The position numbers and the translations under genes were made by a program. Of a stretch of DNA of 28,578 nucleotides, positions 1 through 28,578 are shown piece after piece; within the stretch, counting starts at the first letter, position 1, and every line of letters starts with the position of its first letter. The stretch comes from a virus, in IMG/VR virus record IMGVR_UViG_3300020478_000045, positions 1 through 28,578 of that record; one strand, given 5' to 3'. The notes beneath the pieces are model-generated. The model did not search any database and was not told the DNA's origin. It saw only the letters and a program-made list of their open reading frames with translations.

Positions 1-183
1 TCTAAGGTTGCGGCTAAAGGTGCTAAAGTTACTTCAGATATAACAGAAGCTGGAGTCAAAACTGCTACTAAAATTGATGAAGCATCTAAGGTTGCCGCTA
101 AAGGTGCTAAAGTTACTTCGGATATAGCAGAAGCTGGTACTAAAACTGCTACTAAAATTGATGAAGCATCTAAGGTTGCCGCA
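1..183 (+). repeat. 84-bp in-frame tandem repeat
   Basis: Two nearly identical 84-bp units (1-84 and 85-168) are followed by the first few codons of a third (169-183). Each codes for 28 residues beginning SKVAAKGAKVTSD and ending TATKIDEA. The copies differ at only a few positions, and the array continues off the left edge. The period is a multiple of three, so the frame is kept. It probably forms a long helix or coiled coil whose length can change by unequal recombination. Confidence 0.9.
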
Positions 184-1857
184 AAGGCAGAAGATGTAGT
201 TAAAGTAGCCGATGATTTAAAGAAAGGTGTACCTTCTACTAATGTGGGTAAACTAACAACATCGATTGATGGTCTTACTGAAGCCACAGGAAAACAAACA
301 TCTTGGCTCAGTAAAGTTACTTCTAAAATGGATGAAACTGCAAAAGCGGTTCTCAATATGGGTAACAAGGTTGATGATGTTGCAAAAATTGCAACGGCTA
401 CTTCAAAAGCTGTGGCTGTATCTAATGTTGCTGGAATGACAAGTGCCATTCCAGGAGGTCCTAAAGATCCACCTGGAACAATGCGTAATAAATCAGGGCA
501 ATTAATAGATGCTAAAACAAAACGATATGTTAGTGATCCTAACAAACCCACACTTAATAAACCAACAACACCAGGTGCTCCAGATGCACCCACAAAAACA
601 CAATCAGCAGTCCAAAAAGGAACTAAAGTAGCTTCCGATTTACTTGCTAAAGGAGCTAAACCAATATCTGATACTGTTAAAACTACAATGACCGTTGTGA
701 AAACTGGTGGAAAACTCGCAACACGTATTGGAAAGGTTCTCGCTCCCTTAGACATTGTTAATAAAATGGGACAAGGACAAGGCTTCTGGGAATCAATGGG
801 GAATATGGGAATGGAAATTGTTAATTTAATTGCAGGTGCTGGAGAAGGTGTTGTTGAAGGAGTACAATCATTAGCTGGAGGATACTTAGGTGAAGGAGGA
901 TTTAGCGAAAAATCTGCCGCAGAAATTGCGTTTCAAGATGCAGACCTTTTAGGAAATAAAGAGAAATGGCAAACTTCTTATCTAGAAATGGGAATTAATA
1001 AAGGTGCAGAACTATGGACTGGTCAAGAAATAGCTAATAAGAAAACGTGGACAGAAGATCAAGAAAAAATGGTAGAAGCCGCAGAAGACCTTGGAGCCGT
1101 TGATGTTGGATTTGGACAAGGTGAGATAGAAAGTTTAGAGAAACTTACATTATTGGATCCCGATAGTCTACAAGCACTTCTAGATTATGAAGTGTGGGAT
1201 GATGAAGATATGGGTATCATTATGGAATTATTAGCCGCGAAAAAAGCTGGTAAATCTGTAACGTATGATGATGGTGGACTTTTCGGAGCCGAATCAATTA
1301 AATATGGTGGTGGAGTACAACCAGCTAAGTGGAAACCGGTAGAAGGTGCAACTATGATCCATGGAACTGTAGGCACAAGCACAAACAGAGAGTTTAAAGG
1401 CACTGGTGTAGATGCGGTTGCACAGACAGACATATTGAGGGCGGCTCAAGCCGAAGGAGAACGAGTGGCTGGAGTAACGGCACATAGTGAACCTCTAACT
1501 GCTAAAACATTTGATGAAATGACTCCTACGGCAACCTTACAAGATGCTACAAATGCCGCGATGTTAAAACCAGGATCTATATTCGTACACGATACTCATC
1601 TAGAAAAGCTATTAGGACCAGCATTAGGAGCATCTCCAGAGATGCCTCCTGCAGGAATGTTAGAGAATTTGTTGGTGACCAGAGGAATGGAAAACCAAGC
1701 AAATGCGGAAGCCAGTCAGGCGGGTGCAACGCAAATGATTAATGCACCAACAACTATAGATAACACTTCAACACAAGTTATTAACCAAGCATCCTCCGCA
1801 CACGCACCGGGCGTACCAGCGGGCTCAGGACAAATGGGAATTGGATCAAGAGGATAA
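1..1857 (+). CDS. Virion structural protein, 5'-truncated (tape-measure-like?)
   Basis: The reading frame is open from the first base, so the true start lies upstream of the window; GTG at 244 is only an internal codon. The visible part has about 618 residues. It opens with two 28-residue helical repeats rich in Ala, Lys and Thr, followed by further Lys/Asp/Val helical sequence, then a Gly-rich segment with hydrophobic character (around 'IVNLIAGAGEGVVEGV'), an acidic region and a C-terminal tail with APTTIDNTSTQVINQ and a Gly/Pro-rich end. Such Asn/Thr-rich tails occur in marine myovirus virion proteins. The next gene encodes a capsid-type protein, so a virion role is likely. Tape-measure or injected internal protein are guesses; no catalytic motif is visible. 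Confidence 0.6.
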   Translation, partial: SKVAAKGAKVTSDITEAGVKTATKIDEASKVAAKGAKVTSDIAEAGTKTATKIDEASKVAAKAEDVVKVADDLKKGVPSTNVGKLTTSIDGLTEATGKQTSWLSKVTSKMDETAKAVLNMGNKVDDVAKIATATSKAVAVSNVAGMTSAIPGGPKDPPGTMRNKSGQLIDAKTKRYVSDPNKPTLNKPTTPGAPDAPTKTQSAVQKGTKVASDLLAKGAKPISDTVKTTMTVVKTGGKLATRIGKVLAPLDIVNKMGQGQGFWESMGNMGMEIVNLIAGAGEGVVEGVQSLAGGYLGEGGFSEKSAAEIAFQDADLLGNKEKWQTSYLEMGINKGAELWTGQEIANKKTWTEDQEKMVEAAEDLGAVDVGFGQGEIESLEKLTLLDPDSLQALLDYEVWDDEDMGIIMELLAAKKAGKSVTYDDGGLFGAESIKYGGGVQPAKWKPVEGATMIHGTVGTSTNREFKGTGVDAVAQTDILRAAQAEGERVAGVTAHSEPLTAKTFDEMTPTATLQDATNAAMLKPGSIFVHDTHLEKLLGPALGASPEMPPAGMLENLLVTRGMENQANAEASQAGATQMINAPTTIDNTSTQVINQASSAHAPGVPAGSGQMGIGSRG

Positions 1858-1858
1858 A

Positions 1859-2740
1859 ATGACAGAAGAAACACAAGTAACCCAGGTTACAGAAGAAACT
1901 CATAATGATAATATTGGGACCGCTGATTTTAGTTTTAATCAATTGGTTAAAGCGTTTCAGCAAGGGTCCACACATTCTCTAATAAGAGAAGTTGCGGCAA
2001 CAGTTCCAATGAAATATTCTACGGGTTCAATTGTCAATATTCGTAAACAATCTGCGAATAATTCATTTGAAACCGTACAAGCAAATCTAACAGTAAACAC
2101 AGCCACATCAAATCCTATTCAATCAGGACTTTCGATTGAAGCAATAACAGACCTTCAAAATCAATACGGTTTAGATGGATATGAAATTGCTGGAAATCTC
2201 TTGAGAGGAATTACCGATGCGGCAGAAAACACAGCATTTATGTCCTGGTTGGACACAAATTCATTATCAACTACGGCATTAACTTTAAGTAATGCTAGTT
2301 CAGCGGAACCATCTTTATTTGAAATTACTCAACGTGTTCAAGAACTCGTTATAAAGATGAATACTCCCGATTTCAGAACCTTCGAGGCTTGGGTAATTCT
2401 TCCTTATAAGAATGCGGCGAGTATATCCGCTCTTAGCCATTATGCTCGTGGTGAAGAAGAAACTGGTAAGAAGTTAGTTTTGAATAAGATGGGACAAACA
2501 AGATATTACGTTAACCCAGATACTACCGCCTCTACAGCATTTGTAGGACTGAAATCATCTGATAAAAATTCAATGGGAGCATCTTCAGTTATAATGGGAA
2601 CGTTTGCTCAAGAACTTGTAAGGGCAACTCACGTAGAGTCTTTTCAAGCTAAAATTGGTATCGTAAATCGTTATGCTACAGCGGTGAATCCGCTATCTGA
2701 TACAGGTGCTGAAATGTTAATGAAATTTGCCATATCATAA
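1859..2740 (+). CDS. gp23/gp24-like capsid protein, compact paralogue
   Basis: This 293-residue protein follows the order of conserved segments in T4 gp23/gp24 capsid proteins. Near the N-terminus is 'IREVAATVPMKYSTGSIVNIR', like the gp23 'PTGLIFAMR' region. Then comes 'SIEAITDLQNQYGLDG', like the 'ELAQDLKAVHGLDAE' helix, then 'FRTFEAWVILPYKNAASISAL', then 'YYVNPD'. The C-terminal block 'LVRATHVESFQAKIGIVNRY' resembles 'MVRATDPNTFQPRIGFKTRYG'. It is much shorter than gp23 (about 520 residues) and seems to lack the insertion domain. I infer an HK97-fold pentamer/vertex protein (gp24 role) or a decoration paralogue. ATG at 1859 has AAGAGG five bases upstream and begins just after the previous stop, so I prefer it to the in-frame TTG at 1841. 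Confidence 0.7.
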   Translation: MTEETQVTQVTEETHNDNIGTADFSFNQLVKAFQQGSTHSLIREVAATVPMKYSTGSIVNIRKQSANNSFETVQANLTVNTATSNPIQSGLSIEAITDLQNQYGLDGYEIAGNLLRGITDAAENTAFMSWLDTNSLSTTALTLSNASSAEPSLFEITQRVQELVIKMNTPDFRTFEAWVILPYKNAASISALSHYARGEEETGKKLVLNKMGQTRYYVNPDTTASTAFVGLKSSDKNSMGASSVIMGTFAQELVRATHVESFQAKIGIVNRYATAVNPLSDTGAEMLMKFAIS

Positions 2741-2741
2741 T

Positions 2742-2972
2742 ATGCCTAAATTACATCAAACCGCAGAAGAAATATTGCAGGAGGTTCCTGCATTTACTCC
2801 GAAGTCGGAGAAAGTAGTGCCACTTATTATCAAAGCCATCGATAGGGTGGATGATAGTATGTCCATCACGGATTTTGCACTAGCCGTAACGAAAATTGTC
2901 AAAGATGAGTATGGTTCTCATCTCTATGATGATTTCAAAAAAATTGTGAAGATAAAACTAAAGAAAGGATAA
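2742..2972 (+). CDS. Small unknown protein in structural module
   Basis: The 76-residue product (MPKLHQTAEEILQEVPAF...) is helical and charged, with a Lys-rich C-terminus (IVKIKLKKG). ATG at 2742 follows the previous stop by one base; a TTG at 2727 would overlap that gene. No family is recognised. Tight spacing to the capsid-like gene suggests cotranscription and a virion or assembly role. It is the last plus-strand gene before the strand switch. Confidence 0.7.
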   Translation: MPKLHQTAEEILQEVPAFTPKSEKVVPLIIKAIDRVDDSMSITDFALAVTKIVKDEYGSHLYDDFKKIVKIKLKKG

Positions 2973-2991
2973 TGAAACGGGCAGGTTTACT

Positions 2992-3168
2992 CTAAGCAGG
3001 ATAAACTAGGTCTTCTTCTTCTATTAAAGGTTCGATTTTCTGCATTTCTCCACAATGTGGACAAATCATTACATATGGCTTGTAATCCGTTACAGAGGCA
3101 TAACTCCACCAGTTTTTACATTCACCACAATTAAAATGGTATAATAATTCTGTAGAATAACTGATCAT
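2992..3168 (-). CDS. 58-residue zinc-ribbon protein
   Basis: Reading the minus strand from ATG at 3168 gives 58 residues starting MISYSTELLYHFNCGECKNWW. Two cysteine knuckles are visible, CGEC near residue 14 and CPHCG near residue 36, followed by an acidic tail (EEED). Four cysteines in two CxxC pairs predict one bound zinc, typical of small nucleic-acid or protein binding ribbons. It starts one base after the stop of the upstream basic protein, so the two are probably cotranscribed. Similar small ribbons are common in T4-like marine phages; the partner is unknown. Confidence 0.75.
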   Translation of the reverse strand: MISYSTELLYHFNCGECKNWWSYASVTDYKPYVMICPHCGEMQKIEPLIEEEDLVYPA

Positions 3169-3169
3169 A

Positions 3170-3337
3170 TTAATCCCATAAATCTTCGTCCCAATGTTTT
3201 TTGAAGTGCCCTTTTTGTTTTTTTACTGTTTGTTTCTTTTTCTTTCCTGAGGACTCCAACTCTCTTCCCCATATTCTACCTCTACCCTTTCTTTGTAGAA
3301 TAGTCCCCATTTGTCTAATTTCTATTATGCTACTCAT
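3170..3337 (-). CDS. 55-residue very basic protein
   Basis: The minus-strand ORF from ATG 3337 gives MSSIIEIRQMGTILQRKGRG... with a KKKKQTVKKQKGHFKKH stretch and the ending WDEDLWD. The Lys/Arg richness suggests RNA or DNA binding; no family is recognised. It lies directly downstream of tRNA-Gly and upstream of the zinc-ribbon gene, so the same promoter that serves the tRNAs (3685-3713) could transcribe it. The acidic Trp-containing C-terminus contrasts with the basic body. Confidence 0.65.
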   Translation of the reverse strand: MSSIIEIRQMGTILQRKGRGRIWGRELESSGKKKKQTVKKQKGHFKKHWDEDLWD

Positions 3338-3355
3338 AAAAATCTCTATTTAAAG

Positions 3356-3429
3356 TGGAGCGAGTGACAGGAATCGAACCCGCGTCATTAGGTTGGAAGC
3401 CTAAGGTAATACCATTATACGACACTCGC
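3356..3429 (-). tRNA. tRNA-Gly (TCC)
   Basis: A full cloverleaf on the minus strand: acceptor GCGAGTG pairs with CACTCGC, the T-loop is TTCGATT, and the anticodon loop holds TCC within a CTTAGG/CCTAA-type stem. The discriminator is T and CCA is encoded (plus-strand TGG at 3356-3358). It reads GGA and, by wobble, other Gly codons. It is the last tRNA in the cluster driven by the promoter at 3685-3713. Confidence 0.95.
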
Positions 3430-3431
3430 AT

Positions 3432-3507
3432 TGGAGCTGGTGATGGGACTTGAACCCGCAACCTGAGGCTTACAAAGCCACTGCTCTGCCAATTGAGCTA
3501 CACCAGC
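3432..3507 (-). tRNA. tRNA-Thr (TGT)
   Basis: Acceptor GCTGGTG/CACCAGC, T-loop TTCAAGT and anticodon loop TTTGTAA with TGT, so threonine. Discriminator T, and CCA is encoded. The anticodon stem (GTGGC/GCCTC) has one T-T mismatch, which may be tolerated or reduce function. Only two bases separate it from tRNA-Gly. Confidence 0.93.
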
Positions 3508-3508
3508 T

Positions 3509-3585
3509 TGGTAGGGAAGACAGGACTTGAACCTGCGGCATCTACGTCCCAAACGTAGTGTTCTACCAGACTGAACTACTTCCCT
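3509..3585 (-). tRNA. tRNA-Pro (TGG)
   Basis: Acceptor AGGGAAG/CTTCCCT, anticodon stem CTACG/CGTAG around loop TTTGGGA (anticodon TGG), T-loop TTCAAGT, discriminator A, and encoded CCA. One base separates it from tRNA-Thr, so processing from a common precursor is likely. Confidence 0.95.
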
Positions 3586-3588
3586 AAT

Positions 3589-3673
3589 TGGTGGGGAGAG
3601 ATGGAGTCGAACCATCACAGTCATAGACGGCTGATTTACAGTCAGTTGGGCTCGCCACTTGCTCAGTCTCCCC
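3589..3673 (-). tRNA. tRNA-Tyr (GTA)
   Basis: A class II tRNA with acceptor GGGGAGA/TCTCCCC, anticodon stem CTGA/TCAG around GTA, a long variable arm, T-loop TTCGACT, discriminator A and encoded CCA. It is the first tRNA downstream of the consensus promoter at 3685-3713, which ends about 12 bases before its 5' end. Confidence 0.95.
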
Positions 3674-3684
3674 ATTATGTAACC

Positions 3685-3713
3685 ATTATACTATAAGTGT
3701 TTTTCATTGTCAA
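3685..3713 (-). promoter_or_regulatory. Consensus sigma70-type early promoter
   Basis: On the minus strand, TTGACA (3713-3708) is followed by a 17-base spacer and TATAAT (3690-3685), a perfect match to both hexamers. It is preceded by C (CTTGACA), like all the other early promoters in this window. It faces tRNA-Tyr, -Pro, -Thr, -Gly and the two small proteins beyond. Host RNA polymerase should use it early in infection. Confidence 0.9.
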
Positions 3714-3715
3714 GT

Positions 3716-3796
3716 TTATATTGTACTTAATACTAACCAAGCATAGCCTCCAACGAATAATAGAATGAATGTCCATATTAATAGTATTTTAAACAT
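3716..3796 (-). CDS. 26-residue single-span membrane peptide
   Basis: The minus-strand ORF starts at ATG 3796 after a GGGGG-rich ribosome site and gives MFKILLIWTFILLFVGGYAW followed by LVLSTI. Almost the whole peptide is one hydrophobic helix with an N-terminal Lys. It sits between tRNA-Asp and the promoter of the other tRNAs. Its function is unknown; small membrane peptides of phages often alter host membranes or inhibit host proteins. Confidence 0.6.
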   Translation of the reverse strand: MFKILLIWTFILLFVGGYAWLVLSTI

Positions 3797-3810
3797 AAGC
3801 CCCCTTTTAC

Positions 3811-3887
3811 TGGCGGTCCCAACGGGATTCGAACCCGTGTTGCCGGCGTGACAGGCCGGTGTCCTAGGCCGACTAGACGATGGGACC
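3811..3887 (-). tRNA. tRNA-Asp (GTC)
   Basis: Acceptor GGTCCCA/TGGGACC, anticodon stem CCGGC/GCCGG around loop CTGTCAC (GTC), T-loop TTCGAAT, discriminator G and encoded CCA. It is separated from the other four tRNAs by the small membrane peptide gene and the promoter. Confidence 0.96.
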
Positions 3888-3905
3888 AAAACTGTCTCTA
3901 GTAGG

Positions 3906-3984
3906 AAAAAGGGAACTTCACACTTGCTCCAAGCCTCCGGGCGACCCCTTCTGTTCTTGCTCTTGTGTATCTCGTTCCCTTTTG
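3906..3984 (-). terminator. Long-stem structured RNA / terminator
   Basis: An inverted repeat (plus 3907-3916 AAAAGGGAAC with 3974-3983 GTTCCCTTTT) would form a 10-bp helix on the minus strand, closing about 57 bases that hold further short complements (CACA/TGTG, CAAG/CTTG). The 3' arm runs into TTTTT. It lies between the BMP gene and tRNA-Asp and could end the upstream transcript, or be a small stable RNA. The internal fold is judged by eye only. Confidence 0.55.
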
Positions 3985-4065
3985 TTAGAGGTAGCTACTC
4001 CTCCCTATGGGCTTAAAAAGCTGAACTCGTTTGAACAGCACAAATCCACTCCTCGTTTGTTTTCT

Positions 4066-5145
4066 TTAAAGTTTTCCTTTCACACCTTTAACAAAATATT
4101 GCATAGTATCTAATTCCGGTCTTTTAATAACACCGGCAGGAACTTTAGTACCATCACGTTTTGTAACACCTAAACTAAATGGATAAAAATCATCCAAATC
4201 ATCATCTAACCAAGAAGTCTTAACTGTTTCAACGTGATTGACAACTTTGCCAGGAACATTCGCTCCCCACGGTGACAGAGCAACGCAATTTTGCTTGAGT
4301 CCCAAATTAAGTCTGCGATTTGGTTTCCAAGTACCATCAGCAACTTCATTTACAAGTCTCTGATACAGTCCAGACCAATGAAACATCATCCCTGTAATAT
4401 ATCTGTCAGGACCATTGCTTCCCATAGGAGCATCGTTACCCATACTCCACACTTCTGAACCATCACGTTCCCACACTTGTTGAGCAAGCGTTACTACACT
4501 CGGTGAATCGGTTGTAGTAAAAAGAACATCGTTTCCAGCATCAAGAAGTGCTTTAGCGGCATCCATATCTTTCGGTGGATTAAACCAAGAATTAATCCAT
4601 ATAACTTGAACTTCTACATCTGGATTTACGCTTTGGGCTCCTATAGTCAGAGCATTAATATTACGAACAATTTCAGGTATTGGATGTGAACCAACTACAC
4701 CAATTTTATTCTTTTTGGTCATCATACCCGCGGCAATACCACTCAAATAACGGGCTTGATAACTCATACAACCATAATTATCAAAGTTGGTATCATTACC
4801 TTTATAACCGGTGGCGTGCATAAAAATTGTATCGGGATGCTTCTTCGCCGCTTTTGCCATTCCATCCATATATCCGAATGAAGTTGCAAATACAATATCG
4901 TTCTTTCTTGCGAGTTTACTCAACAATTTCGCCGCTTCAGCTTCTGGAGCCATTTCTATTCCAGTAACTGAATGACCGTATTTTGTCAATGATTGGAAAC
5001 CTTGTTCGTGTCTCATCGACCAACCACCATCATTTTTGGGTCCTACTAAAAGATACCCAACTTTAACATTTTCTCTACTAATTAACGTGATACTGGTAAC
5101 TGCTAGGATTACTAGTCCTAACGTTAACGCTATCAATTTTTTCAT
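4066..5145 (-). CDS. BMP-family ABC transporter substrate-binding protein
   Basis: The 359-residue product begins with a Lys-Lys signal sequence (MKKLIALTLGLVILAV...), then KVGYLLVGPKNDGGWS, the start of the periplasmic binding fold of the BMP/Med/PnrA family (PF02608), whose known members bind purine nucleosides or related ligands for ABC importers. Family-like segments follow: 'DGGWSMRHEQGF', 'DIVFATSFGYMD', 'RYLSGIAAGMMTKKNKIGVVG' and 'VLFTTTDSPSVV'. No cysteine lipobox is visible; the first helix could be cleaved or act as an anchor. No permease or ATPase gene is nearby, so the protein would have to work with host transporter parts, as cyanophage PstS is thought to. It is a likely auxiliary metabolic gene for ligand uptake during infection. 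Confidence 0.88.
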   Translation of the reverse strand: MKKLIALTLGLVILAVTSITLISRENVKVGYLLVGPKNDGGWSMRHEQGFQSLTKYGHSVTGIEMAPEAEAAKLLSKLARKNDIVFATSFGYMDGMAKAAKKHPDTIFMHATGYKGNDTNFDNYGCMSYQARYLSGIAAGMMTKKNKIGVVGSHPIPEIVRNINALTIGAQSVNPDVEVQVIWINSWFNPPKDMDAAKALLDAGNDVLFTTTDSPSVVTLAQQVWERDGSEVWSMGNDAPMGSNGPDRYITGMMFHWSGLYQRLVNEVADGTWKPNRRLNLGLKQNCVALSPWGANVPGKVVNHVETVKTSWLDDDLDDFYPFSLGVTKRDGTKVPAGVIKRPELDTMQYFVKGVKGKL

Positions 5146-5263
5146 TTCTATTCTCTATAAGAAGATTAATTAATTTTGGTGGAGGAACTTCCCATACCCA
5201 CCAAGTATTTACGCATCAGGTGCCATAAACCTCCTTATATTTAAATGTGAATGAAATTTCCCT
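5146..5263 (-). promoter_or_regulatory. Leader of the BMP gene with micro-ORF and hairpin
   Basis: Upstream of the BMP start is an AAGGAGG site three bases before ATG 5226, giving only a five-codon ORF (MAPDA). A second ATG at 5216 opens a 16-codon frame. Between these and the BMP gene is a stem-loop: TTGGTGG (5204-5198) pairs with CCACCAA (5182-5176). A strong ribosome site on a very short ORF before a hairpin could be a translation-coupled control. No clear promoter is seen here. Confidence 0.35.
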
Positions 5264-5569
5264 CTACGATTGTTCTACTGTAGCCTCAAGCGTATTAGGA
5301 TCAAATTTTATTGTAAAAGATACTTCAATCGGCTTTATTGATCCATCAGCATTCAAAATAGGTAACTTGCCAGCGGCAGCCGCAACTAGTGCATCTTTTG
5401 CAGTCTCGAAAGGATGTTCTGGATCTTCCTTAATTATTTGATCAAGTTCTTCCTTTGCTTCTTGTGGAAGAATATTGTCAATCATCTCTTCCACGTGATG
5501 TTGTGCCAAATCGGTGGCTTTGTCTACAACCAATCCAGAAATGACATTAAATAATAGTGTTGGTAACAT
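5264..5569 (-). CDS. Unknown 101-residue protein
   Basis: MLPTLLFNVISGLVVDKATD begins with an amphipathic or membrane-peripheral helix, followed by an acidic helical part (EEMIDNILPQEAKEELDQII) and a C-terminal half with beta character (VSFTIKFDPNTLEATVEQS). No family is recognised with confidence. It sits upstream of the BMP gene and just downstream of the terminator at 5591-5619 that separates it from gp32. Confidence 0.7.
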   Translation of the reverse strand: MLPTLLFNVISGLVVDKATDLAQHHVEEMIDNILPQEAKEELDQIIKEDPEHPFETAKDALVAAAAGKLPILNADGSIKPIEVSFTIKFDPNTLEATVEQS

Positions 5570-5590
5570 TTATTTCTCCATAACATTAGT

Positions 5591-5619
5591 TAAAATAACA
5601 AAGGCTCCTTTCGGAGCCT
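5591..5619 (-). terminator. Rho-independent terminator after gene 32
   Basis: On the minus strand AGGCTCC, a GAAA tetraloop and GGAGCCT form a 7-bp hairpin followed by TTGTTATTTT. It lies about 25 bases beyond the gp32 stop. The same stem sequence occurs in the terminator at 14599-14620. Confidence 0.9.
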
Positions 5620-5644
5620 CTGTACCTGAGATGTCTCCGATGGA

Positions 5645-6541
5645 TTATGCTTCAGCCAATTTACTGAAGTAACTCATAGTATCATCAACTGTTCCGGGAT
5701 CAGGATCACCGTCAAAAGGCGGTTCATCGTGATCTACTTCAGCCAACGCTGGTGTTGGAGCTGAAACAGATTCAGCCGTGAAAGATGAAGTATCAGTCGG
5801 AGCACCTATTACTCTGGCAAACTTCTTCTTCAATTCATCGTATGACTTGAATTTATCTTCGGCAATCTCAGCCTTAAGGGAGTAGAGTCCTTTGTATAAT
5901 GTTTCCATTTCATCTTCAGACTCCAACCACTGGGAGGGAGATTCAAAGCTAGATTTGTCATACTTCACAAAGCCATCTGCTTTACGAGCCTTCAGTTTGA
6001 AGTTGGCTCCAGTAAACAAATTAAACACGTTTACAGGTTCTTCGTCCTCAAATTGAGGTTCACCAGCGGCCTGGATCATATCAAAAATCGACTTTCCATA
6101 CTTGAAGAGGAAAACTTTCCCTTCATTTTCTGGATGGGCCGGATCTGAAACAACATAGATATTGGAGATATACTGAAGCCTACGCTTCCTATCTCGTGCA
6201 ATCTGTTTGTTGCTATCTATACCTGAATTCCATAACTCCGAATTGGCTTCAGAAACTGGGTCCTGTTGACCAATTGTAGTCAGAGAATTCTCAATATACC
6301 AACCACCTTTACCTTTGAAACCGTGTGTGTACATTTTCACAAACGGAAAGTCTTCACCTTCGGGAGCATCAAGAAAACGAATAATAGCATATCCGTTGCT
6401 CGACTTGTCCCGTTCCAGCTTCCAGTATCGGTCGTCTACGTATGACTGTTTCACACCACCACCGGCGGCATTCAACTTGTCCATCATTGATTCTACGTCC
6501 TTTTTTGATTTAGAACGCTTTTTTAGAGCGGCAAAACTCAT
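5645..6541 (-). CDS. 32: Single-stranded DNA-binding protein gp32
   Basis: The 298 residues match T4 gp32 (301 residues) in layout. The N-terminus is basic (LKKRSKSKKDVESMM), matching the cooperativity and LAST-motif region. The central OB-fold contains 'YWKLERDKSSNGYAIIRFL', 'THGFKGKGGWYIENSLTT' and 'RRLQYISNIYVVSDP'. The C-terminus is acidic (DHDEPPFDGDPDPGTVDD), the part that in T4 binds gp59 and other replication proteins. The zinc-binding cysteines of T4 gp32 are absent here. It coats single-stranded DNA during replication, recombination and repair. It lies downstream of gp33, gp59 and thyX on one strand, as in the T4 33-59-32 order, and is followed by a strong terminator. Confidence 0.97.
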   Translation of the reverse strand: MSFAALKKRSKSKKDVESMMDKLNAAGGGVKQSYVDDRYWKLERDKSSNGYAIIRFLDAPEGEDFPFVKMYTHGFKGKGGWYIENSLTTIGQQDPVSEANSELWNSGIDSNKQIARDRKRRLQYISNIYVVSDPAHPENEGKVFLFKYGKSIFDMIQAAGEPQFEDEEPVNVFNLFTGANFKLKARKADGFVKYDKSSFESPSQWLESEDEMETLYKGLYSLKAEIAEDKFKSYDELKKKFARVIGAPTDTSSFTAESVSAPTPALAEVDHDEPPFDGDPDPGTVDDTMSYFSKLAEA

Positions 6542-6627
6542 AATATTCTCCTATTGATTTGTTACTGATTTAAGGTGTGACCACATTCGCACGTAGCCAA
6601 TTACCTGATTTATAGTGTTTAGCCAGA

Positions 6628-7005
6628 CTACGCTGGTGCAACCTGTTCAGCCGGATCAACGGGATCTGGAACAACTTTTAAGTTTGCTCTTTGTTCTCGA
6701 TTTCCGACTTTTTCTTCCGGGGGTCTCTTTGAATTTGGGACTCCCGAAACGGGCTCAGGTGCATCATCACCCTCCATAACGGATTTAATTGCTTGAGCAA
6801 AACCAGCCCTTGCCATTTCCATCCGTTGAACTTCTTTATCAATCGCCACGAGATGTTCAATTGCAATCTTCGCCACGCTTGGTAAAGATTCCACATCATA
6901 ATCAGCACCGTCAATACGAACTGTAGACTTATTCGCCTCTTTGGTCAAATAAGCTGGATCGGTTGACTCTACTGGTGGTTTTCCTGTTTTATTCTTATCA
7001 GCCAT
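6628..7005 (-). CDS. DUF6447-like phage protein
   Basis: The 125-residue product has a central segment 'TVRIDGADYDVESLPSVAK' followed by a helix with 'AIDKEVQRMEMARAGFAQAI'. This is the pattern of a small family common in marine phages (TVxIDGxxYxxxxL...E(I/V)QRxxxxxA, here likened to DUF6447). The N- and C-terminal tails are Pro- and charge-rich and probably disordered. Its function is unknown. It lies directly upstream of gp32 and has its own early (7056-7084) and late-type (7042-7049) promoter elements, so expression through infection is likely. Confidence 0.7.
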   Translation of the reverse strand: MADKNKTGKPPVESTDPAYLTKEANKSTVRIDGADYDVESLPSVAKIAIEHLVAIDKEVQRMEMARAGFAQAIKSVMEGDDAPEPVSGVPNSKRPPEEKVGNREQRANLKVVPDPVDPAEQVAPA

Positions 7006-7041
7006 AATCTAATTTCTCCTGTGATTAATGGGTTTATGATA

Positions 7042-7049
7042 TATTTATA
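7042..7049 (-). promoter_or_regulatory. T4-type late promoter element TATAAATA
   Basis: An exact TATAAATA on the minus strand lies about 37 bases upstream of the ATG at 7005 and just below the early promoter at 7056-7084. In T4 this octamer is the -10 of late genes, recognised by gp55 with gp33. Early and late elements in tandem would let the DUF6447-like gene and gp32 be made throughout infection. Confidence 0.55.
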
Positions 7050-7055
7050 CGCAGT

Positions 7056-7084
7056 ATTATACTCTATTTTTGCCCGTTTGTCAA
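7056..7084 (-). promoter_or_regulatory. Consensus early promoter for DUF6447-like gene and gp32
   Basis: TTGACA (7084-7079), a 17-base spacer and TATAAT (7061-7056) on the minus strand are perfect hexamers. It lies inside the 3' end of thyX and points to the gene at 7005. Confidence 0.9.
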
Positions 7085-8062
7085 GAGTTTTTTCACACTT
7101 CCTGCATACTTCTGTACTTCTAATTGGGCGTGGCTATCGGTTCTAAGACCAATCAATCTGTTATAAGCATCGATTGATCCAGTTTCGATAAACTCCGTAT
7201 ACATCGATTGAGGTAATACACTTCTAGCCTGTTCAGGACAAATGTTTTCCTCCGTGATGATTTCGTTGTATTTAGTCTGAACACCATATGTGGCATCAGC
7301 AATATATCCTTGCATATCTCCAGAAAACTCGTGAATCTCATCACTAGATCCTTGTTTTACATTATCTGCCCTAAGTCTCCATTCGTGAGGAACAAAGAAT
7401 TCTGGAGTAGTATCAACATAACGCCTTGAAATTTCGTTTCTCGTGAAACCTATTTGATGTTTGTACCATTGTCTAGCAACAAAGATCGGCATCTTGATTC
7501 TAAATTGGGCTACTTGCAACTGATCTAAATTGTGCCACGTTGGAAAAGGTTTCATTAGAACTTGTGTCCACCAATTGTTTGATGGATCGCTTAACATATC
7601 AGTCCAATCATCCTCAAAATGAGGATCAGATTTTGGATCGAAAGCATCTTGAAATGCTTTTACAGAAACTCCATTCCTTATCACCATACTATCGGTAACA
7701 ATTGAATGCTTCAGAAAAGCATAAAGAGATCCTCGTTCATAGAATCGGACCTCCTTTTCATTATAATCAATAACTACTCTAACAAATTGTTCATCCGCTG
7801 AAGCCTGGACCCATTCAATAAATCGAGGAATATCCATTTTTCTTTCAATCAAATACTGCGAATGAGAAAATGGTGTCCAATGATTATGTTTAGCCAGATA
7901 TCTTATCAGCTTGACATCCGCATCCGTCATTTCAGTAGATTCTTTACCCATAGAAACACGGGCAGAATTTACTACCTGTAAATCTGACGGTTCTACTGGA
8001 AGTTTTTCGACTGAACTAATTAAATCGCCTAAAGGATCTATCTTAGATGTAGTGATCTTCAT
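7064..8062 (-). CDS. thyX: Flavin-dependent thymidylate synthase ThyX
   Basis: The protein makes dTMP from dUMP with methylene-tetrahydrofolate, FAD and NAD(P)H. Evidence includes the N-terminal 'VNSARVSMGK', the 'HNHWTPFSH' helix near residues 59-67 and the ThyX-type signature 'ARQWYKHQIGFTRNEISRRY' at about 196-215, corresponding to RHRxxSxNExSxRY. The C-terminal region 'ARSVLPQSMYTEF' is also typical. At 332 residues it is long for ThyX (usually 220-250). About 110 residues lie between the HWTPF motif and the flavin motif, so there appears to be an insertion. The gene overlaps the preceding small ORF by 20 bases. Confidence 0.95.
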   Translation of the reverse strand: MKITTSKIDPLGDLISSVEKLPVEPSDLQVVNSARVSMGKESTEMTDADVKLIRYLAKHNHWTPFSHSQYLIERKMDIPRFIEWVQASADEQFVRVVIDYNEKEVRFYERGSLYAFLKHSIVTDSMVIRNGVSVKAFQDAFDPKSDPHFEDDWTDMLSDPSNNWWTQVLMKPFPTWHNLDQLQVAQFRIKMPIFVARQWYKHQIGFTRNEISRRYVDTTPEFFVPHEWRLRADNVKQGSSDEIHEFSGDMQGYIADATYGVQTKYNEIITEENICPEQARSVLPQSMYTEFIETGSIDAYNRLIGLRTDSHAQLEVQKYAGSVKKLLTNGQK

Positions 8063-8276
8063 TTAATAAAGTGGGCTCATTCCCAATCATTTTAATAAGC
8101 ATATCAAAATCAGCTTTGGCTTCTTCCGTAGAATTATACAAAAAGGAAGTCTCAACCAAAACTCCTTGTAATCTAAACTCAACTTGTATTTCCAGATAGC
8201 CTCGATAACTCACGCTTTCTAGATTCTGTTTGGTTAAATCTATATGGGTTTTGTGGGTATCATTCAGGTGCATCAT
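8043..8276 (-). CDS. Small protein, paralogue of the upstream gene
   Basis: The 77-residue product MMHLNDTHKTHIDLTKQNLE shares the start 'LND(S/T)xxTxIDLT' and the later 'F.YNS.EEA..DF..L' pattern with the protein encoded at 8260-8562, so the two arose by tandem duplication. The sequence suggests a small beta-sheet protein (EIQVEFRLQGVLVETSFLY). It overlaps the upstream gene by 17 bases and thyX by 20, so all three are translated from one message. ATG at 8276 or 8273 could start it. The function is unknown. Confidence 0.75.
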   Translation of the reverse strand: MMHLNDTHKTHIDLTKQNLESVSYRGYLEIQVEFRLQGVLVETSFLYNSTEEAKADFDMLIKMIGNEPTLLNEDHYI

Positions 8277-8562
8277 TCCGATTTTTCATAATAAAATTTG
8301 CATCGTAGGGATTTTTATCTGTGGGCTGATGTGGTTCTGGATATACCATTATTGCCCTTTCAGAAACCATCCATTCTAAATCTTGAAGTATTCTATAATC
8401 TACTCTACACTCTTCGCCAGAATTATATTCAAAATTAACTGCTTCTCCAGAGTCAAATACAATTCTAATATAATATTGATTGTGCCATTTGAAGTGCCGA
8501 ATCTTTGTTTGGGTCAAATCAATGTTGGTTCGTTTGCTATCATTGAGGCGTAAATTACGCAT
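8260..8562 (-). CDS. Small protein, paralogue of the downstream gene
   Basis: The 100-residue product starts at ATG 8562 with AAGGAGG six bases before, encoded within the end of gp59; an in-frame TTG one codon upstream is less likely. 'LRLNDSKRTNIDLTQTKIRH' and 'VNFEYNSGEECRVDYRILQDL' align with the next gene. The C-terminal 30 residues are a Pro/Asn-rich extension missing from the paralogue. It overlaps both neighbours. The function is unknown; position between gp59 and thyX suggests early expression. Confidence 0.75.
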   Translation of the reverse strand: MRNLRLNDSKRTNIDLTQTKIRHFKWHNQYYIRIVFDSGEAVNFEYNSGEECRVDYRILQDLEWMVSERAIMVYPEPHQPTDKNPYDANFIMKNRNDAPE

Positions 8563-9169
8563 CAAAAACCTCCTTCATAATCTTAACATATTTATCACTA
8601 CTCAAATTCAAAAATTCTGAGTATCTGTCATATCTATATTGCTCGGCAGGAAAAACGTAAGAATCTTTTATTTTCTTGGCGATTCTTTTACTGAATCCTA
8701 GAATCTTATCCATAATAAGATAAGTCTCCACTTCAATCATCCTCTGCTGAACAAACCGAAAAATAAGAGGATGTTCGTCTTCTTCTACTTCAAACAACCT
8801 ATCAAATCCTAATCCTCTTGCGATTAGAAATTCGTTTATCTCTTTCAGGTCTTCCTCAAATATATATGTTAACGATTGTACCCTTTTCTGCCAGTGTACA
8901 TAGACATCTTCCGCTTCTTTCGAGTGCAGATCACCTATCCATTGTACTTCTGATCCGTGATGGGCAAAATTCGCTACATAATACTGAAGTAGGTCTCCTC
9001 TGTTTCGTTTTCCTAATGTTTCAAAGAAATACTTATCTTTCCGTTTATCATACGTTATGGGGTTAGTGTTAGCTAACTTACCATTGTATTTAAAATAATT
9101 ATAATCTCTATCTCGACTGAAATGTTGCCATACAGCCAGATATAGTTTATACGCTTCAAATCCTGTCAT
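8555..9169 (-). CDS. 59: DNA helicase loader gp59
   Basis: The 204-residue protein matches T4 gp59 (217 residues): 'AYKLYLAVWQHF', then 'YFKYNGK', 'YDKRKDKYFFETLGKR', 'WIGDL', 'FEEDLKEINEFL' and a helical C-terminal domain. gp59 binds forked DNA and gp32 and loads the replicative helicase gp41. ATG at 9169 overlaps the gp33 stop as TGATG; an in-frame TTG one codon upstream is less likely. The gp33-gp59 adjacency is as in T4. Confidence 0.92.
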   Translation of the reverse strand: MTGFEAYKLYLAVWQHFSRDRDYNYFKYNGKLANTNPITYDKRKDKYFFETLGKRNRGDLLQYYVANFAHHGSEVQWIGDLHSKEAEDVYVHWQKRVQSLTYIFEEDLKEINEFLIARGLGFDRLFEVEEDEHPLIFRFVQQRMIEVETYLIMDKILGFSKRIAKKIKDSYVFPAEQYRYDRYSEFLNLSSDKYVKIMKEVFDA

Positions 9170-9399
9170 CAAAGTGGTAGTGTACTACCTTCATTATCAT
9201 CTTTTTTAATTACATTATTCCGCTCTGCTTCCTCTGTTACTTTTTCTAGAAATGCAGGCGATATTAATTTTGCTACTTGTTTTGCTTCCAACTGGTGCTC
9301 TACCATATATTCCGTCATTGCATCGATATATGTAACTCCAGTCTGGATTCTCTCTTCCATTAATTGTTGAAATGCTTGTTGCTTATTCACCTTTTTCAT
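9169..9399 (-). CDS. 33: Late transcription co-activator gp33
   Basis: The 76-residue protein corresponds to the second half of T4 gp33 (112 residues). 'YIDAMTEYMVEHQLEAKQVA' and 'LISPAFLEKVTEEAERNNVI' match T4 'YLEATTAFLEENSIPETQFA' and 'FIPSGIIEKIQSEAIDENLL'. The C-terminus GSTLPL resembles the sliding-clamp-binding end of T4 gp33 (TLDFLL). gp33 bridges RNA polymerase and the gp45 clamp to activate TATAAATA promoters, which fits the late elements seen here. It is preceded by a good ribosome site (CAGGAGTG) and a long structured leader. Confidence 0.88.
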   Translation of the reverse strand: MKKVNKQQAFQQLMEERIQTGVTYIDAMTEYMVEHQLEAKQVAKLISPAFLEKVTEEAERNNVIKKDDNEGSTLPL

Positions 9400-9571
9400 T
9401 TTATCATCACTCCTGTGAAAATGAGAATGCTATCCCTCACCCCATTTTGCGGCTTTTTATATAGATGCCGAGATAAGTTCGTAAGCGGTTGACTAATCCC
9501 GCCGCATCAGTTTATGGTCAGTAGTCATCTGAACCGCCCTGAATTGCAACATTCTCAATTCAGGCAAATAA
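9400..9571 (-). ncRNA. Structured 5' leader RNA of gp33 operon
   Basis: About 170 untranslated bases lie between the promoter at 9578-9606 and the gp33 start. The RNA would begin with CCTGAATTG, a nine-base loop and CAATTCAGG (9564-9538, 9-bp stem). Next, GCGGTT and GACTA upstream pair with the adjacent TAGTC-AACCGC further down, an 11-bp helix with a five-base bulge. The loop of the first hairpin contains GAGAATG, complementary to CATTCTC about 20 bases before the gp33 ribosome site. This suggests a kissing or pseudoknot contact that could mask or expose that site. It matches no riboswitch class I know. Confidence 0.5.
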
Positions 9572-9577
9572 ACATAT

Positions 9578-9606
9578 AGTATAGCACAAAACTATCTATC
9601 TGTCAA
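9578..9606 (-). promoter_or_regulatory. Early promoter of the gp33-gp59-thyX operon
   Basis: CTTGACA (-35 at 9606-9601), a 17-base spacer and TATACT (9583-9578) on the minus strand. It overlaps the last codons of the DUF1289 gene and would start the structured leader near 9571. Confidence 0.8.
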
Positions 9607-9817
9607 GTAATTCCTTACAAATAAGTTCTCTGTCCTCAAACGAATAATCGGAATACCATCCCTTAATCTCTGCTAATGTTCTTTTACAAGTCAAACAGGC
9701 GGTACCCTTATCGTTCATACGACAATGTACAGTATTCTTTCCAACACAAGGATCTTGAGCCACGCATTGGGAGATAAATTTATTTTTTGAAGTTCCTTCT
9801 TCTCTTTTCCAAGGCAT
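9596..9817 (-). CDS. DUF1289-like cysteine-rich protein
   Basis: The 73-residue product has 'QDPCVGKNTVHCRMNDKGTACLTCKRTLAEIKGW', the layout of DUF1289 (PCxGxCxxD...CxGCxRTxxEIxxW), with cysteines at about 24, 32, 41 and 44 and extra ones at 18 and 67. The family is small, common in proteobacteria and suspected to bind iron-sulfur or zinc. Two bases separate its start from the upstream stop, and GGAGGACA gives a good ribosome site. Confidence 0.8.
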   Translation of the reverse strand: MPWKREEGTSKNKFISQCVAQDPCVGKNTVHCRMNDKGTACLTCKRTLAEIKGWYSDYSFEDRELICKELLDR

Positions 9818-9819
9818 TG

Positions 9820-10065
9820 CTATTGTCCTCCACGTATGTCCCTCAGCCTATCTTCGGCTGCCTTTGCTTCTGCATATCCTTTTCTTTGCTCCCTTTGTTT
9901 AAGGGATTCCATCTCTCTCGGTTTATTAACCGGCCAGTTTGTACAGTAAGGATGTTCTGGCACAATCCTGTGTTCCATTTCGATATGCTTTGCTCTTGAT
10001 TGGTCCAATTCAAGTTGAGTCCTACATCCGAAACCGGGAGGATTTATTTTCTTATCTTCGGTCAT
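9820..10065 (-). CDS. Unknown 81-residue protein
   Basis: MTEDKKINPPGFGCRTQLEL continues with His/Glu-rich sequence (AKHIEMEHRIVPEHPYC) and a charged helical end (ESLKQREQRKGYAEAKAAEDRLRD). No family is recognised. AGGAAAAG lies just before the ATG. It is closely packed between the 54-residue membrane protein and the DUF1289 gene. Confidence 0.7.
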   Translation of the reverse strand: MTEDKKINPPGFGCRTQLELDQSRAKHIEMEHRIVPEHPYCTNWPVNKPREMESLKQREQRKGYAEAKAAEDRLRDIRGGQ

Positions 10066-10071
10066 CTTTTC

Positions 10072-10236
10072 CTATAAACAGTAGAATATTCCATCGTATC
10101 CTTGTGAATCATAATCAACACACCAGTTACGTGGTTTTCCAAAAATTACGGTAGCTCCAATTGCAATATGAAGAGATTTCTCCCATAGCCACGCTTCGGT
10201 GAGCCATGGCAGAAACCAGATAATTGCTTCTAACAT
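10072..10236 (-). CDS. 54-residue membrane-associated protein
   Basis: From ATG 10236: MLEAIIWFLPWLTEAWLWEK, then a second hydrophobic stretch (LHIAIGATVIF) and a polar Cys/Tyr-rich tail ending FYCL. The Trp-rich N-terminus suggests insertion in a membrane interface. The gene fills most of the gap between 10065 and the next small gene. No homologue is recognised. Confidence 0.6.
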   Translation of the reverse strand: MLEAIIWFLPWLTEAWLWEKSLHIAIGATVIFGKPRNWCVDYDSQGYDGIFYCL

Positions 10237-10246
10237 AGTCTACTAT

Positions 10247-10345
10247 TTATCTATTGGATAGTTTCCTTTTCTCGGCTTTTTGAATAAAGGAGTTAAATAC
10301 TATTTCTAAATCTCTTTTTGCTTTCAATTGTTTCCGGCTTTTCAT
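10247..10345 (-). CDS. 32-residue basic helical peptide
   Basis: From ATG 10345, preceded by TAGGAGAC: MKSRKQLKAKRDLEIVFNSF then a Lys/Arg-rich end. It is highly positive and probably one helix, perhaps nucleic-acid binding. The good ribosome site and the fit between neighbours support it; the function is unknown. Confidence 0.55.
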   Translation of the reverse strand: MKSRKQLKAKRDLEIVFNSFIQKAEKRKLSNR

Positions 10346-10352
10346 ATGTCTC

Positions 10353-10448
10353 CTATGGTGACAGAAGTGCAACTAAAAAGAGCCAGCCTATCCAGCCGAC
10401 TCCGATTAACAATACAAGCGTTAAAATCTCTTCAATCCAGGCTATCAT
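10353..10448 (-). CDS. 31-residue single-span membrane peptide
   Basis: From ATG 10448 with GGAGGGAA immediately upstream: MIAWIEEILTLVLLIGVGWI then a hydrophobic end LFLVALLSP. It overlaps the end of the coiled-coil gene upstream by 17 bases. One transmembrane helix with an acidic N-terminus; function unknown. Confidence 0.6.
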   Translation of the reverse strand: MIAWIEEILTLVLLIGVGWIGWLFLVALLSP

Positions 10449-10584
10449 TTCCCTCCTCCAATTGTCTCATATGTTTATAAAGATATGTTAAATCCCTTTC
10501 CAATTCTGCTACACGGGTTCGGAGATTTATCACCTGATTTTCTAGTTGGTCTATTCGACTAGTATTTGGTTTAAACGGACTCAT
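10432..10584 (-). CDS. 50-residue coiled-coil protein
   Basis: From ATG 10584: MSPFKPNTSRIDQLENQVIN with a heptad-like run (LENQVINLRTRVAELERDL) of about three to four heptads and an acidic end. It probably self-associates. It overlaps both neighbours (ATGA-type junction upstream), and its last codons carry the ribosome site for the next gene. Confidence 0.6.
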   Translation of the reverse strand: MSPFKPNTSRIDQLENQVINLRTRVAELERDLTYLYKHMRQLEEGNDSLD

Positions 10585-10706
10585 AATGCACCATTAAATA
10601 TATTATTATCAAGCCAAATCCAGTGCTCCTCTGGAAGATTTATCCACCGCATAAACTCTATGAGTCGGCAGTGGATATAGAAAACACAACTTTCCCAGAC
10701 TGTCAT
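10581..10706 (-). CDS. 41-residue Trp-rich protein
   Basis: From ATG 10706, which shares its A with the stop of the upstream gene (TAATG): MTVWESCVFYIHCRLIEFMR then a Trp-rich acidic segment (WINLPEEHWIWLD). Translational coupling on both sides supports it. No family is recognised. Confidence 0.55.
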   Translation of the reverse strand: MTVWESCVFYIHCRLIEFMRWINLPEEHWIWLDNNIFNGAL

Positions 10707-11077
10707 TATCCGATCCCAGTCCATCGTACATTTTCGTGAGACCAGGATTCGGTCAGAACGTTTCCTCGTGCAAAGTTACGTGCCGGGGCATTCCATCCAG
10801 CGGCTTTCAACAGATCACCCTCACGGAATTTTTTATCTCCCGCTTTAACAACAAATCCACAGACTGAACTTGATCCACGTTTGTCGGAAATTATTTTCCA
10901 ATATTTACGTTTTTCTTCTACGACTAATCCATCGCAGTAATCTTTTTCCATTTTTTCTCGAATATCAATGGCTTCACAGAAGTCATCACAATTTTGGTGA
11001 ACTTCACGTCCGATCATTGACCAGCGGTGATAATCAGCTTTCATTGCATCCAGTACTTTTTCAATTGCCTCTCTCAT
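10706..11077 (-). CDS. Unknown 123-residue protein
   Basis: The N-terminal half is helical (MREAIEKVLDAMKADYHRWS, CEAIDIREKMEKDY). The second half has beta character with 'YWKIISDKRGSSSVCGFVVK' and 'FREGDLLKAAGWNAPARNFARGN'. It resembles hypothetical proteins common in phages; the C-terminal motif GWNxPARNFARGN is likely a conserved core. TAGGAGG provides a strong ribosome site. It heads the cluster of micro-genes at 10072-10706. Confidence 0.75.
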   Translation of the reverse strand: MREAIEKVLDAMKADYHRWSMIGREVHQNCDDFCEAIDIREKMEKDYCDGLVVEEKRKYWKIISDKRGSSSVCGFVVKAGDKKFREGDLLKAAGWNAPARNFARGNVLTESWSHENVRWTGIG

Positions 11078-11085
11078 ATTTCCTC

Positions 11086-11382
11086 CTAATAGAGTTTGGT
11101 ATACATTCCCGTGTGAGTCTCAAACAACTCAACCAGGGAATCATTATAAACGTTCTTATATTCTTTAAGGGATTTTCTCTCACCAAGCTTGGTGAGTTTG
11201 GCGAAAGCCACATCATAAAGATCCAAGCTATTCAAAGTAACTTCCATCCAGTTATGATTGGTCTTGTTTCGACCGATCTTCATTCGGATTCCGTTCTCAA
11301 TGTCAATGAAATTCTTGGCGCCGGTCATAACGGCGAATTTGTTTCCGCCCAATTGGCGGTAAATTTCGTTAGCTATACTCAT
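11086..11382 (-). CDS. Conserved phage protein of unknown function (GGNKF...MTGAKNF type)
   Basis: The 98-residue product has 'GGNKFAVMTGAKNFIDIENG', 'RMKIGRNKTNHNWMEVTLN' and 'LDLYDVAFAKL', ending in a helix 'VELFETHTGMYTKLY'. This arrangement occurs in a widespread family of uncharacterised phage proteins. ATG at 11382 shares its A with the upstream stop (TAATG), so I choose it over GTG at 11391. Confidence 0.8.
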   Translation of the reverse strand: MSIANEIYRQLGGNKFAVMTGAKNFIDIENGIRMKIGRNKTNHNWMEVTLNSLDLYDVAFAKLTKLGERKSLKEYKNVYNDSLVELFETHTGMYTKLY

Positions 11383-11582
11383 TATTCCCACTCCGTTAAG
11401 TGTGGAATTGCTTCAATTTCATCTGAAAACAGATTCAATTGACCGGAAGTATTCACAGACACCCACTCACCAGTGTGGTCTTTGAAAGTTTTTCTTCCCC
11501 ACTTACACAAATGGGCTAAACCCAAAGCAACGTCTTCAACGCTGATTTCGTGGTCAAGATATTCGCTTTTTGCTATTCCCAT
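11382..11582 (-). CDS. Unknown 66-residue protein, first gene of the 11.6-10.1 kb operon
   Basis: MGIAKSEYLDHEISVEDVAL, then 'HLCKWGRKTFKDHTGEWVSVNT' and an acidic end. No family is recognised. AAAAAGGAGG gives a strong ribosome site, and the early promoter at 11641-11669 lies about 60 bases upstream. The short leader contains a small hairpin (GAGGG/CCCTC). Confidence 0.7.
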   Translation of the reverse strand: MGIAKSEYLDHEISVEDVALGLAHLCKWGRKTFKDHTGEWVSVNTSGQLNLFSDEIEAIPHLTEWE

Positions 11583-11640
11583 AAGTTTCCTCCTTTTTGG
11601 GGTTTCAGCATCGAGGGGTCATCCCTCATCGTTTAATTAT

Positions 11641-11669
11641 ATTATCTCAAATCCACGTAACAATGTCAA
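11641..11669 (-). promoter_or_regulatory. Early promoter with A-tract and conserved downstream element
   Basis: On the minus strand: AAAAAAAGAC, TTGACA (11669-11664), a 17-base spacer and GATAAT (11646-11641), followed by AAACGATGAGGGAT. The sequence from ATTTGAGATAATATA to GATGAG is nearly the same as in the promoter at 28519-28547, so a longer conserved promoter block exists in this phage. Confidence 0.85.
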
Positions 11670-11721
11670 GTCTTTTTTTACCTTTTTTTGAATTATTTTT
11701 TCGGTCGGTGTCCATCCGTGA

Positions 11722-12087
11722 TTACGGCATCCACGAGGGTTTATTTTGGAAAGTGTCTTGTTTGACATTAAAACTTGTGGAACAACCACAAGTGGAGGTA
11801 GCTTTTGGGTTCTCAAATCTGGGACCAGGTGCAGATAAATCATTACTCCAGTCTATGACAAGACCATCGGTGAGTAAATGACTTTTCTTATCTACGACTA
11901 TACCGACTCCTTCCGAGTCAAATGTCAAATCCCTTCTTTCACTGGCTACATTATCAAATGTGAGTTTATATTCAAAACCGGCACAGCCGCCCCCAGTAAC
12001 GGTTACTCGGAGAGAAGCATCCTCTATTTCTTCTTCTTCTAATAATCGTTTAAAATTCTTTCGGGCTCTTTCGGTTAATGAAATCAT
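11722..12087 (-). CDS. A-type iron-sulfur cluster carrier (IscA/ErpA/HesB)
   Basis: The 121-residue product begins 'ISLTERARKNFKRLLEEE', then 'LRVTVTGGGCAGFEYKL' with Cys at 35, and has 'TSTCGCSTSF' with Cys at 100 and 102. This is the C-x(n)-CGC arrangement that binds the cluster in IscA, SufA and ErpA. A-type carriers pass Fe-S clusters to apo-proteins. The C-terminus is about ten residues longer than usual. Similar genes are frequent in marine cyanophages and pelagiphages and probably support host or phage Fe-S enzymes during infection. Confidence 0.92.
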   Translation of the reverse strand: MISLTERARKNFKRLLEEEEIEDASLRVTVTGGGCAGFEYKLTFDNVASERRDLTFDSEGVGIVVDKKSHLLTDGLVIDWSNDLSAPGPRFENPKATSTCGCSTSFNVKQDTFQNKPSWMP

Positions 12088-12095
12088 ACATATAT

Positions 12096-12323
12096 TTATG
12101 CTACATCCGCCATCATTTGTCCAAAACGAACTTTTTCTGCTTGTTCGTTTTCGTTAAATTGGATTTGATCCGAAAATCCAGCTTCATATTCTGCATAAAA
12201 CGGATTGTCTCCGTCTGGTACTTTTTTAGGATTCTTAGCCGCTTCAGCGGCTTTCCATCCAGCTACATAAAATTCAGATTTTGTACCTAGATATTCTTGT
12301 AGATTTTGTTTTGTGATTTCCAT
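12096..12323 (-). CDS. Unknown 75-residue protein
   Basis: Start chosen at ATG 12323 (MEITKQNLQEYLGTKSEFYV), just after the upstream stop, rather than the upstream in-frame codon that would overlap it. The product is acidic and contains 'VAGWKAAEAAKNPKKVPDGD' and 'FYAEYEAGFSDQIQFN'. The Gly-Trp-x-Ala pattern hints at a small helical domain; no function is recognised. It lies between the MazG-like gene and the A-type carrier. Confidence 0.7.
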   Translation of the reverse strand: MEITKQNLQEYLGTKSEFYVAGWKAAEAAKNPKKVPDGDNPFYAEYEAGFSDQIQFNENEQAEKVRFGQMMADVA

Positions 12324-12324
12324 T

Positions 12325-12741
12325 TTAATTGTTCTTAGTGCAGTTATAATTTGAACCAATTGCTGGAGAACCGAACGCTTGCTCTATTCGATCCCCGACC
12401 ATAACAACTTCTTCTCTTCCGCCATAGGCTTCAGCTTCATCTCCTTCAGCCTCCTCAAAAAGTATCATTGTGATAAGACTATAAACAGCCATATCCATTA
12501 GTGTGTCTTTAATAGACTCTTCTTTGAATTTGAATTCGCCCTTCTTAATAAAATTGCTAATTCTGGAATATTTGTCACCCATTCTGATAACAGATCCCTG
12601 CCAAGCAGGAACTCCAGATAATTCCGATAGTCTAAAGTTAGCAAATATATCCTCATCTGCACCATAATCGTGTTGCTTCTTATCGTGCAATTTGGCAATT
12701 GTTTTCAATAAATCGTGAAATCTCCGACTTTGTTTATTCAT
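12325..12741 (-). CDS. MazG-like / DUF1599-type nucleotide hydrolase-like protein
   Basis: The 138-residue protein has 'LHDKKQHDYGADEDIFANFR', 'GSVIRMGDKYSRISNFIK' and 'EESIKDTLMDMAVYSLITMI'. These are the helices of the DUF1599/Nmad1 branch of the all-alpha MazG-dUTPase superfamily (KxxDYG, R(M/L)xDKxxR, DTLxDxAxY). The acidic residues in these helices would bind magnesium. The family is linked to nucleotide pyrophosphohydrolysis or modified-nucleotide metabolism. The exact substrate is unknown. Confidence 0.75.
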   Translation of the reverse strand: MNKQSRRFHDLLKTIAKLHDKKQHDYGADEDIFANFRLSELSGVPAWQGSVIRMGDKYSRISNFIKKGEFKFKEESIKDTLMDMAVYSLITMILFEEAEGDEAEAYGGREEVVMVGDRIEQAFGSPAIGSNYNCTKNN

Positions 12742-12759
12742 AATATATCCTTTTTTGGG

Positions 12760-12921
12760 TTATTTGGGATGATCGGTTATTTTGACTATAGAACCGGTAT
12801 ATCCATCTGGAGTTTTATAGGTAAGGATTGTGGTCACAGTATATGACTTAATTCCCTTTGGTGTTGAATAAGAGTGGGTACTAGATTTATCCACTCTTTG
12901 AAATGAATAACTATTTATCAT
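12760..12921 (-). CDS. 53-residue unknown protein, near-leaderless mRNA
   Basis: From ATG 12921: MINSYSFQRVDKSSTHSYST, followed by a beta-rich half (SYTVTTILTYKTPDGYTGSIV). The -10 of the promoter at 12930-12957 ends nine bases before the ATG, so transcription should start within about three bases of it and leave no room for a ribosome site. No family is recognised. Confidence 0.6.
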   Translation of the reverse strand: MINSYSFQRVDKSSTHSYSTPKGIKSYTVTTILTYKTPDGYTGSIVKITDHPK

Positions 12922-12929
12922 TATCGAAT

Positions 12930-12957
12930 ATTATACAGTAATGGAGGGTAATGTCAA
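12930..12957 (-). promoter_or_regulatory. Early promoter for the 12.9-11.7 kb operon
   Basis: Minus strand AAATAAAGAC, TTGACA (12957-12952), a 16-base spacer and TATAAT (12935-12930). It is back to back with the late-type elements for the plus-strand lysis genes. Confidence 0.85.
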
Positions 12958-12976
12958 GTCTTTATTTTCTTGGTTA

Positions 12977-12984
12977 TATAAATA
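12977..12984 (+). promoter_or_regulatory. T4-type late promoter element (upstream copy)
   Basis: Exact TATAAATA on the plus strand in the divergent region before the lysis cassette, 60 bases upstream of a second exact copy. Confidence 0.6.
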
Positions 12985-13036
12985 GTTCTGTTGATTGGGG
13001 CGATAAAGTCCTTTTGAGACTGGATGTCAATATGTA

Positions 13037-13044
13037 TATAAATA
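13037..13044 (+). promoter_or_regulatory. T4-type late promoter element (downstream copy)
   Basis: Exact TATAAATA on the plus strand, 37 bases before the ATG at 13081. It faces the membrane proteins and the M15 endopeptidase, which are expected to be late genes. Confidence 0.75.
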
Positions 13045-13080
13045 ATATAAGTTTAGTTAACCATCTCAAGAGGTAACCTG

Positions 13081-13386
13081 ATGGACGTAAAAGAAGTCAT
13101 TGAATTAGTACAAAATTTAGGAGCACCCGTAGTATATAGTTTATTGGCACTATGGTTTATTAAGTTCCAATTTGTAAAAGCCGAGGATGCGGCTCAAAGA
13201 GGAAGAGAAGAACGCCAAAGAATCATTGATGATTTTACAGCCCGTGATGCGGAAAACGATAAACGGGCTTTTGAATTAGCCGAAAAGAGTAATGATGCCA
13301 TCAATCGTATGGCATCTTCTCTAGAAGCAAACACTAAATCAATGGACGCTTTAGTAGCTATAGTTACTCAACAAAACCAAAAGTAA
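13081..13386 (+). CDS. Membrane-anchored coiled-coil protein (possible holin/lysis protein)
   Basis: The 101-residue protein has one N-terminal transmembrane helix (about residues 11-30, APVVYSLLALWFIKF) followed by a long charged helix 'EERQRIIDDFTARDAENDKR' and further coiled coil. The topology resembles small BhlA-like lysis proteins, but no firm family match can be made by eye. AAGAGG precedes the ATG. It is the first gene behind the late elements and is followed by small membrane proteins and an endopeptidase, so a role in lysis is the best inference. Confidence 0.7.
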   Translation: MDVKEVIELVQNLGAPVVYSLLALWFIKFQFVKAEDAAQRGREERQRIIDDFTARDAENDKRAFELAEKSNDAINRMASSLEANTKSMDALVAIVTQQNQK

Positions 13387-13391
13387 ATAGA

Positions 13392-13511
13392 ATGCTACCA
13401 TATTGTGAAGGATGTTTTTACAGAAAATTTGGAAGAACAGTTCTTTGGTGGTCTCTGCCATTTATATTAGGTATTGCGATTGGGTATATTATTGTATTAA
13501 TAACACTTTAA
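13392..13511 (+). CDS. 39-residue membrane peptide with CxxC
   Basis: MLPYCEGCFYRKFGRTVLWW then one hydrophobic helix (SLPFILGIAIGYIIVLITL). A CEGC pair and basic residues precede the membrane span, so the N-terminus should stay in the cytoplasm. It starts five bases after the previous stop. It is a possible small holin, antiholin or accessory peptide. Confidence 0.6.
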   Translation: MLPYCEGCFYRKFGRTVLWWSLPFILGIAIGYIIVLITL

Positions 13512-13526
13512 GACAGAGAAAAACAT

Positions 13527-13745
13527 ATGTTAGATCAAATTTCAGGGTGGATTAAACAAGTCACCAACATAGGATTAGGGCTTATTGCTCTTGGTGTTGT
13601 GCTTCAAATCCTCTTCGGAGCCGTTGTTCCATTCTTAGGTTTGGATGTAATGGGTTCAGTCGTGGCACTTGTAAAGAGCCTCGGATCAGAAGGACTTGTT
13701 GGTTTAGTTGCAATTTGGGTACTTTGGGGTATATACTCTAAATAA
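13527..13745 (+). CDS. Two-span membrane protein, likely holin
   Basis: The 72-residue protein has an amphipathic start (MLDQISGWIKQVTNIG), a first hydrophobic span (LGLIALGVVLQILFGAVVPF), a short linker and a second span (GLVGLVAIWVLWGIYSK). The small size, two spans and position two genes before an endopeptidase make it the best holin candidate here. No family assignment is certain. Confidence 0.65.
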   Translation: MLDQISGWIKQVTNIGLGLIALGVVLQILFGAVVPFLGLDVMGSVVALVKSLGSEGLVGLVAIWVLWGIYSK

Positions 13746-13796
13746 CACTCCCATTGATTATGGGTTTTATAATTTTTTAACTACTAGGAGAATGAA

Positions 13797-13979
13797 ATGA
13801 TAAATGTTTTAGCCCCGATTATTTCGGGTACTGTGAAAACATTGTGTATGAGTATGCTTTCAGAAAAGCTACTTCAGCAGGTTATCCTTATCCTTTTAAG
13901 GCGTTTGGTAGAATCCACAGAGAATAAGGTGGACGACAAAATACTAAAGGCTTATGAGGATAGTCTAGCCAAATCTTGA
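13797..13979 (+). CDS. 60-residue small hydrophobic/basic protein
   Basis: MINVLAPIISGTVKTLCMSM then 'LLQQVILILLRRLVESTENKVD' and a charged helical end. AGGAG lies seven bases before the ATG at 13797. A mainly helical, perhaps membrane-associated protein directly before the endopeptidase; likely part of the lysis cassette. ATG at 13792 is followed by an immediate stop and is not used. Confidence 0.65.
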   Translation: MINVLAPIISGTVKTLCMSMLSEKLLQQVILILLRRLVESTENKVDDKILKAYEDSLAKS

Positions 13980-13980
13980 T

Positions 13981-14460
13981 ATGGCTAGTGAGGTAATTCG
14001 CATATCTAAAAACTTCTCTTTAGCAGAAATGGTAAAGAGTGCTACAGCGGAGAGATTGGGCGTGGATAACTCGCCCGGTCTGCTCCATCTCGTAAATCTG
14101 ACCCATCTTGCAATACATATTTTGCAACCAGTCAGAGATGAGTTTGGAGTTATTACAATTAATTCTGGTTATAGGAGTCCTGCTCTTAATGCAAAAGTAG
14201 GAGGCTCTAAAACTAGTCAACATTGTAATGGTCAGGCTGCGGATTTCGAGTCTTTCTCGACACCGAATCCAGATTTAGCAAAATGGATTTCAAAGAATTT
14301 AGATTTTGATCAACTCATTTTAGAATTCTATGATGGAGTCAACCCGAATAGTGGTTGGATACATTGTAGCTATAATTTGATGGGTAATCGTAAGAAAATT
14401 CTTACTGCTCTTAAAACCGGTGGTAAGGTAGTCTATAAAACTGGTCTCGTAAACAAATAA
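13981..14460 (+). CDS. Peptidase M15 endolysin (zinc D-Ala-D-Ala-type peptidase)
   Basis: The 159-residue protein has the full layout of Peptidase_M15_3 (PF08291): 'NFSLAEMVKSATAERLGVDN', 'NSGYRSPALNAKVGGSKTSQ' and 'HCNGQAADFE', then 'WIHCSYN'. Predicted zinc ligands are His81, Asp88 and His128. Such enzymes cut peptidoglycan cross-links and serve as phage endolysins. There is no signal peptide, so it would need a holin for export, and candidates precede it. It begins one base after the previous stop. Confidence 0.93.
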   Translation: MASEVIRISKNFSLAEMVKSATAERLGVDNSPGLLHLVNLTHLAIHILQPVRDEFGVITINSGYRSPALNAKVGGSKTSQHCNGQAADFESFSTPNPDLAKWISKNLDFDQLILEFYDGVNPNSGWIHCSYNLMGNRKKILTALKTGGKVVYKTGLVNK

Positions 14461-14462
14461 AA

Positions 14463-14573
14463 ATGTGTAATAACGAAATTTGTGAATCTGAAGATTGTAC
14501 GTGTGATCCGTGCGAATGTAGTGAGGAAAATCCCTGCGTTTGCTGTGATGACCATCATATAGAAGCCTACTAG
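14463..14573 (+). CDS. 36-residue metallothionein-like cysteine-rich peptide
   Basis: MCNNEICESEDCTCDPCECS then EENPCVCCDDHHIEAY: nine cysteines, two adjacent histidines and many acidic residues in 36 positions. Cys-x-Cys, Cys-x-x-Cys and Cys-Cys pairs resemble metallothionein-type metal clusters. The ORF starts two bases after the M15 stop. No clear ribosome site is seen, so translation may be coupled. It ends before the bidirectional terminator at 14599. It is last in a late operon, suggesting a role in metal (Zn/Cu/Fe) buffering or supply to the zinc endolysin; this is inference. Confidence 0.6.
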   Translation: MCNNEICESEDCTCDPCECSEENPCVCCDDHHIEAY

Positions 14574-14598
14574 GCAGTTAAAAAGATTATCAAAAGAA

Positions 14599-14620
14599 AA
14601 AGGCTCCAAAAGGAGCCTTT
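14599..14620. terminator. Bidirectional Rho-independent terminator
   Basis: AAAGGCTCC, loop AAAA, GGAGCCTTT: a 9-bp stem between the convergent lysis operon (+) and Hsp20 (-). T-rich tracts follow in both directions (TTTCTCATTT on plus, TTTTTCTTTT on minus). The GGCTCC/GGAGCC stem is shared with the terminator after gene 32. Confidence 0.92.
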
Positions 14621-14632
14621 CTCATTTCCAGT

Positions 14633-15073
14633 CTAAGACGAAACGATCTTAATGGTTTTCGGCTTATCTTCTTCGGGGATGACAATGTCCATATTAATAG
14701 TCAATACACCATCCTCTAATTTAGCATCCTTAATTTGGATGTTATCACCTATTGTGAATTGACTCAAGAAACTGCGGTTCGCAATTCCTTTATGAACAAA
14801 GGACTGGTCAGAATCATTCTCAGGTTCGGCTTTTTCGCCAGTAACCTTTAGAATGTTCTTCTCTAGTTCGACTTTGATTTCCGACTCTTTCCAGCCAGCT
14901 AAAGCAAACTCCAATACATACTTATCATCCGATTTGATGATATTATGTGGTGGATACTTTGCAGGTGGTTGTCTATCAAATTGCTGTAAAGCGTGGAAGA
15001 TGTTATCCAGTCCGAATGACTGATGTAACCATGGAGTGAAAAACTCCTGTGCGGTAGATAATTGCCTAGTCAT
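14633..15073 (-). CDS. Small heat-shock protein Hsp20
   Basis: The 146-residue protein has an alpha-crystallin domain: 'PPHNIIKSDDKYVLEFALAG', 'IKVELEKNILKVTGEK', 'FVHKGIANRSFLSQFTIGD' and 'AKLEDGVLTINMDIVIPEED'. The layout is that of IbpA-type chaperones, which hold unfolding proteins for refolding. Hsp20 genes are widespread in marine T4-like phages, where they may help folding of virion proteins. ATAAGGAG gives a strong ribosome site. The tmRNA coding piece lies just upstream on the same strand, and a TATAAATA sequence at 15284-15291 could be its late promoter. Confidence 0.95.
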   Translation of the reverse strand: MTRQLSTAQEFFTPWLHQSFGLDNIFHALQQFDRQPPAKYPPHNIIKSDDKYVLEFALAGWKESEIKVELEKNILKVTGEKAEPENDSDQSFVHKGIANRSFLSQFTIGDNIQIKDAKLEDGVLTINMDIVIPEEDKPKTIKIVSS

Positions 15074-15220
15074 AATTTCTCCTTATAAATTAAGCAAGAT
15101 TAAAATTGAGTCCTCACTATGAGAGACTCCTCTAATTTCGATGACCCTAAAGGCATCAACGAAAAACGTGGGGGCTTTTTTGATGATAAGGTAAGCCCCG
15201 TGGGAAATCCTCAGTCTTGC

Positions 15221-15274
15221 CTATGCGGCAAGAGCAACTCCGCGGTTAGCGGAAATGTAATCAGCATTGTTTGC
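15221..15274 (-). other. tmRNA proteolysis-tag reading frame
   Basis: Resume codon GCA at 15274 and stop TAG at 15221 give a 17-residue tag, ANNADYISANRGVALAA. The start Ala-Asn-Asn and the end Ala-Leu-Ala-Ala are typical of SsrA tags recognised by ClpXP or related proteases. The preceding AAACGTAACTGCAAAC resembles resume-site context in other two-piece tmRNAs. Confidence 0.88.
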
Positions 15275-15283
15275 AGTTACGTT

Positions 15284-15291
15284 TATTTATA
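15284..15291 (-). promoter_or_regulatory. TATAAATA inside the tmRNA coding piece
   Basis: An exact TATAAATA lies ten bases before the tag start on the minus strand. It could act as a late promoter for Hsp20, or simply be part of the tmRNA single-stranded region before the resume codon. The second explanation is sufficient. Confidence 0.35.
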
Positions 15292-15369
15292 CAAAGTTTT
15301 ACAACTTTTGCATCCTAGGTTGAGCGATTATAAGATTCAATTACCCAATCGAGTTCTATTTCGCCCCCA

Positions 15370-15531
15370 TCAATAAGATTCTACACGTTCTTTCTCTAAT
15401 TGTTTGAGCAATCGCAAGGGATGTCTCCCTTTGATATTGCCCATCCATCGAATCTGAGTACACAATGTACATTTTGGATTTCGTTTCCTCCATCCTGCTC
15501 GTCCACGTTTACCGACTCGTTTCTTCTTCAT
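15370..15531 (-). CDS. 53-residue basic protein inside the tmRNA intervening segment
   Basis: The ORF begins at ATG 15531, 14 bases after the CCA of the acceptor piece, and its TGA ends one base before the first G of the coding piece. It fills nearly the whole segment removed when the two tmRNA pieces are matured. The product starts MKKKRVGKRGRAGWRKRNPK, then CTLC, 'QIRWMGNIKGRHPLRLLKQL' and EKERVESY. It is very basic with one CxxC pair, resembling small nucleic-acid-binding proteins of marine T4-like phages. The ribosome site is weak (AAGAAG). Translation and tmRNA processing would compete for the same precursor. Confidence 0.75.
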   Translation of the reverse strand: MKKKRVGKRGRAGWRKRNPKCTLCTQIRWMGNIKGRHPLRLLKQLEKERVESY

Positions 15532-15544
15532 AGTAAAATCTTCT

Positions 15545-15613
15545 TGGTGGAGGCGGAGGGAATCGCACCCTCGTCTTGAATATCTCCACTTATAACTTTA
15601 CGCCGTTATTCTT
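15545..15613 (-). ncRNA. ssrA: Permuted tmRNA, acceptor piece
   Basis: The minus-strand RNA ends GACGAGGGTGCGATTCCCTC then CGCCTCC-A-CCA. This is a T-arm (GAGGG/CCCTC), acceptor strand, discriminator A and encoded CCA, the usual tmRNA 3' end. TTATAAG (15595-15589) and ATTC (15581-15578) pair with the coding piece. The T-loop is TGCGATT instead of TTCGATT, so position 55 is G. The 5' end is approximate and lies just after the stop of the gene at 15617. Confidence 0.88.
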
Positions 15614-15616
15614 TCT

Positions 15617-15829
15617 TCATTTATCACCATTCACGAAAGCCATTATTACTCTCGCTTCCTTTATAGCATTTTCCGGTGAAGGGAATGTAGGATATTCATC
15701 CTCAGGAATCTCTTTTCCTTCTGTTTCCCTTGCTACATCTATACGTTCTTTCTTCGCCCAATATTGCTCTTTCAATCGTTCAAGGGCGGTATTGTACATA
15801 TCGAAACGTAATTCATATGGTGTTGCCAT
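15617..15829 (-). CDS. Conserved small phage protein upstream of tmRNA
   Basis: The 70-residue product MATPYELRFDMYNTALERLK continues with an acidic helix and 'YPTFPSPENAIKEARVIMAF'. This pattern (ATPYELR...YPTxPxxxxxIxxA) recurs in hypothetical proteins of T4-like marine phages. AAAGGAG precedes the ATG. The stop is only a few bases from the tmRNA acceptor piece, so both probably share one transcript. Confidence 0.78.
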   Translation of the reverse strand: MATPYELRFDMYNTALERLKEQYWAKKERIDVARETEGKEIPEDEYPTFPSPENAIKEARVIMAFVNGDK

Positions 15830-15886
15830 AATCTTCTCCTTTGTGTGTGTTATGTGTGTCGGGTTACCAATGCCCGGTTAAGCTAA

Positions 15887-16681
15887 TTACTTAACATTAC
15901 TATATATACGATTTTGTTGGTTTAAGATCATACTTTTTTCAATTCTAGATTCGATTATAATGTCTTCTCTTTTTATTCGCTCCCTTGGAAATTCGGTGCC
16001 TTCTATACCACCTATAAAAAATACTAGTGTTAGGCGCGGATCTCCTTCAGTATAATAACTATTAGCCGCGTGGAATTCATTAGCATCATACATTATCATT
16101 CGATTAAAAACGTTCTGAAATCGGATTTTCTCGATAAAATTCTCTCTATGAATAGCCCACCCTTCGCCTCTTGCTTGCTCTTCCGTTCTTCCCATCGGAC
16201 TTTGAGTCGCAAAATTGTATTGGAAGTTGGGTTTCAATGCAAATAATGATGTACCAGAGTCCTCGTCTATGTCTTTATTGAGATATATAAGCCCGGCAAT
16301 GTCATCATCATTAGCAGTGGAGCCCACACCATTATCCTGGTGTATCCATCCCTTATTAATATCATCATTCTTATTCTCAGAGTATCTAGGAATCTCGTGA
16401 AAGTTCATATTGGAGAGTTTCCAGGAAATATTAGTATAGTCTAGATCATAGTAGCAAGACAATATTTTCCTTATTATTGCATTGTGGAGAACCTGATCTA
16501 TTTCCCAAAAATGTTTGGTCCTCTTTCCAGGCTGATTTCCTACTACCTCCTTAGGTAATGTCTTACTATACTCTACAAGAGACTCCGGATTATCAAAGAA
16601 ATTGTCAACGACCACAGGAAAAAACTTGTCAGGAGATTTCCATTTCGATTTTGTTGCTATATTTTCACCAGATCCACTCAT
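15887..16681 (-). CDS. 2OG-Fe(II) oxygenase-like protein (DUF6445-like)
   Basis: The 264-residue protein contains 'KGWIHQDNGVGSTANDDDIA', then 'GLIYLNKDIDEDSGTSLF' and later 'MIMYDANEFHAANSYY' followed by 'PRLTLVFFI'. The His114-x-Asp116 pair, distal His204 and Arg216 fit the iron and 2-oxoglutarate ligands of a double-stranded beta-helix oxygenase. The layout resembles DUF6445 proteins of marine phages and bacteria. The substrate is unknown. It is the second oxygenase-like gene in the window besides 22197-22772. Confidence 0.75.
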   Translation of the reverse strand: MSGSGENIATKSKWKSPDKFFPVVVDNFFDNPESLVEYSKTLPKEVVGNQPGKRTKHFWEIDQVLHNAIIRKILSCYYDLDYTNISWKLSNMNFHEIPRYSENKNDDINKGWIHQDNGVGSTANDDDIAGLIYLNKDIDEDSGTSLFALKPNFQYNFATQSPMGRTEEQARGEGWAIHRENFIEKIRFQNVFNRMIMYDANEFHAANSYYTEGDPRLTLVFFIGGIEGTEFPRERIKREDIIIESRIEKSMILNQQNRIYSNVK

Positions 16682-16727
16682 ATCTTTTTTCTTGACATTT
16701 TCCCCTCACCGTGATAGTAGGAATTCT

Positions 16728-17081
16728 CTATCGATAAGGAGTTACTGATACCGTCATTCTTGTCTTATTTCCAAGTGGACGGTGCATCTCACGTAAAGTA
16801 AAAGTTTCTCCGTGGAGTTCATATGTTACTCTATACCACTTAACGTGTTCGTTTTTGGATACCCACTCCACTTTGTCACATATAGTTTCTAATCCACCAT
16901 TGGTATGGATTTCTCTACAATCTCCATATCGTTTAACTTTGGTGGTTCGATAAACCGGCTCAATATCCACAACATTAGCATAAGTTACATAATGTACCTT
17001 ACTTCCAGAAACGTGTGCTGATCCTGCAAGAACCGTGCTAGCCATTGTGGTAGCTAGAATACCCAACAATATTTTTTTCAT
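16728..17081 (-). CDS. Exported small protein, outer-membrane/periplasmic type
   Basis: Start chosen at ATG 17081, where AAAGGAG lies eight bases upstream and MKKILLGILATTMASTVLAG forms a signal peptide. The longer frame would run through the promoter at 17116-17144. The mature part has 'VVDIEPVYRTTKVKRYGDCR' and a second cysteine near 'ETICDKVEW', then a beta-rich end. The 'V..I.PVYRTT.V...C' pattern is like the first half of glycine-zipper 2TM lipoprotein-type proteins, without the zipper. A periplasmic or outer-membrane role in the host is inferred, for example superinfection exclusion or envelope modification. Confidence 0.72.
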   Translation of the reverse strand: MKKILLGILATTMASTVLAGSAHVSGSKVHYVTYANVVDIEPVYRTTKVKRYGDCREIHTNGGLETICDKVEWVSKNEHVKWYRVTYELHGETFTLREMHRPLGNKTRMTVSVTPYR

Positions 17082-17115
17082 AATATTACTCCTTTCAATT
17101 AACAATACAGTATGT

Positions 17116-17144
17116 ATTATACGATAATTAAAGGATATTGTCAA
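17116..17144 (-). promoter_or_regulatory. Consensus early promoter of the exported-protein gene
   Basis: TTGACA (17144-17139), a 17-base spacer and TATAAT (17121-17116) on the minus strand, perfect hexamers. It would give a leader of about 28 bases with AAAGGAG. Confidence 0.92.
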
Positions 17145-17145
17145 G

Positions 17146-17580
17146 TTAAAATTTAGAAATAAATCGTGCGATTGGTTGAACGAAAGGAAGGAGAGCCACA
17201 GCCATCAATGCGTTTACGCCTGTATGAATTAAGGCGATTTGTTTAGTTATTCCGGTCGGCATTCCGTCCGATACCATTATGCCGGCAATCCAAATTGTGC
17301 CTGTCGTTCCGATATTCGCACCCAAAACAGCGGCAATCGCAGACGGAAGTGGTAATGCGCCTGAAGCAACGAGTCCGATGATTGCAGTTGTAGAAAGTGA
17401 GGAAGATTGCCAAAGGAGGGTACATATTATTCCTCCAAGAAACATATAGTAAGGGTTTCCTAAAAAATATGTGAGATGTTCTAAATTTCCTAAGGACTTC
17501 ATTCCTCCTGAAAACATTTTCAAGCCAACATAAAATATTACTAAACCCGCTATCGTTTGAACATAAGGATTATTTATCAT
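17146..17580 (-). CDS. Single-domain Na/Pi-cotransporter-like membrane protein
   Basis: The 144-residue protein has the hallmarks of PF02690: 'GLVIFYVGLKMFSGGMKSLG', 'LLWQSSSLSTTAIIGLVASG' with QSSS at 58-61, and 'AAVLGANIGTTGTIWIAG'. NptA-type transporters carry two such repeats; this protein is one repeat with about four hydrophobic segments. It may dimerise to form a sodium/phosphate carrier or act with host subunits. Phosphate limits many marine phage infections, so an uptake role is plausible. It overlaps the upstream gene by four bases (ATGA). Confidence 0.88.
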   Translation of the reverse strand: MINNPYVQTIAGLVIFYVGLKMFSGGMKSLGNLEHLTYFLGNPYYMFLGGIICTLLWQSSSLSTTAIIGLVASGALPLPSAIAAVLGANIGTTGTIWIAGIMVSDGMPTGITKQIALIHTGVNALMAVALLPFVQPIARFISKF

Positions 17581-17882
17581 CGGTCATAATCAGTATTAAT
17601 GTCTTGTTCAGGATCATCAAATCCCAGTGGATAAGGAAAAAACAGTTTACTCTCGCACCAGGCCGCGTTCTTCCATTCTTCTCTGGTTTCCACGTACTGG
17701 AGACTTTTGACCACTTCATATGTCAATTTGTAATATTTAATACATTTATGACATATGAAATACTCTAAAGCTATTTGTCTAAGAGAGGTTATTCTTTTAT
17801 ATCCCTGCTGGCAATACTCGCAAGGATAACTCATATTAGTATTGGTTAAGTCTGCAAATCCATTATCATATCTTTCAATCAT
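17577..17882 (-). CDS. Zinc-finger-like protein with two CxxC pairs
   Basis: The 101-residue product has CEYC at 21-24 and CHKC at 44-47, enough for one zinc site, followed by a helical region (YKLTYEVVKSLQYVETREEW) and an acidic tail. No family is recognised. It lies between the 30-residue membrane peptide and the Na/Pi-type gene in an overlapping operon. Confidence 0.7.
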   Translation of the reverse strand: MIERYDNGFADLTNTNMSYPCEYCQQGYKRITSLRQIALEYFICHKCIKYYKLTYEVVKSLQYVETREEWKNAAWCESKLFFPYPLGFDDPEQDINTDYDR

Positions 17883-17891
17883 ATATTACCT

Positions 17892-17984
17892 CTAATATAG
17901 ACCCATCAGTCCAATAAACCAATGAGTCCAAATTGTGAACCACGCTATAAACAAGCATAGAGTCTCTTTTTCGGCTCTATTCAT
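17892..17984 (-). CDS. 30-residue membrane peptide
   Basis: From ATG 17984, overlapping the nrdB stop as ATGA: MNRAEKETLCLFIAWFTIWT then HWFIGLMGLY. A single hydrophobic Trp-rich helix after a charged start. Coupling to nrdB supports it. The function is unknown. Confidence 0.55.
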   Translation of the reverse strand: MNRAEKETLCLFIAWFTIWTHWFIGLMGLY

Positions 17985-19141
17985 AATTCGTCTAAACTAA
18001 ATTCTTCATCTTTACTACTATCGATGGCGGCTACGTAATTTACTGACTCAATCTCCTGCGGAGCCGACTTTACGTTGGAGGAGTCTAGGTAATTATCTAC
18101 CCATTGACACGGGTTATAATTTCCATTAGTTAACCCAATTTTCTTTGGGTCTAATCCGATATTCGTCATTCTGATTGCGAATATATAGTCCATATAATCT
18201 TGAAGGATGTGAGCATTCATACCAATAAGAGGTGATCCTTTTGAGAATAGATACTCTATCCATACTTTCTCTTCCTCATATGCGGTTGCAAACATCTCAT
18301 AAGTTTCTGGTTCAAGTTCTTTCGCTAATTCTACGAAACCTTCTTCTACATCATTATTCAACATATTGATTATTTTCTGAAACACATCAAGGTGAATCAT
18401 TTCATCCCGTGCTATCAGTTTAAATATGTTGGAACTTCCCTGCATTAGCTTAACAGGCTGTTCAGAGAATGACCAGTTGGCTACAAATGTTGCAAAGAAT
18501 CGAATTCCCTCAAACATATTGATTACCAAAGCCGCCTTGTATATGGCAGTCTTTATTTCTTTTTCAGTTATTTCAAATAGAGGTTTCTTACCGTGTATGA
18601 AGGCTGTTTGGTTAGCTTCGTTTTTCTCAAATATTTCATTAGAATAATCGAAATTAGCCAGAATAGTTTTTGCTCTTGCTTGGATATGTTCATCGTTTAT
18701 AATTGATTCGATGAAATCATCTATGTTGTTATAGATGGCACGAACCATTTCCGTGTATGATTCTGAATGGAGTAGTTCGTTATTCTGGTGATTTGTGATA
18801 TACAATTCCCATTCGGGATTATTGGATATACCACCGTTATTGAATAATTGGAGTGGGGCTCTTCCCGCACAAGAATCTAGCGTTATTGCAAACTTGAGCC
18901 CAGCTTCGTAAATATGGCGCCCTGCTTCGTCAAGTCCATCGTAGTCCGTTTTCTCTTTGGACAAGTCTATTTCATTCTTGCTCCAATTTCCAATCGCCCT
19001 TAGTTCTTCTGCAAAGTCGAGAATCCAAGGATATTTAGGATCGTGATATGTCTGTATATTTCGGTGATCTGCATTGGGTCCAAGAAACAGCCTAGTCCTC
19101 TTAGAGTTAACTGTTTCGCCTAATGAGAATATTTTGCTCAT
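17981..19141 (-). CDS. nrdB: Ribonucleotide reductase small subunit (class I)
   Basis: The 386-residue protein holds the diiron-tyrosyl centre that starts ribonucleotide reduction. Visible ligands: Asp in 'ITLDSCAGRAP', Glu, His and the radical Tyr in 'NNELLHSESYTEM', Glu in 'MFEGIRFFATF', and Glu and His in 'IARDEMIHLDVF'. The C-terminal acidic tail (SSKDEEFSLDEL) is the usual docking tail for NrdA. ATG at 19141 overlaps the nrdA stop as ATGA; three extra codons upstream would lie within nrdA. With nrdA it supplies dNTPs for phage DNA. Confidence 0.95.
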   Translation of the reverse strand: MSKIFSLGETVNSKRTRLFLGPNADHRNIQTYHDPKYPWILDFAEELRAIGNWSKNEIDLSKEKTDYDGLDEAGRHIYEAGLKFAITLDSCAGRAPLQLFNNGGISNNPEWELYITNHQNNELLHSESYTEMVRAIYNNIDDFIESIINDEHIQARAKTILANFDYSNEIFEKNEANQTAFIHGKKPLFEITEKEIKTAIYKAALVINMFEGIRFFATFVANWSFSEQPVKLMQGSSNIFKLIARDEMIHLDVFQKIINMLNNDVEEGFVELAKELEPETYEMFATAYEEEKVWIEYLFSKGSPLIGMNAHILQDYMDYIFAIRMTNIGLDPKKIGLTNGNYNPCQWVDNYLDSSNVKSAPQEIESVNYVAAIDSSKDEEFSLDEL

Positions 19142-21498
19142 ATGGCACAAGCTCCATCTTCACAAGCCATTTCAGTATTTATTGGGATATCGTTCATTTC
19201 TATTTCATCTCCTAAGGTTATTTTATTTGTGGTAATAGTTTCGCTAATATTTTCCCTATCTTTAGAACGAATATAATACAAACTTTTCAATCCGTATTTG
19301 TATGCTGTGAGGATATCCCTCTTAACTCGATTAGAATCCAATACTTTCCCGTTTATTTTAGTGAGGTCATACCATTGATTAACACTCATCCCTTGATCAA
19401 TGAATTTCTGCAAGATAGCCATCAACTTGATATACTCTGAAGAAGTGTTATCTGGCATATCCCACGCTTTCATATAATACGATTCTTTCTCGTGGTCTGG
19501 TACTAGACTTTTTACTGTATATACTGCGGATTCAAATGTATCGTTTACTGATTGTATTGGATCGATTCCTTGTGTGGAATTCGATACTAAACTAGAGGAA
19601 GCGGTTGGTGGAATTGCTGATAAAGTCGTATTTCGCATTCCGTGTTCTGCTATCTCTTTTCTTAAATGCTCCCAATCACATAGCAATTTCATATCAGTAA
19701 TTTGATCTACATTCTTATTATACGTATCGATAGGTAGCTTACCTTCCGAATACTTACTCAAATGAAACGCTTCGCAAGGACCTCGTTCTTTTGCTAGTTT
19801 CATCGAGGCGTTGATTAGTCCATACTGAAATCTTTCTGCCCATTTGTGTGCTAATTCTGTAGCTTTAATAGTGCCGAGACGGGCTTCATTCTTTGCTAGA
19901 AAATGAGCAAAATCCGAGATGCCGATCCCCAAGAATCGATATGCTCTTGTGGGATATTCAGCCGCGTCCAATGGATATTCTTGTATGTCGATTAGATTGT
20001 CCAAGAATCGAACCATCAAATTCGTAAGAGCATCCATTCTAGTAATGTTCGCCAGCTTACCAAAATTTACACAACCCAGGATACAGAGAGAAATCATACC
20101 ATTATTTGGATCATAATCGTGTATGTTTTCTTTGTCTGTTCTTTTCAATCCCTCAAAACCCATCGGTTTAGTGGGTAAGAATATCTCTGAACATAGATTG
20201 GTCTGAGTAACTGGCTCTACAAACATCCCCTGTCTATTGATATTATCAACAAAGTGGATATAAATACGACCAGTTCCTACTCGTTCCTTAACTAGTTTAT
20301 TGAAAAGTTCTACTGCTGGTACGGTCTTTTTTCTAATATTGCGCCTATTCTCATATTGCAAGTACGCTTTCTCGAACTTTTTACTGTCGCCATAATGCTC
20401 GAACAATTCAGGTACATCTTCGGAACTAAACAAAGTAAAGTCCTCTTTCTTCATCAACCTATCAATAAAGATATCAGGAACACCAATTGAATAATCAATG
20501 AATCTGGCTCTTGTAGTATTAGAACCTTGATTGTTCTTATACTCAAGAACATCCATAATCTCCCAATTAAAAATCGGATAATTAACTACAGTAGCACCAG
20601 TCCTCAAGGAATTCTGGGTAAACTGTTTTGATACCGATTCGATTGCTTTTAGAATGGGTAATGCACCCGTGTGCTTGACTGTCCCCTGCTTAACTGGTGC
20701 CAATACACCACGGACAAGTCCCATATCAATTCCAATGCCGGCCCTCTGGCTAGTCATTAGTGATGTTGCATATTCAGTCGCAAGAATAGATTCGGCAGTA
20801 TCGCCCATCTTGATCTTGCAACAAGAACTAAACATTTTTAGCTTAGTACGTACTCCCGAAATAATCGGTGTAGGTAGACTAATCTCATCATTCTTTAATG
20901 CCGAATAAAAATCTAGAACCAGTTGCTGACGGTTCTGCTCTTCGTCTGCAAAGATAACCATAGGAATGATCATAAACGTTTCCTGTGGCATCTCTAGAAG
21001 TTTGTCTTTTCTCTTACTGTCCCTTATTAGATACTTACTACATAATTGAACAACGGAAGCATATCCGCGATTCATATCGTTACTATAGTCTAAAAAAGTT
21101 CCTAAATTTGTGATTTCATCTTCTGTATATTTCTTCAGTATATCTGGTGAGTATAGTTTACGGTCTACTCTGCTCTTAATATACTCTAAAAAATTTGTAG
21201 GATGTATGTCCTGATAGACTTCCTTTCTCATATCGGTCATCAACAAACGACCAGCAAAAATGTCGTAATCAGGCTCTTCTACAGAAATCTTTTCCGCGGC
21301 ACTTTTGATAAGCGTTTGTTGTATGTCAGCGGAGGATATCTTGTTTGTTATTTTTATGTGGGCATTAATTGCTGTTTCTGATATCGATACGTTCAGTCCA
21401 TCCGAACAATACTCCAACATTTTGTGAATCTTATCATAATTTAACGGCTCAGTGGTTCCATCTCTTTTTCTTACTACTTTCTCTTTATCTTCGGTCAT
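19138..21498 (-). CDS. nrdA: Ribonucleotide reductase large subunit (class I)
   Basis: The 786-residue protein begins with an ATP-cone ('VVRKRDGTTEPLNYDKIHKM'). Active-site elements are 'FSSCCKIKMGDT' with a redox Cys near 226, 'NLCSEIFLPT' with Cys436 and Glu438, 'SLCILGCVNF' with Cys472, the tyrosine pair in 'LKSLYYIRSKD' and a C-terminal CEDGAC pair for thioredoxin or glutaredoxin reduction. The length is normal for class Ia. It reduces NDPs to dNDPs with NrdB. It is followed directly by nrdB and preceded by the modification-type genes. Confidence 0.97.
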   Translation of the reverse strand: MTEDKEKVVRKRDGTTEPLNYDKIHKMLEYCSDGLNVSISETAINAHIKITNKISSADIQQTLIKSAAEKISVEEPDYDIFAGRLLMTDMRKEVYQDIHPTNFLEYIKSRVDRKLYSPDILKKYTEDEITNLGTFLDYSNDMNRGYASVVQLCSKYLIRDSKRKDKLLEMPQETFMIIPMVIFADEEQNRQQLVLDFYSALKNDEISLPTPIISGVRTKLKMFSSCCKIKMGDTAESILATEYATSLMTSQRAGIGIDMGLVRGVLAPVKQGTVKHTGALPILKAIESVSKQFTQNSLRTGATVVNYPIFNWEIMDVLEYKNNQGSNTTRARFIDYSIGVPDIFIDRLMKKEDFTLFSSEDVPELFEHYGDSKKFEKAYLQYENRRNIRKKTVPAVELFNKLVKERVGTGRIYIHFVDNINRQGMFVEPVTQTNLCSEIFLPTKPMGFEGLKRTDKENIHDYDPNNGMISLCILGCVNFGKLANITRMDALTNLMVRFLDNLIDIQEYPLDAAEYPTRAYRFLGIGISDFAHFLAKNEARLGTIKATELAHKWAERFQYGLINASMKLAKERGPCEAFHLSKYSEGKLPIDTYNKNVDQITDMKLLCDWEHLRKEIAEHGMRNTTLSAIPPTASSSLVSNSTQGIDPIQSVNDTFESAVYTVKSLVPDHEKESYYMKAWDMPDNTSSEYIKLMAILQKFIDQGMSVNQWYDLTKINGKVLDSNRVKRDILTAYKYGLKSLYYIRSKDRENISETITTNKITLGDEIEMNDIPINTEMACEDGACAI

Positions 21499-21557
21499 TT
21501 CTCATAGTTCCTTCAACTCAATTGTTCTTGTATTCTTAATAATTTGAATAAAACTAT

Positions 21558-22190
21558 TTATGTATTTTGATTTCTTCGTTGTTCCATAGGTTCACAAATA
21601 TAATTTAATTTGCTAACTTGATGAAAATCATATCCCATTTTTTGGGTTAACATACTAGTAATATACGTAAAATTTTTCTTCCATATTTCAATATACATCC
21701 TGGGTCTATCTTTCAAGATAGTTTGCATTGCACCTTCCAGAACATACTCTTCCCAACCCTCTACATCTATCTTAATGAAATCAATCTTTGGAAACTTATA
21801 GCTATCCAGAGTTCGTGTTTCAACCATCTGTGGATATGAATCACTCTTCCACTTAGTTTCACTTAATGTAGACATACCCGAATTGATGTCTTTTGTTGTC
21901 ATAACTGCGGTGTGCTTCTTATCTGATAATGCTATCTCGTGTAAGGTAACATTTTCTAGTCCTTCGCAATTCTTCTTATGACAGTCTATATGTTTTCTGA
22001 GAGGTTCAAAAGCAATAACCTCTTCAAAATCATTAGCAAGTCGGCTAGTCCAGATACCTACGTGTGCTCCTATATCTAGTGCCAGCTTACCCTTAGGTGC
22101 TATTTTATTATATTCTCTTACTTCAAAATTCTTACCCCAAAATTTAGCCGTATCTTCGTCTGGAACGAAAATTCCTTTTTGTTCTCTCAT
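21558..22190 (-). CDS. FkbM-family methyltransferase
   Basis: The 210-residue protein has the SAM-binding motif 'KLALDIGAHVGIWTSRLAN' and 'VIAFEPLRKHIDCHKKN', then 'VTLHEIALSDKK' and 'IDFIKIDVEGWEEYVLEGA'. These are the FkbM/Methyltransf_21 hallmarks. Known members methylate sugars or other small groups by O-methylation. It follows two glycosyltransferases and an oxygenase, so it may methylate a sugar or base they produce. Six bases separate it from the oxygenase gene. Confidence 0.9.
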   Translation of the reverse strand: MREQKGIFVPDEDTAKFWGKNFEVREYNKIAPKGKLALDIGAHVGIWTSRLANDFEEVIAFEPLRKHIDCHKKNCEGLENVTLHEIALSDKKHTAVMTTKDINSGMSTLSETKWKSDSYPQMVETRTLDSYKFPKIDFIKIDVEGWEEYVLEGAMQTILKDRPRMYIEIWKKNFTYITSMLTQKMGYDFHQVSKLNYICEPMEQRRNQNT

Positions 22191-22196
22191 TTTGAT

Positions 22197-22772
22197 TTAT
22201 TGGAAAGGTGGTCCTAAGAACCACGTTACTAGTGAATATCTAGTTCCTTTTGTTACAGGCAAAACTCTATGCTCCATATCAGAAGGAAACACAATTACTG
22301 TTCCTTGTTTATTATACTCTGGTGTAATGATCTCACATTGCTCTTTAGCATATGTAGCAAATTGAAAATCTCCACCCTCATAATCATCATTCAGGAGAAT
22401 AGTCATCGATAATTTTCTAACTCTACCTCCTATAATGGAATTATTTCCTTTATATTTTGAAGGGTGATCTCCCCTTCCGTCCCTGTGCCAATTAAAATAA
22501 TCTCCCGGTTGATAACGGGTTATTTGTATATCTTCTGCGGCTTCAATAGCATATCTCCATCCAGCACATTCATTAGCCGTCTTCATAAAGGTAAATACAT
22601 AATCCATTAACCACTGGTCTTTAACCCACGCTACGCTACTATTTCTAATATCAGGCTGGAGGGATTTTGTTTCTGCATCCATCCACTTGCCCTCACCCGC
22701 CATTCGGATTTTATCACAAGTTTTCTGATCAATAGCTTGAATAAAATAATACCATCGATTGATATTATACAC
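22197..22772 (-). CDS. 2OG-Fe(II) oxygenase (prolyl-4-hydroxylase-like)
   Basis: The 191-residue protein shows 'ITRYQPGDYFNWHRDGRGDH' with His96 and Asp98, 'KLSMTILLNDDYEGGDFQF', and 'VFPSDMEHRVLPVTKGTRYS' with His168 and Arg178, ending LVTWFLGPPF. This is the complete ligand set of P4H/PiuC-like dioxygenases. Family members hydroxylate proteins or small molecules. The substrate here is unknown; the position beside glycosyltransferases makes a hydroxyl-then-glycosylation pathway conceivable. It overlaps the upstream gene by eight bases. Confidence 0.92.
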   Translation of the reverse strand: MYNINRWYYFIQAIDQKTCDKIRMAGEGKWMDAETKSLQPDIRNSSVAWVKDQWLMDYVFTFMKTANECAGWRYAIEAAEDIQITRYQPGDYFNWHRDGRGDHPSKYKGNNSIIGGRVRKLSMTILLNDDYEGGDFQFATYAKEQCEIITPEYNKQGTVIVFPSDMEHRVLPVTKGTRYSLVTWFLGPPFQ

Positions 22773-23694
22773 GATTACCCTTCTTGTCAGTATTCGTCAG
22801 GACAAGCCCATAATTATTATCGCCTTTAGGAATCGGCTGTAACCCTTTCTTGAATTTCAGCTTGTTCTTCTTAAATGGACCATAATCGCAATAGTGGTGC
22901 CATCTCCTATATTTCCATACGATTCTGCATACATCTGGGTGCATATCCACCAGCATTTGACTCTTCTTAATCGTACCTTCAGCATTCCATCCAGTCTCTT
23001 GGAATTCTTCATTATCTGTAGCTTGTACGTGGTAGAATTCTTCCGTATTACCACCCTTTACAGTCTGATTCGCACATTTACCTTGAAGGAAATGATTGAA
23101 TTGAATTGTACAATCTCCGTCTTTGAGTATTCTTAGTGATAGGTCTGTATCTTCATTATATCGACCTCTCCATCGATGTCTTCCAGAATTCTTGATCAAA
23201 TTACAAGAGTATACTCGTGTATTTTTGACATATGGAGGATATTTCTGATTGGGTGCTATAAAGAATCGATACTGTGGTCCAGCCATCTGCACATTCTCAT
23301 ATCTATCGCAAAAATCTTCGCAAGACCGAAACAAAGCTCCGTTCTCTACTCTGTATCTGAAATTTTCGTGGAGTCTATAGAAGTCGGCAATGTTATCATC
23401 CATCACCCAATGCCACTCTGCTCCTAGAACATCTTTTGAGTGATCCCAACACCAATTTCTAGCACGACCCGGACCGTCACCATGGTTAGAAAAAGGGAGT
23501 AAAAGAAGTTTAGCATACGGCCGAAGTTTAAATTTATCAAGGGCTTTTTCATAAGGCTCTTCGTCCTGGGGTTCAATTGAAATATAGTGGTGAATCTTCA
23601 TCCGAGATAAACTCTTAGAAGTAATCATACTGTCAGCCCGTCCTTTGGATGCTATATACAAAGGATATTTGGGGTAATGTTTATTTACATCCAT
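22765..23694 (-). CDS. GT-A-type glycosyltransferase of the TAGT/GREB1 kind
   Basis: The 309-residue protein has 'YPLYIASKGRADSMITSKSL', 'HYISIEPQDEEPYEKA', 'GPGRARNWCWDHS', 'WHWVMDDNIADFYRL' with the DD metal-binding pair of GT-A enzymes, 'AGPQYRFFIAPN', 'WRGRYNEDTDLSLRILK' and 'KKSQMLVDMHPDVCRIVWKY'. These match TET/JBP-associated glycosyltransferases (related to GREB1), described in phages as DNA-base glycosylation candidates. The gene overlaps a second glycosyltransferase-like gene by ten bases and the oxygenase by eight. DNA base glycosylation is the leading hypothesis; surface glycan synthesis is the alternative. Confidence 0.78.
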   Translation of the reverse strand: MDVNKHYPKYPLYIASKGRADSMITSKSLSRMKIHHYISIEPQDEEPYEKALDKFKLRPYAKLLLLPFSNHGDGPGRARNWCWDHSKDVLGAEWHWVMDDNIADFYRLHENFRYRVENGALFRSCEDFCDRYENVQMAGPQYRFFIAPNQKYPPYVKNTRVYSCNLIKNSGRHRWRGRYNEDTDLSLRILKDGDCTIQFNHFLQGKCANQTVKGGNTEEFYHVQATDNEEFQETGWNAEGTIKKSQMLVDMHPDVCRIVWKYRRWHHYCDYGPFKKNKLKFKKGLQPIPKGDNNYGLVLTNTDKKGNRV

Positions 23695-24530
23695 TCGCTT
23701 AATGAAGTTGCCTGGGAAGGCTTATAAACCTTTTTCCAGTATTTAGTGTTTTTACGTTTACCATCTTTTTCGTAAATTTTAATCCCTTCTGGGAACTTAT
23801 GTTGTATATAGGCGAGGGCACCATAATGCTCGTCCGTCTGAAAATGATCCTTCGGTTGAACCTTGTGCATATCCGTCCATATAACTCTTGTACTCTGCAT
23901 ATCTTTTTTCAGCGATCCATTCGCATACATCCATTCTGTAGACTGCCGAGTATTGATTCCTCTTGATAGACATTCATAGATAAACAGGACATCTTCTGCT
24001 ACTCTGATAGCGGTAATATCCATATCATCCAGGTGCTGATTCAGCATTCTTCCATCAATAAAAATCATTCCAAAAACACCTTTAGTATCTACATATTCTT
24101 TGTCGGCTGGTGGAGCTTCTCCTGTGGATAAGCCCACAATTCCGATATCTTCTTCGTCTAGCCAGTCGCTAAACTTATCAAATGCAAGTAATATTTCTGC
24201 AGGAGTTGCTTCTCTCCTGCTGGTATTCATATTAGATTTGTCTGTCCAATACTTAGAGTTTCTCCTCAGTATAGTTAGGTCATCATCAGATACACAATAT
24301 TTGGTTGGACCAGCGTGTTCGTGAATAAAATGTCTCGTTCTAGCCAGCTGGTACCAATCTCCTACGATATCTTCTGGGAGTTCTAGATATTCACAATCAT
24401 AGTTATAGAGGTGGCGTTCACCAGGCTCTACGACCATAACTACTTTTTCTTGTAATGTTTTGGGAAGACTCTCAAATGTTATTTGATTGTCGGCTCTTCG
24501 TATTGTAGGAATATAGATACGGTCAATCAT
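23685..24530 (-). CDS. Second GT-A-like glycosyltransferase
   Basis: The 281-residue protein starts 'IDRIYIPTIRRADNQITFES', then 'VVMVVEPGERHLYNY' and 'YCVSDDDLTILRRNS' with an acidic D-rich motif like that of GT-A enzymes, 'DIGIVGLSTGEAPP', 'GVFGMIFIDGRML', 'AIRVAEDVLFIYECLSRGI' and a Lys-rich C-terminus. The opening phrase and DDD motif parallel the adjacent TAGT-like protein, so both may be distant relatives. It probably acts in the same pathway. The donor and acceptor are unknown. Confidence 0.7.
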   Translation of the reverse strand: MIDRIYIPTIRRADNQITFESLPKTLQEKVVMVVEPGERHLYNYDCEYLELPEDIVGDWYQLARTRHFIHEHAGPTKYCVSDDDLTILRRNSKYWTDKSNMNTSRREATPAEILLAFDKFSDWLDEEDIGIVGLSTGEAPPADKEYVDTKGVFGMIFIDGRMLNQHLDDMDITAIRVAEDVLFIYECLSRGINTRQSTEWMYANGSLKKDMQSTRVIWTDMHKVQPKDHFQTDEHYGALAYIQHKFPEGIKIYEKDGKRKNTKYWKKVYKPSQATSLSEWM

Positions 24531-24891
24531 TCTCTTCCTCCATCCAGCGGAGGAGTGAATTAGCCGTTATATCTAGTTGGGGATGCCAAGCGGTCTTGGT
24601 CTTTTCCGTGAGTCTTTGTCCGATCTTCTTTTGAAAGTCCTCGAAATCCTCTTTGTTTCTGAAGGTCATAATAACTCGACAATATGGCTCGTTCGGTTCT
24701 TGTGTGAAAGAAGGCATATTCTTCCAGTGTTTTCTCCACTCTTCGATATCCGCTTCTTCATTTATACCGTCTTCACCATCCTCCATAAAAGCACCAAGGG
24801 AAGTCGGAAGACTTTCGTCCTTGACTTCCCCTAGGTAATTGTCATATTCTGCTGACTCTTCTACTTCTACTTTTAGCTTTTTTTCACTCAT
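24523..24891 (-). CDS. Unknown protein heading the modification operon
   Basis: The 122-residue protein has an acidic first half and a conserved-looking second half: 'EEWRKHWKNMPSFTQEPNEP', 'YCRVIMTFRNKEDFEDFQKK' and 'IGQRLTEKTKTAWHPQL'. A similar block (MPEFxQE...FxxxxDxxxFxxxIGQxLTxKTKxxWHP) occurs, from memory, in phage proteins near DNA-modification genes; the link should be treated as tentative. It is first behind the early promoter at 24923-24951 and overlaps the second glycosyltransferase gene by eight bases. Confidence 0.65.
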   Translation of the reverse strand: MSEKKLKVEVEESAEYDNYLGEVKDESLPTSLGAFMEDGEDGINEEADIEEWRKHWKNMPSFTQEPNEPYCRVIMTFRNKEDFEDFQKKIGQRLTEKTKTAWHPQLDITANSLLRWMEEEND

Positions 24892-24922
24892 AATTAAATA
24901 CCTTTTTCAATTAATTTTCACC

Positions 24923-24951
24923 ATTATACATTAAACTAAAGTCTTTGTCAA
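24923..24951 (-). promoter_or_regulatory. Consensus early promoter of the modification/nrd operon
   Basis: AAAAAAAGAC, TTGACA (24951-24946), a 17-base spacer and TATAAT (24928-24923) on the minus strand. It drives the set from 24891 down toward nrdA and nrdB, which have no obvious promoter of their own. Confidence 0.92.
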
Positions 24952-24960
24952 GTCTTTTTT

Positions 24961-25035
24961 TGGCAGATCATATAGGATTTGAACCCATACTTTTGGTTTT
25001 GGAGACCAACGTGCTACCATTAACACTAATGATCT
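24961..25035 (-). tRNA. tRNA-Trp (CCA)
   Basis: Acceptor AGATCAT/ATGATCT, anticodon stem TTGGT/ACCAA around loop CTCCAAA (anticodon CCA), T-loop TTCAAAT, discriminator G as usual for tRNA-Trp, and encoded 3' CCA. It ends just upstream of the promoter at 24923-24951. Confidence 0.95.
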
Positions 25036-25041
25036 GTATGG

Positions 25042-25112
25042 AGGTGGTGAACGGGTTGTTTTTATCTAAGGCGGTCACATCCCCTGACCGCTTACTTGGT
25101 TTATCACCACCT
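25042..25112 (-). ncRNA. Small structured RNA between tRNA-Trp and tRNA-Cys
   Basis: AGGTGGTGA (minus 25112-25104) pairs with TCACCACCT (25050-25042) in a 9-bp helix. Inside, GCGGTCA, a seven-base loop and TGACCGC form a 7-bp hairpin (25091-25071). The rest is single-stranded. It has no tRNA D- or T-arm. T4 carries two small stable RNAs (C and D) in its tRNA cluster, and this could be an analogous species or a processing spacer. Confidence 0.5.
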
Positions 25113-25118
25113 TGCCTC

Positions 25119-25193
25119 TGGAGTGACTGGTCGGATTCGAACCGACGTAAATGGTTTTGCAGACCACTACCTAAGCCACTCGGTCACAGTCAC
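25119..25193 (-). tRNA. tRNA-Cys (GCA)
   Basis: Acceptor GTGACTG/CAGTCAC, anticodon stem GTGGT/ACCAT around loop CTGCAAA (GCA), T-loop TTCGAAT, discriminator T and encoded CCA. Its first bases overlap the stop codon of the lysozyme gene (ATG-TGA, tRNA 5' G at 25193), so processing would trim the end of that message. Confidence 0.95.
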
Positions 25194-25867
25194 ATTAATT
25201 GTGAATAATACTTTCCTTTGTCCCAGATTGCTTTTTCGTGTGCCCTTCGGACAATAAGTCCTTTGTTGTGTCTTCCACCAGCACATACAAATCCTTTTCT
25301 GGGATCAAATGCTTGTATTTTAAACTCTTCGATATCTCCGGCATTTAACGCCTTTAAGGCTGCCGAAGTTCTAAAAGCATATGGTCCTATGTTATACACC
25401 AGGGAAACTAAAGCATTCCTCTGGTGCTGATTAAGTTTAATTTTAACGTGTTGGTCAACGACTTTGTTACTAAGCCTAAGTTCGTGTATCATAATCTGTT
25501 CGGCTTCTTCCACAGTATGTTTCTTAAAGTGTTTAGCCCGTGTACCATATCCTTTTGCTATATAACCGTAATCTTTATAGCTGACCAATTTTGCTTTTCC
25601 ATTCGCTAGTGGATGATTCTCAATGCTCTTAATAAAAGCAGTTAGATTCTCATCGGGTCGCCAATGCTCCCCCGAATTTATAGGTTTATAAGTTAGAATA
25701 GCTTTATTTTCCGCTACGGTATTTTTGCTTTTTAGTTCTTCTCTAGCTTTGACCAGTTTCGGTTTATTATCTGGTTCAGGACATACAGTCCCTGCCCAGA
25801 CAAGTACCGATACGACCAGAAAGACCGTAGGTAATAAAAGTGGAATAAAAGTTATTTTGTGTATCAT
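25190..25867 (-). CDS. GH24-like lysozyme with N-terminal membrane anchor
   Basis: The 225-residue protein begins with a hydrophobic segment (FIPLLLPTVFLVVSVLVWAG), which may serve as a signal-arrest-release or membrane anchor. The catalytic part resembles T4-type/GH24 lysozymes: 'IKSIENHPLANG' with a candidate Glu83, 'VSYKDYGYIAKGYGT' with Asp99, 'HQRNALVSLVYNIGPYAF', 'LKALNAGDIEEF' and 'GLIVRRAHEKAIW'. The third catalytic position, usually Thr in TIGYG, appears to be Ala104. It would cut peptidoglycan glycan strands and complement the M15 peptidase at 13981. A TATAAATA element lies upstream at 26177. Confidence 0.82.
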   Translation of the reverse strand: MIHKITFIPLLLPTVFLVVSVLVWAGTVCPEPDNKPKLVKAREELKSKNTVAENKAILTYKPINSGEHWRPDENLTAFIKSIENHPLANGKAKLVSYKDYGYIAKGYGTRAKHFKKHTVEEAEQIMIHELRLSNKVVDQHVKIKLNQHQRNALVSLVYNIGPYAFRTSAALKALNAGDIEEFKIQAFDPRKGFVCAGGRHNKGLIVRRAHEKAIWDKGKYYSQLM

Positions 25868-25894
25868 AAATTCTTCCTAGTAAAAAATCATATA

Positions 25895-26029
25895 TCACCC
25901 GAATATTGAGATAAAACAATCCACGGTATTCGTAACAATAGACAGATGTTTTTTCACTTGGTTCTTTTTATCGTGTTTCCATATTCCTCTAGAATGTATA
26001 TTATATATTCGAGAAGATGCCGTGAACAT
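25895..26029 (-). CDS. Possible 44-residue protein
   Basis: From ATG 26029: MFTASSRIYNIHSRGIWKHD, then 'KKNQVKKHLSIVTNTVDCF' and ISIFG. GGGA lies very close to the ATG, a poor spacing. The composition is basic and plausible for a phage peptide, but other frames of this segment also look protein-like, so this is uncertain. Confidence 0.35.
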   Translation of the reverse strand: MFTASSRIYNIHSRGIWKHDKKNQVKKHLSIVTNTVDCFISIFG

Positions 26030-26070
26030 CTTCCCACTTATAGTTCTGAATTATATAAAAGGGATAAACC

Positions 26071-26109
26071 CTACCAGGATAGGCAGAGTGCTTTTTCGTA
26101 GAATTTCAT
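26071..26109 (-). CDS. 12-residue leader-peptide-like ORF
   Basis: AAAGGAG six bases before ATG 26109 gives MKFYEKALCLSW and a stop. The ribosome site is among the best in the window, though the peptide is very short. It may be a translated leader of the lysozyme message or the remains of a longer gene. Confidence 0.35.
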   Translation of the reverse strand: MKFYEKALCLSW

Positions 26110-26176
26110 TGCAAGCTCCTTTGCGATAATTAGGTTAATCCATAACAAAAATAGACGGAAAGGGTGAATGTGAAGA

Positions 26177-26184
26177 TATTTATA
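26177..26184 (-). promoter_or_regulatory. T4-type late promoter element upstream of the lysozyme
   Basis: Exact TATAAATA on the minus strand, about 310 bases before the lysozyme ATG and just after the deoxyribonucleotidase stop. A late promoter is expected for an endolysin. The long leader it implies is the region at 25868-26176. Confidence 0.5.
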
Positions 26185-26197
26185 ACACAATCACCCT

Positions 26198-26728
26198 TTA
26201 TGCAGTCGCCAAAGCATCATTAATGCTTCTTTTCAAGTCTTCCAGACTGTTCTCATTAGCCTGGTAGAGAATACCAATTCCGCCTTTTTCGTTCCAGGCG
26301 GCTATATTTTTAGGCTTATCATCGATCAAAATGTTGGGAGATCCGTCTTCCTCCGTCGCATATTTGTCTTTCCGAACCACGAAAACTACGTTCTCGCTTC
26401 GATCCGGGAGGAGTCCGTGCCTTTCCAGCCAGACTCGTTTCCAATGGGAGGAATTCTTCCGATCGCCTCGTAGAGGAGTGGAACAAATTCCGTATTCTAC
26501 AGAGTCCAGTCTATCCGCTATCTCTCTCACATACTCTACCAATTCGGCACTAGTAGGAAAGATAGGAAGCGTATTAAAGAAATCATCAGACGCCTCAGCA
26601 ATTTCCCAAACACTTTTGTCGATATCGACTTCTTTCCAATGGGAAACTCCGTGTCTCGTTTCTATAGCTCCGAAGAAGTCAGCAATGACTCCATCCATAT
26701 CTAAGTAAATTTTCATAGGACCCTTCAT
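26198..26728 (-). CDS. 5'(3')-deoxyribonucleotidase-like HAD hydrolase
   Basis: The 176-residue protein has the HAD motif I 'IYLDMDGVIADF' (Asp10, Asp12), a cap with 'FNTLPIFPTSAELVEYV', motif II near 'YGICSTPL', and motif IV 'ILIDDKPKNIAAWNEKGG'. This is the layout of NT5C-type deoxynucleotidases (PF06941), which dephosphorylate deoxynucleoside monophosphates and tune nucleotide pools. ATG at 26728 overlaps the upstream stop as ATGA; ATG at 26716 with AAGGG just before is an equally good start. Confidence 0.88.
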   Translation of the reverse strand: MKGPMKIYLDMDGVIADFFGAIETRHGVSHWKEVDIDKSVWEIAEASDDFFNTLPIFPTSAELVEYVREIADRLDSVEYGICSTPLRGDRKNSSHWKRVWLERHGLLPDRSENVVFVVRKDKYATEEDGSPNILIDDKPKNIAAWNEKGGIGILYQANENSLEDLKRSINDALATA

Positions 26729-27003
26729 AATATATCTTCTATCCTCATATCTCTGTCTTCAGGAAGGTCGATCCATCGCCAATTATCCACTCTATCCAGT
26801 TCTAAAGGTCTTACACAGACTTTAGTAGAAAGGATGGAAGAATCTTTTCCGTCCAGGGAAATAACTCTCCACATATGCCCATTTTCACGGATTCGATTCT
26901 TACCGTGTCTTGAGATACCAGATAATACGACTACATCGCCTTCAAAAATGTCCATTTCTTTTATTTCGTGAAAGTTAGCGGTATTTTCAATCTCTCTCAT
27001 CAT
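26725..27003 (-). CDS. Unknown 92-residue protein on a near-leaderless mRNA
   Basis: MMREIENTANFHEIKEMDIF, then 'GDVVVLSGISRHGKNRIREN', 'GHMWRVISLDGKD' and an acidic end. The middle part suggests a small beta-barrel such as an SH3-like fold. The promoter at 27010-27038 predicts transcription start at or within a base or two of the first ATG. ATG at 26955 is an alternative start. No family is recognised. Confidence 0.7.
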   Translation of the reverse strand: MMREIENTANFHEIKEMDIFEGDVVVLSGISRHGKNRIRENGHMWRVISLDGKDSSILSTKVCVRPLELDRVDNWRWIDLPEDRDMRIEDIL

Positions 27004-27009
27004 AGGTAT

Positions 27010-27038
27010 ATTATCTCAGGAATGAGGGTAAATGTCAA
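27010..27038 (-). promoter_or_regulatory. Early promoter abutting a start codon
   Basis: CTTGACA (-35 at 27038-27033), a 17-base spacer and GATAAT (27015-27010). Only six bases separate the -10 from the ATG at 27003. The sequence after it, ATGATGAGAGAGATTG, resembles the GATGAGAGAT that follows two other early promoters. Confidence 0.85.
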
Positions 27039-27223
27039 GTGAAAAAGAGATTTATATGTAGATTATTGACATAATCTTTCCTGCGATCAGGCCGAGGAGG
27101 ATAGATCCCAATATTAAATAGAGTCTCCAATGTAGTTTCAAATGCCTCATCAGGAAGCCATTTCAGAAAAAATTTGCCGAAAAAATTTACGCTCCAAATC
27201 CGAAATCCCGGTCCTCGGTCCAT
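27035..27223 (-). CDS. Doubtful 62-residue ORF
   Basis: From ATG 27223: MDRGPGFRIWSVNFFGKFFL then 'TTLETLFNIGIYPPRPDRRK'. No ribosome site is visible, its end overlaps the promoter at 27010-27038, and an alternative membrane-peptide ORF lies in another frame. Some gene is expected in this 220-base gap, but I cannot say which frame is used. Confidence 0.3.
   Translation of the reverse strand: MDRGPGFRIWSVNFFGKFFLKWLPDEAFETTLETLFNIGIYPPRPDRRKDYVNNLHINLFFT
27052..27150 (-). CDS. Possible 32-residue membrane peptide
   Basis: From ATG 27150: MRHLKLHWRLYLILGSILLG then LIAGKIMSIIYI, a basic start followed by one strong hydrophobic helix. Its ATG forms a TGATG junction with a frame continuing from the upstream gene region. 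There is no clear ribosome site. It is a competing reading of the same segment as the ORF at 27035-27223. Confidence 0.4.
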   Translation of the reverse strand: MRHLKLHWRLYLILGSILLGLIAGKIMSIIYI

Positions 27224-27257
27224 ATACTTTTGGTGCGATCCGCCTTTCGGAGGACGG

Positions 27258-27746
27258 TTAATTCCAGAGCACCTTTTTGCTCATCTCCTCTTGCTCCTTA
27301 AGCATTTCCTCCTCTGCTACCGCCATTTCCTTTCTCCTTTTGTGGTCTTCTAGATAGTTCTTATGCACTTCCCGGAGCTTGTGGACATCATAGCATCGAG
27401 TTTCGTCTAAGGATACCGCTAATTTAACTCCCTCATAGGGGTCATCTATCCATTCGGACTCCCATATGGCGGAAATTTGCGGATTTTTGGGCGGTACCCA
27501 CCACAGGTGGAGCATACCTATATACCCTACGTTATCTACTTCAAATGATTGTATTACGTGGGTAACCCCTAATGATTGTAGGAATGGAAACTTAGGGTCT
27601 TTATAGAATGTAGCCCGGAAATTATTCTCCATTCTCTGTCGTACTTGTAATAATTCAATCTCAGATAATACACCGGAAGCTGACCATTTTGGTGCTCCAG
27701 GTATTTTGTGGGTGAATTCCTTCTTTTTAGGGAATAGTTTTGTCAT
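27258..27746 (-). CDS. Unknown 162-residue protein
   Basis: MTKLFPKKKEFTHKIPGAPK is followed by a mixed alpha/beta middle ('SLGVTHVIQSFEVDNVGYIG', 'LHLWWVPPKNPQISAIW') and a long charged C-terminal helix (KNYLEDHKRRKEMAVAEEEM). No family is recognised. It overlaps the upstream metallopeptidase-like gene by four bases. Confidence 0.75.
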   Translation of the reverse strand: MTKLFPKKKEFTHKIPGAPKWSASGVLSEIELLQVRQRMENNFRATFYKDPKFPFLQSLGVTHVIQSFEVDNVGYIGMLHLWWVPPKNPQISAIWESEWIDDPYEGVKLAVSLDETRCYDVHKLREVHKNYLEDHKRRKEMAVAEEEMLKEQEEMSKKVLWN

Positions 27747-28264
27747 AGTATCTGTAGCTTATTCCCTTCCCGGCTTTCTATTTCATTCCATACAGATATG
27801 AATCCTAATTGGAGCCACTTCTCTTTACCATATGCTTCTACTTCGTGTGGGGAGGAATAGTATTCGTCTTCAGTCATCCAACCAATCTTTTGTCCCTTCC
27901 AGGCCATATACGCACCCTTAGGGAAGGTCAGTTCACCCATTATATACTGTTTAATATGTACCATTTCGTGTCCGACTGTCTTAAGGAGCTTAGATACCCA
28001 CTCGGAATAGTTCAGTTCTCTACCCCATTCATCTCTCTCCATCCTATATGGATCAATGACAATCTTAAAGGATCGTGGTCTATGTGTGCTGGTACCCTCT
28101 TCGATCATTGCTTCCCCTTCATAATCATAGTGTTTCAGGTGCAATTTAATAGAGACTTTCTTCATTCTCCGAGGGAATAATTTCATTGCGGAATACTCTA
28201 ACATACCATAGAGGGCTAACCTCACCTTGGCATCGATACATTTAGCGTGAATCATTGTCTTCAT
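27743..28264 (-). CDS. SprT-like zinc metallopeptidase-like protein
   Basis: The 173-residue protein has 'LLKTVGHEMVHIKQYIMGEL' with the zinc motif HEMVH (His99, Glu100, His103), and 'WKGQKIGW' and 'SPHEVEAYGKEKW' downstream, where Glu141 or Glu143 may give the third ligand. The order HExxH...W(K)GK...PxExEAxG occurs in phage and bacterial proteins of the SprT-like/minimal gluzincin kind. A proteolytic or structural role is possible. AGGAGG precedes ATG 28264. It is the first gene after the long structured leader. Confidence 0.78.
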   Translation of the reverse strand: MKTMIHAKCIDAKVRLALYGMLEYSAMKLFPRRMKKVSIKLHLKHYDYEGEAMIEEGTSTHRPRSFKIVIDPYRMERDEWGRELNYSEWVSKLLKTVGHEMVHIKQYIMGELTFPKGAYMAWKGQKIGWMTEDEYYSSPHEVEAYGKEKWLQLGFISVWNEIESREGNKLQIL

Positions 28265-28512
28265 ATTCCTCCTATTGTGGTGAGTTTGTACCGCCTATCC
28301 CTCCCAACTCAACGCTTCAGGGGAGGCCCAAGCACGCTTAGTACCTCCCCTGGTGTGTAAAAACTTTGCTCTCGCTCCCTTCCGGCATCGGCAGTCACCC
28401 TTGGTAGGGGGCCGGAGAGGGGGGAATAGGACATCTGGTGTCCATACCCTATTTCTAACAGTCAGCGGTAGTCACATTGGTGTCCCTGGTGGTGGTTAAT
28501 CTCTCATCGTTT
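28265..28512 (-). ncRNA. Long structured 5' leader RNA
   Basis: About 248 bases without an ORF separate the promoter at 28519-28547 from the metallopeptidase-like gene. The RNA is visibly richer in G and C than its surroundings. Hairpins read by eye: AATAGG/CCTATT; CCGGC/GCCGG enclosing CCC/GGG, with CTCTC/GAGAG outside; CAGGGGAGG/CCTCCCCTG enclosing AAGC/GCTT; and TGAGTT/AACTCA just before the ribosome site. The 9-bp plus 4-bp nested hairpin is strong. It matches no RNA class known to me; it may be a regulatory leader or a processed small RNA. Confidence 0.55.
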
Positions 28513-28518
28513 AAGTAT

Positions 28519-28547
28519 ATTATCTCAAATTCCGCCAGCATTGTCAA
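28519..28547 (-). promoter_or_regulatory. Early promoter of the structured leader
   Basis: AAAAAAAGT, CTTGACA (-35 at 28547-28542), a 17-base spacer and GATAAT (28524-28519), then ACTTAAACGATGAGAGAT. It shares an extended block with the promoter at 11641-11669 from ATTTGAGATAATATA through GATGAG. Confidence 0.88.
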
Positions 28548-28578
28548 GACTTTTTTTCTTTTTTGTTTTATTTTTTCT

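Follow-up and report, generated by a model that had tools for sequence, protein, structure and literature searches.

We found that a T4-like phage carries, on the minus strand, a circularly permuted, probably alpha-type two-piece gene for tmRNA, the RNA that rescues stalled bacterial ribosomes, and that the intervening sequence (IVS) between its two pieces contains a small protein gene, here called F1. The gene lies in the window, by which we mean the whole 28,578-nt stretch that was analyzed (IMG/VR virus record IMGVR_UViG_3300020478_000045). We consider it likely that F1 took over the IVS, so that a single locus specifies a protein as well as a tmRNA, and that the transcript serves as an mRNA and then as a tmRNA precursor. 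The anatomy of the tmRNA, the conservation of F1, its free-standing homologues, the recurrence of the arrangement with unrelated genes, and a terminal helix over the start region were all observed; the order and the exclusivity of the two uses of the transcript are inferred. The first-pass annotation, which had proposed a permuted phage tmRNA here, read the anatomy correctly but overlooked the F1 gene within the 176-nt IVS; a tmRNA-only interpretation is incomplete because the IVS is a protein gene.

A window-wide covariance-model search returned a minus-strand match to RF04321 (tmRNA_permuted) at 15604-15221 (E-value 3.9e-16). The score of 89.1 bits against a gathering cut-off of 47 bears out the permuted tmRNA, which the lack of a significant score would have refuted. 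ARAGORN likewise called a permuted tmRNA at 15637-15130 on the minus strand. With RF01849 (alpha_tmRNA), the window scored 42 bits, below that model's own cut-off of 50, and the relatives L003-L005, L007 and L009 scored 50.6-53.7. As expected of an RF04321 member, the acceptor piece is encoded upstream of the coding piece, and the two are joined by the acceptor stem and helix 2, as judged from the precursor fold and from pair lists for four distinct relatives. The acceptor piece (15545-15604, minus strand) comprises the helix-2 strands, the T arm, the acceptor 3' strand and an encoded CCA; its boundary at 15604 is the limit of the RF04321 match, and the true 5' end possibly lies slightly further upstream. 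The T loop is uninterrupted in the window's sequence, and there is no group I intron in it.

The 3' strand of the acceptor stem, CGCCTCC (15549-15555), is followed by A73 (15548) and CCA (15547-15545), and pairs with GGGGGCG (15368-15362; G1 is 15368). Read directly from the sequence, this stem contains a single G-T pair, as had been noted, and that pair is G3.U70. G3.U70 is the alanine identity pair; it is present in all four distinct relatives, and the window encodes an ACCA end. The coding piece (15130-15368, minus strand), delimited by ARAGORN and RF04321 with its 3' end at the ARAGORN boundary, holds the acceptor 5' strand, a helix 2 strand, the tag frame, the stop hairpin and downstream helices. 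The tag frame (15221-15274, minus strand) runs from the resume codon GCA (15274-15272) to the stop codon TAG (15223-15221), as read from the sequence, ARAGORN and the RF04321 alignment. It specifies the 17-residue tag ANNADYISANRGVALAA, as the earlier reading had it, and ends in a degradation signal (..LAA, stop), as expected for tmRNA_permuted; ARAGORN placed the tag start two codons too early relative to GCA. Also as described before, the stop codon sits in a helix loop: two of its three bases are in the loop of a 7-bp hairpin, TCTTGCC-GCATA-GGCAAGA (15215-15233, minus strand). Between the CCA end at 15545 and G1 at 15368 lies the 176-nt IVS (15369-15544, minus strand), which is not part of the mature tmRNA.

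In the minimum free energy (MFE) fold of the 302-nt precursor, the acceptor stem, the T arm and helix 2 all formed together across the IVS. Helix 2 matched its earlier description, TTATAAG of the acceptor piece (15589-15595) pairing with CTTATAA of the coding piece, and gained a second block, TTGAAT/ATTCAA, with ATTCAA at 15576-15581; the coding-piece strand is TTGAATCTTATAA (15328-15340; all on the minus strand, from the fold and its pair list). Homologous loci lacking these cross-piece helices would have spoken against the tmRNA, but both helices were kept, with altered sequence, in three further distinct relatives. At base pair 6 of the acceptor stem, the window has C-G and L003 has T-A. 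Helix 2 reads TTGAATCTTATAA/TTATAAG+ATTCAA in the window versus GAATTGGG..GACTTA/TAAGTT..TCCAATTT in L003; the helices of L003 and L007 differ from that of the window yet still pair, and a G-C to A-T change separates these two loci. In L006, helix 2 can be paired by eye, one of its blocks containing two wobbles, but the MFE fold of that locus favors another structure. Collectively, these data support a phage-encoded, circularly permuted, two-piece tmRNA, probably of the alpha type. We think it very likely that this tmRNA is functional; there are no RNA data, and charging, SmpB activity and assembly of the two pieces are inferred.

F1 (15370-15531, minus strand, stop codon TGA included) encodes 53 amino acids, MKKKRVGKRGRAGWRKRNPKCTLCTQIRWMGNIKGRHPLRLLKQLEKERVESY, and its 53 codons fill nearly the whole IVS: the frame starts 13 nt past the CCA, and its TGA ends 1 nt ahead of G1. 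When the IVS was subjected to dinucleotide shuffling, an ORF of this length arose in at most 0.2% of shuffles. Homologues of F1 were found at 32 loci among viral contigs. The gene is nested in a permuted tmRNA (RF04321, 78-89 bits) in eight contigs that represent four distinct sequence types counting the window's own, to which L002 is near-identical; the others are L003-L005, L006, and L007-L009. At the remaining loci examined, F1 is an ordinary free-standing gene without a CCA motif or tmRNA 3' end nearby. Residues W14, W29, C21 and C24 and several R, K and G positions are invariant in the family. Nested F1 showed dN/dS values of 0.06-0.28 and a pooled pN/pS of 0.19 over four nested copies, ratios that demonstrate purifying selection as far as sequence comparison can. 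The homologues, the dN/dS values and the shuffle result together exclude a chance origin of the frame and, in the absence of protein data, leave us in little doubt that F1 is a real nested gene.

What F1 does is less clear. It had no Pfam or PHROG match at E-values up to 1 and no PDB match, and its AlphaFold model was of low confidence (pLDDT 63.5) and too weak to read; assignment to a known protein family was therefore rejected. Because the protein is very basic and has one CxxC motif, nucleic-acid binding can be offered as a guess. As to whether F1 was captured once or several times, its protein tree separated the four nested copies from the rest by one branch (89/82) but was poorly resolved. 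We also observed that the F1-bearing tmRNAs of L003/L264 (IMGVR_UViG_3300010155_002050) and L007 have another body and other tags (..SASYALAA and ..SASYAIAA), and that their neighboring genes differ from those of the window and L006, though F1 is the same gene.

Next, we surveyed the IVSs of phage tmRNAs in general. Viral contigs were scanned with three patterns, and only matches with 7/7 acceptor pairing and a TCGA element were kept; this yielded 110 distinct IVSs, 91 of them 100-210 nt long. A downstream tag ending in AA was present in 75 of these 91, and all 20 sampled long-IVS loci scored above the RF04321 cut-off, several being beta-type tmRNAs. An ATG-ORF longer than those in 95% of dinucleotide shuffles occurred in 46 of the 91 long IVSs (~5 expected), and about half lacked a significant ORF; median ORF coverage was 71% on the sense strand versus 11% antisense. 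Since related phages recur and the 91 IVSs are not independent, the argument from recurrence rests on the number of gene families and not on the count of 46. At least five small-gene families besides F1, mutually unrelated, occupy the same slot: F2, a 38-aa membrane peptide (..ADITLLSGIIYLVFF); F3, a 41-aa membrane peptide (..YWVYxLVTYDWS..); F4, of 50-57 aa (..NWDKDLWD); F5, of 50 aa; and F6, membrane peptides of 29-30 aa. IVS ORF families beyond these exist too. The nested copies of F2-F5 had pN/pS values of 0.25-0.45, below 1.

Like F1, F3 and F4 were found both nested and free-standing. At the TGA of the tmRNA leader, nested F1 ends in ..ERVESY and nested F3 in ..DFF, whereas the free copies have different C-termini (..EKHERD, ..DDDFLKPYD). 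The simplest reading of these sequences is insertion of free genes into the IVS, with the tmRNA leader reshaping their ends. The stops of F4 and F5 lie 12-16 nt earlier than the F1-type stop. Two nested F3 genes (L314:5281-5403 and L322:3512-3634) are identical at 40 of 41 residues, yet the tags of their tmRNAs differ (ANDAQFALAA and ANDAFFGEVRLAA), a combination that suggests exchange between IVS and coding piece. At L151, L165 and L315, the IVS ORF continues beyond G1 into the coding piece so that protein and tmRNA sequences overlap; the run-on ORF of L151 and L165 reads ..SKEYLEFExKHLKELE..CIFDGDD. Long IVSs at L254:1732, L263 (57 aa) and L256 (74 aa) have open frames outside the assigned families and are possible further cargo genes. 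Overall, the best explanation for these sequence patterns is that the IVS of phage tmRNAs recurrently serves small phage genes as a cargo slot.

Upon inspection of the predicted folds, the two ends of the window's IVS pair in a 10-13-bp helix that is continuous with the acceptor stem and covers the F1 start site. Its trailer strand is AAGATTTTAC (15533-15542) and its leader strand GTAGAATCTT (15375-15384; both on the minus strand, from the fold and pair list). With G15543, the trailer strand forms a Shine-Dalgarno (SD)-like AGAAGA, a weak one, just upstream of the F1 start codon; the leader strand encodes residues V-E-S-Y of F1 and is followed by a conserved TTGAT, which contains the F1 stop, before G1. 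Across the long phage IVSs, a helix running on from the acceptor stem joins the first ~13 nt to the last ~13, with a mean dG of -10.8 kcal/mol and 12.0 pairs, compared with -3.1 kcal/mol (sd 0.26) and 6.5 pairs when 3' ends were swapped between IVSs. Compatible pair changes occur among the F1-bearing genes (AAGATT/AATCTT in the window vs AAGACT/AGTCTT in L007). In every tested member of F1, F3, F4 and F5, the SD-like site and start codon lie within the 5' strand of this helix. The mean pairing probability of the start region was 0.73-1.00 for the full precursor; it was 0.28-0.85 when the transcript ended ahead of the leader and 0.68-0.99 when the IVS was folded as an excised piece. The leader TTGAT is, however, conserved even in IVSs without an ORF, so the position of the F1 stop is partly a by-product of a processing motif, and a stop 1 nt before G1 is weakened as proof that ORF and tmRNA are coupled.

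Bacterial genes and isolated phages provided a contrast. In a sample of one class, the alphaproteobacteria, 131 of 142 genomes had RF04321 matches above the cut-off, nearly all spanning ~180-270 nt versus 384 nt in the window. Eighteen of 20 alphaproteobacterial IVSs could be parsed (14 of 10-56 nt and four of 105-232 nt), and none of the 18 had an IVS-filling ORF. The same DNA pattern with an IVS of 148-178 nt gave only 12 matches in 84,980 species; the parsable ones included two real tmRNAs, neither with an IVS-filling ATG-ORF or a terminal helix. Four isolated alphaproteobacterial phages had IVSs of 70-97 nt and no IVS-filling ORF, and F1-F4 had no tblastn match in 50,697 phage records. Because the pattern is strict, these counts are comparisons and not censuses; beta-type and cyanobacterial hosts were outside the survey.

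The T4-like label given to the phage agrees with its gene content: the window encodes gp32 (PF08804, 139 bits) and a protein weakly matching Gp23, along with NrdA, NrdB, ThyX, an endolysin, TET-associated glycosyltransferases and seven tRNAs, a set consistent with a T4-like myovirus. The minus-strand order is nrdA-nrdB-...-DUF6445/2OG oxygenase-70-aa ORF-tmRNA-hsp20, and L006 (the contig of L270) keeps the arrangement of nrdA, nrdB, 70-aa ORF, tmRNA and hsp20. The hsp20 chaperone gene (14633-15116, minus strand) directly follows the tmRNA, as it does in L006. An RNA thermometer before hsp20 was rejected, since ROSE_3 scored only 23.5 bits (cut-off 43) and the fold was no better than those of shuffles. 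Elsewhere, the window encodes a PnrA/Bmp-type ABC-transporter substrate-binding protein (4066-5145, minus strand; PF02608, 126 bits), an unusual auxiliary gene for a phage, and a 2OG-Fe(II) oxygenase beside two TET-associated glycosyltransferases (22197-24530, minus strand), which suggests hypermodified cytosine in the phage DNA.

A permuted tmRNA in a phage is not in itself new, and we rejected this as a claim of novelty: the Methylophilales phage Melnitz carries a two-piece tmRNA, and 53 have been predicted in phages with sequenced genomes, 50 of which are aquatic (PMC9004378); in the tmRNA database, 79 entries are from phages (PMC11915505). Melnitz and other marine phages resemble the window in that a T4-like myophage encodes a circularly permuted tmRNA, of the alpha type as that of the window probably is, but the Melnitz report describes a glutamine riboswitch with the tmRNA and no IVS protein gene (PMC9004378). 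The alphaproteobacterial tmRNAs of RF01849/RF04321 share with the window the gene order, acceptor stem, T arm, encoded CCA, tag design and a discarded IVS; the IVSs inspected are mostly short and have no filling ORF, whereas that of the window is 176 nt and protein-coding. A protein gene in a removed segment is also known from tmRNAs with a group I intron and LAGLIDADG homing endonuclease, but there a self-splicing intron lies in the T loop of a one-piece gene, unlike the processing spacer of a permuted gene (PMC11915505). The F1 locus could be ruled out as such an intron given the uninterrupted T loop and the lack of a Pfam match. Functional IVS cargo has a precedent in a permuted tmRNA whose IVS holds a tRNA-Ala gene (GCA-2688965), but this is an RNA gene in one nominally archaeal genome, as opposed to recurring protein genes in phages (PMC11915505). 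Recorded cargo in removable tmRNA segments comprises homing endonucleases in group I introns and, in permuted IVSs, a single tRNA-Ala and a single repeat (PMC11915505). We found no report of protein genes in a permuted tmRNA IVS in the open-access literature; subscription papers were outside the search. A conserved small protein gene between the tmRNA pieces, with unrelated genes in other phage tmRNAs, appears to be new.

We propose that a single transcript would carry the acceptor piece, F1 and the coding piece. In the nascent RNA, the SD and start codon would be fairly open, and F1 could be translated as far as its TGA next to G1. After synthesis of the leader strand and the coding piece, the acceptor stem, helix 2 and the IVS helix would close and hide the start site. 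RNase P would cut 5' of G1, 3'-end nucleases would mature the CCA end, and the two-piece tmRNA would be released, the IVS being lost as a closed hairpin. F1 output would be confined to an early interval on each transcript, and this order would allow the gene to be stored in tolerated space at little cost. With its phage tag, the released tmRNA probably adds to host trans-translation or takes its place, a view for which there are no experimental data. Mutual exclusion of translation and processing is predicted without RNA or protein data, and we advance it tentatively, at somewhat less than even confidence. The reasoning is that the start site, and in F1 and F3 also the stop, are written in strands of the helix that closes the tmRNA. 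Still more tentative is the generalization that phages repeatedly build dual-function RNAs, in which a transcript is either a small-protein mRNA or a two-piece tmRNA precursor, ribosomes on the one hand and folding plus RNase P on the other being mutually exclusive.

The main rival to exclusivity, to which we give close to an even chance, is that the IVS is merely tolerated space and that translation and tmRNA maturation are independent: small genes would settle in a segment that is thrown away in any case, given how compact phage genomes are. The use of the slot by many unrelated families fits this, as does the variation of stop position between families. Since the terminal helix occurs whether or not the IVS has an ORF, processing may be its sole purpose, and any gene that starts at it would have a covered start. 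Independence is harder to reconcile with a start region inside the terminal helix in every tested F1, F3, F4 and F5 member, and with F1 and F3 taking their C-terminal codons and stop from the tmRNA leader, such that a terminating ribosome must cover the acceptor strand. An alternative in which the excised IVS is itself the F1 mRNA, translated after cleavage, could draw on the SD-like site, start and stop all lying within the excised segment; we regard it as improbable, with the start region still paired there and, for F1 and F3, only 1 nt left beyond the stop codon.

The remaining alternatives deny one half of the locus. If the protein gene were functional and the tmRNA-like RNA a decaying or inhibitory remnant without trans-translation, or a decoy for host factors, the modest RF04321 scores of two distinct F1-bearing tmRNAs (78-83 bits) would be accounted for, and a tmRNA fragment of phage DS6A has been reported to inhibit endogenous tmRNA (PMC11915505). 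Yet the tag frame is intact, as are the resume codon, G3.U70, the CCA and the two cross-piece helices, the helices are kept despite changed sequence, and most related long-IVS tmRNAs have intact tags ending in AA; this too seems improbable, if marginally less so than translation of the excised IVS. A plain permuted phage tmRNA with a chance ORF in its IVS would need nothing beyond what is known of phage tmRNAs (PMC9004378) and would explain why F1 matches no known protein family, but we find it scarcely credible: it is already contradicted by the conservation pattern, with free-standing F1 homologues, dN/dS values of 0.06-0.28, a length reached in at most 0.2% of shuffles, and recurrence in unrelated families.

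tmRNA is among the best-studied bacterial RNAs, and the IVS of its permuted genes is regarded as a discarded spacer. The reuse of the phage IVS by unrelated conserved proteins means that a class of phage proteins has probably been missed, because they overlap an annotated RNA gene. If one transcript is first an mRNA and then a tmRNA precursor, as we infer, ribosomes and RNase P have to use it one after the other, which would make competition between translation and tRNA-type processing directly testable, and phage tmRNAs may travel as two-function modules.
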